DNA from: Minisyncoccota bacterium
GTDB taxonomy: Bacteria; Patescibacteriota; Minisyncoccia; Phycocordibacterales; UBA5272
Length of the DNA: 54,340 bases
NCBI GenBank assembly: GCA_018062965.1
Contig: JAGORG010000002.1
Coordinates: forward strand, 65,860-120,199
Reading direction: 5' to 3'
How positions within the stretch are numbered: position 1 is the first letter of the stretch; the number at the start of each line of letters is the position of its first letter. This document shows, one piece after another, positions 1 to 54,340 of the stretch. Under the pieces are notes generated by a model. That model made no database searches. It saw only the letters and a list, made by a program, of their open reading frames with translations, and was not told the origin of the DNA. The position numbers and the translations under genes were made by a program.

Positions 1-68
1 ATTGGCTTGATGAGGTCTTTCATAAGAGGCAGGTATTAGATACTAGGTTATAGAAACTAGTTTATCAT

Positions 69-102
69 ACAAAAGCGGCGCCGTAGGCGCCGCTTTTGTA
101 TG
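69..102. terminator. bidirectional terminator after secA
   Basis: A GC-rich palindrome (GGCGCC arms around a short loop) is flanked by AAAA and TTTT tracts. It lies just beyond the secA stop codon on the minus strand and reads as an intrinsic terminator in both directions. Positions 1-68 to its left hold nothing I can identify. Confidence 0.85.
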
Positions 103-104
103 TA

Positions 105-2618
105 TTATTTCTTTTCAGCCATCAACTTCTGATGCTCCTCAGTATTGAGTTCGCCACATTTCTTCCACTTCTTTCCGCTTCCACATGGACACGTATCGTT
201 GCGTCCAATTTTACTAGTATCTAGAGAACCTTGTACTGCAACATGACTCTGATTTGCCTGCTGAGCTGCGATAACACTGTCGATGTTTTCGATAAAGAGC
301 GATAGATCGTGTATCATAGTACCTTCCATACTCTTGAACATACGAAGTCCTTCTTTTTTGTATTCAACAAGTGGATCACGCTGACCGTATGCACGGAGAT
401 TCACACTGTTACGCATATGCTCCATCTGATCCAAATGATCCATCCATAGCATGTCGATAACTTGTAGTGTCATAGCAGATACAATCGCACGAAATGCTTC
501 TTCGCTATACTTTTCTTTCTTTTCTTTGATGAGATCGGCGAGTTCTGGTTTGACAGCAATCAAGCTATCCATGAGTTCGTTGAAATATGCTTCGTCTTTA
601 AACAAAATCTTGCGACGCTTTTCATAAATACTCTTTCGCTGATGGTTAAGCACATCGTCATACTGAAGTGTGTGCTTGCGCGCATCAAAGTGGAATCCTT
701 CGATTTTTTCCTGTGCACCTTCGAGTGCTTTTGATACAAGCTTTGAGTCGATAGCTTCGTCTTCTGGAATACCAAAACGTCCCATCATTGACTTGATACT
801 ATTTGATCCGAACACACGCATCAAATCATCTTCAAGTGATACATAAAACTGCGTCTCTCCAACATCCCCCTGACGCCCTGATCGTCCACGCAACTGATTG
901 TCGATACGACGAGCTTCGTGGCGTTCTGTACCGATAACAAAGAGACCGCCGGCTGCGAGCACTGCTTCTTTTTCTGCCTCTGTTGCAAGAGGACCACCCA
1001 ATTTGATATCCACTCCACGACCCGCCATGTTGGTAGCGATAGTCACAGCACCAGGTTTACCTGCTTCTGCGATGATTTCACCTTCTTTTTCGTGATTCTT
1101 TGCGTTCAAAACAGCATGTGTAATACCTTCACGTTCAAGATACTTTGAAAGGACTTCGTTCTTTTCGATAGAAATAGTACCAATGAGAACTGGTTGACCC
1201 TTTTCGTTGAGTTCTTTTATCTTCTTGGTAAGGGCTTTCCACTTTCCTTTTTCTGTCTGGAAAATCTGATCGTTGTGGTCGAGACGACGAATCTGATTGT
1301 GTGTAGGAACTGGTGTAACTACAAGACCGTATACTTTATAAAATTCTTCTTTTGACGTTTCTGCGGTTCCTGTCATCCCTCCGAGCTTTTCATAAAAACG
1401 GAAGTAGTTTTGGAATGTGATAGATGCAAGTGTACGAGACTCCTGTTCGATCTTTACCCCTTCTTTTGCTTCAACTGCTTGGTGAAGCCCATCTGACCAA
1501 CGACGTCCTGGCTGCATACGCCCCGTGAATTCATCAACGATGATGACTTCACCATCGCGCACTACGTATTCTCGTTCTTGCAAAAAGAGTGCCTTTGCTC
1601 GCACGGCAGTTTCGAGGTGGTGCACTTGCTGCATACCAGCTACTGAATAGATGTTTGAAACACCGAGGAGTTCTTCTGCACGACTGATACCTTCTTCAGT
1701 GAGACCGATAGCTCGCTGCTTTTCATCTACTGTGTAGTGCTCACCTTCGTTTAGTTTGCTCGCAACAGCAGCAAATGTTTTATACATCTCACTCGACTCC
1801 TGAGCAGGAGAAGAAATAATGAGCGGTGTACGAGATTCATCGATCAAAATAGAGTCGATTTCGTCGACGATTGCATAGTGGTGCCCACGCTGCACAAGAG
1901 CATCCGGTGAATAGCCGATATTGTCACGAAGGTAGTCAAAACCAAACTCGTTGTTTGTACCGTAGGTGATATCTGCCTTGTAGGCCTCTTGGCGAGTTGT
2001 AGATTTGAGGAAATCATATACAACTTTGTATGATCCAACATCATCACGTTCGCGATCCTCTTCTGCTTGCACCTTTGCAGAAGCATCATACATATATGAG
2101 CTCTGGTGATTGATAACAGATACTGTTAGACCGAGCGCATCATATACCTGCCCCATCCATACCGCGTCACGACGAGAGAGATAGTCGTTTACTGTTACGA
2201 TGTGCACACCACGCCCACTGAGCGCATTTAGATACGCAGGAAGTGTAGCCACGAGTGTCTTTCCTTCTCCTGTACGCATTTCTGCAATATGCCCACGATG
2301 CAACAGCATACCTCCGATAACCTGCACACGGTAGTGCATCATACGAAGCGTACGGCGAGCAGATTCTCGAACGAGCGCAAACGCATGTGGAAGCACCGCA
2401 TCGAGTACTTTCTTTTCTGTTTGTTTGAGAGCTTCTCCAGTTAGTCCTTCGAGATCTTTTTGTACCTGAGCCTTGAGTGCAAGACTTCGCTCTTTGAGCG
2501 CTTCATCGCTTAGGGTTTTAAGTTCTTCTTCAAACAAAAACACCTGATCTGCAACAGGTTGTAGCTTTTTGACGAGAGATTCCGCCTCAGACGGAAAAAT
2601 CTTGGAAAGTAGTGACAT
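105..2618 (-). CDS. secA: preprotein translocase ATPase SecA
   Basis: This is the motor ATPase that pushes unfolded preproteins through SecYEG at the inner face of the membrane. The protein is about 837 residues, normal for a compact SecA. Visible landmarks are the Walker A run MRTGEGKTLVATLPAYL, the DEAD-like IVDEIDSILIDE, the motif-VI-like QLRGRSGRQGD, and a C-terminal SEC-C zinc tail CPCGSGKKWKKCG. In this tail the fourth zinc ligand (normally His or Cys after the last Cys) is Gly. I start at the ATG at 2618 rather than an in-frame TTG nine bases upstream, because a TGATATAAT extended -10 ends right before it, leaving almost no leader. Family and function are certain. Confidence 0.97.
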   Translation of the reverse strand: MSLLSKIFPSEAESLVKKLQPVADQVFLFEEELKTLSDEALKERSLALKAQVQKDLEGLTGEALKQTEKKVLDAVLPHAFALVRESARRTLRMMHYRVQVIGGMLLHRGHIAEMRTGEGKTLVATLPAYLNALSGRGVHIVTVNDYLSRRDAVWMGQVYDALGLTVSVINHQSSYMYDASAKVQAEEDRERDDVGSYKVVYDFLKSTTRQEAYKADITYGTNNEFGFDYLRDNIGYSPDALVQRGHHYAIVDEIDSILIDESRTPLIISSPAQESSEMYKTFAAVASKLNEGEHYTVDEKQRAIGLTEEGISRAEELLGVSNIYSVAGMQQVHHLETAVRAKALFLQEREYVVRDGEVIIVDEFTGRMQPGRRWSDGLHQAVEAKEGVKIEQESRTLASITFQNYFRFYEKLGGMTGTAETSKEEFYKVYGLVVTPVPTHNQIRRLDHNDQIFQTEKGKWKALTKKIKELNEKGQPVLIGTISIEKNEVLSKYLEREGITHAVLNAKNHEKEGEIIAEAGKPGAVTIATNMAGRGVDIKLGGPLATEAEKEAVLAAGGLFVIGTERHEARRIDNQLRGRSGRQGDVGETQFYVSLEDDLMRVFGSNSIKSMMGRFGIPEDEAIDSKLVSKALEGAQEKIEGFHFDARKHTLQYDDVLNHQRKSIYEKRRKILFKDEAYFNELMDSLIAVKPELADLIKEKKEKYSEEAFRAIVSAMTLQVIDMLWMDHLDQMEHMRNSVNLRAYGQRDPLVEYKKEGLRMFKSMEGTMIHDLSLFIENIDSVIAAQQANQSHVAVQGSLDTSKIGRNDTCPCGSGKKWKKCGELNTEEHQKLMAEKK

Positions 2619-2626
2619 AATAACCA

Positions 2627-2635
2627 ATTATATCA
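2627..2635 (-). promoter_or_regulatory. secA extended -10 promoter
   Basis: TATAAT at 2627-2632 is preceded by TG one base upstream, the extended -10 form. The predicted transcription start is about 2620, so the mRNA would have essentially no 5' UTR. No good -35 is visible. The same TGATATAAT string precedes murJ and pheS. Confidence 0.6.
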
Positions 2636-2658
2636 TAAAAACACGGCTTTTGTATAAA

Positions 2659-2688
2659 AAAAAGAAACCCCGACCTTTCGGCGGGGGC
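2659..2688 (-). terminator. intrinsic terminator of the 23-residue peptide transcript
   Basis: On the minus strand a C-rich/G-rich stem closed by a GAAA-type loop is followed by TTTCTTTTTTTT. It ends the roughly 240-base transcript that starts near 2903 and insulates it from secA. Confidence 0.85.
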
Positions 2689-2760
2689 TTGGGATTCTTG
2701 CTGATTACAGCTTTACTTCTGTAAGAAATCCCGATTGTTCTCTAAGCGCAGGTATGGCGC

Positions 2761-2832
2761 TCAGTTAGTGGCGCGGCCGGTTTTGTGGGCGAAGCCCAGA
2801 ACCGAGGCGGGGGGAGCGTTGATGTTGGCCAC
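2761..2832 (-). CDS. 23-residue SD-led small protein, unknown function
   Basis: A GTG start at 2832 lies six bases after a perfect AAGGAG Shine-Dalgarno and opens a 23-codon frame (MANINAPPASVLGFAHKTG...) ending in TGA. It has its own promoter at 2911-2939 and its own terminator at 2659-2688, which is strong evidence for a real expression unit despite the tiny size. The same frame is open up to an ATG at 2895, giving a possible 44-residue form with a weaker AGGTG motif upstream; the consensus SD favours the short form. No membrane segment or cysteines are present. The block is clearly more GC-rich than its neighbours. I recognise no family; a structured ncRNA carrying a leader peptide is the alternative. 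Confidence 0.6.
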   Translation of the reverse strand: MANINAPPASVLGFAHKTGRATN

Positions 2833-2910
2833 GGAAATCTCCTTGCTGATTAGGAAACACAGGTGGGCACAGTGTAGCTTTTGCAAACTCACCATGAACA
2901 CCTATCGTTA

Positions 2911-2939
2911 ATACTACATCCACAGGTGCAAAAAGTAAA
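2911..2939 (-). promoter_or_regulatory. sigma70-type promoter for the small-protein transcript
   Basis: TTTACT at 2934-2939 and TAGTAT at 2911-2916 are separated by 17 bases; the start is predicted near 2903, giving a leader of about 70 bases. The same TTTACT-17-TAGTAT combination occurs before lepA. Confidence 0.7.
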
Positions 2940-3911
2940 CTAGTTGTTCACACTCTCCCAATAGGAAACATTTGCCATGTGCATCTGCAAAACCTCGTCA
3001 TGCTCACTCATTTTTTCACCTCTCTTTGCTGTGGCCCACGCTATCCATACAAGGTCAGAAACGGCTCGTTCATATGCTCTAGCAGCGTATAAAGTATCCA
3101 TGTGAGGAATAGTTACCCGTTGTTTCCAAAGCTCTTGAACCTTGTTACGAAACTTTTCCTTTTCCATTCCAAAAATAGAGGCAAATCGCTCACCAAATAA
3201 TACAACCATAAACATAGGGTCACCAAGACTTACTTTCTGCCAATCGATAAATACAGCTTTATCTTCTGATGTTTGAAAAATAATATTCCCTGGATGTACG
3301 TCATTATAGATAAATGTTTGTGGAATATCTTTAAGGAGGGCATCATTTTTGATGAGGATAATCTTTGCCGTTTCAGCTATTGAATCTAGCCTTTCAGCCA
3401 GCACTGGAGAGACATTTCGTACAACATCTATTCTCTCTTTCCATACAGGAAAACTGACTTCATAACTTGGGTAACGAAACACAAATGAAAAATCATTCTC
3501 TGTTATTGAAACTGAACTCACCTTGCCCAGTAACTCAAGACACACTGAAATGTATTCCTCTGGAAATACACGCGAAGATGCGACATCGCCTTCTACATAA
3601 CTCTCTAGTAGTACCGGCTTACCAAAAATATCCGTATCAAATGCAATAGCACGCGGTGCAACGTCGTATTCTTTAAGTAACTGCAATATCTTGTACTCAG
3701 ATTCCAGATGTGTATGATTAAGCGCACCGGATTCCTTAACTATACGAAGCACATATTTTCCTATATCGGCTTCTATAAGGTAATTATCGTGACTACTACT
3801 TCCACCACCATCTAAAAGACTTACATGTCTTAGCACTCCTAGGTTCTCTTGGACAAGTAATGCCGCAATAGATTCATTAAGAGTATTTCCAGTAAGTGTT
3901 ATGTTTTCCAT
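2940..3911 (-). CDS. APH/choline-kinase-family phosphotransferase
   Basis: This 323-residue cytoplasmic protein has the aminoglycoside phosphotransferase fold. A glycine-rich loop (LLDGGGSSSHDNYLIEA) and the ATP-lysine strand KYVLRIVK form the N lobe. The Brenner-type catalytic loop reads YNDVHPGNIIF and is followed by the metal-binding FIDWQKVSLGDP. The usual HGD of the catalytic loop is YND, keeping the Asp-x-x-x-x-Asn spacing. Likely substrates are a small hydroxylated metabolite (choline, sugar, homoserine or nucleoside); the sequence does not decide, and a drug-resistance role should not be assumed. A TATACT box lies a few bases before the ATG, so the mRNA is near-leaderless. Confidence 0.75.
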   Translation of the reverse strand: MENITLTGNTLNESIAALLVQENLGVLRHVSLLDGGGSSSHDNYLIEADIGKYVLRIVKESGALNHTHLESEYKILQLLKEYDVAPRAIAFDTDIFGKPVLLESYVEGDVASSRVFPEEYISVCLELLGKVSSVSITENDFSFVFRYPSYEVSFPVWKERIDVVRNVSPVLAERLDSIAETAKIILIKNDALLKDIPQTFIYNDVHPGNIIFQTSEDKAVFIDWQKVSLGDPMFMVVLFGERFASIFGMEKEKFRNKVQELWKQRVTIPHMDTLYAARAYERAVSDLVWIAWATAKRGEKMSEHDEVLQMHMANVSYWESVNN

Positions 3912-3936
3912 CTAGTAAGTATACAACCCTACAATA

Positions 3937-4085
3937 TTTTATTCTAAAACTGCTTCAGGTACGCGAAGCTTAGAGATTTTATGAGGAAGACGTAGCTATA
4001 TCTACGATGACCGAGTAAAATTTCGTAGCTGAATCAACAGATTCATATCTTGGATAAAAAGTAGATGAAGCAGTTTTAGAATAAA
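3937..4085. repeat. 149-bp element bounded by 21-bp perfect inverted repeats
   Basis: Positions 3937-3957 are the exact reverse complement of 4065-4085. The 107-base interior holds further self-complementary segments, with a central GTAG-CTATAT-CTAC-like palindrome flanked by GAGGAAGAC and GACCGAG. It has no ORF and no T-run, and a separate terminator follows at 4092-4121, so it is not simply a terminator. The intergenic element at 49027-49149 has the same plan. A REP/MITE-like dispersed hairpin is my best guess. Confidence 0.6.
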
Positions 4086-4091
4086 AAAAAC

Positions 4092-4121
4092 AAAAAACAT
4101 CCGTGGGAGCGGATGTTTTTT
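4092..4121. terminator. terminator of the Lys-repeat protein gene
   Basis: AAAAAACATCCG and its reverse complement flank a 6-base loop. On the minus strand the hairpin is followed by a long T-rich tract. It sits just after the stop codon of the gene at 4140-4250. Confidence 0.85.
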
Positions 4122-4139
4122 GAGAATCGCAAGCGATGA

Positions 4140-4250
4140 CTATGCACGCTTTGCTGACTTCTTCTTTGCAACTTTCTTAGTAGCCTTCTTTGCAGTCTTC
4201 TTAACTGCCTTCTTTGCTACTTTCTTTGCTGCTTTCTTCTTTGCTGCCAT
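4140..4250 (-). CDS. histone H1-tail-like lysine/alanine-repeat protein (36 residues)
   Basis: The ATG at 4250 opens a 36-codon frame that is almost entirely an (A/V/T)-(A/V/T)-K-K tetrapeptide repeat, beginning MAAKKKAAKKVAKKAVKK and ending KSAKRA. About half the residues are Lys or Arg and none are acidic or aromatic, so a nucleic-acid-binding, intrinsically disordered polypeptide is expected. It resembles the C-terminal tails of eukaryotic H1 and of chlamydial Hc1/Hc2, and AlgP/HU-tail repeats. The next gene upstream on the same strand is a SET-domain lysine methyltransferase, and such a tail is a plausible substrate (inference). A TAAAAT box six bases before the ATG suggests a leaderless mRNA. 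A well-formed terminator follows. Confidence 0.85.
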   Translation of the reverse strand: MAAKKKAAKKVAKKAVKKTAKKATKKVAKKKSAKRA

Positions 4251-4389
4251 AGTATTATTTTAGGTTATGCAAAATGCTTAGAGAGTGCGTGTAATATTTT
4301 GATCGCGACCACGATCATCTCTCTACTACTAAGTATGTCACTCATACATATACATACAAGCGAAATGAAATATATTTCTGTGGATAACT

Positions 4390-4425
4390 CACATGAAAAT
4401 ATTTTGTATAAAATATTTTCATGTG
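4390..4425. repeat. 16-bp perfect inverted repeat with a 4-base loop
   Basis: CACATGAAAATATTTT, loop GTAT, then its exact reverse complement. No T-run follows on either strand, so this is not an ordinary terminator. It lies upstream of the Lys-repeat protein gene on the minus strand and may be an operator, a cruciform or an RNA structure. Confidence 0.6.
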
Positions 4426-4507
4426 CATCACTTTTGCATATGCGAAGCTGTTGCAAAAACAGCAAAAATAATGACATACAAACAACGTATACAGCACAAG
4501 CTAAAAA

Positions 4508-4540
4508 AAGAAATACGATGCGTAATGCATCGTATTTCTT
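4508..4540. terminator. terminator of the SET-domain gene
   Basis: AAGAAATACGATGC and its reverse complement flank GTAAT; on the minus strand a run of Ts follows. It is located about 33 bases after the SET gene stop. Confidence 0.8.
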
Positions 4541-4572
4541 GTATATTTATTTATATTCTTTTTCTCCACTAA

Positions 4573-5133
4573 CTACTTTTCTACTACCGCAGGTGCTGCT
4601 GCTCCATAACTGTGTTTTTTTGCTACACATCGACATCCATAAGGTGCAATGTACTCTTTTACAAATTCTTCACCGTAGTCATATACAATCTCTTCACCTT
4701 CTTTGATATTCTTTATCGCACTAATAAACACTCTTCCTTTCTTGATATCGCTCTCAGCGTTTGCTGCTTCTTCGCATGCATGATTGCAATAGCGTGCGAT
4801 GTTCCATCTTACTTGTCCGTTGATAGTTTTGTTGCGATTAACTTCAAAGAGATACTGATTGGTTGTAATCTTCTCTGCTTCTTCCTTATTCAAAATTTCA
4901 CCAATGTATTCGATAATCATTTCCCCTTTCTTGATATCCTCTCCTGCAAAGAGTCCAAGCCCTGCGAGACCTCGTTTTACCTTGACCAGCTTAAAGTGAT
5001 GGTCTGGGAGAGATTTTGTATTTGGAGAAACCTTTGCACCGAGCGCCGCAACCTTCTTCGAACCCTTCTTCAAAACCTTTGACTGTTTATCTAGTTTTTT
5101 TACTGTAGTTTTCTTTTCTTTCTGTGTAGACAT
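4573..5133 (-). CDS. SET-domain protein lysine methyltransferase
   Basis: The 186-residue protein transfers a methyl group from S-adenosylmethionine to lysine side chains. A Lys-rich N-terminal tail (about 40 residues) precedes the SET core: LAGLGLFAGEDIKKGEMIIEY (SET-I), RYCNHACEEAAN (the SAM/knot motif, normally NHSC), and GEEIVYDYGEEF with the catalytic Tyr. A post-SET-like CRC follows near the C terminus. SET proteins are best known as eukaryotic histone methyltransferases; chlamydiae encode one reported to act on their histone-like proteins. The gene lies upstream of and co-directional with the 36-residue lysine-repeat protein, though a terminator separates them. I start at 5133 because the TATATA box at about 5152-5157 overlaps the region just before the earlier ATG at 5148. 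Confidence 0.9.
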   Translation of the reverse strand: MSTQKEKKTTVKKLDKQSKVLKKGSKKVAALGAKVSPNTKSLPDHHFKLVKVKRGLAGLGLFAGEDIKKGEMIIEYIGEILNKEEAEKITTNQYLFEVNRNKTINGQVRWNIARYCNHACEEAANAESDIKKGRVFISAIKNIKEGEEIVYDYGEEFVKEYIAPYGCRCVAKKHSYGAAAPAVVEK

Positions 5134-5198
5134 AATGTACCGAAGCATACTATATATAGATAGAGTCGAGCAAGAAAAAATGGTAGGATACTGTATAT

Positions 5199-7340
5199 AT
5201 GAAACACGTCCCTCCGCAACTTACTAAACCATTTAATGCAGAAGCCGTAGAAGCATCTCTCTACGAGATGTGGGAGAAAAGTGGATACTTTAATCCAGAT
5301 AATCTCACATCTGCAACAAAAGACCCGTATACGATAACTCTCCCTCCACCAAACGTCACTGGGACACTTCACACTGGGCACGCAATCATGCTTGCCATCC
5401 AAGATACCCTCATACGATTCAAGCGCATGCAAGGACATAAAGCACTTTGGCTTCCAGGGACAGACCACGCAGCGATTGCTACACAATCTGTTGTAGAAAA
5501 GAAGCTCCTCAAAGAACAAGGTAAATCTCGTCACGATCTCGGACGAGAAGAATTCTTGAAGCAGGTAAACGAATTCGCACTCGACAGTCAATCAACTATC
5601 CTCTCGCAGTGCCGTTCAATGGGAGCATCTCTTGATTGGTCACGTCTTGCTTTTACAATAGACGATAAGCGCAATCTGGCAGTTCGTACAATGTTCACAA
5701 AAATGTACAACGATGGACTCATCTATCGTGGACTACGCATCGTAAACTGGGACCCAAAAGGTCAGACTACTATTTCAGATGACGAAACAGTAGCTGAGGA
5801 ACGCAAAGGTGTTTTGTATACATTTAAATACAGTGCAGACTTCCCTATCGCGATTTCTTCAACACGCCCAGAAACAAAAGTAGGCGACGTAGCAGTTGCG
5901 GTGCACCCTGATGATGAACGATACAAGGAGTATGTCGGCAAAGAATACACTATGACATTTGCTGGATGCCCTATCACTATCAAAGTGGTCGCAGATGCAG
6001 CGGTTGAAAAAGACTTTGGTACTGGAGCACTCGGCGTAACCCCAGCTCACAGCCAGATCGACTGGGAAATAAAAGAACGGCACGATCTCCCTGTGCGACA
6101 GGTTATCAATGAATACGCAAAGATGACAGGACTCGCAAACGAAGAGCTCAACGGCAAAAAAGTCACTGAAGCTCGTGAATACGTAGTGAATTGGCTTCGT
6201 GAAAATAATCTACTCATAAGCGAAGAAGAGGTAACTCAAAATATCCCAACAGCAGAACGCACAGGAGGTGTCATCGAACCATTACCAAAACTACAGTGGT
6301 GGATTGCTGTTAATAAACCATTCACCCACTTTGGAAAAGAAACAACCCTTAAAGCACTCATGCGTGAAGCTGTAGAGAGTAAAGCGACAGCTATCATCCC
6401 TGATAGGTTTGAAAAGATATATTTTCATTGGATAGAAAACTTGCGTGACTGGTGTATCTCTCGCCAAATCTGGTACGGACATCGTATACCTGTATGGTAT
6501 AGAGGTTCTGAAACCTATTGCGGCGTTACTGCACCAGAAGGTGACGGATGGGCACAAGACGAAGACACACTCGATACATGGTTCTCATCAGGTATGTGGA
6601 CATTCTCTACACTTGGTTGGCCAGAACAAACACCTGATCTACAGACATATCACCCAACAAGCCTTCTTGAGACAGGACATGACATCCTCTTCTTTTGGGT
6701 TGCGCGCATGATTTTGTTTTCAACATACGCACTAAACGAAGTGCCATTTAAACACACCTACCTGCACGGTCTCATACGCGATACACAAGGACGCAAGATG
6801 AGTAAGTCCCTTGGAAATGTTCTTGACCCACGAGACTTGTCTGTGAAATATGGTACGGACGCTTTGCGTATGGCGTTACTAGTGGGAAACGGTCCGGGAA
6901 ACGATTTGAAACTAGGGGAAGATAAAATAAAAGCGTACAAGCTTTTCTCAAACAAGATTTGGAACGCAACTCGATTTGTTCTCGAAAAAACAACTGATAG
7001 TGAAGCTTCTGTTCCGTTTACCCAGGAAGACCAAGCACTCTATGACGCATGGCTCACAGTAAAAGCTGATATCACATCTGATCTTGAAAACTATCGCCTA
7101 CATCTTGCTTCAGAAAAGATGTACGACTACTTCTGGAAAACGTTTTGTGACCAAATAATCGAGACACACAAAGTACGCATCGCAGATAACAACAACAAGG
7201 CAAGTGCTCAGACGCTATTGCTCACCCTTCTTCGTGAACAAATCATTGTATTGCATCCATTCATGCCATTCCTCACAGAAGAAATCTGGAAGTATATTAA
7301 AAAAGAAGATGACAGCTTGCTCATAGTTACCGCGTGGTAA
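5199..7340 (+). CDS. valS: valyl-tRNA synthetase
   Basis: The class I synthetase charges tRNA-Val. The HIGH-type motif appears as PPPNVTGTLHTGHA and the KMSKS loop as GRKMSKSLGN; a CP1 editing domain lies between them (STRPETKVGDVAVAVHPDD). The protein is 713 residues, well short of the usual 850-950: the C-terminal tRNA-binding coiled coil is absent, and it ends soon after the anticodon-binding helical domain. A GATACT box lies seven bases before the ATG, so the mRNA is probably leaderless. Divergent from the SET gene, with only about 65 bases between the starts. Confidence 0.96.
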   Translation: MKHVPPQLTKPFNAEAVEASLYEMWEKSGYFNPDNLTSATKDPYTITLPPPNVTGTLHTGHAIMLAIQDTLIRFKRMQGHKALWLPGTDHAAIATQSVVEKKLLKEQGKSRHDLGREEFLKQVNEFALDSQSTILSQCRSMGASLDWSRLAFTIDDKRNLAVRTMFTKMYNDGLIYRGLRIVNWDPKGQTTISDDETVAEERKGVLYTFKYSADFPIAISSTRPETKVGDVAVAVHPDDERYKEYVGKEYTMTFAGCPITIKVVADAAVEKDFGTGALGVTPAHSQIDWEIKERHDLPVRQVINEYAKMTGLANEELNGKKVTEAREYVVNWLRENNLLISEEEVTQNIPTAERTGGVIEPLPKLQWWIAVNKPFTHFGKETTLKALMREAVESKATAIIPDRFEKIYFHWIENLRDWCISRQIWYGHRIPVWYRGSETYCGVTAPEGDGWAQDEDTLDTWFSSGMWTFSTLGWPEQTPDLQTYHPTSLLETGHDILFFWVARMILFSTYALNEVPFKHTYLHGLIRDTQGRKMSKSLGNVLDPRDLSVKYGTDALRMALLVGNGPGNDLKLGEDKIKAYKLFSNKIWNATRFVLEKTTDSEASVPFTQEDQALYDAWLTVKADITSDLENYRLHLASEKMYDYFWKTFCDQIIETHKVRIADNNNKASAQTLLLTLLREQIIVLHPFMPFLTEEIWKYIKKEDDSLLIVTAW

Positions 7341-7376
7341 ACATCTAGAACTGTTGATAAGTCTCACATTAGGCTC

Positions 7377-7404
7377 TTGATTAGGGATATACTCTTTGTA
7401 TACA
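7377..7404 (+). promoter_or_regulatory. hsp20 promoter
   Basis: TTGATT at 7377-7382 and TATACA at 7399-7404 with a 16-base spacer. The predicted start lies about 13 bases before the hsp20 ATG. No CIRCE or other heat-shock operator was seen. Confidence 0.55.
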
Positions 7405-7423
7405 CCTCTAACCAATTTTTATT

Positions 7424-7954
7424 ATGCTTAAAGAAAAGAAATCATTCTTTGAACGACTAGCTGGATCTATCAGCGTTGACGACGAAGAACCAATCGATGA
7501 CTTCATGCCTATGGAGGATGAAGAAGAAGCGCAAGTGCCTATCAAGCACGTTGGAAAGAAAGACATGCCTGCACCACGCGCTCGCGCACATGTTGTACAT
7601 GACGATGAAGAAATGGACATGGAAGAAGGAGAACTTTCTGTAGACGTCTACCAGACTGGAGCAGAAATCATCATCGAAGCCATGGTTGCCGGTGTAAAAC
7701 CAGAAGACCTCCACCTCTCTATCACTCGCGACATGGTAACCATCAAAGGACGACGTGATGGAAACACTCAGGTAACACATGACGACTACTTCTACAAAGA
7801 ACTCTACTGGGGATCGTTCACACGAACAATCCTACTCCCACACGAGGTAGAAATCGAAGAAGCAGAAGCTGTTGAAAAGCACGGACTCCTCATCATCCGC
7901 CTACCAAAGGTAGACAAGGCAAGGCAGACAAAGTTGAAAGTAAAGTCAATCTAA
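7424..7954 (+). CDS. Hsp20/alpha-crystallin small heat-shock protein
   Basis: A 176-residue ATP-independent holdase chaperone. An unusually long acidic N-terminal arm (about 70 residues rich in Asp, Glu and Met) precedes the alpha-crystallin domain, which starts at GELSVDVYQTGAEIIIEAMVAG and contains VKPEDLHLSITRDMVTIKG and LLPHEVEIEEAEA. The end, LIIRLPKVDKARQTKLKVKSI, carries the terminal strand; a clear I-x-I anchor is weak (VKSI). It is a single-gene unit with its own promoter and a convergent terminator shared with the HxlR gene. Confidence 0.93.
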   Translation: MLKEKKSFFERLAGSISVDDEEPIDDFMPMEDEEEAQVPIKHVGKKDMPAPRARAHVVHDDEEMDMEEGELSVDVYQTGAEIIIEAMVAGVKPEDLHLSITRDMVTIKGRRDGNTQVTHDDYFYKELYWGSFTRTILLPHEVEIEEAEAVEKHGLLIIRLPKVDKARQTKLKVKSI

Positions 7955-7995
7955 CAATATAAAACCAGTCTTAGTGACTGGTTTTATATTGTTAG
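7951..7995. terminator. 20-bp bidirectional terminator between hsp20 and the HxlR gene
   Basis: CTAACAATATAAAACCAGTC at 7951-7970 is perfectly complementary to 7976-7995 across a 5-base loop. The hairpin covers the stop codons of both convergent genes. Confidence 0.85.
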
Positions 7996-8319
7996 AAATT
8001 GTTTACCGTACTCTTCCATAGATTTTATTATCTTAGATAATCCTCTACCTTTTTTTGTAAGACTATATTCTATATATGATGGTTTGATTGTTGTTTTTGT
8101 GCGTTCAACAATACCCTGATCAATAAGAAGTGCTAGTTTTTTGGTAAGAGTTCTAGTACTGACACCTATAAGTGAGGCTTCAAAATCTCCAAATCGTTTT
8201 GATTCGACCAGCAAGTCTCGGATAATAATAAGTGTACATGAATCTCCTACAAGGTTGGCTGTTTTTGCCATAGGACAAGACGTACATATCTTTTTTTCTT
8301 GTTCTTGTGTACGTAGCAT
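7984..8319 (-). CDS. HxlR-family winged-helix regulator
   Basis: The 111-residue DNA-binding protein has the HxlR signature KICTSCPMAKTANLVGDSCTLIIIRDL followed by FGDFEASLIGVSTRTLTKKLALLIDQGIVER (recognition helix and wing). Two cysteines in CTSCP near the N terminus could sense thiol-reactive compounds, as in HypR/QorR-type members; that role is inference. The gene is divergent from a glutathione S-transferase gene, and the 93-base gap contains a 12-bp inverted repeat overlapping both putative promoters. The arrangement predicts autoregulation and control of the GST gene. Confidence 0.88.
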   Translation of the reverse strand: MLRTQEQEKKICTSCPMAKTANLVGDSCTLIIIRDLLVESKRFGDFEASLIGVSTRTLTKKLALLIDQGIVERTKTTIKPSYIEYSLTKKGRGLSKIIKSMEEYGKQFLTI

Positions 8320-8345
8320 ACTGTTCTATCATCCTATCATAGATG

Positions 8346-8372
8346 CACCTACTTTACAAAGTAAAGTAGGTG
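8346..8372. promoter_or_regulatory. operator palindrome shared by the HxlR and GST genes
   Basis: Two perfectly complementary 12-base arms, CACCTACTTTAC and GTAAAGTAGGTG, flank AAA. Left (minus) promoter: TTTACT near 8359-8364 with TATGAT about 18 bases on. Right (plus) promoter: TTTACA at 8353-8358 with TATACA at 8374-8379 (15-base spacer). The palindrome covers the -35 of both, so a dimer bound here would block both directions. Confidence 0.75.
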
Positions 8373-8412
8373 GTATACACTCATTACATACTCATTAAAA
8401 ACACACAACATC

Positions 8413-9018
8413 ATGAAATTATATTACAGTATGGGCGCATGTTCGCTGGCTTCTAACATAGTACTACGTGAAGCAGGACATAGTTTTACACTAGAAGCGG
8501 TAAACTTGGGCACACACACGACCGATACCGGGGCTGACTATTACACAATCAACCCAAAAGGATACGTCCCGGCACTTAAGCTAGATGATGACAGTATCCT
8601 AACCGAAGGTGTAGCAATACTACTGTACGCAGCAAGTACAGCAAAACAAGCACACCTTACCCCAGAATATGGTTCTATGGCATGGTATCGCCTTGTAGAA
8701 CTGCTCACGTTTATTAGCTCAGAAATACATAAAGGCTTTAGCCCCCTCTTCAACAAAGCAATCACAGAAGAAGCGCGCGCAGCTCAGATAGAAAAATTAC
8801 ATAAGCGTTTTGCTTTTGTTGAAAATATTTTGTCGCAAAGCACGTTTTTGACAGGAGAAACTTTTACTGTTGCAGATGCTTACCTTTATACAATCATGAG
8901 ATGGTCATCTATGCTTAACGTAGACATACACGAATACACACATATTCTACGCTTCATGGAAACAGTTAGTGGCCGTCCATCAGTACAGGAAGCACTCGCA
9001 GCGGAAGGCATTAAGTAG
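8413..9018 (+). CDS. gst: glutathione S-transferase family protein
   Basis: The 201-residue protein has an N-terminal thioredoxin-like domain (MKLYYSMGACSLASNIVLREAG, then NPKGYVPALKLDD with the cis-Pro and the DSILTEGVAILLYAA end of the domain) and an all-helical C-terminal domain ending with FLTGETFTVADAYLYTIMRW, the usual GST N-capping segment. The SMGACS motif is typical of beta/Cys-type bacterial GSTs, which conjugate or reduce substrates with a low-molecular-weight thiol. Such an enzyme is unexpected in a genome this reduced, and the HxlR-GST cassette looks horizontally acquired (inference). Confidence 0.9.
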   Translation: MKLYYSMGACSLASNIVLREAGHSFTLEAVNLGTHTTDTGADYYTINPKGYVPALKLDDDSILTEGVAILLYAASTAKQAHLTPEYGSMAWYRLVELLTFISSEIHKGFSPLFNKAITEEARAAQIEKLHKRFAFVENILSQSTFLTGETFTVADAYLYTIMRWSSMLNVDIHEYTHILRFMETVSGRPSVQEALAAEGIK

Positions 9019-9049
9019 AACTTATTCCCCTAAGCCCAGATCGCTCAGA

Positions 9050-9082
9050 AAAAGAAAAGCCCCATTTAAGGGCTTTTCTTTT
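9050..9082. terminator. bidirectional terminator between gst and tRNA-Phe
   Basis: AAAAGAAAAGCCC and GGGCTTTTCTTTT flank a short loop. It terminates the plus-strand gst gene and the minus-strand tRNA-Phe transcript. Confidence 0.85.
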
Positions 9083-9158
9083 TGGTGCTTGGACCCAGGC
9101 TCGAACTGGGGACCTATTCCTCTTCAGGGAAGCGCTCTACCAACTGAGCTATCCAAGC
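9083..9158 (-). tRNA. tRNA-Phe (GAA)
   Basis: Complete cloverleaf on the minus strand: acceptor GCTTGGA/TCCAAGC, D arm, anticodon loop CTGAAGA (GAA at 34-36), T arm with TTCGAGC, and an encoded CCA. Confidence 0.95.
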
Positions 9159-9236
9159 ATATTTCATGCTGTAAAATACCTTACAAGCGATAGTTTCTAT
9201 ACTACCATAAACAGTTTCATTTTTAAACCCTCAAAA

Positions 9237-9548
9237 TTACTCAGAAACAGGAGTTTCGGTAGTTGGTTCAGTGGTGGTTGATTTAGCAAAAGGAAAAAGT
9301 AACTTTGCTTCTGGGTACTGGTGCAAAATCGTGTTAAATCGTTCCTGATAGACATTCATAGTGTCGATTGCTGGACGAACATAGTAGTACGCACCTCCGA
9401 GAGCTCCGATGATTGCTAACCAGTAAATAACGCGAAATACAGTCGCTACGCGAAATCGATTTCGCAATCCATGAAGTATGTGGTTATTTTCTAGAGTAAG
9501 CTTGTAAATCTCCTCGAGCTTTTGCTCGTTAGTTAGGTCTTGTGACAT
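9237..9548 (-). CDS. small single-pass membrane protein, unknown
   Basis: This 103-residue protein has a basic amphipathic start (EEIYKLTLENNHILHGLRNRFRV), one membrane helix (VIYWLAIIGALGGAYYYV, about residues 39-57), and an extracytoplasmic segment ending in a Thr/Glu-rich tail. Proteins of this shape are common in Parcubacteria and lack an assigned function. A TATACT box eight bases before the ATG gives a near-leaderless mRNA. It lies between two tRNA genes. Confidence 0.75.
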   Translation of the reverse strand: MSQDLTNEQKLEEIYKLTLENNHILHGLRNRFRVATVFRVIYWLAIIGALGGAYYYVRPAIDTMNVYQERFNTILHQYPEAKLLFPFAKSTTTEPTTETPVSE

Positions 9549-9613
9549 GTCTATCTAGTATAGCAAATCAATCTAAATCAAAAGTGTATAAGGTATGTTA
9601 GAATCGATGCATC

Positions 9614-9688
9614 GCTCTCGTAGTTCAATGGATAGAACAGTCCCGTCCTAAGGGATTAATGTGGGTCCGATTCCTGCCGAGAGCACCA
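9614..9688 (+). tRNA. tRNA-Arg (CCT)
   Basis: Acceptor GCTCTCG/CGAGAGC, D arm GTTC/GAAC, anticodon loop GTCCTAA (CCT at 34-36), T loop TCCGATT and an encoded ACCA end. It reads AGG codons. Confidence 0.93.
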
Positions 9689-9720
9689 AAAAGAAAACAC
9701 CCTTGTGGGTGTTTTCTTTT
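9689..9720. terminator. terminator after tRNA-Arg
   Basis: A 14-bp perfect stem (AAAAGAAAACACCC with loop TTGT) begins immediately after the tRNA CCA. It also ends the convergent glutaredoxin gene. Confidence 0.88.
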
Positions 9721-9734
9721 ACCTGAGGCTATTA

Positions 9735-10016
9735 TTATGCCGCCTGAGCGTATTGAGCGTCATTTGCACTTCCACCATCAACACCGAGCAATTCTGCCAT
9801 CTTAGCCTGATTAAAACCAACCATGACATCGTTTTCTATCTTGATAACTGGTACACCGAGTTGCCCTGTCATTTCAACCATTTCTTTTCTTTTTTCCATA
9901 TCAGAAGCAACGTTGTAATCAACGAACGGCAAACCTTTTGCAGTTAGCCATTCCTTTGCCATATGACAAAAATGACATGATGGCGTGCTATAGATTTCTA
10001 CTGTTTTTGTATTCAT
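9735..10016 (-). CDS. glutaredoxin-like thiol-disulfide oxidoreductase
   Basis: The 93-residue thioredoxin-fold protein has the active site STPSCHFCHMAKEWL (C-x-x-C), the cis-Pro motif GVPVIKI and the C-terminal GFNQAKMAELLG, a NrdH/glutaredoxin-type layout. It presumably reduces small disulfides or ribonucleotide reductase; which reductant is available in this organism cannot be told here. The C-terminal extension after the domain is Ala/Gly/Asp-rich. TATACT lies eight bases before the ATG. Confidence 0.9.
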   Translation of the reverse strand: MNTKTVEIYSTPSCHFCHMAKEWLTAKGLPFVDYNVASDMEKRKEMVEMTGQLGVPVIKIENDVMVGFNQAKMAELLGVDGGSANDAQYAQAA

Positions 10017-10060
10017 ATGTGATGAGTATACTTAGTTTGCTAACCGTCTGCAACTACCGA

Positions 10061-10450
10061 CTATTCTCCGAATTTGTATCGCCACCAAATAGTTAGACGC
10101 TCCCACACAGTGAGATTTTCACGTACAGGTGTCACCACCGAACCAGCGCTATCGTATACCACTATCACCCCTTCTCCTTCTTTAACAACAGGGTATGTTG
10201 TTCTCATGTAGGCTTCAAGTCCACGCTCAGTCGTGATGTCGCTTGATTTTTCTTCTGCTTTGGCAAGTTTTCTTTCCATGTCAGCTTGCTTTGCTTTTGC
10301 TTCTTCTTTTTGAGCAGCAACTGTGATGCGTTTGTCGTTTAGTTCAACAATAGAGCGTACCATAAGCACAATCACTAGAAAAAGAATGATAATTGTTACG
10401 GGCGAATATAAAAGTGTCCGTATGATGTACTTGTGTTGATATTCACGCAT
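10061..10450 (-). CDS. DivIC/FtsL-type septum formation initiator
   Basis: A 129-residue bitopic protein: short cytoplasmic N terminus, one membrane helix (LYSPVTIIILFLVIVLMV, about residues 14-31), then a coiled coil (RITVAAQKEEAKAKQADMERKLAKAEEK), then a small extracytoplasmic domain (ERGLEAYMRTTYPVVKEGEGVIVVYD). This is the plan of the FtsB/DivIC/FtsL divisome linkers, and the EGEGVIVV strand is typical of the bacterial septum formation initiator family. The Trp-rich C terminus (VWERLTIWWRYKFGE) is notable. Confidence 0.85.
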   Translation of the reverse strand: MREYQHKYIIRTLLYSPVTIIILFLVIVLMVRSIVELNDKRITVAAQKEEAKAKQADMERKLAKAEEKSSDITTERGLEAYMRTTYPVVKEGEGVIVVYDSAGSVVTPVRENLTVWERLTIWWRYKFGE

Positions 10451-10516
10451 AGGTTTGGTAGTATTAGTTCAATAATACCACGTACATATATGCTATTTAG
10501 AACACAGAATCGAAAA

Positions 10517-10600
10517 ATGGTTGAAAAGATTTGGAAAGGCTTTGCTATCCTTATTATCCTCAGTATGGTGATTTTCACCGGAGCGACACTTTTCTACTAA
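10517..10600 (+). CDS. 27-residue membrane peptide
   Basis: An ATG frame of 27 codons encodes MVEKIWKGFAILIILSMVIF followed by TGATLFY and TAA. It is essentially one membrane helix with a positively charged N-terminal flank. It is divergent from the septum-formation gene, with a short AT-rich gap holding TATATG/TATGCT boxes, and it is followed at once by a 19-bp terminator that would fit a dedicated transcript. There is no clear SD. Chance occurrence cannot be excluded, but the hydrophobic pattern and the placement against the terminator favour a real gene. Confidence 0.5.
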   Translation: MVEKIWKGFAILIILSMVIFTGATLFY

Positions 10601-10601
10601 C

Positions 10602-10643
10602 AAATAAGAAAAAGCTCTCCTAACGGAGAGCTTTTTCTTATTT
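10602..10643. terminator. 19-bp bidirectional terminator
   Basis: AAATAAGAAAAAGCTCTCC and its exact reverse complement flank TAAC. It ends lepA (whose stop codon lies inside the hairpin) and the plus-strand 27-residue peptide gene. Confidence 0.88.
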
Positions 10644-12443
10644 GTCCCCTGGTTTCATCATACGCAAAAATGTATCGTGATCGATGTGAACTTTTCCTTC
10701 ACGCTGCATACGATCCTTACCTCGCTTTTGCTTTTCACGAAGCTTCATCTTTCGAGTGATGTCACCTCCATACAAGTAACCTGTTACATCTTTCTTGAGT
10801 GCTGCAATAGAGCGCGACGCAACGATACGTCCTTTTACATAGGCTTGGATTTTGATACGAAATAGTTCTGCTGGCAAAATCTTTTCTAGTTTCACTACAG
10901 CTTCTTCACCTTCTTCATGTGCACGGTACTCAGGAACTACACGAGAAAACGCCGCGACACGCTCTTCTGCGATGTACACATCAAGACGTGTAACATCAGC
11001 TGGACGCATATCTCCTTCTTGATATGCAATAGAAGCGTACCCGGACGAAGCTGATTTTACTTCATCAAAGAAGTTACGCATAAGCTCTCGAAGTGGCATA
11101 TTGATTTTCATTTGCACACGATCATTCCCCCAGTCAACCATGTCAGCGATATCTGCCTCATGGATGTGAAGCAACTGCATAAGAGGACTCACATAATCAT
11201 GTGGTGTGATGATGGTGAGTAAAATCCACGGCTCTCGAACCGAAATAAACTGCCCGTGATCTGGAAAGTGAATCGGTGTGTAGACCATTTCTTTTTCACC
11301 ATTTTTAAGTGTCACTTCGTAGGTGATGGATGGTGTTGTAACCACAAGCTCTTGATCGAACTCACGACGTAATCGCTCTGTAACAATTTCCAAGTGAAGC
11401 ATGCCAAGGAACCCACAACGAAACCCACGCCCAAGAGCACCGGATGCTTCTTCTTCAAAAGTAAGAGAAGAATCTGAAAGCTTTAGTTTTGAAAGGCTAG
11501 AACGAAGGTCGTCAAACTCATCTTGAGTTTCTGGATAAATAGAAGCAAACACGAGTGGCACAGGTTCAGCGTATCCAGGAAACGCTGGGAGTGGGCGCGC
11601 AAAGGTTGTTACTGTGTCTCCAACACGAGCGATGCCTGGTTCTTTGATACCAGTTACGATATACCCAATTTCTCCAGCTTGTAGTACTTTGCATTCCTTT
11701 TTCTCTGGTGAAAATGTTCCTATTTCACGAATAATAAAACGATGGTTTGCTTGTACAAAAAGAAGATCATCTCCTGCTTGGACCTGCCCGTCGAGCGCAC
11801 GTACATACAAAATAACTCCCTGATGGTTGCTGTATTCAAAATCAAAAATAAGTGCACGAGTCTGTGAACCTTTGCCTGTGTTTGTGTACTCACTTACCGG
11901 CGCCGGGATACGCGCAATAACCTCTTCAATCAATTCTGGAACACCTTCACCAGTTTTACCAGACACAGCCAAAATCTCATCATATTCGCAACCAAGAAGC
12001 TTAATGATTTCTTCTTTCACATCTTCTGTGTGAGCAAGCGGGCTGTCAATTTTATTTACAACAGGAATTATTTTGATACCTGCATCGCGTGCCATTTCAA
12101 GCGTGGTGAGTGTTTGAGCTTGCACCCCTTGTGTTGCATCCACCAAAAGAAGCGCACCTTCTACCGCACGGAGTGACCGAGACACCTCATATGAAAAGTC
12201 GATATGCCCCGGAGTGTCAATAAGGTTCAAAATATAGTCCTTGCCATCCTTGCCGTGCCAACCCATACGTACAGGTGTCATCTTGATGGTGATACCTCGC
12301 TCTCGTTCAAGCTCCATACTATCGAGAACCTGCTCTTTCATTTTGCGAACTTCTACTGTTTTGGTTACTTCCAAAAATCGATCCGCGAGGGTCGATTTTC
12401 CATGGTCGATGTGGGCTATGATTGAAAAGTTACGGATATTCAT
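10638..12443 (-). CDS. lepA: elongation factor 4 (LepA)
   Basis: A 601-residue translational GTPase. The G domain carries AHIDHGKSTLADRFL (G1), ERERGITIKM (G2), DTPGHIDF (G3) and NKIDSP (G4). After domains II and III comes the LepA-specific C-terminal domain (RLDVYIAEERVAAFSRVVPE..., KDVTGYLYGGDITRKMKLREKQKRGKDRM). It acts on the ribosome, by back-translocation or during 30S biogenesis under stress. Near-leaderless: the -10 ends about ten bases before the ATG. Confidence 0.97.
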   Translation of the reverse strand: MNIRNFSIIAHIDHGKSTLADRFLEVTKTVEVRKMKEQVLDSMELERERGITIKMTPVRMGWHGKDGKDYILNLIDTPGHIDFSYEVSRSLRAVEGALLLVDATQGVQAQTLTTLEMARDAGIKIIPVVNKIDSPLAHTEDVKEEIIKLLGCEYDEILAVSGKTGEGVPELIEEVIARIPAPVSEYTNTGKGSQTRALIFDFEYSNHQGVILYVRALDGQVQAGDDLLFVQANHRFIIREIGTFSPEKKECKVLQAGEIGYIVTGIKEPGIARVGDTVTTFARPLPAFPGYAEPVPLVFASIYPETQDEFDDLRSSLSKLKLSDSSLTFEEEASGALGRGFRCGFLGMLHLEIVTERLRREFDQELVVTTPSITYEVTLKNGEKEMVYTPIHFPDHGQFISVREPWILLTIITPHDYVSPLMQLLHIHEADIADMVDWGNDRVQMKINMPLRELMRNFFDEVKSASSGYASIAYQEGDMRPADVTRLDVYIAEERVAAFSRVVPEYRAHEEGEEAVVKLEKILPAELFRIKIQAYVKGRIVASRSIAALKKDVTGYLYGGDITRKMKLREKQKRGKDRMQREGKVHIDHDTFLRMMKPGDK

Positions 12444-12453
12444 TCGTCTCCCT

Positions 12454-12482
12454 ATACTACACGAAAATGACCCGTAAGTAAA
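12454..12482 (-). promoter_or_regulatory. lepA promoter
   Basis: TTTACT at 12477-12482 and TAGTAT at 12454-12459 with a 17-base spacer; predicted start about 12447, four bases before the ATG. The -35 overlaps the T-tract of the upstream terminator. Confidence 0.65.
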
Positions 12483-12502
12483 AACTGACCGAAGTCAGTT
12501 TT
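12479..12502 (-). terminator. terminator of the 12495-12989 gene
   Basis: AAAAACTGAC-TTCG-GTCAGTTTTT on the minus strand. The stop codon of the upstream gene is embedded in the left arm. Confidence 0.8.
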
Positions 12503-12989
12503 TAAGAAGTTCACGTATATTCTCAATGGTCCAGTCTGCCATATCTGCAACTTCATCAAGATCCAAACAAAACGCAGCTACAGATAGCCAGATACGGTGG
12601 AAAAGGTCACTCTCATAAAAATGTTCGATTTTATAGTCATACCACTCGCCTTGATTGATAAACGTATAGTCATGATACATGCCGAGCAAGATTGAAAGTA
12701 ACTTTTTTGCTCGCTCTATTTCAGACGGTGTAATAGTCTCAAGTGATTCTTGTCTATCTTCAGCTGCGATAAGTGTATCCATTACTTTTTCAAGTAAGGC
12801 CGACCGCAGACTTCGCCCCACAGAGATACCACCTGAGTCGTACCGAATCCAAAGCAGCCTCAAATGCTCAATCGCAATATGAAGAAGATCATCATGGGCA
12901 GAAACACCTTCAACAACAGCCTGACAAAAACGCTTCCGTTGCCCCTCCGGAATAACCGGATCATGGCACAACACAATTAATGACTTCAT
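12495..12989 (-). CDS. hypothetical protein, 164 residues
   Basis: I recognise no family. The protein is soluble and predicted largely helical, with a C-terminal acidic/aromatic part (LFHRIWLSVAAFCLDLDEVADMADWTIENIRELL). The ATG is preceded by an AAGGGGGGTG Shine-Dalgarno, unlike its leaderless neighbours, and codon use is richer in G+C. The start is 21 bases after the murJ stop on the same strand, so it could be co-transcribed with murJ. It probably belongs to the SD-led class of accessory genes scattered through this window. Confidence 0.7.
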   Translation of the reverse strand: MKSLIVLCHDPVIPEGQRKRFCQAVVEGVSAHDDLLHIAIEHLRLLWIRYDSGGISVGRSLRSALLEKVMDTLIAAEDRQESLETITPSEIERAKKLLSILLGMYHDYTFINQGEWYDYKIEHFYESDLFHRIWLSVAAFCLDLDEVADMADWTIENIRELLKN

Positions 12990-13010
12990 TTCACACCCCC
13001 CTTAAAAGAA

Positions 13011-14285
13011 CTAGGTAAGCTTCTTTCTACTATACAAAGCAAGAATAATCAAGAAGTTGATAATCCAAAACGAAATATATCCATATACAAGCGCATAGGC
13101 TCCCGAATCTCGTGTAAGTAGCACAATGCTAATCGCCACAAATGTCGAAATGAAATGACTCATAAAAACGTCTTTGGTGTCATGTGCAGAATACAAACTA
13201 CCCGCAAAAAAACCTGTCATCATCTGGAAAGGAAGGGCAACAAGAAATCCAAATAAGAAGAATGCTATGAGATTATTACTGCCTGTATCTCCGTACAAAA
13301 GATAGATAACTGAATCCTGTAAAACATACAAAACACATGATGCACCTACCCCTAAGACACCAATAAGCAAAACATACTTACGAACAACACTAATATAAAC
13401 TTCGACTTTTTGTTCAACGATGTCTTTTGAAAGCACCGGCATGCTCGCCGTTGTTATACTCTGTTGAATAACTTGTACAACTGCATCAGTTATTTTTTGT
13501 GCAAATAAATATGCTGACAAAACACCCGCACCAAGTGTTGTAGCAATAGCATGGAAAAATACTACACGGACTTGTGTTGTAATATTTGTCCCTGTTCGCG
13601 GCAAAGCAAAACGAGTAAGATCTCGTATGTGTGACCACGACACATGTTTAAACGCATACGAAAAAGAAACCCCTCGAAGAGACATTGCTTGAATCAAAAA
13701 AGAAACTAAAGCACCCACAAGGACACCGTATACTAGCCCCATAACTCCATACGGTTCGTATAAGAAAACAATCCCACCAATAATACCTAAAGAGTACCCA
13801 AGTGGCGAAAGTCCGTACAGGAGAAAATGATTCTTGAGTTGAGCAAAGCAAGAGATAAGAGATGTAACACCAAGAACAATTGGTTGTATGAGCAAAATAC
13901 GTGTTGTAGTGATAAATAACACTAGTTGTTCTTCGGTAAACCCTGGAACGATAACATGAGCAAACAGCGGAAGTGTTATAGCAACAATAGCTGCGAGTAC
14001 ACCAATAATCCCCACAAAAAATAGTGTTAACGATGCCAACTTTGCACGCGGATCAGCGAGGTGTCCAGTGCGAGTTTCTTTTGTAAGGTATGGAACAACG
14101 GTTCCTGATGTAACAAAAGCAAGCAATGCCCCGTACATAAGATCTGGAATACGAAATGACGCATTGTACACATCAAGCGCCGGTCCAACACCTACATACA
14201 TAGCAAGTAGTCTATCGCGAACAATAGCAAGAAGAAGAGATAGTACAGAAAAGAAGGCAAGTAGTACTGAGTTCTTGAAAATCAT
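13011..14285 (-). CDS. murJ: MurJ/MviN-type lipid II flippase
   Basis: A 424-residue polytopic membrane protein of the MOP superfamily. The N-terminal signature (VLLAFFSVLSLLLAIVRDRLLAMYVGVGPALDVYNASFRIPDLMY) includes the Asp and Arg residues lining the MurJ cavity, followed by about twelve membrane helices. It flips lipid-linked peptidoglycan precursor across the membrane. It is shorter than the usual 14-helix proteins of about 510 residues, so the last one or two helices appear to be missing. A TGATATAAT extended -10 sits 15 bases before the ATG, just after the RNase P terminator. Confidence 0.9.
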   Translation of the reverse strand: MIFKNSVLLAFFSVLSLLLAIVRDRLLAMYVGVGPALDVYNASFRIPDLMYGALLAFVTSGTVVPYLTKETRTGHLADPRAKLASLTLFFVGIIGVLAAIVAITLPLFAHVIVPGFTEEQLVLFITTTRILLIQPIVLGVTSLISCFAQLKNHFLLYGLSPLGYSLGIIGGIVFLYEPYGVMGLVYGVLVGALVSFLIQAMSLRGVSFSYAFKHVSWSHIRDLTRFALPRTGTNITTQVRVVFFHAIATTLGAGVLSAYLFAQKITDAVVQVIQQSITTASMPVLSKDIVEQKVEVYISVVRKYVLLIGVLGVGASCVLYVLQDSVIYLLYGDTGSNNLIAFFLFGFLVALPFQMMTGFFAGSLYSAHDTKDVFMSHFISTFVAISIVLLTRDSGAYALVYGYISFWIINFLIILALYSRKKLT

Positions 14286-14312
14286 ATAGTAATTGATTGA
14301 ATTATATCACGA

Positions 14313-14342
14313 GAAAGCGCCGCCCTTGCGGGCGGCGCTTTC
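14313..14342. terminator. terminator of RNase P RNA
   Basis: A 13-bp GC-rich stem (GAAAGCGCCGCCC with loop TTGC) directly follows the 3' end of RNase P RNA on the minus strand. Confidence 0.88.
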
Positions 14343-14345
14343 ATA

Positions 14346-14626
14346 TTGTTCTTTATCTATAAGCCGAATTCTGTATTTGTATAGACATGTACCTAGGATG
14401 ATAGTTACCCATCACCTCATGCGACTCAAAGGATTGCTCCAGTACGGTCTTGCACACACGTATGTATTTAGCCGTTTCAGCCGGACTTAACCGGATCGTT
14501 TCTGTTCGCAACACGATGGTCACCCACGACGGGCGTTACCCGCTACGCTTGTCGTATTACTACGACGATGTGTTCGGACTTTCCTCATCCACTAAAAAGT
14601 AGACGCGTCTACCCAACAAAGAACCT
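14346..14626 (-). ncRNA. rnpB: RNase P RNA (bacterial type A)
   Basis: This is the catalytic RNA that matures tRNA 5' ends. On the minus strand the conserved 5' core TGAGGAAAGTCCGAACA is followed by the P7-P11 region and, at the 3' side, the hallmark ACAGAATTCGGCTTAT. The ends pair as P1 (GTTCTTT with AAAGAAC). The length of about 280 bases is short for type A, implying loss or trimming of peripheral helices. A strong promoter and terminator bracket it. Confidence 0.95.
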
Positions 14627-14630
14627 ATGT

Positions 14631-14659
14631 ATTATACAATAAAATATTAACTTTGTCTA
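14631..14659 (-). promoter_or_regulatory. rnpB promoter
   Basis: TAGACA at 14654-14659, a 17-base spacer and TATAAT at 14631-14636. The predicted start near 14625 coincides with the 5' strand of P1. Confidence 0.8.
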
Positions 14660-15166
14660 TTCACCGATGGTGATCCTGCTTCCAACTTTGACACCATATT
14701 GAGCGACATCCCCCTCTCGCAGCTCAAGCACATATGCTGCAGCAATTGTATTGATATATGTTGTGTCTGGATAATCTTCAGGACGTGCATGTTCAACAAT
14801 CTGCACGACAAGCCCAGATGAGCTAATCCATATGATATCAATCGGGAACTGCATATCTTTCATCCAAAAACCATATCTCCCCTCTTTTTCAAAGACAAAT
14901 AGCATACCCGTTCCTTCTGAGAGACCTCTTCGTTCAGAAAGACCAAGCTCTCGAGCCGCTTGTGTGTCCACAACCTCTGCATGAACAATTCCAGCAGGTA
15001 GCGTTATTTCCACTGAAGACCTAACTAGCTTATCGATAACCACACTGCCACAGACTTTTTCTGTAACACATCTATAGCTATATGCAGTGAGCGCAATAGC
15101 TGCGATAACAAAAAAGGTGGCTAATGCCATCTTTTGTGTTTGAGAAAAAGAAGTATGTCGTCTCAT
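14657..15166 (-). CDS. DUF192 family exported protein
   Basis: The 169-residue protein has an N-terminal signal anchor (MALATFFVIAAIALTAYSY, about residues 13-31) followed by a DUF192 domain: ARELGLSERRGLSEGTGMLFVFEKEGRYGFWMKDMQFPIDIIWI, then VLELREGDVAQYGVKVGSRI. The family is widespread and lacks an established biochemical role. TATACT lies eight bases before the ATG. The 3' end abuts the rnpB promoter. Confidence 0.88.
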   Translation of the reverse strand: MRRHTSFSQTQKMALATFFVIAAIALTAYSYRCVTEKVCGSVVIDKLVRSSVEITLPAGIVHAEVVDTQAARELGLSERRGLSEGTGMLFVFEKEGRYGFWMKDMQFPIDIIWISSSGLVVQIVEHARPEDYPDTTYINTIAAAYVLELREGDVAQYGVKVGSRITIGE

Positions 15167-15198
15167 GTGTATACAGTATACACGTTTATGAGAAGAAT

Positions 15199-16986
15199 TT
15201 ATGATTTACGTCCAGCTTTTGCGCGGTCTGACTCTGTGAGAAGCTGCTTACGCAAACGAACTGATTTCGGAGTAACTTCGAGGTATTCATCTGCGTTCAT
15301 GATTTCGAGACCACGTTCAATAGTGATTTCCCATGCAGGCACCAAAACGATTGCTTCATCAGCACCAGAAGATCGCATGTTTGAAAGCTGCTTTCCTTTT
15401 GTTGGGTTCACCATCATTTCTTCACCCTTTGATGTATTACCAACAACCATACCTTCGTAAACTTCAGTTGTTGGAAGGATATAAATCACTCCACGATCCT
15501 GAAGATTCCATAGTGAAAATGCAAGGGCCTTACCTGTTGCCATAGATGTCATAGAACCAACAAGACGACGAGTGATTTCACCAGCGTATGGACCGAATTT
15601 GAGGAATCGCGCTGAAAGAATACCGAGACCTTTTGTATCAACAACGAATTCTCCACGGTATCCAAGAAGTCCACGAGTAGGGATTTCTGCTTTGATACGA
15701 TTGATACCATTTTTCTCTGACATATCTGTGATCATTGCCTTACGACGTCCAAGCTTTTCCATAACAACACCGGACGATTCGACAGGAACATCGATAACGA
15801 GTTCTTCGTATGGCTCTTCTTTTACACCATCTTTTTCATGGAAAATAACTTGTGGTTGTGATACCTGAAGTTCATACCCTTCGCGACGCATGCTTTCAAG
15901 CAAAACACCGATGTGAAGTTCTCCACGTCCATACACGAGGTACTTGTCTGTATCAAAATCAACACGAAGTCCAACGTTGATTTCAAGTTCTTTTTCAAGA
16001 CGGTCACGGATCTGACGACCTGTTACAAACTTCCCTTCCTTTCCAGCAAATGGTGAGTCGTTTACCAAGAAGTTAAGTGCAATTGTAGGCTCATCAATTT
16101 TGATTGCAGGCATTGGTTCCTGATCAGGATTCTTTACGAATGTTTCACCAATATAAATATCTGAGAATCCAGCAACCATCACAATATCTCCGGCTTCTGC
16201 AGTCGCCGCTTCAACACGAGCGATACCGTTAAAGGTAAACATCTTTGTTATTTTACCCTTTCGGATTTCTCCATCTGGTTTCTTGACGATAATTTCTTCT
16301 CCAACTTTTGCAACTCCGTCATATACACGAGCAACCGCCATACGCCCAAGGAAGTTATCGTATGCAAGGTTAAACGCTTGCGCCACAAATGGCTTTGCAA
16401 TATCTCCAGTTGCCTTAGGAACTTTTTCGAGAATAATATCAAGAAGTGGTGTAAGGTCTTTTCGTTCATCATCGAGCTCTTTCATTGCAACACCCTCTCG
16501 TCCAATTGCATAGACAGTTGTAAATTCGAGCTGTTCATCGTTTGCACCAAGTTCCATGAAAAGTTCAAACACTTCATCGTGCACTCGCTTTGCATCAGCT
16601 GCAGGCTTATCAATTTTGTTGATAACAACAATTGGCTTAAGTCCAAGTTCAAGAGATTTCTTGAGTACGAAACGTGTTTGTGGCATTGGACCTTCTTGAG
16701 CATCCACAACAAGGAGCACTGAATCGATAGAACGAAGAACTCGTTCTACTTCTGAACCAAAGTCAGCGTGACCTGGTGTATCTAGGATGTTAATCTTCAC
16801 CCCCTTGTACGGAACTGAAGTGTTTTTTGCAGTAATTGTAATACCACGCTCTTTTTCCATTGGGTTTGAGTCCATTGTTTGACCTTCAACACCAACACCA
16901 CACTGCTTCATGAGTGCGTCAGTAAGTGTAGTCTTTCCATGGTCTACGTGAGCGATGATTGCGATATTACGAATTTCTTGTTGCAT
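15199..16986 (-). CDS. typA: ribosome-associated GTPase TypA/BipA
   Basis: A 595-residue translational GTPase with IIAHVDHGKTTLTDALMKQ (G1), EKERGITITAKNTS (G2), LDTPGHADFGSEVERVL (G3), INKIDKPAADAKR (G4), then the beta barrel, EF-G-III-like and BipA-specific C-terminal domains (GLEIMNADEYLEVTPKSVRLRKQLL). It associates with the ribosome under stress and in 50S assembly. The mRNA appears to have a leader of about 58 bases with a strong hairpin (see 17002-17034). Confidence 0.97.
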   Translation of the reverse strand: MQQEIRNIAIIAHVDHGKTTLTDALMKQCGVGVEGQTMDSNPMEKERGITITAKNTSVPYKGVKINILDTPGHADFGSEVERVLRSIDSVLLVVDAQEGPMPQTRFVLKKSLELGLKPIVVINKIDKPAADAKRVHDEVFELFMELGANDEQLEFTTVYAIGREGVAMKELDDERKDLTPLLDIILEKVPKATGDIAKPFVAQAFNLAYDNFLGRMAVARVYDGVAKVGEEIIVKKPDGEIRKGKITKMFTFNGIARVEAATAEAGDIVMVAGFSDIYIGETFVKNPDQEPMPAIKIDEPTIALNFLVNDSPFAGKEGKFVTGRQIRDRLEKELEINVGLRVDFDTDKYLVYGRGELHIGVLLESMRREGYELQVSQPQVIFHEKDGVKEEPYEELVIDVPVESSGVVMEKLGRRKAMITDMSEKNGINRIKAEIPTRGLLGYRGEFVVDTKGLGILSARFLKFGPYAGEITRRLVGSMTSMATGKALAFSLWNLQDRGVIYILPTTEVYEGMVVGNTSKGEEMMVNPTKGKQLSNMRSSGADEAIVLVPAWEITIERGLEIMNADEYLEVTPKSVRLRKQLLTESDRAKAGRKS

Positions 16987-17001
16987 AAAGTATAAATATA
17001 A

Positions 17002-17034
17002 AAGTGGCGTGTCGCCTGTGGCGACACGCCACTT
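17002..17034 (-). promoter_or_regulatory. 15-bp GC-rich hairpin just upstream of typA (attenuator or terminator)
   Basis: AAGTGGCGTGTCGCC and its reverse complement flank a 3-base loop. On the minus strand it is followed by TTTTATATTT and then the typA ATG. It is either the terminator of the M3 peptidase operon or, because a good promoter lies upstream of it at 17052-17081, a conditional terminator in the typA leader. Confidence 0.65.
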
Positions 17035-17051
17035 AAACTAAAGAGGCTTAC

Positions 17052-17081
17052 AGTATATCACAACAGCACAGTTTTTGCCAA
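17052..17081 (-). promoter_or_regulatory. typA promoter
   Basis: TTGGCA at 17076-17081, an 18-base spacer and TATACT at 17052-17057 with TG at the extended position (TGATATACT). Confidence 0.6.
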
Positions 17082-17090
17082 TCCGTCAAC

Positions 17091-19100
17091 CTACTTCACC
17101 CCAAGCTCTTTGAGAAACGCTTTGTTGTTTGGTTTTCTTCCTAAAAAGTTGGTGATAAGCTTCATCTCATCTTCTGAAGAACCTTTTTCAAGCACTTCAC
17201 GTCTCCACCTAAGACCAACCTCTGTATTGGTGAAAACATTCTTGTTTCCTTTTGTCTTGAAACTCTCAAACGCATCACATGCATAAACAAGTGCCCAGAG
17301 GTATGAGTAATACCCAGCATCATAACCAATCAAGTGCCCGAAGCCTGCAACAAAAAGCGGCGAAACATTTGGCAATGTTACATTAAAGTACATCTTGTTC
17401 ATCTTTGCATACGCAGCCTCAGCGTCTTTTACCTTCCCTAGGTGCATATCCATATCGAGCTTACCCATGATGAGTTGTCTTGTATAGAAGTACGCATTCA
17501 TATGTCTCTTGCTCTTGATGATGAGATCAATCATTTCGTTTGGCATACGCTTACCCGTTTGGTAATTCTTAGAAATTTTTTGCAGCACCTCTTTATCCCA
17601 AACCCAGTTCTCCATAATCTGAGAAGGTGTTTCCACGAAGTCCCAAGCAACATTAGTACCAGCCTGAGACTGAATACGAGCTCTCGTAAGTGTAGAGTGA
17701 AGGAGATGCCCAAATTCATGGAACAAGGTTTCGATTTCTCTTACAGACAAAAGTGACGGTGTCTTTTTTGTTGGTGAAGTAAAGTTACAAAGTATCGCAG
17801 CAACAGGCGCAAGATATTCTTCACTCTTCCAACTCTTCTCCTTGGCTTGTGAAATACTATCAACACATGCATGTCCAAACTTCCCCTCTCGCGGATAAAG
17901 ATCTAACGCAAAATAACCAATAAGTTCACCTTTGCTTTCTTTCACCTCATCTCTAATTTCAAAAAACTGCACATCTTTATGCCAGAGCGGTTGTTTTACC
18001 TGATGCACAGAAATAGAAAACAGTTTACTAAAGAGTGTAAACATTTCTTCTTGTACATGAGGTAGCGGGAAATAGCTTTTTACTACCTCCTGATCGATGT
18101 TGTAAAGTTTCTTCTCGAGATTTGCTGCAACGTAGTTAATATCAAAGTAATTTATTTTTGAGATACCTAATGTCTTAGCATGTACCTGCAGCTCTTTTAG
18201 TTCTGCTTTTGCAGCAGGTGCTATCTTCTTAAGTAATTCCTCCTGGAAATCTGCAGCTGTCTTACCAGATTTTGACATACGATTTTCTGTTACAAAATCA
18301 GCATGATGCTTGTATCCAAGGATAGAAGAAATTTCGTGGCGAAGCTCAACAAGTTCTTTAATGATTTTTAGATTTTTCTTTCCTCCCTTTTTTAAATCTT
18401 TCACACCAAGCTCTTCTCGCTTTGCGCGATTATTAGCAGCTTCCATGAAAGGAAGTTTGTGTGGGTACTGAAGTGAGACTATATATCTACCGTCTGGATG
18501 TCTCGGTAACGCGTCGATAAATCTGTCAGGAAGACCGTCCAACTCTTCTTTAGTACAGACAATATAATCCTGATATTCATTGATATTCTTTCTGAAAGCA
18601 AGTGATAGTCCAGAAGATTTTTTGAGAAGTTGCTTTAGCCTCTTTTGCTTGGCAGGAGGGAGGTCAAACCCCATGCGACGATAGTCACGAATAGTTTCTT
18701 CTAAAAGTTTAATATCTTCTTTTCTTAGTTGTTTCTTCTCATCTCGAAAATTGCCTTCATAATACTCAAGCATCGCAATAAAAAGCTCTCTGTCATATTC
18801 TATGTCAACAGACTTTTCTGAGATATACGTTAAAGTTTTTATTGCAGCATCTCGCACCTCCTTCTTCGTTGATACAGAAGAAAGAAAACTCATCTTTTCG
18901 AAAATGGAGTCAAAAATATCGTCACATCTTTCGAGAGCGTAAAGAGTGTTTTCGTATGTTCTATTTTCTGGGAGAATAGCTTTGATTTCTGCGTACACCT
19001 TTTTCTTGTGAGAGAGGTACTCGTCGGCTTTCTTTTTCATGAAAGCAGGACTCATTTTCACCCAGGCGAAGTCTTTTGAAGTAAGTGGTAGTGTTTTCAT
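17091..19100 (-). CDS. M3-family zinc oligopeptidase
   Basis: A 669-residue thimet-oligopeptidase/Dcp-type metallopeptidase that degrades short peptides in the cytoplasm. The catalytic motif HEFGHLLHSTLTRAR (HExxH) is followed about 25 residues on by DFVETPSQIMENW, giving the third zinc ligand. The long helical N-terminal half forms the channel lid. It is the last gene of a probable folB-tag-peptidase operon, 20 bases after tag. Confidence 0.93.
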   Translation of the reverse strand: MKTLPLTSKDFAWVKMSPAFMKKKADEYLSHKKKVYAEIKAILPENRTYENTLYALERCDDIFDSIFEKMSFLSSVSTKKEVRDAAIKTLTYISEKSVDIEYDRELFIAMLEYYEGNFRDEKKQLRKEDIKLLEETIRDYRRMGFDLPPAKQKRLKQLLKKSSGLSLAFRKNINEYQDYIVCTKEELDGLPDRFIDALPRHPDGRYIVSLQYPHKLPFMEAANNRAKREELGVKDLKKGGKKNLKIIKELVELRHEISSILGYKHHADFVTENRMSKSGKTAADFQEELLKKIAPAAKAELKELQVHAKTLGISKINYFDINYVAANLEKKLYNIDQEVVKSYFPLPHVQEEMFTLFSKLFSISVHQVKQPLWHKDVQFFEIRDEVKESKGELIGYFALDLYPREGKFGHACVDSISQAKEKSWKSEEYLAPVAAILCNFTSPTKKTPSLLSVREIETLFHEFGHLLHSTLTRARIQSQAGTNVAWDFVETPSQIMENWVWDKEVLQKISKNYQTGKRMPNEMIDLIIKSKRHMNAYFYTRQLIMGKLDMDMHLGKVKDAEAAYAKMNKMYFNVTLPNVSPLFVAGFGHLIGYDAGYYSYLWALVYACDAFESFKTKGNKNVFTNTEVGLRWRREVLEKGSSEDEMKLITNFLGRKPNNKAFLKELGVK

Positions 19101-19120
19101 ATATACCTATCGTACCATAT

Positions 19121-19648
19121 TTAGGTTGATCGTTTAAAGTAACGACAATCTTTGTGATGAGCCCCAGGAAGAAGGCTAATACTCATCAAAAACTCTCCAA
19201 CAATTTCCCCTCCAACAAATTTGAAATGTTTTTTGAAAAGCTTTACCCAGGCGAGCTTATCTTGAAGTGCTTCTTTTGCTTGCGTATCTAACCACTTCCT
19301 AAAACTCCCAAACTCTTTTTGTATCTCCATAACCTTCTGCGCGTTGTATATAGCGGCGCTTACTTTTAAACGATTACGAATAATACCTGAATCACTCATG
19401 AGTCGAAGAAAATCTTTCTCACCGTATTTTGCAACCTTTGTAATATCAAAGTTATGATACGCCTTTCGAAACCCTTGTTCTTTCATCAAAATAGTTCTCC
19501 ACGAAAGACCCGCTTGATTGATCTCCATGATAAGTCGTCCAAATAATTCATTATCATCTTCGATACGAACTCCGTAGTGATGATCATGGTAGACCTTGTC
19601 TACATCATTCTCATCTGAAATAGTAAGGACATACGCACAATACGACAT
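19121..19648 (-). CDS. tag: DNA-3-methyladenine glycosylase I
   Basis: The 175-residue helix-hairpin-helix glycosylase removes 3-methyladenine from DNA. Typical Tag segments are DHHYGVRIEDDNELFGRLIMEINQAGLSWRTIL, the AYHNFDITKVAKYGEKDFLRLM block, GIIRNRLKVSAAIYNA, and the HHKDC zinc-ligand end. The first zinc-binding Cys is in the N-terminal MSYCAYV (normally RCxW). It starts one base after the folB stop, so the two are translationally coupled. Confidence 0.92.
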   Translation of the reverse strand: MSYCAYVLTISDENDVDKVYHDHHYGVRIEDDNELFGRLIMEINQAGLSWRTILMKEQGFRKAYHNFDITKVAKYGEKDFLRLMSDSGIIRNRLKVSAAIYNAQKVMEIQKEFGSFRKWLDTQAKEALQDKLAWVKLFKKHFKFVGGEIVGEFLMSISLLPGAHHKDCRYFKRST

Positions 19649-19649
19649 A

Positions 19650-19994
19650 CTATTTTGTGCGAACTATTTTTACCCCAACAACACAATCGCCCCACACATC
19701 TGGTTTTTTTATTTCCACTTCAACTTTTGAAACAGAGTGTGTGAGGACTTTTGCTGCAATTGCTTCTGCAAGTGATTCAACGAGATCATGCGGAGGTTCT
19801 GCTAATACTTCTCCAATATATTGCCGAAGTTTTTCATAGTTAAGCGTATCTTTAAGGTCATCAGTTGCTCCAGCTTTCTGTACGTCAGTATACGCATGAA
19901 TAGTTGCTATAAAGCGCTGCTTTTTTGCGTGCTCTTCTTTATAGTATCCGTGCTTTGCTTCTATTGTGTAATTTTCGATAAAGACTATATCCAT
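19650..19994 (-). CDS. folB: dihydroneopterin aldolase family protein (FolB)
   Basis: The 114-residue T-fold protein has the catalytic Glu in EAKHGYYKEE, DTLNYEKLRQYIGE, the LVESLAEAIAAKVL helix with the conserved Glu, and EVEIKKPDVWGDCVVGVKI with the catalytic Lys-Pro. In the folate pathway it converts dihydroneopterin to hydroxymethyldihydropterin; some members act as epimerases or on other pterins. No other folate gene is near. It is first in an operon with tag and a peptidase. TATACT lies eight bases before the ATG. Confidence 0.9.
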   Translation of the reverse strand: MDIVFIENYTIEAKHGYYKEEHAKKQRFIATIHAYTDVQKAGATDDLKDTLNYEKLRQYIGEVLAEPPHDLVESLAEAIAAKVLTHSVSKVEVEIKKPDVWGDCVVGVKIVRTK

Positions 19995-20021
19995 AGACAG
20001 CTAGTATACCTCAACAAAAAC

Positions 20022-20411
20022 CTACACGATAATATGCCCATCTTCCCCTATTTTTAGATGTTCAATACCCTCTGAAGTAAAAGGTATATCCTTGGTATCG
20101 AGACTACTTTTTGTATGAGGATGATCTGTGCGGTTAACTTTTTGCTGTTTCCTGCGATAAGCGCGTACTTCATAACAATACAGTGCACAACGAAGATGTT
20201 TGAGTGCTTCTTCTGTTTCAGAACAAGGCAATATACCATTTAAAAAAATTGTTCTGTCGATAAGCGCACGTAACACCTCTTGCGTCTGCATCCCTGGCCA
20301 CTCTTCTTTGTATGTCACAGCATCGCTTGAACGTTTAACAAACGTAAGCATCTGCGTTCCGCCACCTAACTGCTCACACTCATATATGTGCCCAGGGTCG
20401 TGTACTTTCAT
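20022..20411 (-). CDS. hypothetical protein, 129 residues
   Basis: No confident family. The start (MKVHDPGHIYECEQLGGGTQMLTFVKR) and the following GMQTQEVLRALIDRTIFLNGILPC are distinctive and recall small uncharacterised proteins found in phages and diverse bacteria. The middle is basic (YRRKQQKVNRTDHPHTK). It contains four cysteines but no obvious metal site. TATACT lies six bases before the ATG, so it is native in style. Confidence 0.7.
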   Translation of the reverse strand: MKVHDPGHIYECEQLGGGTQMLTFVKRSSDAVTYKEEWPGMQTQEVLRALIDRTIFLNGILPCSETEEALKHLRCALYCYEVRAYRRKQQKVNRTDHPHTKSSLDTKDIPFTSEGIEHLKIGEDGHIIV

Positions 20412-20427
20412 ACAAAAAGTATACCAA

Positions 20428-20901
20428 CTACAGGCCTAAGATACGATACATAGCTATACCGCCTGCAATAGTTACGTTTAAAGACTCTTTTGTGCCGAGC
20501 ATGGGGATTTCGGCGATCACATCACACAGAAGAAGTACCTCAGGAGTCATGCCAGTGACCTCTCCCCCGAGAACAAACACCACAGATTGATCGTCTTTTA
20601 GTGAAATAGTTTTGTAGTCAACAGCACGAGCGTCTTGCTCGATTGCAATTATATATAAACCTTGCTGCTGCAAATCTTTAAGAGCATCTTCAGTGTGCTC
20701 ACTATATTCCCACAAAAGAGTTTCTTCGGCACCAAGGGCGACTTTTGCAAAGTCTTTTCTTTTGTTACCTTTAGCATCAAGAGGTGTTGGAGTTGTGCCA
20801 CACAAAACTATTTTATGTATCCCTGCTGCATTTGCAGTACGAAATAACGACCCCACATTGTACACGCTACGGAGATTGTCTAAAACAAGAGTAATTTTCA
20901 T
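20428..20901 (-). CDS. SpoU/TrmH-family RNA 2'-O-methyltransferase
   Basis: The 157-residue SPOUT methyltransferase shows the three SpoU motifs: LDNLRSVYNVGSLFRTANAAG (motif 1 with the catalytic Arg), VVFVLGGEVTGMTPEVL (motif 2) and IPMLGTKESLNVTIAGGIAMYRI (motif 3, SAM-binding knot). It methylates ribose in tRNA or rRNA; the target cannot be told. I use the ATG at 20901; a longer frame starting at 20973 would overlap the ABC permease and adds residues foreign to the family. It probably follows the ABC genes in one transcript. Confidence 0.92.
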   Translation of the reverse strand: MKITLVLDNLRSVYNVGSLFRTANAAGIHKIVLCGTTPTPLDAKGNKRKDFAKVALGAEETLLWEYSEHTEDALKDLQQQGLYIIAIEQDARAVDYKTISLKDDQSVVFVLGGEVTGMTPEVLLLCDVIAEIPMLGTKESLNVTIAGGIAMYRILGL

Positions 20902-20932
20902 ATAGGGAATATCAGCACACGATAGCCACCTG

Positions 20933-21718
20933 CTACGCTCGTAGCTTCCAACCAGTTGTAAATATCCAGACACAGATACCTAATGTGATCACAGAAAGTC
21001 CACCAAGAACACTAACCCCGAGCAAGAGCGAAGCTTCATGATACCCAGTGAGTGCGTATCGTATACCATCAACAACATAGAAGATTGGATTCCAATGCAC
21101 GATAAACTGCCATGTTTCTGGAAGCATAGTTACCGAATAAAATGCACCTCCAAGAAATGAAAGTGGTGTCAAAATAAAGTTAGTTATGAAACCAAATTTT
21201 TCAAAATTGTTATCTGCCCAAATCCCCGCAACCACACCGAGTAGTCCAAACAAAATACTAGCAAGAAGTACATATCCGAGAAGTACAAGCGGGTGAGCTA
21301 GTTCATTTACCCCAAACAAAAACGCAACAACTGCAAGCGCAACAGAGATACCAAGCGCACGTACTATGCCACCAAAAATAAGCGATATAACTAACTCAAC
21401 ATATGAGAGAGGTAGTGTCAGCATATCTTCAATTGTCTTTTGAAACTTCATAAAGAAAATAGAAAATGACGTTGCAGAAAAAACCGCCATAACAAGGTTC
21501 ATAGCAAAGACACCAGGAAATACAAAGCTAATGTATTTGATTCCTTGAATGAGATCTATTTTGCTACCGATCACATATCCAAACACGAAGATGTAGAGCG
21601 ATGCTGTTACAAGCGGTGTGATAATAGCTTGCCCAATAACCCGCTTGGTGCGACCAACTTCACGACGAACAAGTGTATAAAACCCAGCCCAGTTAAATGT
21701 AGAAATAGTTGTTTTCAT
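20933..21718 (-). CDS. ABC-2 type transporter permease
   Basis: The 261-residue protein has six predicted membrane helices and the ABC-2 signature region LTPLSFLGGAFYSVTMLPETWQFIVHWNPIFYVVDGIRYALTG. Its start lies two bases from the stop of the ATPase gene. Together they form a DrrAB-like exporter for a hydrophobic molecule, drug or surface polymer. Confidence 0.92.
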   Translation of the reverse strand: MKTTISTFNWAGFYTLVRREVGRTKRVIGQAIITPLVTASLYIFVFGYVIGSKIDLIQGIKYISFVFPGVFAMNLVMAVFSATSFSIFFMKFQKTIEDMLTLPLSYVELVISLIFGGIVRALGISVALAVVAFLFGVNELAHPLVLLGYVLLASILFGLLGVVAGIWADNNFEKFGFITNFILTPLSFLGGAFYSVTMLPETWQFIVHWNPIFYVVDGIRYALTGYHEASLLLGVSVLGGLSVITLGICVWIFTTGWKLRA

Positions 21719-21719
21719 A

Positions 21720-22454
21720 TTATGAGACGTGTCCGACAGCTTCTAAGTATACTTTTTCTAGACTCTTGTCTTTGGTAATATTTTTCATCGATTCATCCAT
21801 CAAGATTGCTCCGTCTTTGATGATAGCGACACGTTCACACAGAGCTTCTACTTCTTCAAGATAATGAGATGTGAGGACAATTGTCTTTCCTTGTGCGTGC
21901 AACTCTCGCAAAAACTTCCAAAGAGCTTGGCGTGTTTCAACATCAACCCCTGCTGTTGGTTCATCGAGAATAAGTACGTCGGGATTATGCATCATAGCCT
22001 TTGCAAGCATCGCACGACGTTTAAGTCCGCCAGATAAAAACTGAAACTTTTTTTCTCTATGTGACTGAAGGTCAAATGTATCAAGCATCTCTTCTCGACG
22101 CTTTTTCATGTCTACACCCGTGACACCAAAGAACCCTGCTTGATAGTCTAAGATTTCATCAATAGTTTGAAAGATGTCGATATTAAATTCTTGAGGTGAA
22201 AGCCCGACGGATGCTCGAGCGGCGCGATAATCTGTCACAACATCATGCCCCATAACCAGAATAGTTCCATCCGTTGGGGATGTGATACCTGTTACACAGC
22301 TAATTGTTGTCGTCTTCCCTGCTCCGTTTGGACCAAGAAGCCCAAAGAACTGTCCAACTGGAACAGAAAGTGTTAATCCGTGAAGGACTTCCTTGCCACT
22401 TTTCTTGTCTCTATATGTCTTCTTAAGATTATTGATTTCTATAGCGTTTTTCAT
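21720..22454 (-). CDS. ABC transporter ATP-binding protein
   Basis: A 244-residue ATPase with Walker A GLLGPNGAGKTTTISCV, the signature SGGLKRRAMLAKAMMHNP, Walker B VLILDEPTAGVD and the H-loop VLTSHYLEEVEALC. It is the DrrA/CcmA type, partner of the adjacent permease. Confidence 0.96.
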   Translation of the reverse strand: MKNAIEINNLKKTYRDKKSGKEVLHGLTLSVPVGQFFGLLGPNGAGKTTTISCVTGITSPTDGTILVMGHDVVTDYRAARASVGLSPQEFNIDIFQTIDEILDYQAGFFGVTGVDMKKRREEMLDTFDLQSHREKKFQFLSGGLKRRAMLAKAMMHNPDVLILDEPTAGVDVETRQALWKFLRELHAQGKTIVLTSHYLEEVEALCERVAIIKDGAILMDESMKNITKDKSLEKVYLEAVGHVS

Positions 22455-22472
22455 AGGATAGTTAGTTAGCTA

Positions 22473-22509
22473 AGTATAGCATACATTATTCTTAATGAAT
22501 GATGCTATA
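22473..22509 (-). promoter_or_regulatory. promoter and inverted repeat upstream of the ABC operon
   Basis: TATACT at 22473-22478 lies about 12 bases before the inferred leader start. It overlaps an inverted repeat with 8-bp arms TATAGCAT/ATGCTATA (22475-22509) enclosing a second imperfect repeat. The geometry suggests a repressor operator; no regulator gene is adjacent. Confidence 0.5.
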
Positions 22510-22550
22510 TATTTAAAAAACTTGCCGTTATGGTTGTTATAAAAAGAAAG

Positions 22551-22576
22551 GCGCCGATGTTTAATAAACATGGCGC
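22551..22576 (-). terminator. terminator of the 22611-23096 gene
   Basis: GCGCC and ATGTTT arms pair with AAACAT and GGCGC around a 3-base loop; on the minus strand CTTTCTTTTT follows. Confidence 0.75.
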
Positions 22577-22610
22577 GCTTGACTGGAAGCAGTGTACAAC
22601 TATGCTTCGA

Positions 22611-23096
22611 TCAGAAGAGCTGACTCTTCGAGATGGAATATTGGTTCTTACCTTCAAGTGCGGCAGTGGCAATCTGCACACTCGGGAACAAGCTCACCCA
22701 TGTCCGTCGTTCAACCTTCTGACTCTTCTCAACGAGATACTTGCCATCAACAAAACCTTTTGTCGAGAACATGTCACTATCAGTGAGAATGATTTCAAGA
22801 CGACTTGCTCTTGTGCCAATGTATTCATCAAAGTAAAGCTTACCAAACTTAATTTCAATATCACTCTCGGTAAAGTTATCTTTACAGGACAACTCTAACC
22901 CAGGAACAAGTGACATCATAAGCGCTTGAAGTTCATTCGCAGTAGACACACAACCATTCTTGGGGGCAACATAGAAGTCTACCGTATGACTCCAGTAGCC
23001 ACTTTTACTAGGCAGATAGTTCTGCTCCAGTGCAGCAACAATCGTGATGTTCAGGTTATTTTTCAGTGCTTCTCGCACATGTGTAAGTTTGCTCAT
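22611..23096 (-). CDS. hypothetical protein, 161 residues
   Basis: No recognised family. The protein looks soluble and alpha/beta, with hydrophobic strands alternating with charged segments (HTVDFYVAPKNGCVSTANELQALMM, FTESDIEIKFGKLYF, RLEIILTDSDMF). The ATG follows GAAAGGG by eight bases. A possible promoter TTGACT-17-TAGTTT (23164-23192) lies about 70 bases upstream, and a terminator follows. It fits the SD-led monocistronic cassettes found elsewhere in this window. Confidence 0.72.
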   Translation of the reverse strand: MSKLTHVREALKNNLNITIVAALEQNYLPSKSGYWSHTVDFYVAPKNGCVSTANELQALMMSLVPGLELSCKDNFTESDIEIKFGKLYFDEYIGTRASRLEIILTDSDMFSTKGFVDGKYLVEKSQKVERRTWVSLFPSVQIATAALEGKNQYSISKSQLF

Positions 23097-23227
23097 CTCG
23101 TGACCCTTTCAAGGTGGTAGGTTGAGTTTTACTAATCTGAGCAGAACGCTTAGACTTTGCCCAAAACTATCACACTACACAATAAAAGTCAAAAATTGCA
23201 AGTGTTCCACCTTTCTCCCGAAAAAAG

Positions 23228-23312
23228 CAGAGGGTACGGGATTCGAACCCGTGAAGGCTTTCACCTTGCTACCTTTCCAAGGTAGTGCACTAAACCGCTA
23301 TGCGAACCCTCT
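23228..23312 (-). tRNA. tRNA-Ser (GGA)
   Basis: Acceptor AGAGGGT/ACCCTCT with discriminator G, anticodon loop TTGGAAA (GGA), a long class II variable arm and T loop TTCGAAT. CCA is not encoded. Confidence 0.94.
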
Positions 23313-23318
23313 GTATAT

Positions 23319-23357
23319 AAAATACAAGCGATGCACAACGTGCATCGCTTGTATTTT
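23319..23357. terminator. 17-bp terminator between the PLDc_N-like gene and tRNA-Ser
   Basis: AAAATACAAGCGATGCA and its reverse complement flank CAACG. Confidence 0.8.
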
Positions 23358-23374
23358 AACACACCGTCTTTTCC

Positions 23375-23647
23375 TTATTCTTTCGTTTCAGTTTCTTGCT
23401 TTACTTCCTCTTTCACCTCTTTCTTCTCTGTGTGAACTGGAGTAGTTTTCATATAGTCCCCTTTCTTTTCTACAAAGTAGTAAACGATTGCTCCAATGAG
23501 CGGAAGTCCTATAACAAGGACGAGCCACCAAAACTTATCCTGCTTTGCAGCATCAACTGACATCCAAATAACAAATGCCGCGGCGAGAACATAGAGAAAC
23601 ATTAAAGACAGAAACACGAGCGCACCGATAATGATTGCAAATACCAT
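23375..23647 (-). CDS. small PLDc_N-like membrane protein
   Basis: The 90-residue protein has two membrane helices separated by WMSVDAAKQDKFWWLVLVIGLPLIGAIVYYFVE, the pattern of the PLDc_N membrane module that is usually fused to cardiolipin synthases but here stands alone. The last 25 residues are a Lys/Glu-rich cytoplasmic tail. Function unknown. Confidence 0.75.
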   Translation of the reverse strand: MVFAIIIGALVFLSLMFLYVLAAAFVIWMSVDAAKQDKFWWLVLVIGLPLIGAIVYYFVEKKGDYMKTTPVHTEKKEVKEEVKQETETKE

Positions 23648-23693
23648 ACTATATAGTTAGTGAATTAAATAAATAAACCTATTACCCAGAAAA

Positions 23694-24611
23694 CTACTGG
23701 TTTCTTCCTTTGTTAAGAAGACGATTTACTCGCTCTTCTAGTGGTGGGTGGGTCATGAAGAGTTTTGAAATCCATGACACTTCTTCATGTTCACGAATCT
23801 CTGACTCGTCATTTACACCTGAAGGATCAGAGATGAATAAGTGTGCGATCGCATTGTGCTGTACACGCATCGGCTGATGGAATGAACTTATCTTTTGAAG
23901 CGCAGACGCCAACCCTTCTGGATATCGGGTGATGAGCGCCCCTGTTGCATCCGCCAAGAATTCACGCTCACGCGAAATAGCGAGCTTGATAATCGTCGCA
24001 GCAAGGGGCGCCAAGATAATCGCAAGGATTCCTAAGATAAGGAAGAGTGGATTCTTTTTCTCCTCTCCTCCAAACATAGATGCACGAAGTGCAAAGTCTG
24101 CAACGAATGAAATAAGTCCTGCAAATACTACCACAGCGGTTTGTACAAGCATGTCGCGGTTACCGATGTGAGCAAGCTCATGAGCAAGAACACCTTCAAG
24201 TTCTGACTTGTTAAGAAGAGGTAGGAGTCCAGTTGTCACTGCGACAACCGCGTGATCTTTGTTACGACCTGTTGCAAACGCGTTTGGTGCTGGGTCATCA
24301 ATCACATAGAGCTTTGGCATTGGGAGTCCTGCAGTGATGCAAAGATTCTCCATCGTGTTCCAAAGTTCTGGATACTGGTCTCGTGATTCTATCTGAGTAG
24401 CGTGAGCCATAGACAAAACTATTTTGTCAGAGAACCAGTACGCTGAGATATTAAGAGCGATACTAATGAGTATTGCCATGTAGAGTAGATTTGGATTCCC
24501 GTACATGTAAGAGAGAACAAACCCAATCACGATAATGAAGAGTAGAAACCCTGTCATCAGAAACCAGGTCTTGCGAATATTTGCTGCTTGTTGTGTGTAG
24601 AGTGTTGCCAT
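23694..24611 (-). CDS. htpX: membrane metalloprotease HtpX
   Basis: The 305-residue M48 peptidase has two N-terminal membrane helices, the zinc motif GVLAHELAHIGNRDM (HExxH), two further membrane helices, and EREFLADATGALIT with the third ligand Glu. It clips damaged membrane proteins. It is downstream of lemA with about 50 bases between them, the common lemA-htpX pair. Confidence 0.95.
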   Translation of the reverse strand: MATLYTQQAANIRKTWFLMTGFLLFIIVIGFVLSYMYGNPNLLYMAILISIALNISAYWFSDKIVLSMAHATQIESRDQYPELWNTMENLCITAGLPMPKLYVIDDPAPNAFATGRNKDHAVVAVTTGLLPLLNKSELEGVLAHELAHIGNRDMLVQTAVVVFAGLISFVADFALRASMFGGEEKKNPLFLILGILAIILAPLAATIIKLAISREREFLADATGALITRYPEGLASALQKISSFHQPMRVQHNAIAHLFISDPSGVNDESEIREHEEVSWISKLFMTHPPLEERVNRLLNKGRNQ

Positions 24612-24663
24612 AGGTACAAGTACGCAACTAAAAAGCTATGCTCTTTGAGTTGCTACAGAGTAA

Positions 24664-25224
24664 TTAGAACTTTACTTCAACAGGATTACGAGCACTTTGT
24701 TCGTCAGCTGCAAGTTCAAAGAATTCAGATTCAGTAAATGAGAACATGTTTGCAAACAAGTTTGTAGGTACTGTCTGAATCTTTGTGTTGTATTCGTTCA
24801 CTACGCCGTTGTAAAAACGACGAGCTGCCTGAATCTTGTTTTCTGTATCTGAAAGCTCATTTTGAAGAGCGATAAAGTTTTGGTTTGATTTGAGATCTGG
24901 GTAACTTTCAGCAAGTGCGAAAAACCCTGTGAGGGCTCCACGCATAGCCATATCTGCATCTCCAACTTGACCAGGAGTTTTTGCTTCCATCCCCTGTGAT
25001 CGAGCTTGGATAACTTTTTCAAGTGTTGAACTTTCAAAGTTTGTTGAGCCTTTAACAGTATTAACAAGGTTAGGAATGAGGTCAAAACGACGCTTCATCT
25101 GAACATCGATATCTGCCCAAGCTTCTTTTACACGCATACGCGCCGTAACAAGCCCGTTATAGATAGCAATAACGATAATAACGAGAACCGCGAGAATACC
25201 AATTCCAATATATAGTGGTGACAT
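24664..25224 (-). CDS. lemA: LemA family protein
   Basis: The 186-residue protein has an N-terminal membrane helix (IGIGILAVLVIIVIAIYNGLV) followed by the all-helical LemA domain (VKEAWADIDVQMKRRFDLIPNLVNTVKG, RRFYNGVVNEYNTKIQTVPTNLFA). The ATG at 25224 is used; a TTG two codons earlier is possible but unneeded. First gene of the lemA-htpX unit. Confidence 0.95.
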   Translation of the reverse strand: MSPLYIGIGILAVLVIIVIAIYNGLVTARMRVKEAWADIDVQMKRRFDLIPNLVNTVKGSTNFESSTLEKVIQARSQGMEAKTPGQVGDADMAMRGALTGFFALAESYPDLKSNQNFIALQNELSDTENKIQAARRFYNGVVNEYNTKIQTVPTNLFANMFSFTESEFFELAADEQSARNPVEVKF

Positions 25225-25286
25225 AGTCAAAGTAAATGCCTTTGGCGTTCATCCGTGTCTGTTTTCACAACCAAAGGGTACTATCC

Positions 25287-25314
25287 ATAGTACACAACCC
25301 ACATGTACTGTCAA
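25287..25314 (-). promoter_or_regulatory. lemA-htpX promoter
   Basis: TTGACA at 25309-25314 and TACTAT at 25287-25292 with a 16-base spacer. The roughly 55-base leader contains CCTTTGG and CCAAAGG segments that can pair around a 25-base loop shortly before the start codon. Confidence 0.7.
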
Positions 25315-25382
25315 GTGAATCTTTATCTACAAATAACCTATCCACCCTTACCATAAAAGACTTTTTCTGATACTATGGAGAG

Positions 25383-27137
25383 ATGTCAAACGTACACGAA
25401 CTAGCTCATAAACGCCACTCTTTAGCTCATATTCTTTTGATGGCAGTAAAGCACCACTACCCTCATACTCTTCCTACTATTGGTCCAGTTATTGATAACG
25501 GATTTTATTATGACTTTGACTTCAAAGAAGGACAGAGGCCAGGGCTTGATGACTTGCCTCGTATACAAAAAACCATGGAGGAAATCTGTGCTAAAAACCT
25601 ACCGTTTAGACACGAGGTTGTAACAGCAGATCAGGCGCGTGGGCTATTTGAAGTAAATGCATACAAGATTTCACTTATCAATGATTTAGAAAAAGAAGGT
25701 AAGACAATTACTATCTACTACACAGGAGATGACTTCTTTGATCTATGCGTTGGTGGACACACAACAACAACTGGCGACATCGAGATAGGAAGTTTCAAGC
25801 TCGACAAGATTGCTGGAGCATACTGGCGAGGAGATGAAAACAACGCCATGCTCACACGTATCTATGGACTTGCATTTGATACTCAAACAGAACTTGATGC
25901 ATACATCGCACAACAAGAAGAAGCAAAGAAGCGAGATCACAGAATACTAGGAAAACAGCTTAAACTTTTCACCTTTAGCGAACTTATTGGCCCTGGTCTC
26001 CCATTGTGGACTCCACGAGGAACTGTTATCCGTGAAGAACTTAATGATTTTGTTTGGTCACTACGAAAGAAGCAAGGTTTTCAAAAAGTAACCATCCCTC
26101 ACATCACTAAGAAAGATTTGTATGAGAAAAGTGGGCACTGGGCAAAATACGCAGAAGATCTTTTTAAGATCGACACTCGTGACGGGCACACATTCTGTAT
26201 GAAGCCGATGAACTGCCCTCATCATGCACAGATTTATGCAAGTGAGCTTCGTTCATATAAAGAACTCCCTATTCGCTACAGCGAAACAACAATGGTGTAC
26301 CGTGATGAACAGTCAGGTGAACTCTCTGGTCTTGCTCGTGTTCTTTCTATTACTCAAGATGATGCCCATGTATTTTGTCGAGAATCACAAATAGAAGAAG
26401 AGGTTGGTAAGGTATGGGATATTATTTCAACATTTTATAGCACATTTGGATTTACTCTTATTCCACGATTCTCTAGACGAGACCCAGCAACTCCAGAAAA
26501 GTTCATGGGGACAGAAGAAACATGGAACAAAGCAGAAGGGGCAATTAAAAATACACTCGAAACACGAGGTTCGGCTACATGGGTTGATGGTGAAGGTGAG
26601 GCTGCATTTTACGGACCAAAGATAGACTTCATGGCAAAGGATTCTATCGGGCGCACCTGGCAAGTTGCAACCATTCAGCTTGATTTCGTGCAACCATCAA
26701 ATTTTGGGCTTGAATTTGTTAACGAAGAAGGGAAACGTGAACAACCTGTTATGATTCACTGCGCAATTATGGGTTCAATCGAACGATTTATGTCTACGCT
26801 CATCGAACATACAGCAGGCAACTTCCCTCTCTGGCTTTCTCCAACACAAATATCTATCATCCCTATCGCAGAAGCACATCATGAGTATGCAAAGAAGGTG
26901 CAAGTAACGCTTCAAGATGCCGATATACGTGCAGAAGCAGACACCACAAAAGAAGGTCTTGGTAAAAAAATAAAAGCTGCACGCGAAATGAAAACTCCAT
27001 ATTGGGCAGTGATTGGAGATGCAGAAGTTAACAACCAAACAGTAACACTTGAACACAGGACTCTTGGGAAAATTGGAGAGATATCAATTGATGCACTTGT
27101 CACGCGTCTAAACGAAGAAATACACAACAAACAATAG
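25383..27137 (+). CDS. thrS: threonyl-tRNA synthetase (TGS-less)
   Basis: The 584-residue class II synthetase lacks the N-terminal TGS domain and starts directly in the editing domain (RHSLAHILLMAVKHHYP with HxxxH; DLCVGGHTTTTGDI with the Cys and His of the editing site). The catalytic core shows FCMKPMNCPHHAQIY (zinc Cys), motif 2 RYSETTMVYRDEQSGELSGL and motif 3 GSIERFMSTLIEH, then the anticodon-binding domain. A GATACTAT box lies just before the ATG. Confidence 0.97.
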   Translation: MSNVHELAHKRHSLAHILLMAVKHHYPHTLPTIGPVIDNGFYYDFDFKEGQRPGLDDLPRIQKTMEEICAKNLPFRHEVVTADQARGLFEVNAYKISLINDLEKEGKTITIYYTGDDFFDLCVGGHTTTTGDIEIGSFKLDKIAGAYWRGDENNAMLTRIYGLAFDTQTELDAYIAQQEEAKKRDHRILGKQLKLFTFSELIGPGLPLWTPRGTVIREELNDFVWSLRKKQGFQKVTIPHITKKDLYEKSGHWAKYAEDLFKIDTRDGHTFCMKPMNCPHHAQIYASELRSYKELPIRYSETTMVYRDEQSGELSGLARVLSITQDDAHVFCRESQIEEEVGKVWDIISTFYSTFGFTLIPRFSRRDPATPEKFMGTEETWNKAEGAIKNTLETRGSATWVDGEGEAAFYGPKIDFMAKDSIGRTWQVATIQLDFVQPSNFGLEFVNEEGKREQPVMIHCAIMGSIERFMSTLIEHTAGNFPLWLSPTQISIIPIAEAHHEYAKKVQVTLQDADIRAEADTTKEGLGKKIKAAREMKTPYWAVIGDAEVNNQTVTLEHRTLGKIGEISIDALVTRLNEEIHNKQ

Positions 27138-27143
27138 CATAAG

Positions 27144-27167
27144 AAAAGCGCCCATGCGGGCGCTTTT
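27144..27167. terminator. bidirectional terminator after thrS
   Basis: AAAAGCGCCC-ATGC-GGGCGCTTTT; ends thrS and the convergent gene at 27173-27691. Confidence 0.87.
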
Positions 27168-27172
27168 TGGTT

Positions 27173-27691
27173 TCAGATAACGACACTTCTGAACCGCTTG
27201 TCGAAAGCCTCCACAAGTGGAGCAAGGAACTCTTCCGTTATACCTTTAGGAAGGGAACCCTTCTGGAAAAGCATCGCGGAATACTCATCCTGATAGTAAG
27301 CAACTGGTGGTGCGCAGCCAGGAACTCCACCAAGAGGACAAAGGTCAACAACAAATCTTTCGTCTTGCTTCCATGCAAGCCAAGAGTGATACAAGTGCTC
27401 TTCTCTCCCGTGATAGAGGGTGTGGGCAGGTGGAACAAAAAAATGTATCTCCCTGCCGAATGACTCACCATATGAGTTTCCAACCAAACGAGGAAGGAAG
27501 CCATCAACGACAACAAAGTCAGGAAATGATTTTGCAACCGCACGCGCAATCGAATGACAGTTACCCTCTACAGGTTTTCCGTGAATCGCGTCACGCATGA
27601 GAATAGTCATGATCAGCGCCATGTCTACATATTGGTTATCGAATGCTTCATTAGCCGGAATCTCACGAAGCGGGATCAAATCTCGTCTCAT
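27173..27691 (-). CDS. putative papain/transglutaminase-fold protein, unknown
   Basis: The 172-residue protein has an ordered Cys-His-Asp set: GNCHSIARAVAKSFPDF (nucleophile Cys at the start of a helix), LYHSWLAWKQDERFVVDLCPLGG (His on one strand, Asp on the next). This is the layout of transglutaminase-like and NlpC-like cysteine enzymes. No signal peptide is seen, so a cytoplasmic role is likely; a lasso-peptide-protease-like or amidase activity is possible, but no substrate can be named. It is SD-led (CGGAG seven bases before the ATG), GC-rich and followed by a terminator, as in the other accessory cassettes. Confidence 0.7.
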   Translation of the reverse strand: MRRDLIPLREIPANEAFDNQYVDMALIMTILMRDAIHGKPVEGNCHSIARAVAKSFPDFVVVDGFLPRLVGNSYGESFGREIHFFVPPAHTLYHGREEHLYHSWLAWKQDERFVVDLCPLGGVPGCAPPVAYYQDEYSAMLFQKGSLPKGITEEFLAPLVEAFDKRFRSVVI

Positions 27692-27748
27692 ACAAGTCTC
27701 CGTAGTTATACACCTGTCGCGTATCTTACATCTTTATGGGTAAAAAGA

Positions 27749-27771
27749 AAAGCCCGAAGTTATCGGGCTTT
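27749..27771 (-). terminator. terminator of the 27790-27996 gene
   Basis: AAAGCCCGA and TCGGGCTTT arms, followed on the minus strand by TCTTTTT. Confidence 0.83.
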
Positions 27772-27789
27772 GTCGGTCGAGCACATGGA

Positions 27790-27996
27790 CTACATCTGCT
27801 CTTGCTGTTGCTGAGCTTGCATTTCTTCCACAGAGCAACGCTCCGGTTGCTTTTGATCTCGATATCGATATCGATTTGTCTGCGGGGTCATACCACCCGT
27901 CATATCGCGAGGACGGACCGATGACACATTGTTGTTGGGGGCGGTACCTGTCCGTGAAAGGACAAGGGCTACACCGGAAAGAGCTTTTGGTTGCAC
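27790..27996 (-). CDS. 68-residue SD-led small protein, unknown
   Basis: I place the start at the GTG at 27996, seven bases after GGAG. A consensus promoter at 28030-28058 lies inside the longer open frame (up to 28074) and rules that start out. The protein is polar and probably disordered, with an Arg-rich middle (SVRPRDMTGGMTPQTNRYRYRD) and a Gln-rich end (EEMQAQQQQEQM). The frame is confirmed by its private promoter, SD and terminator. No family recognised. Confidence 0.65.
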   Translation of the reverse strand: MQPKALSGVALVLSRTGTAPNNNVSSVRPRDMTGGMTPQTNRYRYRDQKQPERCSVEEMQAQQQQEQM

Positions 27997-28029
27997 TGGA
28001 AATCTCCAAAGAGTTTTACTGAGATGCGC

Positions 28030-28058
28030 ATTATAACCTGAAAATACTTTTACGTCAA
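28030..28058 (-). promoter_or_regulatory. near-consensus sigma70 promoter
   Basis: TTGACG at 28053-28058, a 17-base spacer and TATAAT at 28030-28035: the best promoter in the window. The leader is about 25 bases. Confidence 0.88.
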
Positions 28059-28080
28059 TCTGTCTTAGATACACAAATAA

Positions 28081-28100
28081 AAAACCGCCGAAGCGGTTTT
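28081..28100. terminator. terminator of the 28117-28353 gene
   Basis: AAAACCGC-CGAA-GCGGTTTT; T-rich on both sides. Confidence 0.83.
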
Positions 28101-28116
28101 GGGCTACGCGTAACCC

Positions 28117-28353
28117 TTAGTCGTGATCGCTGAACGACCCAAAGTTTCCAGGAACAGGGTCACCGTCAAAGATGGACCCAGGCACTCTGGGTTCAATACC
28201 CGTCAACGGCGTCTTGCCGACACCTTTGAAACAGGGAGAGGTTACCCCTTGGCCTCTGGCAACAAACTCAGCAATCGTCGGTTGTGCTTTCGGTTGGTTT
28301 TGAGCACCAACGCATGCGGGTTGCTCACCAAACAGGTCACGGTTTGCGTTCAT
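28117..28353 (-). CDS. 78-residue SD-led small protein, unknown
   Basis: An AAGGAG motif stands six bases before the ATG. The protein is Gly/Pro/Asp-rich and probably disordered (QNQPKAQPTIAEFVARGQGVTSP, then EPRVPGSIFDGDPVPGNFGSFSDHD), with two cysteines and no membrane segment. It has its own promoter (28385-28412) and terminator (28081-28100). No family recognised. It is arranged in tandem with the 68-residue gene, each as a separate transcript. Confidence 0.68.
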   Translation of the reverse strand: MNANRDLFGEQPACVGAQNQPKAQPTIAEFVARGQGVTSPCFKGVGKTPLTGIEPRVPGSIFDGDPVPGNFGSFSDHD

Positions 28354-28384
28354 GGCAATCTCCTTCTAAAAAACAGTTTACCCA

Positions 28385-28412
28385 AATATACCACACACCT
28401 AAAAAAAGTAAA
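28385..28412 (-). promoter_or_regulatory. promoter of the 78-residue protein gene
   Basis: TTTACT at 28407-28412, a 16-base spacer and TATATT at 28385-28390. Confidence 0.65.
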
Positions 28413-28424
28413 GAGATATCTTTT

Positions 28425-30548
<2,124 letters not shown>

Positions 30549-30592
30549 TCAAGTCTCTTGTACCAGTGAAAACATATCCAAAAACACCTTGA

Positions 30593-30621
30593 TTGACAAG
30601 TATTTTATACTATTGTAGTGT
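30593..30621 (+). promoter_or_regulatory. promoter of the PgeF-like gene
   Basis: TTGACA at 30593-30598, a 17-base spacer and TAGTGT at 30616-30621. The leader of about 45 bases contains a CTCTT/AAGAG stem-loop before the SD. Confidence 0.6.
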
Positions 30622-30675
30622 GTAGAAAGCTGCTCTTTGGAAACGAAGAGTTTCAACAACTTTAAGGAGACAGAA

Positions 30676-31572
30676 ATGTCCATCTTTCAAACCGTCAAAC
30701 CAACACTCTCTATACCAATCTTTGATGGAGAGGTATCTGTGCACGGCTTCGGCCGCAACCATGGTCTCAACTTTTCCTTCAAGGGAATCGACACCAGCGC
30801 AAGCCCGCACACGACACATGGGCACATCTTGAAAGCGCTCGCGGGTATTGGGTGCAATTCTGATTTTTTTGCTCCATCTCCAATCGAAATGAATGCTGAG
30901 GTAGTTAATTCAACAGCGATGTGGGCGCATTGGCAGGTTTTCCTTGATGACCTAGCCCGAAGGAAACTTTACCGTGGCGCGAAAGGTGACGGTTTCTCCT
31001 TTATCAACGAGTGGAATAGTTACGCTGTATCTGCGGCGGACTGCGCGCTTGTCGTTGTCAAAAACGGTGACCATATCATTGCCGCCCATGCTGGACGAAA
31101 CAGCGTGATCGACATGGAAAGAATGAAAGGTAACAAGCCCCGGAAAAATGAGAGCGTTGTCCACGCCATACGAAATGTGATCGAACGCGCAGGAGGTGTC
31201 ATTCGTGACACGCAAGTGTGGGTTGGTTTCTCCATCTCTCCTGGACCACATTTTGCTCATGCAATCAGTGACGAAAAAAATCCACACAACAGACAGATGG
31301 TGGACTACATCTCTCGCGAGTATGGATCAGTCTGCTTCGACAAGCAGGACGGTCAGGACGGTGCACTTGGCTGGCTCGACAACAAGGAACTGATTAGGCA
31401 GCAGTTCCTTAACCTGGGCGTACGTGGAGAAAACATCGAACTTGACTCGGTGTGTACGTACTCGGACAAAGACGCTCAGGGCGAATACCTCTGGTACTCC
31501 AACAAGCGCCAACTGATTGTAGGCAAGGAACAGTATCGAAATCTATTTGCGGTTGTCAAAACCGTGAAGTAA
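30676..31572 (+). CDS. divergent PgeF/YfiH (LACC1-like) domain protein
   Basis: The 298-residue protein matches the multicopper-polyphenol-oxidase-like family, now known as purine nucleoside phosphorylase/adenosine deaminase or peptidoglycan-editing (PgeF) enzymes. Shared segments are the SAADCALVVVKNGDHIIAAHAG block (zinc Cys and His), the SISPGPHFAHAI stretch, DNKELIRQQFLNLGV, DSVCTYSD and YSNKR. The family's first zinc His in the QVHG motif is missing: the aligned stretch reads EMNAEVV. AAGGAG stands before the ATG; an in-frame ATG at 30637 lacks an SD. The gene is notably GC-rich and has its own promoter and terminator, so it looks imported. Confidence 0.78.
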   Translation: MSIFQTVKPTLSIPIFDGEVSVHGFGRNHGLNFSFKGIDTSASPHTTHGHILKALAGIGCNSDFFAPSPIEMNAEVVNSTAMWAHWQVFLDDLARRKLYRGAKGDGFSFINEWNSYAVSAADCALVVVKNGDHIIAAHAGRNSVIDMERMKGNKPRKNESVVHAIRNVIERAGGVIRDTQVWVGFSISPGPHFAHAISDEKNPHNRQMVDYISREYGSVCFDKQDGQDGALGWLDNKELIRQQFLNLGVRGENIELDSVCTYSDKDAQGEYLWYSNKRQLIVGKEQYRNLFAVVKTVK

Positions 31573-31582
31573 AACCCTATTC

Positions 31583-31610
31583 AAGGGGCATATCGCAAGA
31601 TGTGCCCCTT
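31583..31610 (+). terminator. terminator after the PgeF-like gene
   Basis: AAGGGGCA and TGCCCCTT arms around a GCAA-closed stem, followed by TTTTGTTTTG. The following T-rich stretch doubles as the -35 of the next gene. Confidence 0.87.
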
Positions 31611-31611
31611 T

Positions 31612-31640
31612 TTGTTTTGTCTAAACCTGACGTGTATACT
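31612..31640 (+). promoter_or_regulatory. promoter of the Mpl-like gene
   Basis: TTGTTT at 31612-31617, a 17-base spacer and TATACT at 31635-31640; the predicted start is about two bases before the ATG, so the mRNA is leaderless. Confidence 0.6.
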
Positions 31641-31648
31641 AAAGAGCA

Positions 31649-33055
31649 ATGAAATATCACTTTATAGGTATCTGCGGCGCCGGCATGAGCGCTGTTGCAA
31701 AACTACTCATCGAACAAGGGCACACTGTTACGGGAAGCGATGAGGGATTTTACCCACCAATTTCTGATTACCTAGTAGAGCACAAAATCCCTTGCACTAC
31801 CCCCTTTTCTCCACAGAACATACCAGAAGACGTAGATGCTATCGTTATCGGGAAGCACGCAAAACTTGTACCAGAAGAAAATGAAGAGGTTCGTGCCGCT
31901 TTTGATTCTGGTAAACCACTTTTATCATTCCCTCAAGTACTCCACGAGCTAACATCCGAGAAAGAAAATATAGTAACTGTCGGATCATACGGCAAATCAA
32001 CATCTGCATCTTTGCTTTCTTGGTGTTTGGAAATCAATCACAAAGACCCAAGTTATTTTATTGGAGCACTTCCTCTTACCCCACACACAAATGCACGTTT
32101 AGGAAAAGGAAAGGAATTTGTTCTTGAAGGAGATGAGTACCCTTCTTCAAACTGGGACATGACTTCAAAGTTTCTTTTTCTTAACCCGCAACACCTCCTA
32201 GTCACCGCACTTGCACATGACCACATCAACATATTCCCTTCTCATGAAAAATATCTAGAGCCATTTATGAAGCTGATAGACCTACTACCTACATCTGGAA
32301 AACTAGTCATGTGTTTGGATGACGAAACAATACAGTCGAAAATTGGAGAACTCCGTCGTGACGCAATCACCTACGGCTTTCACAAAGACGCAGACTACAG
32401 AGCAGAACATATCGACTACGGACTAGTGAGCTCATTTGACCTCATGCACAAAGATGCCCGAATAACACGACTCACAACATCTCTTTTAGGAAAACATAAT
32501 ATACAAAATATAGTGGGTGTCGCAGCGCTTTTGCTTGAAACTGGAAAACTAACCACCGAAGAACTTGGGCATGGTATCGCATCATTTAAAGGAATAGTAC
32601 GTAGACTAGATAAAAAAAGTGACGCAACATCGATACCAATCTATGAAGGTTTTGGATCTTCTGTCGACAAAGCTCGTTCAGCAATTGAAGCAATACGACT
32701 TCACTTTCCTAATCGCAGACTAATCTGCATATTTGAACCTCATACTTTTTCATGGAGAAACCGCGCGGCGCTACATTGGTATAGAACTGTTTTTGCTGGG
32801 GTTAATCATGTATTTATGTACAAACCACCAGAACACGGAAGCGGAACTCATGACCAACTAACACTTGATGAAATTGTCGATGAAGTGAAGCTAACCGGTA
32901 TAGCGATAACCCCTTTTGAAAACACCACCACTGGTTTGATTGAACTTATCACCACAACCGAAGAGCGGGATGTCATACTTATTTTAAGCTCTGGAGGGAT
33001 GGATGGCTTTATACCACAAACTGTTGCTGCGCTTGAAGAGAAATTCCCTATCTAA
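31649..33055 (+). CDS. Mpl/MurC-like Mur ligase family protein
   Basis: A 468-residue three-domain Mur ligase. The N-terminal Rossmann domain (IGICGAGMSAVAKLLIEQGHTVTGSDEG) is that of MurC/Mpl, the P-loop reads GSYGKSTSASLL, and VLEGDEYPSSNWDMTSKF plus LVTALAHDHINIFP match Mpl, which reattaches recycled tripeptide to UDP-MurNAc. The C-terminal ligase domain has FKGIVRRLDKK, but where Mpl/MurC have DDFAHHPT it reads EGFGSSVDKA, so the conserved histidine pair is absent. The substrate may have shifted. Forms an operon with the next gene, nine bases apart. Confidence 0.85.
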   Translation: MKYHFIGICGAGMSAVAKLLIEQGHTVTGSDEGFYPPISDYLVEHKIPCTTPFSPQNIPEDVDAIVIGKHAKLVPEENEEVRAAFDSGKPLLSFPQVLHELTSEKENIVTVGSYGKSTSASLLSWCLEINHKDPSYFIGALPLTPHTNARLGKGKEFVLEGDEYPSSNWDMTSKFLFLNPQHLLVTALAHDHINIFPSHEKYLEPFMKLIDLLPTSGKLVMCLDDETIQSKIGELRRDAITYGFHKDADYRAEHIDYGLVSSFDLMHKDARITRLTTSLLGKHNIQNIVGVAALLLETGKLTTEELGHGIASFKGIVRRLDKKSDATSIPIYEGFGSSVDKARSAIEAIRLHFPNRRLICIFEPHTFSWRNRAALHWYRTVFAGVNHVFMYKPPEHGSGTHDQLTLDEIVDEVKLTGIAITPFENTTTGLIELITTTEERDVILILSSGGMDGFIPQTVAALEEKFPI

Positions 33056-33064
33056 TCTAACCCT

Positions 33065-33814
33065 ATGAAATTATTTGCATCAGAATTTGGACACTCATAC
33101 GAAACATACTCATTTGCTTATAGCTTGTACTGCAAACGAGAAGACGGTGATGATATAGCGTCTATCTACGAACAAGGTTTTTTGCCATATTCTGGATCAA
33201 AAGGTGTCTACGATATGTTTTATATGGCGCGTGGCACTCGAGCGGATATTCGTAACTGGCAACCCACAAGTGAAAACAGGAGAATCCTAAAAATGTTTGA
33301 TGGGCAATTTGAAAAGAAAGTACGTACAGTGGCAGATGTTCGACACGACGCTACATTTTTTGAACTCTGTCTTTCATATTTTAATCTAGCTCACGGATCG
33401 GTAATGCCTAAGGAACGCCTTGAGCTTATTTTAGATATGAACCTGATAACATCAGTTATCGAGTACGGCAAAGATGGTATTCCTCAGGCGTATCTCCTGT
33501 TAGTTGAAGATGAAAAAATATCACACTATTGGTTTTCATTTTACAAACATGACTACGCCAAAACATCTCTTGGTATGTGGCTTGCCTTAGATCATATCAG
33601 AGAACTTTCTAACGGTGCTAAACAATACTTTTACTTTGGAACATGCTACGCGGAAAAAGCTCTTTACAAAACAAATGTAGAGCCATTAGAATTTTGGAAC
33701 GGACAAGCATGGATACACGACACACCTCTGCTTAAGTCATTATGCAGAACAGATATGGAGCGTCATATCGACAACCATAAAGACCTCTTTAAAAGAACTC
33801 TTGAAGATTTCTAG
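33065..33814 (+). CDS. GNAT-fold protein resembling Ate1/Bpt aminoacyl-tRNA-protein transferases
   Basis: The 249-residue cytoplasmic protein begins FGHSYETYSFAYSLYCKREDGDDIASIYEQGFLPYSG, and its second half (LMLVEDE-like strand, then HYWFSFYKHDYAKTSLGMWLALDHIREL, then YFYFGTCYAEKALYKTNVEPLEFWNG) resembles the C-terminal GNAT domain of arginyl/leucyl-tRNA-protein transferases, including the YLG-GYxxxxxxKYK-like ending. The zinc-binding N-terminal cysteines of true Ate are absent. Paired with the Mpl-like ligase, it could instead add an amino acid to a cell-wall precursor, as FemABX enzymes do (inference). Confidence 0.55.
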   Translation: MKLFASEFGHSYETYSFAYSLYCKREDGDDIASIYEQGFLPYSGSKGVYDMFYMARGTRADIRNWQPTSENRRILKMFDGQFEKKVRTVADVRHDATFFELCLSYFNLAHGSVMPKERLELILDMNLITSVIEYGKDGIPQAYLLLVEDEKISHYWFSFYKHDYAKTSLGMWLALDHIRELSNGAKQYFYFGTCYAEKALYKTNVEPLEFWNGQAWIHDTPLLKSLCRTDMERHIDNHKDLFKRTLEDF

Positions 33815-33872
33815 CCTTAGCGCACTTCGTAACCTTATTTACCAGTTTTTATGTATTTAGTGTTAAAAAATA

Positions 33873-33896
33873 AAAGCTCGCTTAGAGGCGAGCTTT
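33873..33896. terminator. bidirectional terminator
   Basis: AAAGCTCGC-TTAGAG-GCGAGCTTT; T-rich on the minus-strand side. Ends the minus-strand gene at 33900 and probably the Mpl operon. Confidence 0.83.
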
Positions 33897-33899
33897 GAT

Positions 33900-34394
33900 T
33901 CACAGGAAACGAAGAGGGTTCTTCAGGAACTCACTGAAAAGAAGTTCAGACAGGAGCTTTTCAAGCCACTCTTTTTTTGTTTCTGGTGAGGCTGTCTCAA
34001 ACCACGAATGGATAAGCTGTTTATGTGAGACTTTTTTAAGTTGTTTCCTGGAGGAAACCTGGTACAGTTCAACATCAGTATCCTTGCCACCAAGATCTGA
34101 AATGTGAAGCAGTTGATCAAGTGTCACCAGATACACACCTCTGTGATAGTTAGTGATTCTGTCAGGGTTATACCAACCACCCCTTTGAGGGTTAAGGCAG
34201 TGAGAGCTGTAGATAAGGATTGCACCTTTTTCTACTTGATGCTTTTTCAGATATGCCCTGATGGCATCTTCAACTTTTGAGTATTTTTTCTGCTCGGAAC
34301 TTTTTTTGTCAGAAGACAAACTGAAGCCAAGAAAATTGTCCCACTCGACAATTTTTTCACAATTATCTAGTTTAATAGACGATCTTTTTTTCAC
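33900..34394 (-). CDS. hypothetical protein, 164 residues, GTG start
   Basis: AAGGAG lies six bases before a GTG start. The protein is lysine- and serine-rich and soluble. The middle (GAILIYSSHCLNPQRGGWYNPDRITNYHRGVYLVTLDQLLHISDLGGKDTDVELYQVSSR) is more conserved-looking, with Cys, His and Asp residues, but I cannot assign a fold. It belongs by start type, terminator and isolation to the SD-led accessory class. Confidence 0.7.
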   Translation of the reverse strand: MKKRSSIKLDNCEKIVEWDNFLGFSLSSDKKSSEQKKYSKVEDAIRAYLKKHQVEKGAILIYSSHCLNPQRGGWYNPDRITNYHRGVYLVTLDQLLHISDLGGKDTDVELYQVSSRKQLKKVSHKQLIHSWFETASPETKKEWLEKLLSELLFSEFLKNPLRFL

Positions 34395-34453
34395 GATTTT
34401 CTCCTTAAAAAGAAACCTGATGTAACTCTACCTGAAACAGCCGCCTCGGTCAA

Positions 34454-36358
34454 TTATCGTATTTCGTAACCTTTTTCTTTAAGAAGCGCGTACATTCCGT
34501 CTGCCACTTTATTTGCTTCGTCGTCGGTGAGTGTGCGTTCGTGTGACTGTAGAACAAAACGAAATGCAAATGACGTTTTTGTGATACCATCTAGTTCTTT
34601 TGTGAATGTGTCAAAACAGTCAATACGAACAATAAGTGGAGATGTGATACCTTGCGCAAGTGTATGAATATCTTCCCACGTAACCCCTTCTGGTACCCAT
34701 ACAGCGATATCGCGCGCGATATACGGATATGGTGATACAGTCTTGTAGACCACACTTTCTCCCTTTGCGGTAACTTCCTGAATAAGCGCCTCGTATGAGG
34801 TTGGTTCTGGAAGAGATGCGATCAGTGTATCGAAATTAAGTTCTATGACACATGGTTTTTCAGATGTTGTTGTATAGTCAAACGACTCTGCGCCGAGAGA
34901 TTCTTTGATCATAAGTAGCACCGTAGCAACTTCATCTTTAAACTGAGATTTCTTTTTACCATCATCTACGCCGATTGCTAAGTGTCTAGTTTCCATCTCC
35001 CCATTAAATACATTTCCAAATTCAAAAATACGCACAGTGTCTGTCCCAAGAAGCGGGGTATGTGCGAGATTCATAGTAAGAGCCTTTTGAATACCTGCAC
35101 CGATATTTGTGCGCAACTTTTCCTTGTCTTCTGCAAGACCTTTTATGATTTCAACATCACCTACGTTTCCAAACGTATATGTGTACACATCTGAGTATCC
35201 TTGAGCAAGTAAAATATTTCGTATCTTCATTTCATAAAAAAGACGTTTGTGAGGAAGCCCTGTTCTTTTTAGTTCTGGGAGCACTGCAGGGAGCGTATCA
35301 TATCCGATACTGCGACCAACTTCTTCAATCAAATCTTCTTTGATATTGATATCAAGTCTTGATAGCGGAGGAATGACATGATACACATCTCCTTCTTTGG
35401 TGAACTCAAATGAGGAAGCAGTAAACACACCGTCGACATCTGACTGAGTGTACGTACTACCCAAGACACGATTTATGTCAGCAACTGAAACAGACACAGT
35501 ACGTTTGGTTTCTTTGACTGGATACACATCCACCACCTTTCCAATTTCTGCTTGCGGACACATCTCTTGTACAAGAGCGCAGGCTTGTAACATTGCCTCC
35601 AAAGCGTATTCACTTGTTATTTCTGATTCAAAGCGTTTTGATGCGTCAGTGCGAAGCGAAAGCATGTCACTTGTTTTTCGTGTACGCGTCCCATTAAAAT
35701 TTGCACTTTCTAGAATGATGTTTTTTGTGGATGCATCTACAAGTGCTTTTGTTCCGCCTTTTATTCCCGCAAGCGCGAGCACACCTTCGTCATCTGCTAT
35801 AATCGTCTCTGTTCCCGAAAGCGTGTAGTCTTTTCCATCGAGTGTCGTTATAGTCTCTCCTGGTAGAGCTAGGCGAACAGTGATACCTCCAACGACTTTA
35901 TCCGCATCAAAAGCATGCATTGGTTGCCCCATATCATTCATCACAAAGTTTGTTATATCAACAATATTTGAAATACTTCTTTGTCCAATTGATTCAAGCT
36001 TTTCTTTAAGCCATGATGGAGATGGGTCTATGGTTATGTTATTGATACGTACAGCTATGTATCGAGGGCATAGCAATGTATCTTGTACATTAACAGAGAC
36101 AGCAAGCGTATCTATGTGAGTGACCTCAGGAATATCTATCTTTTTTCTTGGAAGATTAAAGAGTGCAGCAACTTCATAGGCAAGTCCACGGTGAGAAAGG
36201 CAGTCATGTGCTCTGTGAGGGAGTACTTTTATATCGAGAATATCTCCATGAACTTCTTCAACTTCAAGTGATTTAACAGAAACAACATCTGCAAACATTG
36301 TTGTATTAGGGAGTGTTCCATCAATATGCTCTTGTAACCATGTGTAAGAAAATTTCAT
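34454..36358 (-). CDS. pheT: phenylalanyl-tRNA synthetase beta subunit, no EMAP domain
   Basis: The 634-residue beta subunit of the class II (alpha-beta)2 synthetase. It starts MKFSYTWLQEHIDGTLP, runs VVSVKSLEVEEVHGDILDIKVLPHRAHDCLSHRGLAYEVAALF, then the B3/B4 editing domain, B5 and catalytic-like core, and a C-terminal anticodon-binding FDX domain (SPYPYIARDIAVWVPEG). The tRNA_bind (EMAP/OB) domain of about 110 residues, normally inserted near residue 40, is cleanly missing. I start at 36358; the longer frame up to 36463 overlaps the gene before it. Confidence 0.95.
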   Translation of the reverse strand: MKFSYTWLQEHIDGTLPNTTMFADVVSVKSLEVEEVHGDILDIKVLPHRAHDCLSHRGLAYEVAALFNLPRKKIDIPEVTHIDTLAVSVNVQDTLLCPRYIAVRINNITIDPSPSWLKEKLESIGQRSISNIVDITNFVMNDMGQPMHAFDADKVVGGITVRLALPGETITTLDGKDYTLSGTETIIADDEGVLALAGIKGGTKALVDASTKNIILESANFNGTRTRKTSDMLSLRTDASKRFESEITSEYALEAMLQACALVQEMCPQAEIGKVVDVYPVKETKRTVSVSVADINRVLGSTYTQSDVDGVFTASSFEFTKEGDVYHVIPPLSRLDINIKEDLIEEVGRSIGYDTLPAVLPELKRTGLPHKRLFYEMKIRNILLAQGYSDVYTYTFGNVGDVEIIKGLAEDKEKLRTNIGAGIQKALTMNLAHTPLLGTDTVRIFEFGNVFNGEMETRHLAIGVDDGKKKSQFKDEVATVLLMIKESLGAESFDYTTTSEKPCVIELNFDTLIASLPEPTSYEALIQEVTAKGESVVYKTVSPYPYIARDIAVWVPEGVTWEDIHTLAQGITSPLIVRIDCFDTFTKELDGITKTSFAFRFVLQSHERTLTDDEANKVADGMYALLKEKGYEIR

Positions 36359-36362
36359 AGAT

Positions 36363-37121
36363 TTATTGTAGAAGATCTTTATTAAACAGTCCTTCGAGTT
36401 TGCTGTACGGGATAACAACCTGCTGAGGCCCAGCAGCATATGGTGCAACCTGGTATTCAGCAAAGTAAACCATCAAGCCGTCTTTAAGCGGAAGCATAAG
36501 AGAGAAGTTTTCTTTTCTAGGTAGAGTACCGTCTTCTACCATGCTTTCGTTGTAGTTAAATCCCATATCCCCTTCTTGTGCCTGTGCACGTAAGTCTTCA
36601 CGCGCAAGACGAGATAGTGTTGGCAAATAGTCAGCACCTGGTAAAAAAAGATCATCAGTAGAAAGTAGCTTGTCTGCTTTGTAGTCATATACATACACAT
36701 CCATCGTGTGTGCTGGGTGCGCTGCTCCTCGTACATACCATTCCATACCCATAACAAGAGCAATATATCTATTATTCTTTTCTTCAACTGCAGGACTTCC
36801 TGTTACTGAACTTTTAATATCCTTTGGGAAGCCAGTATCTGCACGCATACTGATATCCGCTTCTTTTTCAAATTCTGCAATGCGCTTATCGAGAGCTGCT
36901 TGTAGTGCGAGGTTTGCTCGGGCTACACCCTCGGTTGTACCAGGAATAGTCGGATAGGTGATGTTGATAGTTACTGCATCTGTTTCTTTTGTAAACACAC
37001 GAGGAGTCTCCACAACTTCTGGAGCTTTGACTTGAGATACTCCATAATACCAATATCCAAAAACTCCCATGAGGGCAACCAGTAGGCAACTTATACATAT
37101 GATTATTTTCTTTGTATTCAT
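36363..37121 (-). CDS. membrane-anchored DUF3298/RsiV-like protein between pheS and pheT
   Basis: The 252-residue protein has one N-terminal membrane helix (IIICISCLLVALMGVFGYWYYG) and an exported domain of the DUF3298/DUF4163 type (NITYPTIPGTTEGVARANLALQAALDKRI, MEWYVRGAAHPAHTMDVYVYDYKADKLLSTDDLF, VQVAPYAAGPQQVVIPYSKL-like end), related to lysozyme-binding RsiV domains. It starts four bases after pheS and ends four bases before pheT, so it is fully embedded in that operon. The role is unknown; an envelope-stress or lysozyme-binding function is a guess. Confidence 0.82.
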   Translation of the reverse strand: MNTKKIIICISCLLVALMGVFGYWYYGVSQVKAPEVVETPRVFTKETDAVTINITYPTIPGTTEGVARANLALQAALDKRIAEFEKEADISMRADTGFPKDIKSSVTGSPAVEEKNNRYIALVMGMEWYVRGAAHPAHTMDVYVYDYKADKLLSTDDLFLPGADYLPTLSRLAREDLRAQAQEGDMGFNYNESMVEDGTLPRKENFSLMLPLKDGLMVYFAEYQVAPYAAGPQQVVIPYSKLEGLFNKDLLQ

Positions 37122-37125
37122 ATAT

Positions 37126-37887
37126 TTAAAATTGGTACACAACTCGAAGGTCTCCGTTGTAAAGCAGTCGCACATCATCGATTCCCCACTTGAGCATAGC
37201 GATACGATCCATGCCCGCACCAAATGCAAACCCTTGGTACTTGTCAGCGTCTATACCACAGTTACGAAGCACGTTTGGATGAACCATACCCGCTCCCATG
37301 ATTTCTATCCATCCTGTTTGTTTGCAAATAGAACATCCAGCTCCTTCACATTTGAAACACTGCATATCGACTTCGTTTCCTGGTTCAACAAATGGGAAAA
37401 ACGATGAGCGTAGGCGAATTTTTATTTCTTTTTTGAAAAGCTCCGTGAAAAATGTCTCAAGCACCCCTTTCATATGTGCGAGTGTTATATTTTCTCCAAC
37501 AAGTAAACCTTCAAGCTGATGAAACTGCGCTTCATGAGTCGCGTCTGTTGCTTCATTGCGAAACACCTTTCCTGGAATAACAACTGCAAGTGGAAAAGAT
37601 TTGCCCTCTACTACCCATTTTTCCATTGTGCGAATCTGAACACCAGAGGTGTGTGTACGAAGAACGTATCCCATAGGGCGTCCAAGTTTGTCGACACCTT
37701 TTTCACGCTTGATCCAAAACGTGTCTTGCATATCACGTGCTGGGTGATCTCGAGGCACATTGAGCGCATCAAAGTTATGCCACTCATCTTCTAGTTCTGG
37801 CCCATCGGCTACATCAAATCCCATCTTGGTAAAGATGGCCGCTATCTCGTTGGTGAGAAGTGTAATTGGGTGCGCATGACCTGTCAT
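37126..37887 (-). CDS. pheS: phenylalanyl-tRNA synthetase alpha subunit, no coiled coil
   Basis: The 253-residue alpha subunit contains the whole class II core: HPITLLTNEIAAIFTKMGFDVADGPELEDEWHNFDALN, LRTHTSGVQIRTM (motif 2 region), FRNEATDATHEAQFHQLEG and GFAFGAGMDRIAMLKWGIDDVRLLY (motif 3). It lacks the N-terminal tRNA-binding coiled coil of about 80 residues. A TGATATAAT box ends seven bases before the ATG, so the short N terminus is real and the mRNA leaderless. Confidence 0.96.
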   Translation of the reverse strand: MTGHAHPITLLTNEIAAIFTKMGFDVADGPELEDEWHNFDALNVPRDHPARDMQDTFWIKREKGVDKLGRPMGYVLRTHTSGVQIRTMEKWVVEGKSFPLAVVIPGKVFRNEATDATHEAQFHQLEGLLVGENITLAHMKGVLETFFTELFKKEIKIRLRSSFFPFVEPGNEVDMQCFKCEGAGCSICKQTGWIEIMGAGMVHPNVLRNCGIDADKYQGFAFGAGMDRIAMLKWGIDDVRLLYNGDLRVVYQF

Positions 37888-37921
37888 ATATTCGATTATA
37901 TCAAATTAAGCGCCGTCTGTG

Positions 37922-39187
37922 TTACTTTTTAGTATCCTGCAAAACCCATTCGTTTTTGTGGTTTGCAAACGTATCTATTACAGCACGCCCAAAGAAGAAT
38001 GGAATGAAGAGTGGATATATAAAGAAAAAGACTGGGAAGTTTTTATAAAACTGCTGACGATCATCTGTGAGAGAGTTACTGATATAGAGTGTGAGCAAAA
38101 ACATTGAAAACATAACCATAACGATGAATGACATGACATTAGTGTTGATGTAAAAGACATCAAAGCTTGGAATCTGTGGATGGATACCAACTGTAAGCCA
38201 TCGCTCTAGTGTTGTTGCTATTTGCTTGATAAATGTGTACATAGCAAAACACGCTGCGTATAGTCCGTAAAATACAAACATAAACGCCATAGGTAGCGTA
38301 AACATTCCAAAATTTCCGTATTCTTTTTTGAAAAAAAGTTCTTTGTAGTCAAGCGAGTTCTCAAGAAACCCACGCGCCCATCTGAGACGTTGATAAAAGA
38401 AACCTTTTGCAGTTGCTGGTCCAACCGTATATACGAGAGCCTTGTGAGAGTTGGCAATCTTTAGGTGGTTTTTATGCATGCGAAGCGTGATCTCGAAGTC
38501 TTCGGTGTTATGAGCTTTGTGATACCCGCCTATTGTTTCAAATACCTCTTTCTTAAACATTGAAAATGGACCAGGTGTCACCTGAATAGCATCGAGCGCC
38601 CCAAAGGCTTTTCTCACGAAAACACCCATCAGATACTCCACCGCTTGCATACGCTGTATAAACGTCTTTGGTTTTCTGATGTGAATACATGGTGTAACAG
38701 CCATCACGTCTTTGTTTCTGTCGAAATAAGTAACGATTGTTTTGAGCGTGTGAGGGGCAACAAAAGAGTCTGCATCAAGACATCCAAATATATCAGCAGT
38801 TGAACGCTCAAGCGCAAGGTTCACCGCTGTATGCTTGCCACCGTTTTCTTTGCGTATCGCTGTTACAACAGTTGGGTGTTGCTGTGCATATCGCTCCGCT
38901 ATTTCATGAGTCTTGTCGGTGCTACCGTCATCAACAACAAAGATATGTAACTTGTCTTTTGGGTAATCAAGGGCAAGCAAAGAATCAAGTGTAGAGGCAA
39001 GAGTTTTTTCTTCATTCCAGCACGGAACAGCAACAGCAACAGTTGGGAAGTGCTCGAGTTTATGATACGTTTCTTCTTCGTCTATTTTTTTCTTATTCTC
39101 AAAAAAAGAAGTTAGGAGAAGCACTTGGAAAAACATCGAAAGAAACAAAAATGGATACATGAGAGCAGATAGGATTGTTTCTACCAT
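37922..39187 (-). CDS. processive family 2 glycosyltransferase
   Basis: The 421-residue membrane enzyme has an N-terminal helix, then a GT-A domain (VAVPCWNEEKTLASTLDSLLALDYP, VVDDGSTDKT, GCLDADSFVAPH with D-x-D, NTEDFEITLR and the QRLRWARGF translocation motif), then three to four C-terminal helices. The Q-x-x-R-W motif marks a processive synthase (poly-GlcNAc/hyaluronan/cellulose-like), probably making an exported polysaccharide. Confidence 0.9.
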   Translation of the reverse strand: MVETILSALMYPFLFLSMFFQVLLLTSFFENKKKIDEEETYHKLEHFPTVAVAVPCWNEEKTLASTLDSLLALDYPKDKLHIFVVDDGSTDKTHEIAERYAQQHPTVVTAIRKENGGKHTAVNLALERSTADIFGCLDADSFVAPHTLKTIVTYFDRNKDVMAVTPCIHIRKPKTFIQRMQAVEYLMGVFVRKAFGALDAIQVTPGPFSMFKKEVFETIGGYHKAHNTEDFEITLRMHKNHLKIANSHKALVYTVGPATAKGFFYQRLRWARGFLENSLDYKELFFKKEYGNFGMFTLPMAFMFVFYGLYAACFAMYTFIKQIATTLERWLTVGIHPQIPSFDVFYINTNVMSFIVMVMFSMFLLTLYISNSLTDDRQQFYKNFPVFFFIYPLFIPFFFGRAVIDTFANHKNEWVLQDTKK

Positions 39188-39192
39188 ATATG

Positions 39193-39900
39193 CTATTTCT
39201 TAGCTTTTACTGTCGTGGTTGTTGCCTTGGCTGCAGTCGCATCTGTTGATGTTGCAGCTTTCAAAGTGTCCGGCAGAAGGAGTTCGAGTTCTTCAACTGT
39301 TTTGAATCCAATGTATGTCTTATCTTCAATCACAAGCGCAGGGAGACTTGAAGTGATTTTGTAGATCTGCTTCATAGAAGCAACCGCAGAAAGATCTAGG
39401 TTGTAGTCAAATGAATACACTCGAAGTTCTGGATACTTTTCCTTGAGGCGTGTGAGAACATACCCCTCTTTTTCACAGTCAGGACAATCTCCCTTGTTTG
39501 AGTAAAAGTAAATGATAAAGACAGGTTTCTTTGCTGAGCCACATTTCTCAATAAGCTTTTTTGAAAGCAAGTAGTCTTTGATTTCAAGAAGCGAATAATA
39601 CTTTTTGAGATAGATAACATCTGGATCATTTGAACCACGTTCACTTTCTGTATGAGAAAGCTTGTCTCCAATCTCAGAGAGCTGAGGAGAGAGCATGCTA
39701 TCACTCACGTTTGAACAAGAAACTTCTTTAAGGAGATCAAACTGTGTTTCTGATGAGAGAATATCTATCGCGATGTTGTCCTGGATTTCTTTTACACTTT
39801 CAACACGCTTTTCTGAAAAGAAAGAAGACGCAAAAAATGCGGTGGCAAACAAAGCTGCAGTAAGAACGAACGTAAAGATGTACTTTTTGCCGTCTATCAT
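39193..39900 (-). CDS. membrane-anchored thioredoxin-fold protein
   Basis: The 235-residue protein has an N-terminal signal anchor (FTFVLTAALFATAFFASSFF), a helical region, and a thioredoxin-like domain with PVFIIYFYSNKGDCPDCEKEG (C-x-x-C) and a cis-Pro in SLPALVIED. It is likely an extracytoplasmic thiol oxidoreductase. The C terminus is Ala/Thr/Lys-rich. An open frame extends upstream to 40011 but would run through tRNA-Thr, so the ATG at 39900, six bases after the tRNA CCA, is used. Confidence 0.85.
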   Translation of the reverse strand: MIDGKKYIFTFVLTAALFATAFFASSFFSEKRVESVKEIQDNIAIDILSSETQFDLLKEVSCSNVSDSMLSPQLSEIGDKLSHTESERGSNDPDVIYLKKYYSLLEIKDYLLSKKLIEKCGSAKKPVFIIYFYSNKGDCPDCEKEGYVLTRLKEKYPELRVYSFDYNLDLSAVASMKQIYKITSSLPALVIEDKTYIGFKTVEELELLLPDTLKAATSTDATAAKATTTTVKAKK

Positions 39901-39905
39901 GATTG

Positions 39906-39981
39906 TGGAGCCACTTGTCAGACTCGAACTGACGACCGACGGTTTACAAAACCGTTGCTCTACCAACTGAGCTAAAGTGGC
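39906..39981 (-). tRNA. tRNA-Thr (TGT)
   Basis: Acceptor GCCACTT/AAGTGGC, anticodon loop TTTGTAA (TGT), T loop TTCGAGT, discriminator T and an encoded CCA. Immediately upstream of, and probably co-transcribed with, the thioredoxin-fold gene. Confidence 0.95.
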
Positions 39982-40071
39982 GATTCTCCTGTAGTCTCGA
40001 GGTATATGCACCTCGTATCTATAGGAATGGTGCTATATATCCTATCATAAAAAAAGTTGTTTGTCATGAGG

Positions 40072-40100
40072 AAAAAGGAAGGGCGTAGCCCTTCCTTTTT
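40072..40100 (-). terminator. terminator of the 40108-40503 gene
   Basis: AAAAAGGAAGGGC-GTA-GCCCTTCCTTTTT. Confidence 0.87.
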
Positions 40101-40107
40101 CCTCTAT

Positions 40108-40503
40108 CTAGTTATCGATTTCGTCTCGTTCTTTGTCCATTTCCTGCTTATACACCTTTAAATGCTGCCAAAAATGAGGCACTGTCCCCCTGTTGCGTAC
40201 AGCATTTCTCACAAACCAGTTGCGAGATTTTGAGTACAAGTACGTCGTAAGCTTGTCGATGTAATACATGACACGCACCGCAACATGGGCAACATACTGA
40301 AGAATAAATTTTCGTAGATACACACTTCTTCGAAAGAAGAATCTGATGATAGCTAGTAACGTTGCCTGCACATGTGCTGGGCCGTTATAGTCATCTTCCA
40401 CACTGATCTGCCCTTTACTAATACGTACATACTGGAGCGCAACAATCCCCGCCGCTACAAGGAGCGTGACGAGCGCACATAGTATAAGAGATAGTACTAG
40501 CAT
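40108..40503 (-). CDS. membrane-anchored protein of unknown function downstream of tsf
   Basis: The 131-residue protein has one N-terminal membrane helix (LVLSLILCALVTLLVAAGIVAL) and a basic, aromatic cytoplasmic part rich in Arg and Tyr (FFFRRSVYLRKFILQYVAHVAVRVMYYIDKL). It lies 16 bases after tsf and is probably co-transcribed. Proteins like this occur in Parcubacteria without assigned function. Confidence 0.72.
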   Translation of the reverse strand: MLVLSLILCALVTLLVAAGIVALQYVRISKGQISVEDDYNGPAHVQATLLAIIRFFFRRSVYLRKFILQYVAHVAVRVMYYIDKLTTYLYSKSRNWFVRNAVRNRGTVPHFWQHLKVYKQEMDKERDEIDN

Positions 40504-40519
40504 GGTTTTGGTCGCACAC

Positions 40520-40987
40520 TTAGATAGCGTAGCGAGTGAATCGTGTCACTTTGATGTTTTCTCCAAATTTTTGAACTGCTGCCTGAAGACGCTGTTCTAC
40601 TGTCATATCAGGATTCTTGATAAATGACTGCTTCATGAGAGCAGATTCCTCACCTGCTCCATCTTCGTTGTTAATAGATGTAGGCGCCATAGCACAGACA
40701 TGAAGAGCTAGATCTTTTGCAAGAGCAACAAACTCTTCATTTTTCCCAACGAAGTCAGTTTCGCATCCTAGTTCAAGAAGAACTCCAATAGTCCCTGTTG
40801 CATGTACATATGCAGCAAGAGCTCCAGCTTCTACTTCACGATCACTTTTCTTTTCTGCTTGAGCAGCAGAGTACTGTGATAATACTTCACGAGCCTTGTC
40901 TTTATCTCCATTTGCTTCGTCGAGTGCTTTCTTGATCTGAGCAAATGAGAGACCTGTTTCTTCTCGTAGTTCTTTAATAGTGTCCAT
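40520..40987 (-). CDS. tsf: elongation factor Ts (short form)
   Basis: The 155-residue nucleotide exchange factor for EF-Tu has the UBA-like start (IKELREETGLSFAQIKKALDEANGDKDKAREVL) and one core subdomain with the TDFVGKNEEF motif (GVLLELGCETDFVGKNEEFVALAKDLALHVCA). It lacks the second subdomain and coiled coil of the roughly 280-residue proteins. It follows rpsB, the standard order. Confidence 0.94.
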   Translation of the reverse strand: MDTIKELREETGLSFAQIKKALDEANGDKDKAREVLSQYSAAQAEKKSDREVEAGALAAYVHATGTIGVLLELGCETDFVGKNEEFVALAKDLALHVCAMAPTSINNEDGAGEESALMKQSFIKNPDMTVEQRLQAAVQKFGENIKVTRFTRYAI

Positions 40988-41030
40988 AGAGATAAATAGT
41001 TAATTACTAAGCAAACAAAACCTATTGGTA

Positions 41031-41705
41031 TTACGCTTGAATAGCGAGCGCTTCCTTGATAGTTTCGAGGATGAATTTGACTGATGTCACTGTTCCATCG
41101 TTTCCGACAATCGGGTAGTCAATAGTTTCTATTGTACAGTCTGTGTTTGCGAGCGCAACTATAGGAATGTGGAGTTGAGTTGCTTCCTTTACACACATGT
41201 CTTCGTGACGTGGGTCGATGATAACAACTGCGGCTGGAAGATTTGTAAGTGTAGAGATACCTCCGAAGTCACGATCCAAGCGATCGATATCACGCTGAAT
41301 GAGAAGCTGTTCCTTTTTTGTGTATACAGCGAGTTCTCCAGTTTCTTTTTTCTTCAAAAGGTCGTGAAGCTTTTCGATACGCTTCTTCATTTGTGGGAAG
41401 TTTGTAAGTGTCCCTCCGATGAATCGTTCTGCAACGTATGGCTGGTTAAGTGAAAGTGCAACTTCCTTAATCATCTGACGAATTTCTGGTTTAACACCAA
41501 CAAAAAGAATTGGCTTTCCTGCTCCAGCAACTGTTTTCAAAAATGAAATTGCAGTTTCTAGCTGCTCAACAGTTTTGTCGAGGTTGATATGATCAGTACC
41601 ATTTGAAGTAGTTTCAATGTATGGCTTGATAGATGGGTGACGGCGTGTACGAGAATATCCGTACTGAAGACCGTGCTTTGCGAGCGTCTCTTTTGTGAAT
41701 GACAT
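41031..41705 (-). CDS. rpsB: 30S ribosomal protein S2
   Basis: The 224-residue S2 is recognisable from HINLDKTVEQLETAISFLKTVAGAGKPILFVGVKPEIR, RFIGGTLTNFPQMKKRIEKL, IDPRHEDMCVKEATQLHIPIVALANTDC and the TVTSVKFILETIKEAL end. It is preceded by a strong promoter and a leader of about 140 bases with potential hairpins. Confidence 0.97.
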   Translation of the reverse strand: MSFTKETLAKHGLQYGYSRTRRHPSIKPYIETTSNGTDHINLDKTVEQLETAISFLKTVAGAGKPILFVGVKPEIRQMIKEVALSLNQPYVAERFIGGTLTNFPQMKKRIEKLHDLLKKKETGELAVYTKKEQLLIQRDIDRLDRDFGGISTLTNLPAAVVIIDPRHEDMCVKEATQLHIPIVALANTDCTIETIDYPIVGNDGTVTSVKFILETIKEALAIQA

Positions 41706-41880
41706 ATTGAATTATAGTTATTTAATAAAACATTTACTCGTGCCACACAATCTCTTCTCTGAAATGCAAGGTTTTGCAAGCGTCCGTGGTAGCTCGAAGT
41801 GATGTGCTCAGGTGTCCAAATCCTGATTTGCCCGATTGGATGAATATATCCATTATAGCACAAAACTAAGCTTTTGTGAA
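41706..41880 (-). promoter_or_regulatory. rpsB promoter and structured leader
   Basis: TTCACA at 41875-41880, a 17-base spacer and TATAAT at 41852-41857. The transcript would run about 140 bases before the ATG, which is exceptional in a window where most genes are near-leaderless. It contains GGAT/ATCC and CAAATC/GATTTG hairpins. Autogenous control by S2 is the obvious hypothesis. Confidence 0.7.
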
Positions 41881-41907
41881 TAGCCTAAATCAATATAGCG
41901 AACTCAC

Positions 41908-42876
41908 TTACTCCTCATCCGCATCGCCAAATTCTCCTGTGAAGTTTTGGAGCGCTTCGGCAATTGGGGCGAAGTTCCCTTCCATAATTTTTGGAAGTCC
42001 ATGCCATGATTGGCGAATACGGTGATCTGTTACGCGGTCCTGTGGAAAGTTATACGTACGAATCTTTTCTGATCTATCCCCTGTCCCGACTTGAGCTTTC
42101 TTTGCGTCAGCATGCTTTTTGTCATCTTCTTCTTGGGCAAGTTGGTCGAGTTTTGCTTGAAGCATTTCAAGAGCGCGTTCTTTGTTCTTTAGTTGAGAGC
42201 GCTCAATCGTACAACGAATAGCAATACCAGTTGGTTTGTGAATAACACGTACAGCAGTTTCTACCTTGTTGACGTTTTGACCTCCGGCACCACCTGAGCG
42301 AGATGTTTCAAATTCCAAGTCAGACATTGGAATAGTTACTTTCTTAACTGTACGAATCGGCATAACAGAAACAGTAACAGTTGATGTATGCACACGACCA
42401 TTTTTTTCAGTCTCTGGAATACGCTGCACGCGATGTACACCTGTTTCAAAACGAAGTGCATCATATGCGTCACGGCCTTTTACTTCAAACGATACGTCTT
42501 TGTATCCCCCAACATCAGACACTGATTCGTCGAGCTTGTTCCACCCCCATCCACGAGATTCAGCGTAGTTTTGATACATGAGCGCAAGCTCTGCAGCGAA
42601 AAGAGAAGACTCATCCCCTCCTGCTCCACCTTGGATTTCAAGAATCATTGCTTTTGGTTTTTCTTCTTCCTCTTTTGCAGCTTCAAATGTTTCTTCCATT
42701 TGTTTCCAGAGCACTTCTAGTTGTGGAGTAAGCGAATCAACTTCCATCTGAGCAAGTTCTGCCATTGCAGGGTCGGCGAGCATCTCTTGCGCTTCTGTGA
42801 GCGATGTCGAAAGACGCTCATACTCTTGAGCGGTGTACATTGTTCGTGGATTTGATTTGAAATCTTCGATAGTCAT
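41908..42876 (-). CDS. prfA: peptide chain release factor 1
   Basis: The 322-residue class I release factor has SGGAGGQNVNKVETAVRVIH (the catalytic GGQ), RVQRIPETEKNGRVHTS (P-x-T codon-recognition motif, here PET) and the C-terminal GDRSEKIRTYNFPQDRVTDHRI. The N-terminal domain is shortened relative to the 360-residue forms. It reads UAA and UAG. Confidence 0.96.
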   Translation of the reverse strand: MTIEDFKSNPRTMYTAQEYERLSTSLTEAQEMLADPAMAELAQMEVDSLTPQLEVLWKQMEETFEAAKEEEEKPKAMILEIQGGAGGDESSLFAAELALMYQNYAESRGWGWNKLDESVSDVGGYKDVSFEVKGRDAYDALRFETGVHRVQRIPETEKNGRVHTSTVTVSVMPIRTVKKVTIPMSDLEFETSRSGGAGGQNVNKVETAVRVIHKPTGIAIRCTIERSQLKNKERALEMLQAKLDQLAQEEDDKKHADAKKAQVGTGDRSEKIRTYNFPQDRVTDHRIRQSWHGLPKIMEGNFAPIAEALQNFTGEFGDADEE

Positions 42877-42900
42877 AGATTGATAGAAATTGTAGCATAG

Positions 42901-42939
42901 AAAAAGCGCGAAAAGTCTGAAAGACTTTTCGCGCTTTTT
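42901..42939. terminator. 18-bp terminator between rpmE and prfA
   Basis: AAAAAGCGCGAAAAGTCT and its reverse complement flank a 3-base loop. Confidence 0.88.
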
Positions 42940-42945
42940 CTTACG

Positions 42946-43158
42946 TTACGCCTGCTTTGCAGAAGCTTGACGCTTCTTGAACTTGTCTACACGTCCTGTT
43001 GTGTCGAGCACCTTTTCCTGTCCTGTGTAGAATGGATGGCACGCTGAACAGATTTCAACAGAGATAGCTTCTTTTGTTGAACCTACAACATAGGTAGCAC
43101 CACACGCACATGTTGCGATTGCTTTATCAAAATATGTTGGGTGAATATCTGCTTTCAT
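42946..43158 (-). CDS. rpmE: 50S ribosomal protein L31
   Basis: The 70-residue L31 is the zinc form, with C-x-C in [10 protein letters not shown] and C-x-x-C in [11 protein letters not shown], then [14 protein letters not shown]. Confidence 0.95.
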
Positions 43159-43268
43159 AGGTTTTTATTTACGTTTTTAGATTCTACCACGATTTTAAAC
43201 TATTTGCAACCACTACAGACCTAAGTATCCGATGAACCCATTCGACAAAATAGACCTGTAATTTATGA

Positions 43269-44615
43269 TTATCTCTGTAATTTGTCGATATCTGCCTGCA
43301 TAGCATAGAGCTTCTTCATCACAGCGTTTCCATACCCAGCGCCTGCAGATGATGCCGAACATGAGCGTCCAGAGTAGTAACGGCAAGCTGCGTTTCGCTC
43401 TGCTGCTTCATTTCCTGCAACAGCTCCTAAATCTTCAAGATAAAGCGCTGTAGCGGTGATTGCATGGTACGGGTTCCATGGATCAGCCATAGCTGCCCCT
43501 GTTACACTTTCAATTCGTTTTTCGAAAATAACCCATGTAGAAGGGATAAATTGTGATGGCCCCATAGCCCCTCCCCATCCAGATGGTTGCCCTCCTGAGT
43601 ATGCCGCAATCCAACATGACACCGGCGTATTTTGTGGGTCACGCCCAACTTTTGCCATCAGTTTGTTAAACACTGGAACATCACGTGTTGGGTTCATGGT
43701 GCGAGGTCGTTCAGCTCCTGTTTTAATAGAAACACCAGATCCAGTAGCGTTGTCACGCAAATAACACGCACCCACGTTTATTCCAAGAGAAGACTCTTGC
43801 ATCAAGATAGCAAGAATAAGTGCCGGACGAACACCTGTTGTCTTTGAAGCAGCGAGTGCAAAGTCGTAGGCTTGACCGAAAGAAATTGCAGATGTATCAC
43901 GAAGATCAAAGAGTCGTGCACGAATAGAAGCGGCTTCTTTTTCTCGCGCCGCAAGAACTTTTTTGTACTCAGCTTCTTGGTTTTTGGTTTGAGTTAGGAG
44001 TGTGTTTTTTTCTTTTTGGTTATTCTCTACTTTCTTTCGCTCAGCTTCTTGAGCTAGCTTTTTTTGTGTCTCTTCATCTTTTGCTTCTTCGAGGTCGTTT
44101 TTTACAAGGGTTATATCTGCTTGTGTTGCACGAATCTCCTCAAAGCTTTGATTGAGTGCTCGTTTGAGTGTTGCGAAACTGTCTTTGTCGCTATAAAACG
44201 TCGAAAGGCTTTGCGCTTGAAGAGCAAAATCAAGAACAGTATATGTATCCATGTACCCGGTCTTTCGCATGATTTGTGAAAGAGATTCTTTTTCTCGCTC
44301 CATTTTTGCTTCGAGCGTTTGAAGGTTTTTATCTTTTTCTGAAATTGTTTGAGAAAGCTTTTTAATCGCAGTATCGTGGGCCTTTATTTTTAGTTTACTC
44401 TGATTTACTTTTTGGGTAAGAAGTGAAATCTCACGAGCAAGTGAGTCCTTTTGGGCTTGAGTTTGTGTGATACTTCCGTTGAGCGCTTTGATTTGAGCTT
44501 CTAGATCAGCAAGATCTTTTTCTAGCTGTTCTCTGGATTGAGCATACACCTGAGGAATAGAAACGCCTTCCATAAAAAGGAAGACAGACAAGAGCACTAG
44601 GGATAAAAATCTCAT
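43269..44615 (-). CDS. secreted coiled-coil lytic transglycosylase-like protein
   Basis: The 448-residue protein has a signal peptide (LSLVLLSVFLFMEGVSIPQVYAQ), then a long EnvC/PcsB-like coiled coil (about residues 25-235), then a lysozyme-fold domain: ALILAILMQESSLGINVG (catalytic Glu), SGGQPSGWGGAMGPSQFIPSTW and NPYHAITATALYLEDLGA, as in MltB-type transglycosylases. The combination resembles PcsB/CwlO-type hydrolases in which the coiled coil restrains the enzyme until FtsEX engages. The start at 44615 follows a TATACT box by six bases. Confidence 0.88.
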   Translation of the reverse strand: MRFLSLVLLSVFLFMEGVSIPQVYAQSREQLEKDLADLEAQIKALNGSITQTQAQKDSLAREISLLTQKVNQSKLKIKAHDTAIKKLSQTISEKDKNLQTLEAKMEREKESLSQIMRKTGYMDTYTVLDFALQAQSLSTFYSDKDSFATLKRALNQSFEEIRATQADITLVKNDLEEAKDEETQKKLAQEAERKKVENNQKEKNTLLTQTKNQEAEYKKVLAAREKEAASIRARLFDLRDTSAISFGQAYDFALAASKTTGVRPALILAILMQESSLGINVGACYLRDNATGSGVSIKTGAERPRTMNPTRDVPVFNKLMAKVGRDPQNTPVSCWIAAYSGGQPSGWGGAMGPSQFIPSTWVIFEKRIESVTGAAMADPWNPYHAITATALYLEDLGAVAGNEAAERNAACRYYSGRSCSASSAGAGYGNAVMKKLYAMQADIDKLQR

Positions 44616-44630
44616 ATATCTAGTATAACA

Positions 44631-44660
44631 AAAAAGCGTCACATATGTGACGCTTTTTTG
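44631..44660. terminator. 30-bp perfect palindromic terminator after rplY
   Basis: AAAAAAGCGTCACAT is directly followed by its reverse complement. It separates rplY from the coiled-coil transglycosylase gene. Confidence 0.85.
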
Positions 44661-44674
44661 TATATAGTGAGAGA

Positions 44675-45313
44675 TTATGCTGCTGCAACTTCCCCTTCTT
44701 CTTCCTTCTTGCCCTTAGCTTCAACTTCAATACTTGAAAGATCTGCAACTGGAGCTTCGTCTGTTTCTTCCTGAGCAACAGCGATAGATGCGATGATGTC
44801 ATCTGCTGTTATGTGGTAGAGTTCAACACCTGCTGGAAGTTTGATATCTCCAACCTTGATAACACTATCATTTGCAACAAGCGCTGCGATATCAACAGTG
44901 AATTCATGTGGGAGTTTTGATGGCTCACCTTCGATAGAAAGTTCGTGCATAACTTTTACAAGCACACCACCTGCCTTAACAGCTGCTGATTCACCAATAA
45001 ATTCAATAGGAGTCTTAACGTGAACTTTCTGACCCTTTTCAATTACATAAAAGTCAACGTGGATTGGAGTGTTCTTTACTGGATCAAGCTGAACATCCTG
45101 AATCATAGCATTTTCGTTTCCATGTTCTGTGATGAGTGTGATTGAACTAGATTCACCTGCAGAAGCAAGTACCTTCTTGAATTCAATTACATTAATGAAA
45201 ATAGGTGTAGACGCTGCATGAGAACCGTAGTAAACAGCAGGGATAAAACCTTCTTTTTTGGTCTCTTTCGCAGCGCGAGGAGATGTAGTTATGCTAAGTG
45301 TTGATGTTGTCAT
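44675..45313 (-). CDS. rplY: 50S ribosomal protein L25 (CTC/TL5 type)
   Basis: The 212-residue protein has a 5S-binding L25 domain (KKEGFIPAVYYGS, DVQLDPVKNTPIHVDFYVIEKGQKVHVKTPIEF) plus the TL5/CTC C-terminal domain (VLVKVMHELSIEGEPSKLPHEFTVDIAAL) and an acidic/lysine tail. The mRNA is predicted leaderless from the -10 position. Confidence 0.93.
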   Translation of the reverse strand: MTTSTLSITTSPRAAKETKKEGFIPAVYYGSHAASTPIFINVIEFKKVLASAGESSSITLITEHGNENAMIQDVQLDPVKNTPIHVDFYVIEKGQKVHVKTPIEFIGESAAVKAGGVLVKVMHELSIEGEPSKLPHEFTVDIAALVANDSVIKVGDIKLPAGVELYHITADDIIASIAVAQEETDEAPVADLSSIEVEAKGKKEEEGEVAAA

Positions 45314-45322
45314 AGTTACAGG

Positions 45323-45351
45323 ATTATACCCTATTTACAGGCTTTTATCAA
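45323..45351 (-). promoter_or_regulatory. rplY promoter (leaderless)
   Basis: TTGATA at 45346-45351, a 17-base spacer and TATAAT at 45323-45328. The predicted start is about three bases before the ATG, one of the clearest leaderless cases in the window. Confidence 0.78.
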
Positions 45352-45384
45352 GCCTTAAAACGTGAAGTCTTGACTCTGAAAAGC

Positions 45385-46455
45385 TTATTTTGCGTATCTA
45401 CCGATTCGCTTCACAAACGCTTCTTTTGATGGATATTTGTAGTGGTAACCGTACATGTCTGTTATTTTTGAACCATCCACCGCAATAGGATACGAATACC
45501 CCTTCCATGAGCCTCGTGAAGTTGGAATCTTGCCACGAGTTGCATGCCAAAAGAAAAAGAACGCGATACGTGCCATCCACGGCTGTATTGGAAGCGCACG
45601 TTTTCCAACAGCTTGCGCCATGTCTTTTCCAAGAACCACATCTCCCGGTGGGCAGATATTGAACACTTCATATTGATCACGAAGTTCGTGGTGGAATGCA
45701 AGAAGTTCCACAATGTCGTTTACGTCATCTTCATGAATATACTGACGAAGCCACTTTGGAGTAACAGGTACCCATGATACAAGCGCTGATACAACATTGT
45801 TAATAAATGATGTTCCCTTAAGTGTTCCTGAAAGCGCCGACTGAAGCCCGAAACGAATTCTATCTATACGCCCCCGAGGTCCAGTGATCGCAGCAGGACG
45901 AAGTACGTACACCTGCCCATGCCATCCATGAGCTTCTGCTTCTTTATAACGCTTTTCGAGGTGTTCCTCCATGATACGCTTTTCCTCTGCGTAGTTATAG
46001 TCCGTTTCTTGGAATGGATCTGTTTCTTTGTAGCGATACTCGATTCTATTTGTTGGGAAAGCTCCGTATGACGCAACGGTTGAAAAACAAACAAGTCGTG
46101 TACATGAAGATGTGGTAAATGCAAGATCAAAGACATGATCAGACCCTGAGATGTTCCACTTGCGCTGAAGTGGTCGATTGCCGTAGATATCTCTGATTTG
46201 CCATGCGGTGTGAATGATGGTTGTAGGAGCAAAGTCGCGCACCTGCTTCATCCAATCACTTTCTGTTTCCGTATTACCAAGATTATCTTTGATAAATGTA
46301 AGCTTGTGGCGGTTTGGAGATTCTTTGGTAAGCGCTGTCTCGTCTTCTTTGTCGATGAGTAAAATAGCTTCGACATCTTCACGATGAACAAACTGATCTG
46401 CAAGCATCGCACCGATATATCCTGAACCACCTGTAATACAAAGTCGCTGTTTCAT
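45385..46455 (-). CDS. NAD-dependent epimerase/dehydratase (extended SDR)
   Basis: The 356-residue protein has a Rossmann start CITGGSGYIGAMLADQF, the catalytic YNYAEEKRIMEEHL (Y-x-x-x-K), and RPAAITGPRGRID. It probably modifies a nucleotide sugar or an isoprenoid-linked sugar. It neighbours a sugar-phosphate transferase and a GT4, implying surface glycan synthesis. Confidence 0.88.
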   Translation of the reverse strand: MKQRLCITGGSGYIGAMLADQFVHREDVEAILLIDKEDETALTKESPNRHKLTFIKDNLGNTETESDWMKQVRDFAPTTIIHTAWQIRDIYGNRPLQRKWNISGSDHVFDLAFTTSSCTRLVCFSTVASYGAFPTNRIEYRYKETDPFQETDYNYAEEKRIMEEHLEKRYKEAEAHGWHGQVYVLRPAAITGPRGRIDRIRFGLQSALSGTLKGTSFINNVVSALVSWVPVTPKWLRQYIHEDDVNDIVELLAFHHELRDQYEVFNICPPGDVVLGKDMAQAVGKRALPIQPWMARIAFFFFWHATRGKIPTSRGSWKGYSYPIAVDGSKITDMYGYHYKYPSKEAFVKRIGRYAK

Positions 46456-46473
46456 GAATCTTATGGTATCACA

Positions 46474-47832
46474 CTACATCCCAGTGCGAAGAACGACAAC
46501 CTTGAATGTTTTTACAAGAATAATAAAGTCAAGCAAGAGTGAGCGATTTTTTACATAATACAAATCATACTGAAGACGGACCTTTGTTTCTTCAAGGGAT
46601 TGTGGTGGGAGCTCTTGGTGAACTTGTGCCCAACCAGAAAGACCCGGTCGAACTGTGTAACGCATCATGTAATACGGTATGGTAGCTGAAAGCTGTCCAC
46701 CGATTGCCAAAATATCTGGACGTGGACCAATGAGTGACAAATCTCCACTCATAATAGACAAGAGCTGTGGAAGTTCGTCGATGCGAGACTTTCGTAGCCA
46801 ATACCCAACCTTTGTCACTTTGTTTGGATTATCTTTTTCTGTAAGCCACATACCCTTGTCAGAATATGTCATTGTTCGATATTTGTAGAGCTTGATAACC
46901 TTACCTCCAAATCCGTAGCGTTCTTGAGCAATAAAAATATCTCCTTTGCTGTCGAGTTTTATCGCAAGAGAAACAAATGGATGCAGAATAATCCAAATAA
47001 TTATCCATGGAATAGCTATGACGATGTCCACGATGCGCTTTGCTGCTTCGTAGGTGCGGATATTGAGATGTACTGATTCAAAAAACCAAAAATGCCCTAC
47101 GCCACGCATTGGCATTTTTTTGAGTGTGTCTTGGTATACCATTGCTGCATCAAACACGTGGATCTTTCGCTGAGACGCAAGCGTGTATAAATACGAAAGA
47201 TACGGTGCTGTGCGATTATCTCTAATATCTACAACTACTTGTGTCATTTCACCATCTTCAAAGAGACGTTTGAGTTTGAGTAGGAGATCTTGCTGCCCTT
47301 CCTTGTCAGAAGGTAGTGAGCCTATATGTTCAACGAAATGAAATGGATAGAAGCTGTGCTGATTAACAACATGTTTAAGCTCTTCGTATTCATCCCCTTC
47401 CGCAAGAAGTAGCGTGTTTTGTCGTGCCTGTGGACGTAACATCTGTGGCATGATAAATATGCGCCACATAACAGCGTAAACGACGTGGAAAATTGTGTAT
47501 AAAACAAGAACTGTTTTTGGAGTCAGTCCTGTGTACGCCCCTGCGGTATAAAAGTACCCAATACCAATAAGAGCAACAAACACATGTATATTGATAATGC
47601 GTGAAAACTGTCTGAGACGTGTCTGAAAAGGAGAAAAGTCGTAAAAATCAAAACTGTAGTATAAAATAACCAAAAATACAAAGAGCGGAGCAAATAACTC
47701 CACATGCACCATGACGCGTTCGTTCCCAGGAATATCAAAGAAACGAAGTGTAAGTGCCGAGAAAAGGGCAGCTCCTGCCATCAGGAAGTCGCCAACAAGT
47801 GCCACAAACTGTTTAGATTTAAGTTTTAGCAT
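46474..47832 (-). CDS. undecaprenyl-phosphate sugar phosphotransferase
   Basis: The 452-residue polyisoprenyl-phosphate hexose-1-phosphate transferase has four to five N-terminal membrane helices, a central CoA-binding-like domain (EYEELKHVVNQHSFYPFHFV), and the PF02397-type catalytic domain: KRIVDIVIAIPWIII, FIAQERYGFGGKVIKLYKYRTM, RKSRIDELPQLLSIMSGDLSLIGPRP and RPGLSGWAQV. It starts lipid-linked glycan synthesis. Divergent from the GT4 gene. Confidence 0.93.
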   Translation of the reverse strand: MLKLKSKQFVALVGDFLMAGAALFSALTLRFFDIPGNERVMVHVELFAPLFVFLVILYYSFDFYDFSPFQTRLRQFSRIINIHVFVALIGIGYFYTAGAYTGLTPKTVLVLYTIFHVVYAVMWRIFIMPQMLRPQARQNTLLLAEGDEYEELKHVVNQHSFYPFHFVEHIGSLPSDKEGQQDLLLKLKRLFEDGEMTQVVVDIRDNRTAPYLSYLYTLASQRKIHVFDAAMVYQDTLKKMPMRGVGHFWFFESVHLNIRTYEAAKRIVDIVIAIPWIIIWIILHPFVSLAIKLDSKGDIFIAQERYGFGGKVIKLYKYRTMTYSDKGMWLTEKDNPNKVTKVGYWLRKSRIDELPQLLSIMSGDLSLIGPRPDILAIGGQLSATIPYYMMRYTVRPGLSGWAQVHQELPPQSLEETKVRLQYDLYYVKNRSLLLDFIILVKTFKVVVLRTGM

Positions 47833-47867
47833 GCTATAGCTTATACTCTACTATACCACATACCCCT

Positions 47868-48965
47868 ATGCAAACAGCCAAGAAACCCATCAAAATACTA
47901 CTTGTCATAACCAAGTCTAATTGGGGTGGTGCGCAAAAATACGTACACACGCTTGCAACTTCTGCGCAGAAGCACGGCGAATTTGATGTTGCTGTTGTAA
48001 GTGGAAATGACGGTGAATTACTCCTTCGTTTAGAAAAAGAACACGTACCAACACACATAGTGCCTCTACAAAACTCGCTTCGCATACTCCCCTTTTTTGG
48101 TGAGGTAGCACGTGCGATGGCTTTTTTGAGAGAACACAAGCCAGATGTTATTCATATAAACAGTAACAAAGCTGGCATAGTCTACGGTATTGCAACCACA
48201 CTACATAACCTCATAGACTCAACCCCATCACGATCTTTGTTTACTGTTCACGGACACGCGTTTAATGAAAGTAGGAACATGTTTGCAAGAATATATATCA
48301 CCCTTGCGGAGATGGTTACTTTTTTACTCGTAGACTCTATTGTCTGTGTATCACAAAAAGTTTACGACGATATTCCGTGCGGATTCCTTTTCAAAAGAAA
48401 GGCTACGGTTATTTATAATGGTATTCCAAAATATACGTATCTATCTAAAGCAGAGGCGCAACAAGCTCTTGGCATACAAGACACCACTGTTCCACATTTT
48501 GTTACTATTGCAGAGCTAAATGACAATAAAAATCACCTGTACCTTCTAGAACAGCTGCACACCCACACAAAGCCTTTTATGTATCACATTATAGGTACTG
48601 GTATACACGAAAATCTCATTAAGAAATATCTAAAAACAACAGACCTACACAAACGTGTGGTGCTACATGGGCACGTAGCAGATGCCCACACCTATCTACG
48701 AGCGTTTGATCTTTTTATACTACCATCAAAAACAGAAGCACTGGCTTATGTAATCCAAGAAGCTGCGCAAGCTGGTATACCAACAATTGCTTCTCGTGTT
48801 GGCGGATTACCTGAAATGCTTCCCGAAACTCATATGTTTAATCTTGATAATCCAAGCGAGTTGCGTGCGCTCTTAAACACATTTGAAACACTTCCTGCGA
48901 ACGCTCGACACTTCAAAGAAGAAGATATGCTTGAGCAAACATTTGCGCTTTATAAAAACATCTAA
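47868..48965 (+). CDS. family 4 glycosyltransferase
   Basis: The 365-residue GT-B enzyme has the N-terminal KSNWGGAQKYVHTLA donor/acceptor loop and the C-terminal E-x7-E region LPSKTEALAYVIQEAAQAGIPTIASRVGGLPEML. It adds a sugar to a lipid-linked intermediate, probably the one begun by the divergent sugar-phosphate transferase. Confidence 0.92.
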   Translation: MQTAKKPIKILLVITKSNWGGAQKYVHTLATSAQKHGEFDVAVVSGNDGELLLRLEKEHVPTHIVPLQNSLRILPFFGEVARAMAFLREHKPDVIHINSNKAGIVYGIATTLHNLIDSTPSRSLFTVHGHAFNESRNMFARIYITLAEMVTFLLVDSIVCVSQKVYDDIPCGFLFKRKATVIYNGIPKYTYLSKAEAQQALGIQDTTVPHFVTIAELNDNKNHLYLLEQLHTHTKPFMYHIIGTGIHENLIKKYLKTTDLHKRVVLHGHVADAHTYLRAFDLFILPSKTEALAYVIQEAAQAGIPTIASRVGGLPEMLPETHMFNLDNPSELRALLNTFETLPANARHFKEEDMLEQTFALYKNI

Positions 48966-49026
48966 CTAACACCCTCTGTATGGACTTGTTTTGAATAAAA
49001 AGAAACAAGTTCGAGGCATGGGGCCA

Positions 49027-49149
49027 GGCTTAAGTTAAATTGAGATGAATGCGAGGCGTGAAAGATTTTTGTGACCAAGGTGTACGAATAGTACATTGCG
49101 GGAGCAAAAATCTTTCACAACAAAGCAGTCGCTCAATTTTACTCAAGCC
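49027..49149. repeat. nested inverted-repeat element between the GT4 gene and rodA
   Basis: Outer arms 49027-49044 and 49132-49149 are complementary at 16 of 18 positions. Inner arms 49058-49071 and 49105-49118 (GTGAAAGATTTTTG) are perfect. A central GTGTAC...GTACAT palindrome lies between. The right outer arm overlaps the last codons of rodA. A simple hairpin (48985-49009) precedes it. Same plan as the element at 3937-4085. Confidence 0.6.
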
Positions 49150-50272
49150 CCAGAAATTCGTTTTTCATTGAGGTGCGGTGTGTTGCTCTCGCATACCTAT
49201 ACATTGCAAGACACATACCGAGAGCAACCCCTTCAGCAAGTAAGTGCGACCCTCCGTAACTCATGAGTGGAAGCGGAATACCTGTTACCGGCATCACACC
49301 TAGATTCATGCCGATATTGATTGCTATGTGCGTCAAAAACCAAATCATCACACCGTAGGTAAAGAGTGACTCGAAGTTTGTTGCCGCAACATGAGCGAAT
49401 CGAGAGAGTTTATAGAAAATAATTCCGTAAAAAACAAACAACAACATCGCCCCGATGAATCCCCACTCTTCTGCAAATGCAGCAAAAATAAAGTCAGTTT
49501 TGTATTCTGGTAAAAAATTAAGACGTGACTGTGTTCCGTACCCAATTCCTTTACCAAATAAGCCTCCAGAACCGACGGCAATGGTTGACTGATACGCATT
49601 GTACCCAGTGCCTCGTATATCTTGAAGCGGATAGATAAAGTTCATGATACGAGCTTTTTGATACGGCTTGAAAGCGAAGTTCCACGCAAGCAAAAAGGTA
49701 ACAGTACCCATAAGAAACACAAGGAGGAGGTGGCGTTTTGAAATACCAGAAACGAGCACCATACCAAACCAAATAGCAAACAACACCATTGCTGACCCAA
49801 AGTCAGGTTGAAGCAAAATAAGAACTACAGGAATAAACGCATAGATTCCAGATACAATAATATGACGAATATTTGCAATTTCTATATGGCGACGTGAAAA
49901 ATACTTTGCAAGAACAATCACAAGTACGAGCTTCATAAAGTCACTCGGCTGAAATGAGAACCCTCCGACAGAAAACCATGACTGCGCCCCCTTTGCTACC
50001 TGCCCTATAATAAAAAGAAGTGACAAAATAGATAGAAACACCAAGTACATGGTAACTACCACGCGCGATTGTTTGAGAAAGCGCATGTCTAACTGCGATA
50101 CAGAAAAACAAGCTGTGATCATCACAACAATCCACATCCCTTGTTTTATAAAATACGCATCAGCTCCTTTAAACGAACTCATTGTGAGCAACCCTGCGAT
50201 ACTCACTAAAGTAATTGCAACGTAGAGTGTGACATCAAAGGTGCGTATTCCTTGTACTATCCTTCCCCACAT
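49139..50272 (-). CDS. rodA: SEDS peptidoglycan polymerase RodA
   Basis: The 377-residue protein has about ten membrane helices and the SEDS signatures FQPSDFMKLVLVIVLAKYF, VLILLQPDFGSAMVLFAIW, YQSTIAVGSGGLFGKGIGYGTQSRLNFLPEYKTDFIFA and MPVTGIPLPLMSYGGSHL. The KTDFIFA form and the lack of FtsW extensions favour RodA over FtsW. It polymerises lipid II with a partner PBP. It starts three bases after the upstream gene, in one operon. Confidence 0.93.
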   Translation of the reverse strand: MWGRIVQGIRTFDVTLYVAITLVSIAGLLTMSSFKGADAYFIKQGMWIVVMITACFSVSQLDMRFLKQSRVVVTMYLVFLSILSLLFIIGQVAKGAQSWFSVGGFSFQPSDFMKLVLVIVLAKYFSRRHIEIANIRHIIVSGIYAFIPVVLILLQPDFGSAMVLFAIWFGMVLVSGISKRHLLLVFLMGTVTFLLAWNFAFKPYQKARIMNFIYPLQDIRGTGYNAYQSTIAVGSGGLFGKGIGYGTQSRLNFLPEYKTDFIFAAFAEEWGFIGAMLLFVFYGIIFYKLSRFAHVAATNFESLFTYGVMIWFLTHIAINIGMNLGVMPVTGIPLPLMSYGGSHLLAEGVALGMCLAMYRYARATHRTSMKNEFLGLE

Positions 50273-50274
50273 AC

Positions 50275-51042
50275 TTAGTAGTTTGCACCGAACACATTAA
50301 CAAGTGGATAAACTCGAATGCGAGCAACTGTCTCAGTAAATGGTTGTTTCCATGTGAGTACTATCTTTTTTTCCTCTTCTCTTTCTAGAACCTGAATAAC
50401 GCTCTCCCCTGCACCTATAGCATTTTGATTTTGGTCAAACAAAATGACGCGTATAGGCAGATCATACATCGGTGCTAAGGTCATGTTTTTTACGGTTACA
50501 TATACGCGAGGTTTTTCACCTGGCTCATATGTTGATTCTAGAACCTTAATAGATGGAGAGGTTGATTTTTCTTGTGCTGTGTAGTGTGATGCTGGGGAAA
50601 GAGTAAGTGTGACAGTGCCAGGCTGCTTGTATGAAACAACGTTTTGTATCATAACAGGAATATCATCTTCTACAAGCACTGCTGTAGTATCAGATTCTGT
50701 AAACATCACCGCACCGAGCGGGTCATACGCAGTAAATGTGTAGGCAACACTCTTTGGTGCGTTGTTGATGTTTTTGTTTGAGATAATACCAACTAAATCA
50801 TATGTACTTGTGCTGGTTGGAATTGCGCGAGCCCATACAACAGAAAGTGGCACGACTTCGCTCTGACAACGAAGAGCACACACACCTCCACAGTCGACCC
50901 CTATTTCAAATCCGTTCTTTTTATTATCGGCACATGTTGGCTTTGGGAAAAAATCATCACGAAAGAAAAAGAGCACTGCTCCTATACTAAGAGCAACACC
51001 AGATAAACCATATAAGAGCTTTCGCTTGTTTGACCAATCCAT
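50275..51042 (-). CDS. membrane-anchored protein with a Cys-rich loop, upstream of rodA
   Basis: The 255-residue protein has an N-terminal membrane helix (LLYGLSGVALSIGAVLFFF) followed by a cysteine motif, TCADNKKNGFEIGVDCGGVCALRC, and a beta-rich exported region (two Ig/CARDB-like halves: VYVTVKNMTLAPMYDLPIRVILFDQNQNAIGAG). This DCGG-C-x-x-x-C pattern is common in Parcubacterial surface proteins. TATACT lies eight bases before the ATG. Coupling to rodA suggests a role in wall elongation (inference). Confidence 0.8.
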   Translation of the reverse strand: MDWSNKRKLLYGLSGVALSIGAVLFFFRDDFFPKPTCADNKKNGFEIGVDCGGVCALRCQSEVVPLSVVWARAIPTSTSTYDLVGIISNKNINNAPKSVAYTFTAYDPLGAVMFTESDTTAVLVEDDIPVMIQNVVSYKQPGTVTLTLSPASHYTAQEKSTSPSIKVLESTYEPGEKPRVYVTVKNMTLAPMYDLPIRVILFDQNQNAIGAGESVIQVLEREEEKKIVLTWKQPFTETVARIRVYPLVNVFGANY

Positions 51043-51064
51043 ATATGTGTACAGTATAGCAAAC

Positions 51065-51096
51065 AAAAACAAGCAACGAATTCGTTGCTTGTTTTT
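51065..51096 (-). terminator. rRNA operon terminator
   Basis: A perfect 32-base palindrome, AAAAACAAGCAACGAA then its reverse complement, ends in TTTTT on the minus strand. It follows the 5S gene. Confidence 0.9.
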
Positions 51097-51108
51097 GCTT
51101 TGAGTACT

Positions 51109-51226
51109 TTGTTCTCCCGACAGGCTACTTTCCCGGCATTGCCAGTATCATCGCCGCACAAGAGCTTAACTTCTCTGTTCGAAATGGGAAGAGGTGTGAC
51201 CCCCTGGCTAAATCAGGAGAACAAAA
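51109..51226 (-). rRNA. rrf: 5S ribosomal RNA
   Basis: Conserved loop sequences CCCATTTCGAACAGAGAAGTTAAGC are present (in two parts: CCCATTTCGAACAG and GAAGTTAAGC), and the ends TTTGTTCTCC and GGGAGAACAAA form helix I. Length about 118. Confidence 0.95.
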
Positions 51227-51251
51227 AACTCAAATAATTTGAAACGGTATA

Positions 51252-51435
51252 TGGTGGGGCTGATTGGTTTCGAACCAACAACCTCTGCTGTGTCGCCCTG
51301 TAAGTCCTTTCCTTCCTCCAACTTGTCGTTAGCAGTCCCTAGAGCGTGAGCTCTAGGCAAAGGTTGCAGTCAACCGCCTTGGCAGTGTGACAACTTAAGG
51401 AGCAAGCAGCGCTCTCCTCTTTGAGCTACAGCCCC
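51252..51435 (-). ncRNA. Ala-like tRNA body with a 115-base 16S-like insert in place of the anticodon loop
   Basis: On the minus strand a tRNA frame is complete apart from the anticodon loop: acceptor GGGGCTG/CAGCCCC, D arm GCTC/GAGC, anticodon stem CTGCT/AGCAG (51405-51409 and 51285-51289), variable AGGTT, T loop TTCGAAA, then ACCA. The 115 bases between the anticodon strands are not a group I intron that I can recognise, and no splice restores U33 with a sensible anticodon. They contain GGGACTGC, GACAA and GGAGGAAGG in the order and spacing of 16S helices 39-40 (51311-51357), with the h40 stem changed on both strands, and looser similarity to the sequence before and after. The acceptor lacks the G3-U70 pair needed for alanine identity. 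Confidence 0.7.
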
Positions 51436-51469
51436 ATCATATACTTTTTCTAAAAAGAACCACAGTCTT

Positions 51470-51587
51470 TGGTCGGGGTGAACAGATTTGAACTGCCGAC
51501 CTTCCCTTAACAACCACCGTCCGCATTACCGCGGCTGCAGGAGCAGGACAGTGATCAGGACGCGCTACCAGACTGCGCTACACCCCG
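51470..51587 (-). ncRNA. Pro-like tRNA body with a 16S helix-18 (530-loop)-like insert
   Basis: Acceptor CGGGGTG/CACCCCG with A73 and CCA, D arm GCGC/GCGC with the Pro-typical TGTAGCGCAG start, variable AGGTC and T loop TTCAAAT form a tRNA-Pro-like body. The anticodon strands TCCT and AGGGA enclose a 39-base hairpin (51515-51553): an 8-bp stem CACTGTCC/GGACGGTG capped by a loop containing GCAGCCGCGGTAAT (51525-51538), the universal 16S 530-loop sequence, followed by CGGA. No splice I tried produces a Pro anticodon. Confidence 0.7.
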
Positions 51588-51620
51588 ACACGCAAAAGAA
51601 TACACACATGAAAGTTTTCC

Positions 51621-51692
51621 TGTGGTGCGAGGAAGTCAAATTGTAAGCGATGAATTGCTCCATATCAAACTCTTCAACCTCCTCGCACCACA
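51621..51692 (-). ncRNA. stem-loop carrying a 16S 5'-end-like segment
   Basis: A 13-bp perfect stem (TGTGGTGCGAGGA, 51680-51692, with its complement at 51621-51633) encloses a 46-base loop. The loop begins with TTGAAGAGTTTGAT (51664-51677), identical to the start of bacterial 16S rRNA, followed by ATGG and then a weaker match around ATTNANCGCT. It lies between the 23S 3' end and the Pro-like element; it may also be an RNase III processing stem. Confidence 0.6.
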
Positions 51693-51708
51693 CGAAAGAA
51701 TCAACACT

Positions 51709-51729
51709 AATGATTATTTGTGATAATCA
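51709..51729 (-). repeat. 8-bp hairpin just after the 23S 3' end
   Basis: ATGATTAT-TTGTG-ATAATCAT. It has no T-run, so it is probably a processing or anti-exonuclease structure. Confidence 0.5.
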
Positions 51730-51943
51730 TGTTTCCTAATAGGATTCGGGTACTTAGTATGTCTCGGCTACACACATTACTGTGCTTACACCTAACACCT
51801 ATCAACGTGATAATCTCTCACGACCCTTCAACGAATACTTATCTTGAAGTTGGCTTCGTTCTTAGATGCTTTCAGAACTTATCCATTCCCGACATAGCTA
51901 CTGGGCGGTCCAGCTGGCGCTAGAGCCCACACACCAGAGGTCA

Positions 51944-51974
<31 letters not shown>

Positions 51975-52120
51975 ATCTTTTCAATATTCGAACGCCTGCA
52001 GAAGATAGGAAACCAACCTGTCTCACGACGGTTTGAACCCAGCTCACGTATCTTTTTAAATGGCGAACAGCCATACCCTTGGTAGCTTCTCCACCACCAG
52101 GATAAGATGAGCCGACATCG

Positions 52121-52489
52121 CTGTCGTATTTGTCTTGTATTACTACAAGGATCGGACTATATCTTCATCCACCCGATCAAAGGTGGCGTTGGCGTATTAA
52201 CTATGAGTTCTTCTCATAATTCCATCACATTGTTTGTTTGGATACTCTCCGTGCAAACGTGATAAGTCTCTACAGGGTTATATGAATAATCACAATGTTA
52301 CTTGTGCAGCTCTCCATTTCAAATGGAGTGATCGCTTTCTTATTCATAAACTTCCCACGGTATTGCCCTTGCGTTGTTCATGCGCATGGGTTTCACCGTT
52401 ATAAGCCAAGAATTTCTTTGTACATATTATTTATTGACGATTGTACATATGTTGCTACAGGATTACTCCTGACGCACCCCGATATGTTA
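52121..52489 (-). other. group I intron in 23S rRNA (about E. coli position 2500)
   Basis: A 369-base insert splits GGCACCU^CGAUGUCGG in the peptidyl-transferase centre. The exon GCACCU pairs with an internal guide GGGTGC (52474-52479), giving the U-G wobble required at the 5' splice site, and the insert ends in G. The conserved core is visible: GGGCAAT-type Q, GTAGAGACTT (R) and AAGATATAGTCC (S). No homing-endonuclease ORF. Removal restores the normal 23S sequence exactly. Confidence 0.88.
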
Positions 52490-53061
52490 AGGTGCCGAAC
52501 TGTGCCGTCGATATGAACTCTTAGGCACAACTAGCCTGTTATCCCCGTGGTAGCTTCTATCCGTTAATCTGCACCCGCATCTAAAGCGAAGTGTAGGTTC
52601 ACTAGGACCCACTTTCGTGTCTGCTCGACATGCCCGTCTTACAGTCAAGCCATCTTATGCCCTTACGCTATCGGCACGGTTTCCATTCGCGCCTAGATGA
52701 CCTTAATATACTCCTCCGTTACCTTTTAGGAGGAAACCGCCCCAGTTAAACTCCCCACCAGATACTGTCTGCGAACGTTTTTTCCGTTCACGTTAGCAAG
52801 TGCCCAATTACAGATGACTGTTTCATTGTTGAGTAGAGTACAACCGAAATCATACACATCAAACCTCTCGTCACTACACTACGCAGTAATTGAACAATTG
52901 CAATACCAAGCTAGAGTAAAGCTCACGGGGTCTTTTCGTCTATCTGCAGGTAACCGGCATCTTCACCGGTACTGTATTTTCACCGAGCTACTCCCTGAGA
53001 CAGTTCCCCAGTCGTTACGCCATTCGTGCACGTCTGAACTTACCAGACAAGGAATTTCGCT

Positions 53062-53292
<231 letters not shown>

Positions 53293-53446
53293 GACGGGGG
53301 CTTATATCATCCAGCTCCGAAGAACCGCCGATATTTAACCTTCCCGCATTGGTCAGGCGTCACCTCCTATACATCCACTTACGTGTTCGCAGGAAGCTGT
53401 GTTTTTGGTAAACAGTCGCTAGGGAAACTTTCGCTGCGGCCCCCAT

Positions 53447-53573
53447 CACTTTATTTTCAAAAGCGATGTTGGTCATAGAGAATCATTTCCATCACACTAT
53501 TTGTCTCAATTCATTTTATCTAATTCTCTAGAACCCACACATTTGTTTAAAAACAAAGTGATGGGGGCAGGCC
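53447..53573 (-). other. expanded helix 63 of 23S rRNA
   Basis: CCCCCATCACTTTGTTTT-type and AAAATAAAGTGATGGGGG-type strands (near 53555-53572 and 53443-53460) form a stem that closes about 90 AU-rich bases where E. coli has helix 63. It looks like an rRNA expansion, not an intron, because the closing strands pair and there is no intron core. Confidence 0.6.
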
Positions 53574-54340
53574 TTATCGCTAACTTACGGCCGCTTTTTT
53601 GCCTAGTTCCTTAGGGAGATATCACTCGTTCGCCTTAGTCTACTCGACTCGAATACCTGTGTCGGTTTGCGGTACGGATTAATAGTAACTTAAGCATCTT
53701 CTTGTACCTAGATGATCTAGACACAAGCAAGCTTGTACCTAGTAAAAGGCACAAGAAGACGTTCTGTATTCACAGAATGTAGAGACTTTTCTCGGAGGCG
53801 TGCTTTATACAGTTGAATCAGGTTGCCCATCATCTTCATACGACACTTGGACTGATGAAGTACGGATTTCCCTGTACCTCGTCCTTATGCAATAAACGAC
53901 AATCCAATAAGTCGCTGTATATACTACACCCCGTCATCCCATCACATTACTACCAAGCTACTGAATATTAACAGTATGTCCATCGGATCCGGCGTTTGCC
54001 ATCTCCTTAGGCCCGGCTAACCCTACTCTGACAATCATTGAATAGGAAACCTTATTCTTTCGGCGGGAAGGGATCTCACCTTCCTTGCGGTTACTTGTGC
54101 CAACATTCTTACTTCCACACGCTCCAGCATGGGTCACCCCTTTGCCTTCAACGCAGAGTGGAACACTCTCCTACCGCTCATGCATAAGCATAAGCCCTCA
54201 GTTTCGGTGATAGATTTGAGTCCCGATTATTTGTGGCGCAGAGTCTCTCGATGGGTGAGCTGTTACGCTTTCTTTCAATGATGGCTGCTTCTAAGCCAAC
54301 ATCCTCATTGTCAATGAAACTCCACCTCCTCGCTTACACT

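Follow-up and report, generated by a model that had tools for sequence, protein, structure and literature searches.

A lysine-rich mini-gene with a DnaA-box promoter, its secA linkage and its SET-domain neighbour in an order of Paceibacteria

What is the function of a gene that encodes almost nothing but lysine and alanine and lies next to a SET-domain methyltransferase gene in a bacterium? The question arises from a 54,340-nucleotide stretch of a Nomurabacteria-type genome (contig JAGORG010000002.1, positions 65,860 to 120,199; hereafter the window). A preliminary description, made from the letters of this DNA, had joined the two genes into a minimal chromatin-tail/methylase pair that could adjust DNA compaction. 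Here we follow both genes through the genus, the family and the order. The survey corrects the attractive but poorly founded idea of a SET-histone pair, and it adds a structured leader for which the site examined has no Rfam match. The reading which we prefer, at a probability of about 60%, is that the mini-gene is a monocistronic, probably DnaA-controlled gene whose product is a polycation resembling a histone-H1 tail. This product most likely compacts nucleic acid, and its synthesis would be coupled to DnaA. The features of the locus are collected in Table 1.

Table 1. Features of the SET/mini-gene/secA locus, in window coordinates
Feature	Position	Strand	Basis or remark
secA	105..2618	-	widespread downstream neighbour of the mini-gene; displaced here by an inserted gene
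APH-family phosphotransferase gene	2940..3911	-	PF01636, 6.9e-18; between mini-gene and secA
Intrinsic terminator of the mini-gene	4091..4122	-	terminator prediction
Lys/Ala-rich mini-protein gene, 36 aa	4140..4250	-	ORF; counterparts across genus, family and order; third-position-biased substitutions
Structured 5′ leader	4279..4325	-	outer stem UAGAGAG/CUCUCUA around a hairpin with GGTCG (4310-4306)
-10 element CATACT	4332..4337	-	alignment; genus form
-35 element TTGTAT	4354..4359	-	alignment across family and order
Perfect DnaA box TTATCCACA	4379..4387	-	starts 50 nt before the -10 hexamer (start to start)
Intrinsic terminator of the SET gene	4508..4540	-	hairpin, terminator-like on both strands
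SET-domain protein lysine methyltransferase gene	4573..5133	-	186 aa; Lys-rich disordered N-terminal tail; post-SET CxC...H
valS	5199..7340	+	divergent neighbour of SET in 19/20 family loci

The SET gene and its lysine-rich neighbour

Judged by profile, motifs and predicted structure, the SET gene appears to encode a genuine eukaryote-like protein lysine methyltransferase. The Pfam family PF00856 matches the protein over the whole domain (3e-23, profile positions 1-105 of 105). The NHAC knot and the YDYG motif of the preliminary description are indeed present, as is GLGLFA. Across 21 aligned SET sequences G60, L61, N117, H118, C120, D152, Y153, G154, C167 and C169 are invariant, and the post-SET CxC...H is found in most of the genus. 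In the AlphaFold model the pLDDT of the domain lies mostly between 75 and 96, and fold comparison places this model closest to the SET domains of MLL1 and G9a. Among relatives of the Bradyrhizobium and Rhodopseudomonas type, most SET proteins carry basic C-terminal tails in cis of about 70-170 residues with 29-38% K+R (L106, L111, L112, L114, L115, L118, L120, L125-L128, L130, L131, L133, L135-L140, L143, L144, L146, L147, L152-L154). These tails are possibly a cis substrate or a DNA anchor.

The second gene is the 36-residue lysine-repeat ORF which had been noticed beside SET on the same strand, and it bears signs of coding. Its translation is MAAKKKAAKKVAKKAVKKTAKKATKKVAKKKSAKRA, almost only Lys and Ala. 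Since substitutions among equal-length relatives fall mostly in third codon positions, and every genus member has an ORF of matching composition and start, the 36-mer looks like a coding sequence. Within its own 646 kb genome, KKxxKKxxKK clusters are confined to the 36-mer, besides one poly-A-like match. The literature searched on lysine-rich proteins, nucleoid proteins and DnaA targets of Patescibacteria yielded no description of the mini-gene, which is short enough to be overlooked easily.

Counterparts in other genomes measure 13-106 aa, with a median of 31 aa. Their 3006 residues comprise 44% K, 20% A, 13% R, 9% T, 5% V and 3% P and include no D, E, F, W or Y; these values describe members which were chosen by a composition threshold, from ORFs found with a composition-based detector. 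As length and repeat number vary and composition alone is conserved, homology beyond position and promoter is not demonstrable by alignment. In composition the mini-protein is histone-H1-like (dominated by Lys and Ala, and devoid of acidic and aromatic side chains). It exceeds the cut-off of no Pfam or NCBIfam model, and no model assigns it to the histone-H1-like families (Hc1, Hc2, Burkholderia H1-like, AlgP); one long counterpart reached E 3.7 and 7.8 bits against NF038053, for which the cut-off is 80.

Similar lysine-rich stretches occur within larger proteins. A sigma-70-like factor encoded in many genomes of the order begins with about 40-100 additional Lys-rich residues, whose composition is like that of the mini-protein (L186, L192, L198, L199, L200, L201, L206, L212, L214). 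Furthermore, Gly/Arg-rich CxxC-motif proteins ending in Lys-rich repeat tails are encoded at L187, L203 and L204.

In the window, SET and the mini-gene lie 322 nt apart on the minus strand. Because this interval contains the SET terminator (4540-4508) as well as a separate promoter for the mini-gene, the two genes do not form one operon, and a SET/36-mer operon is ruled out. An intrinsic terminator of its own follows the SET gene in 15 of 20 family loci.

The arrangement itself is conserved at close range. All 15 genomes of the genus have a Lys-rich ORF of 24-39 aa after SET on the same strand, at a distance of 257-474 nt in 14 of them; in G012 it is 911 nt. For the remaining family members the distance is 232 nt in G016, 175 nt in G017, 764 nt in G015 and 2.9 kb in G019; in G018 a contig end splits the locus, and the SET fragment is followed at about 3 kb by a Lys-rich match. 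The gene order common to the family is hsp20-valS-SET-mini-gene-secA. Insertions separate SET from the mini-gene in G012 and G019, and the mini-gene from secA in G000 (APH-family gene), G004, G007, G010, G011 and G013. G016 keeps SET next to the mini-gene though valS no longer adjoins SET. The APH-family gene is absent from the mini-gene/secA interval of the other family loci. Other genus members carry different gene sets in this interval, with heavy-metal P-type-ATPase-like genes in G011, G004 and G007; from the gene content, it looks like an insertion hotspot.

Conserved adjacency, which had been proposed as a check on the pair, thus holds in the genus (15/15) and in nearly all of the family, and it ends there. 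No Lys-rich mini-gene is found around the 71 SET loci that were read in other families and in Alphaproteobacteria, where flanks extended to at most 8 kb; the lysine matches near these SETs come from the tail of the SET itself, from bS20-like ORFs or from comparable basic ORFs (e.g. L090). For 25 further SETs of the order no such Lys-rich neighbour lies within 1.5 kb. Likewise, searching for valS or secA beside SET enzymes elsewhere gave only a lone valS match, about 5 kb off, in L084.

Linkage of the mini-gene to secA across the order

In genomes which lack SET, Lys-rich mini-genes lie directly upstream of secA in 12 of 13 loci examined. Of 197 genomes of the order, 182 yielded a secA gene. 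The DNA upstream of secA was then read in 104 genomes, and in 102 of them, from about 79 families, it was long enough for the survey. A Lys/Arg/Ala mini-gene precedes secA on the same strand in 77 of these 102 loci, in genomes that are mostly metagenome-assembled and phylogenetically non-independent. It is within 310 nt of secA in 74 genomes, and 52 families possess it. SET is absent from 52 of the 77 genomes. Nine of the 102 loci had originally been found through their lysine pattern; excluding them leaves 68 of 93. The loose detector used here has a background of 5.7% per 700-nt strand window, and its chance matches are mostly Arg-type or bS20-like ORFs, unlike the mini-genes.

On these sequence grounds, the mini-protein family spans the order of Paceibacteria that contains the present genome. 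In other orders of the class about one third of secA loci have such an ORF, and in other classes 24 secA loci gave one weak Arg-type match only. The linkage is broken in G123, whose mini-gene is 333 kb away from secA and retains its DnaA box.

Promoter, DnaA box and structured leader

The upstream region of the mini-gene is organised in a recurrent way. In alignments of these regions, the -10 element, which follows TTGT, is GATAAT in most members of the order outside the genus. The window contains one perfect DnaA box only, that of the mini-gene. A perfect forward TTATCCACA occurs within 260 nt upstream of 75 of 95 mini-genes (76 of the order set plus 19 of the family), against 0.23 expected from the genome-wide density, and is missing in the remaining 20. 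When up to one mismatch is allowed, 69 of the 76 mini-genes of the order set have a box; no reversed box is found in this set. The spacing between box and -10 element is 48-51 nt in 73 of the 75 cases and exactly 50 nt in 44, and this near-fixed geometry spans 41 families.

The combination is also predictive. Among the loci examined, a DnaA box with a correctly spaced -10 element is followed by a Lys/Arg-rich ORF in 81 of 85 occurrences. Two sites with this combination, at position 119 of L065 and at position 8388 of L103 (reverse), have no Lys-rich ORF downstream and are possibly further DnaA targets. The 26 secA loci without a mini-gene include a single box, which is reversed. Because mini-gene-less secA loci lack the box and G123 keeps it 333 kb away, the DnaA box belongs to the mini-gene and not to secA. 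A replication origin at this site is ruled out, with neither a cluster of DnaA boxes nor a switch in GC skew.

The dnaA gene (PF08299) is present in seven of eight genomes tested, including that of the window. In G123 no Bac_DnaA_C match was found although the box is kept. G123 (L351) has several TTATCCACA boxes, with one cluster near C1:632515-632826, and possibly represents an odd DnaA or a replication exception. In four of the genomes tested, G021, G026, G038 and G032, TTATCCACA or TTATACACA is found at or just before the start of dnaA.

Downstream of the promoter, transcription is predicted to start at about 4325, followed by a leader which folds at -16.8 kcal/mol in the window (z -1.7). 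In the genus, one pair switches from A-U to G-C on both sides in three of 11 sequences, and pairing is kept in 94% of cells. The covariation is modest, equally high values arising in 11 of 500 shuffles. Leaders outside the family are too varied to align. Taken together, 74 leaders are more structured than their shuffles (mean z -2.26, Wilcoxon p = 1.4e-13). The pentamer GGTCG is found in 64 of the 74, in or beside hairpins, and in 66 of 76 upstream regions of 260 nt, against 4% of mononucleotide shuffles. Within window positions 3800-5400 no Rfam family scores above its gathering threshold. Finally, a terminator follows 87 of 95 mini-genes on the 3′ side, compared with 4 of 285 shuffles.

By its sequence signals, each mini-gene forms a transcription unit of its own, which comprises, in order, a DnaA box that begins some 50 nt ahead of the -10 element, a sigma-70 promoter (TTGT...GATAAT), the leader, the Lys-rich ORF and the terminator. 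A box centred about -59 is in the position for a class-I activator. DnaA may bind the box centred near -59, such that synthesis of the mini-protein would be tied to the level or the activity of DnaA. The structured leader may add post-transcriptional, perhaps autogenous, control.

Function of the mini-protein and comparison with known systems

The polycation encoded by the mini-gene would bind and neutralise or condense nucleic acid, most likely the chromosome. As most of these genomes also encode HU, the mini-protein is not the sole nucleoid protein and would be an additional one. RNA, ribosomes or polyphosphate could equally be its ligand.

Indeed, the strongest alternative, which we nonetheless consider unlikely, takes the mini-protein for a ribosome- or RNA-binding polycation (a ribosome-associated or RNA-chaperone mini-protein) whose DnaA control couples it to growth rate. 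Short basic peptides often bind rRNA, which favours this reading, and the structured leader recalls the autogenous control of RNA-binding proteins. However, nothing past composition is conserved in the mini-protein, neither Pfam, NCBIfam nor Rfam gives a match, and the DnaA box fits a DNA-linked role better than a ribosome or RNA role.

Somewhat less probable is the pair of the preliminary description, a dedicated writer and tail in which SET methylates the 36-mer and thereby tunes DNA compaction. The part of that claim which endures is the juxtaposition, since a SET gene beside an H1-tail-like polycation is conserved throughout the 15 genomes of the genus and in most family members, G016 included. 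Several observations speak for more than juxtaposition: Lys-rich tails in cis are found on related alphaproteobacterial SETs and on some SETs of Paceibacteria; repeat patterns and SET co-occur (30/49 vs 44/148, p = 1.5e-4), an association which may be phylogenetic; and a review lists precedents in which cpnSET methylates Hc1 and Go1-SET methylates MC1-alpha (PMC3980110). The dedication of the pair, in contrast, did not withstand the survey. The two genes have separate promoters and terminators and are separate units, 52 genomes have the mini-gene and lack this SET, and adjacency is absent outside the family. At secA, the mini-gene is found in 25 of 29 genomes with SET and in 52 of 73 others (Fisher p = 0.13). 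Mini-proteins first seemed longer in SET-bearing genomes (p = 0.035), an effect which disappears when one genome per family is counted (p = 0.45). Co-occurrence together with adjacency is thus seen in one family only, and the secA-anchored survey rules out the SET-tail pair as a conserved unit. In this family SET is a protein-lysine methyltransferase gene in its own right, located between valS and the mini-gene, and its enzyme may methylate the mini-protein, a candidate substrate.

We hold it to be similarly improbable that TTATCCACA is bound by an activator other than DnaA, or acts as an upstream promoter element. Such a reading would accommodate G123, which keeps the box without a detectable DnaA C-terminal domain. 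It is opposed by the exact match to the DnaA consensus in a single orientation, and by the fact that in several genomes dnaA itself has this site or one that differs from it by a single base. Least credible is a SecM-like cis regulator, in which slow or stalled translation of the Lys-rich ORF, taken as a leader peptide, would control secA: uORFs for arrest peptides such as SecM do occur before secA (survey PMC10987492), and the mini-gene, like SecM and other Sec-related arrest peptides a short ORF, lies just upstream of secA in 74 loci, but it is a separate, terminated unit instead of a uORF co-transcribed with secA (an intrinsic terminator stands between them in 87 of 95 cases), insertions of up to about 10 kb lie between the two genes in the family and a distance of 333 kb separates them in G123, its product of 13 to 106 aa has a variable sequence without signal sequence or conserved arrest motif, and the DnaA box moves with the mini-gene and not with secA. 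Terminators, insertions and variable sequence rule out such a leader.

Returning to the DnaA-controlled nucleic-acid compactor, a fuller version is conceivable, in which DnaA drives a histone-tail-like polycation that packages the chromosome throughout the order, the leader adds control, and the MLL-like SET methylates the polycation in this family. We regard this version as tentative and the whole of it as rather doubtful. If true, it would be a bacterial counterpart of replication-coupled histone synthesis in ultra-small bacteria. Little is known about nucleoid organisation and cell-cycle control in Patescibacteria, and the mini-gene offers a testable link from replication control to a histone-tail-like protein.

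Each part of the locus has relatives among known systems. The SET protein has the SET plus post-SET fold and the catalytic motifs in common with KMT2/MLL and G9a; unlike these eukaryotic enzymes it is a single-domain protein of 186 aa with a Lys-rich disordered N-terminus. A SET enzyme and a small, putatively DNA-binding protein in one cell are comparable to cpnSET-Hc1 and Go1-SET-MC1alpha (PMC3980110), whereas the pairing described here is an adjacency in one family, read from sequence, and the mini-gene is SET-independent elsewhere. DnaA-regulated promoters, such as that of dnaA itself and those of the Caulobacter DnaA targets, likewise combine a sigma-70 promoter with a DnaA box in a set position; the mini-gene differs from them in that the target is a histone-tail-like polycation and in its near-fixed spacing over 41 families. 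Finally, the chlamydial Hc1/Hc2, AlgP and the Burkholderia H1-like proteins are, like the mini-protein, Lys/Ala-repeat polycations of variable repeat number with presumed nucleoid or polyanion binding, and the size variation of Hc2 arises by Lys-rich pentamers (PMC2848022). In contrast to these proteins, the mini-protein is much shorter (median 31 aa) and reaches the cut-off of no Pfam or NCBIfam model, and its gene has a DnaA-box promoter of its own and secA as neighbour.

Follow-up and report, generated by a model that had tools for sequence, protein, structure and literature searches.

What lies between the 23S and 5S rRNA genes at this locus, and why do parts of it resemble 16S rRNA? The window, by which we mean the whole 54,340-nucleotide stretch analysed here, is the end of one contig (C1) of a 646-kb genome rated 100% complete, assembled in ten contigs with a gap at the rRNA operon of the window; a complete, full-length 16S gene is found on another contig (C3). 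On the minus strand, the spacer contains a long hairpin and two tRNA-like genes (Table 1). A sequence-only reading of this DNA had described three 16S-like segments in the spacer, and had proposed a natural tRNA-scaffolded RNA that mimics parts of 16S, to be checked by alignment to 16S covariance models, by a search for the same spacer in relatives and by a test for compensatory changes. Its coordinates, segment order and orientation are correct when checked on the sequence, and the likeness itself holds for the second and third segments (p 5e-6 and E 3.8e-6, respectively) but not for the first (p 0.19 against the genome's own 16S), so that the description of three segments in 16S order is unsafe. 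For the other two, the proposal is supported by an independent 16S model, by relatives and by covariation, as set out below, and we hold with high confidence that the spacer encodes tRNA bodies carrying 16S-like inserts.

Table 1. Features of the 23S-5S spacer and its flanks, in rRNA-sense order (positions in the window)
Feature	Position	Strand	Evidence
23S rRNA gene, cut by contig end (context)	51733..54340	-	RF02541 1324.7 bits
Hairpin 1, long stem with internal loop; 14-mer resembling 16S 5' end at 51664-51677	51619..51694	-	fold z -8.0
Chimera 1, tRNA-Pro-like body (C1:G72, encoded CCA), anticodon arm replaced by 16S h18/530-loop-like hairpin	51470..51587	-	RF00005 43.6 bits, 52-nt insert; arms fully paired
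Chimera 1 5' half: acceptor, D arm, start of anticodon stem	51557..51587	-	
h18/530-loop-like hairpin, GCAGCCGCGGTAAT at 51525-51538	51515..51553	-	24/27 to E. coli 16S 518-544
Chimera 1 3' half: anticodon stem 3', T arm, acceptor 3', ACCA	51470..51507	-	
Chimera 2, tRNA body (encoded CCA), anticodon arm bearing 115-nt 16S h35-h40-like domain	51252..51435	-	acceptor 7/7, D 4/4, anticodon stem 5/5, T 5/5; fold z -2.85
Chimera 2 5' half: acceptor, D arm, anticodon stem 5'	51405..51435	-	arms paired
16S h35-h40-like domain	51302..51395	-	16S-only covariance model R2, 34 bits, E 3.8e-6
h36/37-like hairpin	51369..51393	-	R2 alignment, fold
h39-like hairpin	51338..51358	-	R2 alignment, fold
h40-like hairpin, 16S-invariant flanks GACTGC...GACAA...GGAGGAAGG	51311..51337	-	covariation in 7 homologues; motif 21-23/26 among own, G009, G015
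Chimera 2 3' half: anticodon stem 3', T arm, acceptor 3', ACCA	51252..51289	-	
5S rRNA gene (context)	51112..51220	-	RF00001 64.8 bits

Hairpin 1 is a real, conserved structure that probably serves as an rRNA-processing stem. It is kept in three congeners (G009, G004 and G007), in which its 16S-like letters show one change (G009) or do not match (G004 and G007). The segment in question, TTGAAGAGTTTGAT, is exact only against E. coli 16S (p 6e-5), and chance is a fair explanation because E. coli was the reference picked. With a poor match to the genome's own 16S and letters that change in congeners, the interpretation of this hairpin as a 16S 5' end is not upheld, and its likeness to 16S is probably accidental.

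The two tRNA-like genes are a different matter. Both bodies have all 7/7 acceptor, 4/4 D and 5/5 T pairs and encode ACCA, and neither has a decoding-competent 7-nucleotide anticodon loop, since a 16S-like insert stands in the anticodon arm; ARAGORN, run without introns, found no tRNA at either chimera. The gathering threshold of RF00005, which recognises the body of chimera 1, is 29. The h18-like segment in this chimera gives Gumbel p values of 5e-6 against E. coli 16S, 6e-4 against a second canonical 16S and 7e-3 against the genome's own 16S, and has no match in the 16S of two other Patescibacteria. As read from the sequence, the insert has no GGC partner strand upstream for the 505-507/524-526 pseudoknot of the 530 loop, and this imitation of h18 was found in this genome only.

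In a scan of all Rfam families, the full-length SSU model gave no match to the window chimeras at E<=10, and we therefore built a domain-level covariance model (R2). Its training set was the h35-h40 region of 12 genuine 16S genes, drawn from many phyla, and included no chimera. Across the window, R2 has a single match, the insert of chimera 2, in which h36, h38, h39 and h40 are aligned, so that the likeness of the third segment extends beyond short motifs. R2 also recognises the homologues described below (L085, 62.5 bits; G886, 46.0; L086, 40.5; G015, 37.4; L096, 28.0), is marginal for G009 (16.6 bits, E 0.09) and misses the G005 copy; on 42 control loci, mostly 5S and 16S loci of relatives, it matched real 16S and nothing else. 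The insert of L085 is also found by the full-length Rfam SSU model, at model positions 1052-1185 (E 1.9e-6).

A spacer search across 197 relatives identified homologous spacers within the genus only, matches in other genera being ordinary tRNA stretches. Chimeras are carried by three congeners and by three other Patescibacteria (L085, L086 and L096). Among the congeners, the 23S-5S spacers of G009 (Ca. Nomurabacteria isolate CullarsAll.DT.22) and G015 each contain a tRNA bearing an h40-type insert, and G005 has a decayed version of this chimera. The spacers of G004 and G007 contain plain tRNAs (Lys- and Trp-like), that of G012 two tRNA-like genes with odd loops, and that of G002 no tRNA, while G013 has a tRNA-Pro-like gene (L056:1230-1301 and upstream) in which an unrelated insert of ~45 nt occupies the D loop, not the anticodon arm. 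Outside the genus, L085 is labelled as Patescibacteria and L086 and L096 only as 'bacterium'; L086 and L096 group as relatives, and a gene neighbouring the rRNA is common to L086 and the window genome, as read from the sequences. The chimeras of L086 and L096 lie just 3' of 5S, and that of L085 between pyrG-like and gyrA-like genes. We also noted a D-loop insert in L086, in addition to its h40 insert, and a reverse-transcriptase-like gene in L085 (L085:664-1797), 2 kb from the tRNA/16S chimera.

To place this distribution in a wider frame, the exact h40 plus T loop pattern was scanned in one genome per species across 84,980 species; the pattern covers h40, the frequency of other 16S domains mounted likewise being outside its reach. 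It occurs in 13 places. Five are genuine tRNA frames, confined to this genus and to genomes of Patescibacterial appearance; the other eight, outside these tRNAs, are chance matches. An order-level scan of 397 genomes found the pattern in three, all of this genus, and its reversed control in none, and a loose first look at 379 genomes of the phylum besides our own, with few candidates scored per genome, yielded no tRNA-borne copy. Viral contigs contained no h40 chimera, and a single viral match to the h18 pattern sits in phage coding sequence and was dismissed as chance. A tRNA-Pro-like gene after the 5S of G775 (L152/L140), with an anticodon arm reading GCCGCC UACAA GGCGG AGG like a bare 16S h40, scores within the tRNA background and was likewise set aside. 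In G886, a relative of L085, an h40 copy that matches E. coli 16S at 33/35 positions lies ~330 nt after the 16S 3' end, within a 227-nt spacer element that is closed by a 13-bp stem and has no tRNA. The unit that recurs is thus the 16S h38-h39-h40 junction, located within or close to rRNA spacers and mounted on a closing helix that is in most cases a tRNA body, and tRNA pairing is complete in all eight chimeras with the exception of one D stem.

The h40 part of this unit has been conserved well beyond its surroundings. The congeners have 16S genes that are ~94% identical, and the 26-base h40 motif of their inserts is identical at 21-23/26 positions (16-20 when the decayed G005 copy is compared), the rest of the insert being at or near random similarity. 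Across the h40 and T stems of seven chimeras, some of them related and three found through these same letters, 97% of pairs are kept, with a covariation score of 0.60 versus 0.26 in shuffled alignments and 11 double changes versus 3.3 in shuffles, and pairing collapses when the strands are slid. The conserved letters are those that are invariant in 16S. The motif looks selected, and this favours a 16S-like structure having been maintained, although seven sequences are a small set.

Recent copying from the genome's own 16S can be ruled out as the source of the inserts, because that gene differs in both mimicked regions. The 16S genes of the genus that were examined (L002, L075, L076, L077, L078, L079, L080 and L083) have variable, often AT-rich hairpin expansions in h40, and genus 16S has GCAGCAGCGG in h18, whereas the inserts have a short canonical h40 and GCAGCCGCGG. 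In G407, the genome of L096, the 16S h40 loop reads UCAC instead of GACAA. The sequence-only reading had also considered a relic of an rRNA rearrangement; for the own 16S this is not supported, since that gene is intact and it is precisely in the mimicked regions that it differs from the inserts. The inserts may stem from an ancient branch or may have been acquired from another bacterium.

The reading we prefer, with a probability of roughly 0.38, is that of a two-module chimeric RNA, in which the tRNA body serves as a processing module and the insert as a surrogate site for a 30S protein or assembly factor. It builds on the anatomy, the 16S likeness, its recurrence, the conservation of h40 and the dispensability for decoding in a sister genome discussed below; excision, stability, protein binding and purpose would be as follows. 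The body would derive from tRNA genes inside the rRNA operon that no longer decode and were kept as a cutting and stabilising handle. From established tRNA biology, RNase P would cut at the 5' end of each body and ordinary tRNA 3' maturation would proceed to CCA, and their excision would also part 23S from 5S. In place of the anticodon arm, each body would have acquired a mimic of part of 16S: h18 in chimera 1, and h35-h40, with its h38-h39-h40 three-way junction, in chimera 2. Freed from pre-rRNA in step with ribosomes, the RNA could then present this domain as a surrogate binding site that holds or delivers the protein normally recognising it, such as an S2/S3/S9/S10-type head protein or an assembly factor; S2, S3, S9, S10 and S14 touch the mimicked head region. 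What the domain does is a guess: if it keeps a protein-binding site, the RNA may serve such a protein as a decoy, store or delivery device. The decoy or store of the sequence-only reading is a reasonable proposal, which selection on the h40 motif fits but does not prove. Spacer-tRNA identity differs from congener to congener (Lys-, Trp- and odd-loop forms), which would follow if it is the body that matters rather than the anticodon, and several spacer tRNAs of the genus have unusable loops, which fits a processing role for the body. Counting against the two-module reading, the domain is rare and has been lost or has decayed in several congeners (G002, G004, G007 and G005). The restriction of the h18 imitation to this genome, its missing pseudoknot partner and the lack of a full-length SSU match for the window chimeras weigh on the same side.

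Could the inserts instead be introns, spliced out to restore a functional tRNA-Pro and tRNA-Ala? They do stand in the anticodon arm, the site of tRNA introns, and L085 can be read as a tRNA-Pro(TGG) interrupted by an intron at position 38. Furthermore, no tRNA-Ala gene was found in the 646-kb assembly of the window genome, nor in the neighbourhood matching the Ala gene of G009, although this absence is likely an assembly gap. (A neighbour gene from the tRNA-Ala region of G009 maps to the start of our contig C2.) Against splicing, no group I intron (RF00028) match was found up to E 10 in the window chimeras or the L096 elements, predicted splicing would yield tRNAs that make no sense, Arg(GCG) and Asn(GTT) for the window chimeras and others elsewhere, and the Ala-like body in the window lacks G3:U70. 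The nearly whole genome of G009 has an ordinary tRNA set that includes Ala(TGC) and Pro(TGG) elsewhere, so the chimeras are not needed for decoding, and the window genome likewise has a Pro gene elsewhere in its assembly. We therefore consider intron-bearing decoding tRNAs very unlikely. It is just as improbable, in our view, that the chimeras act in trans as pieces of rRNA, equipping ribosomes that have an altered h40 with a canonical one (and with h18): all genus 16S examined have the expanded h40 and the G407 loop is changed, but G004, G007 and G012 have an equally expanded h40 without a chimera, and the own 16S is full length. Lower still we place chance resemblance or an assembly artefact. 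The motifs are short, and several pattern matches outside tRNAs are indeed chance, but recurrence in the same spacer of separately assembled congeners, the E value of the R2 match and the full pairing of all tRNA arms have largely refuted this explanation.

The main rival is a tolerated relic, neutral or nearly so, which we regard as a tentative but serious possibility. Here, tRNA-like spacer punctuation would tolerate folded inserts in the anticodon arm, and canonical 16S stretches, perhaps foreign, would have been captured by recombination or template switching and would now be decaying. The patchy presence of the chimeras and the decayed G005 copy fit such a history, as do the unrelated inserts in the D loop of G013 and on contig C10 of the window genome, the closer likeness of the inserts to canonical bacterial 16S than to the own 16S, and the tRNA-free h40 copy in the G886 spacer, nearly identical to that of E. 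coli. Against it, h40 letters and pairs have outlasted a full turnover of the remaining insert within the genus, with compensatory changes, and the same domain occurs in separate lineages, though a scan with an h40 pattern is blind to other 16S pieces.

Among known systems, tRNA genes in the spacer or distal part of rRNA operons share the location, the cloverleaf body and the encoded CCA, and G145 of the same order has an ordinary 23S-tRNA-Pro-5S arrangement; in the chimeras, by contrast, the anticodon arm is a 16S domain and no decoding is possible. The 16S models recover h36, h38, h39, h40 and invariant letters of the 3' major domain (h35-h40) of bacterial SSU rRNA, but here the domain is isolated, ~95-135 nt long, separate from the 16S gene and carried by the anticodon stem of a tRNA; the window elements include separate segments and no full-length SSU rRNA gene. 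Like tmRNA, the chimeras have tRNA-like ends and a long insert replacing the anticodon arm, but they keep a full D arm and anticodon stem, and tests of the window element for tmRNA gave nothing with ARAGORN and only 12.8 bits, to permuted tmRNA. Leaders of ribosomal-protein operons that mimic rRNA for autoregulation are RNAs outside rRNA imitating a 16S protein-binding site; unlike these, the chimeras are not upstream of ribosomal-protein genes and lie inside the rRNA operon on a tRNA body. Artificial tRNA scaffolds for RNA production also hold an insert on the tRNA anticodon stem, whereas the chimeras are natural and recurrent. Group I introns in tRNAs of Patescibacteria, described in a preprint as cited in PMC12641178, share the phylum and the insertion into tRNA genes, but the chimeras have no group I signature. 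Each of tmRNA, tRNA introns, ordinary spacer tRNAs and ribosomal-protein leader mimics differs from the chimera by a defining feature, and in the open papers searched no natural tRNA bearing an rRNA domain is described.

In a natural RNA that mounts an rRNA domain on a tRNA body, two classes of RNA that are otherwise separate come together. The set of ribosome biogenesis factors in Patescibacteria is about half as large as usual (PMC12641178). In the strongest form of the two-module reading, which we think rather unlikely, some of these bacteria would cut from the rRNA precursor stable small RNAs of a new class, each with a 16S domain on a tRNA chassis. Such an RNA would be dedicated to a small-subunit protein or assembly factor, as its decoy, store or chaperone, and would compensate for the reduced assembly-factor set. 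If true, RNAs that hold or present 30S proteins would be a new way of ribosome assembly. Even if neutral, the chimeras would show that an rRNA domain can enter a tRNA gene and survive there as a folded module, a point relevant to recombination between rRNA and tRNA fragments.

Several further observations concern the rRNA genes and tRNA-like RNAs of these genomes. The 16S and 23S genes of G009 are on separate large contigs (C5 and C11), and rRNA genes are therefore probably unlinked in the genus. The G012 assembly contains a second, canonical rRNA operon (G012:C26, L074), probably contamination. The own 16S (G000:C3:1462-3020, L002) terminates in ...GTGGATTAATTCAATG and is without the CCTCC anti-Shine-Dalgarno sequence. 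Contig C10 of the window genome (C10:38634-38802, L066) encodes another long tRNA-like RNA of 169 nt (27 bits), whose D-arm hairpin is extended and whose long insert shows no 16S similarity. Finally, a group I intron (53.7 bits) lies inside the 23S gene of the window, at positions 52133-52499.

Follow-up and report, generated by a model that had tools for sequence, protein, structure and literature searches.

A tRNA-Pro-like element with a 530-loop-like insert and related tRNA-likes in the 23S-5S rRNA spacers of Patescibacteria

The spacer tRNAs of bacterial rRNA operons are decoding tRNAs, and in organelle transcripts functional tRNAs act as punctuation that marks neighbouring RNAs for excision. 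The minimal substrate of RNase P consists of the acceptor stem and the T arm. Inserts in bacterial tRNA genes, including those of Patescibacteria, are known in the form of group I introns, and a 2025 preprint by Nakagawa et al. reportedly describes, going by its title, a novel position for group I introns in the tRNA genes of Patescibacteria. The two elements described here, T1 and T2, lie between a 23S and a 5S rRNA gene. Like bacterial spacer tRNAs, they are tRNA shapes inside an rRNA transcript and expected substrates of RNase P, but whereas spacer tRNAs decode, T1 and T2 contain rRNA-like inserts and are devoid of an anticodon loop. As in organelle punctuation, the tRNA shape would serve to cut out adjacent RNAs; however, punctuation tRNAs are functional and the lower half of T1 and T2 is replaced. 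T1 shares with intron-bearing genes an insert in a tRNA gene, but the insert is only 42 nt long and no group I core was found in it. In being a bacterial tRNA-like without an apparent role in translation, T1 also recalls tRNA-Other, a pseudo-tRNA of Bacillus cereus that flanks a genomic island; unlike T1, tRNA-Other has a Trp anticodon, lies outside an rRNA spacer and is not described as an rRNA mimic in the portion of that paper drawn on here (PMC3399842). Open-access titles and abstract openings yielded no description of tRNA/rRNA chimeras of the T1 and T2 type.

The window, by which we mean the whole stretch of 54,340 nucleotides analysed, belongs to a 646-kb genome (G000) and presents the gene order 23S-T1-T2-5S, all on the minus strand, which places T1 where a punctuation element would be located (Table 1). 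A group I intron (53.7 bits) lies within the 23S gene at positions 52133-52499 of the minus strand. T1 runs from the acceptor strand CGGGGTG to CACCCCG-A-CCA and resembles tRNA-Pro. The boundaries given by an earlier, sequence-only reading of this DNA were exact, and its description of the acceptor, D and T arms and of the CCA end as intact, features that a functional tRNA-Pro would have, was confirmed by the sequence, the Rfam tRNA model and the fold. The tRNA model recovered T1 in a genome-wide search, and the scan of 18 tRNA-like loci assigned 52 nt to the anticodon-arm insert; ARAGORN run without introns did not detect the element. In the predicted fold the anticodon arm consists of a 4-bp stem followed by an 11-bp helix with the 530-loop-like cap, and the 8-bp stem CACTGTCC/GGACGGTG that the earlier reading had placed beneath the 530-loop sequence is part of it. 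An archaeal-type (BHB) intron would be marked by a bulge-helix-bulge where its exons meet and would depend on a splicing endonuclease; the fold shows one 5-nt bulge. Relative to shuffles the fold scored z -1.75, a value shared by an ordinary spacer tRNA folded alongside, so the overall stability of T1 is not special. T1 is known from a single genome, and the 60 genomes compared gave no full-length relative apart from T1 itself. Although T1 lies near a contig end, a joining error is unlikely because the arms are intact on either side of the insert.

Table 1. Features of the 23S-5S spacer and related loci in the window (positions of the window)
Feature	Positions	Strand	Basis
T1, tRNA-Pro-like element, 42 extra nt in anticodon arm	51470..51587	-	sequence; Rfam tRNA 43.6 bits; fold
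T1 acceptor stem, 5' strand CGGGGTG (partner 51474-51480)	51581..51587	-	7/7 pairs
T1 acceptor 3' strand, A73 and encoded CCA	51470..51480	-	sequence
T1 T arm, GGCAG TTCAAAT CTGTT	51481..51497	-	sequence; fold
T1 530-loop-like segment, 24/27 identical to E. coli 16S 518-544	51515..51541	-	alignment; model R3 match 51521-51546, 16.5 bits
T2, second tRNA-like, long anticodon-arm insert	51252..51435	-	by reading, all pairs formed in acceptor and T arm; top R1 match, 85.1 bits (T2 in R1 training set)
T2 mimic of 16S helices 38, 39 and 40	51304..51367	-	model R2 37.5 bits, E 2e-7; next window site 12.2 bits
23S rRNA, upstream of T1, 5' part past contig end	51733..54340	-	Rfam RF02541 1324.7 bits
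5S rRNA, downstream of T2	51112..51220	-	Rfam RF00001 64.8 bits
RNase P RNA, of the enzyme that may act on the tRNA-likes	14344..14624	-	Rfam RF00010 109.6 bits; RnpA protein elsewhere in genome

The likeness of the T1 insert to helix 18 of 16S rRNA and of the T2 insert to helices 38-40 is borne by tRNA scaffolds, while a complete 16S gene of the organism lies elsewhere. For T1, the ungapped alignment with the E. coli 530 loop scored 39, where the best of 40 shuffles reached 23 (estimated E about 1e-6), so the resemblance exceeds chance and, as a matter of sequence, we take it as real. In a stricter test, a helix 18 model (R3) made of eight real 16S genes ranked T1 first in the window, albeit at E 0.11, and gave E 0.0058 within the 18 tRNA-likes. 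Of the two Infernal searches that the sequence-only reading had proposed, that with the tRNA model found T1, and that with the Rfam whole-molecule SSU models left the 530-loop segment unreported. The continuation of the 16S match into the flanks, also proposed then, holds for GGTG on one side and is limited upstream to TCC of the stem. Identity with the own 16S of the organism is lower (20/27) because that gene reads CAGCAGCAGCGG in the loop, where E. coli has CAGCAGCCGCGG and T1 has CTGCAGCCGCGG; T1 is thus nearer to the generic than to the resident sequence, and its segment was not recently copied from the resident gene. By reading, the partner strand of the helix 18 pseudoknot is missing from T1. 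Among the 16S genes examined, 11 of 13 distinct helix 18 sequences have CAGCAGCAGCGG instead of CAGCAGCCGCGG, and in the own 16S, by reading, a U505 change in the pseudoknot matches it. A split or fragmented 16S was rejected, since the own gene is full length at C3:1462-3020 (positions 1-1533). Nine stretches of viral contigs with the 530-loop pattern were judged by reading to be chance, one being a tRNA-Leu-like acceptor and the others having no tRNA context; the h40 pattern gave 0 stretches in these contigs.

T1 has the fold of a tRNA without decoding capacity, as a pseudo-tRNA does, and lacks an NGG anticodon in a 7-nt loop with U33. While 25 admissible single excisions yield an anticodon-type stem with U33, none of them (0/25) gives NGG, which bears out the earlier statement that no splicing tried gave a Pro anticodon with U33. 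The genome also has a normal tRNA-Pro(UGG) elsewhere (G000:C9:106665-106737), a gene whose presence that reading had left to be checked. According to ARAGORN, the 36 tRNA-model matches of this genome other than T1 and tmRNA are all ordinary tRNAs; a tRNA-Ala was not seen among them, and the rRNA operon falls partly in an assembly gap. An apparent second intron-bearing tRNA at C10:38634-38802 (L026) is the tmRNA gene (87.1 bits). The sequence-only reading had offered two options, a non-decoding tRNA-like RNA or an intron. The first is better supported, by the normal Pro(UGG) gene, the excisions and the mostly non-decoding tRNA-likes of homologous spacers described below.

T2, the neighbour of T1 that the earlier reading did not mention, contains a second 16S mimic, arranged as GACTGC-stem-GACAA-stem-GGAGGAAGG. 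Rfam SSU models matched it weakly, with a single archaeal match below gathering (18.2 bits, E 0.043), and for this reason we built model R2 of helices 38-40 from nine real 16S genes only. R2 also matched the tRNA-likes L067 (43.2 bits), G014 (39.8), L066 (39.3), G274 (21.8), G008 (16.0) and G005 (12.4), the copies in G005 and G274 being degraded. The h40 hairpin was aligned for five of these seven elements, the two diverged ones being omitted. In T2, G008, G014, L066 and L067 it has equal length and is paired in 35/35 cells; two pairs are changed on both sides and the unpaired letters are kept. This level of pairing was reached by 10/500 shuffles, a weak statistic with five related rows. Conservation of the motif suggests that the inserts do not serve as filler alone. 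In this genus, h40 of the own 16S is long-extended, and the tRNA-borne copies stay in the short form. Locus L066 (about 3627-3884) is a tRNA-like carrying a mimic of 16S h35-h40; an Rfam SSU model matched it over positions 1052-1185 (27.5 bits, E 2.2e-6, under the gathering score of 50). No rRNA gene was found in the 700-900 nt of flank read, and by eye the flanks resemble CTP synthase and gyrA genes. A second model (R1), which combines h40 with the T arm, singled out only four of 297 genomes of the order (85.1, 84.4, 55.6 and 52.1 bits), the top two being the training-set genomes G000 and G008. Since R1 also picks 16S genes and ordinary tRNAs once scores fall under about 43 bits, its tallies of 289/297 and 42/379 are background; in the set of 379 the own genome was the sole match above 43 bits. 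Among named records, those that have the h40-bearing element go under Patescibacteria group, Candidatus Nomurabacteria or plain bacterium, and we assign the organism to this kind accordingly.

We surveyed the 23S-5S spacers of the own family (17 5S loci), of the genus of G274 (13) and of an order sample, which comprised, from 174 genomes with a 5S, the 30 loci already given and another 100 places. Counts refer to the 155 of 160 loci with a recognised 23S end; the five 5S loci without one (own G000, G014, G006, G676 and G072) stand outside the 45 tRNA-likes found, which belong to 37 genomes, so that most spacers have no tRNA-like. A nested G099 row (191 nt) does not enter the counts, and a doubtful G204 row (178 nt) was kept as non-decoding. 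No 7-nt loop with U33 is present in 32 of the 45, and 13 have a decoding-type loop. Elsewhere in the loci retrieved only 3/90 tRNA-likes were non-decoding (Fisher p 3e-17), and two of these three controls, own T1 and G006, are spacer elements that the spacer rule missed. With the two families picked for their matches excluded, 22/31 spacer tRNA-likes were non-decoding. By reading, the departures take several forms: short anticodon loops of 4 to 6 nt (G199, G221, G141, G677, G137), C at position 33 (G059, G087), expansions of the D loop (G006, G012, G103, G137, G141, G185, G274) and inserts in the anticodon arm (G000, G005, G008, G044, G274). The D-loop inserts gave no clear match to 16S or 23S. 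The spacer tRNA-like L140 (G671), however, matches 25/27 letters of E. coli 23S 1900-1926, which we take to be helix 69 (H69). A T arm was found 60 times in 158 spacers, and reversing the spacers gave a single T-arm motif; the strict rule recognises a paired acceptor for 51 of the 60, and inspection by eye does so for most of the other nine. In G009, by reading, the D and anticodon arms are gone and the acceptor and T arm are retained. Note that the finder requires both of these arms, so that elements without them are invisible to it and the survey is biased toward concluding that they persist. In L003 (G011, 1618-1692) and in the second tRNA-like of L035 (G012), AT-rich arms extend the acceptor stem, and there is no CCA.

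A top half that is kept and a lower half that is lost, in a spacer between two rRNAs, would fit a processing mark. Consequently, we consider it probable, with some reserve, that T1 and T2 are non-decoding tRNA-likes that keep the RNase P-type top half as a mark for processing of the rRNA transcript, and whose lower half no longer decodes and has sometimes captured rRNA segments. Both elements would be transcribed in the 23S-5S spacer and cut there, presumably by RNase P; the retained acceptor stem, T arm, elbow and CCA correspond to the half read by this enzyme. Such cuts would part 23S from 5S in the rRNA precursor, in the manner of tRNA punctuation. The lower half, freed from decoding, may then have lost length, gained an enlarged D loop or taken up inserts across the order, the inserts being the 530-loop-like segment in T1 and the h38-h40-like junction in T2. 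Loss of decoding may itself be selected, given that an out-of-set tRNA released from every rRNA transcript could harm translation. Both the RNA and the protein (RnpA) of RNase P are encoded in the genome, the former in the window, and the RNase Z model gave no match at its curated cut-off. The absence of a tRNA-like from most spacers indicates that the mark is dispensable, and L066, apparently located between protein genes, is not explained by punctuation of an rRNA transcript. Nor does a processing mark account for the similarity of several inserts to conserved rRNA hairpins. Elements of this kind recur in one spacer across an order, and tRNA annotators skip them or would assign a false anticodon. 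The bacteria concerned are reported to possess about half as many ribosome biogenesis factors as is usual (PMC12641178). If T1 and T2 are processing marks, a tRNA would have been pared down to the part read by RNase P in bacteria with fewer such factors.

It is the resemblance to rRNA that gives weight to an alternative in which the tRNA-like scaffold displays a copy of an rRNA hairpin (h18, h38-40 or H69) as a decoy or regulator, bound by a ribosomal protein, an rRNA enzyme, an assembly factor or an rRNA-targeting agent. Three different conserved rRNA hairpins occur in such elements, the covarying h40 stem with its constant unpaired letters points in the same direction, as does the closeness of T1 to generic bacterial rRNA, and L066 stands outside any rRNA operon in the flanks read. 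However, the mimics are rare (the four genomes of 297 found with R1 include the two from its training set), the copies in G005 and G274 are degraded, the 530 copy of T1 is without its pseudoknot strand by reading, and the binding partner is purely hypothetical. We therefore regard display as unlikely, while holding that the rRNA mimicry may be functional. A slightly less doubtful, still tentative, combination would be a class of chimeric small RNAs of Patescibacteria in which an rRNA hairpin (530 loop, h38-40 junction or helix 69) replaces the anticodon of a tRNA scaffold that is cut from the rRNA precursor and mimics the ribosome, titrating one of the partners just named. Should the mimics prove functional, they would be regulatory or decoy RNAs of a new type.

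That the spacer elements are ordinary tRNA pseudogenes in decay, with rRNA pieces captured by chance, agrees with the degenerate forms in G009 and G014 and with the normal tRNAs retained in the spacers of certain relatives (G144, G207). Decay should affect all arms, yet acceptor and T arms remain paired with differing sequences while anticodon loops are lost, a contrast that is partly one of ascertainment, and we judge this explanation improbable.

An intron of a novel class, spliced out to give a working tRNA, is very improbable: the anticodon loop is a frequent insert site, G008 may encode a spliced Pro(GGG) tRNA, which several registers would give if the insert sits at 37/38, and group I introns figure in the preprint title mentioned above, but cmscan found no Intron_gpI match at E up to 10 in the T1 and T2 region or at E up to 0.5 in any of the 18 elements (0/18), Pro is unobtainable from T1 by a single excision, none of the excisions or registers tested gave U33 for T2, G005 or L067, and many relatives have no anticodon insert and a loop of just 5 or 6 nt. 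This also disfavours the second option of the sequence-only reading. Elsewhere, L087 (G286, 1488-1579), a tRNA-like whose anticodon arm is non-decoding and which lies upstream of part of a 23S, adjoins a weak group I intron match of 23.7 bits, below gathering.
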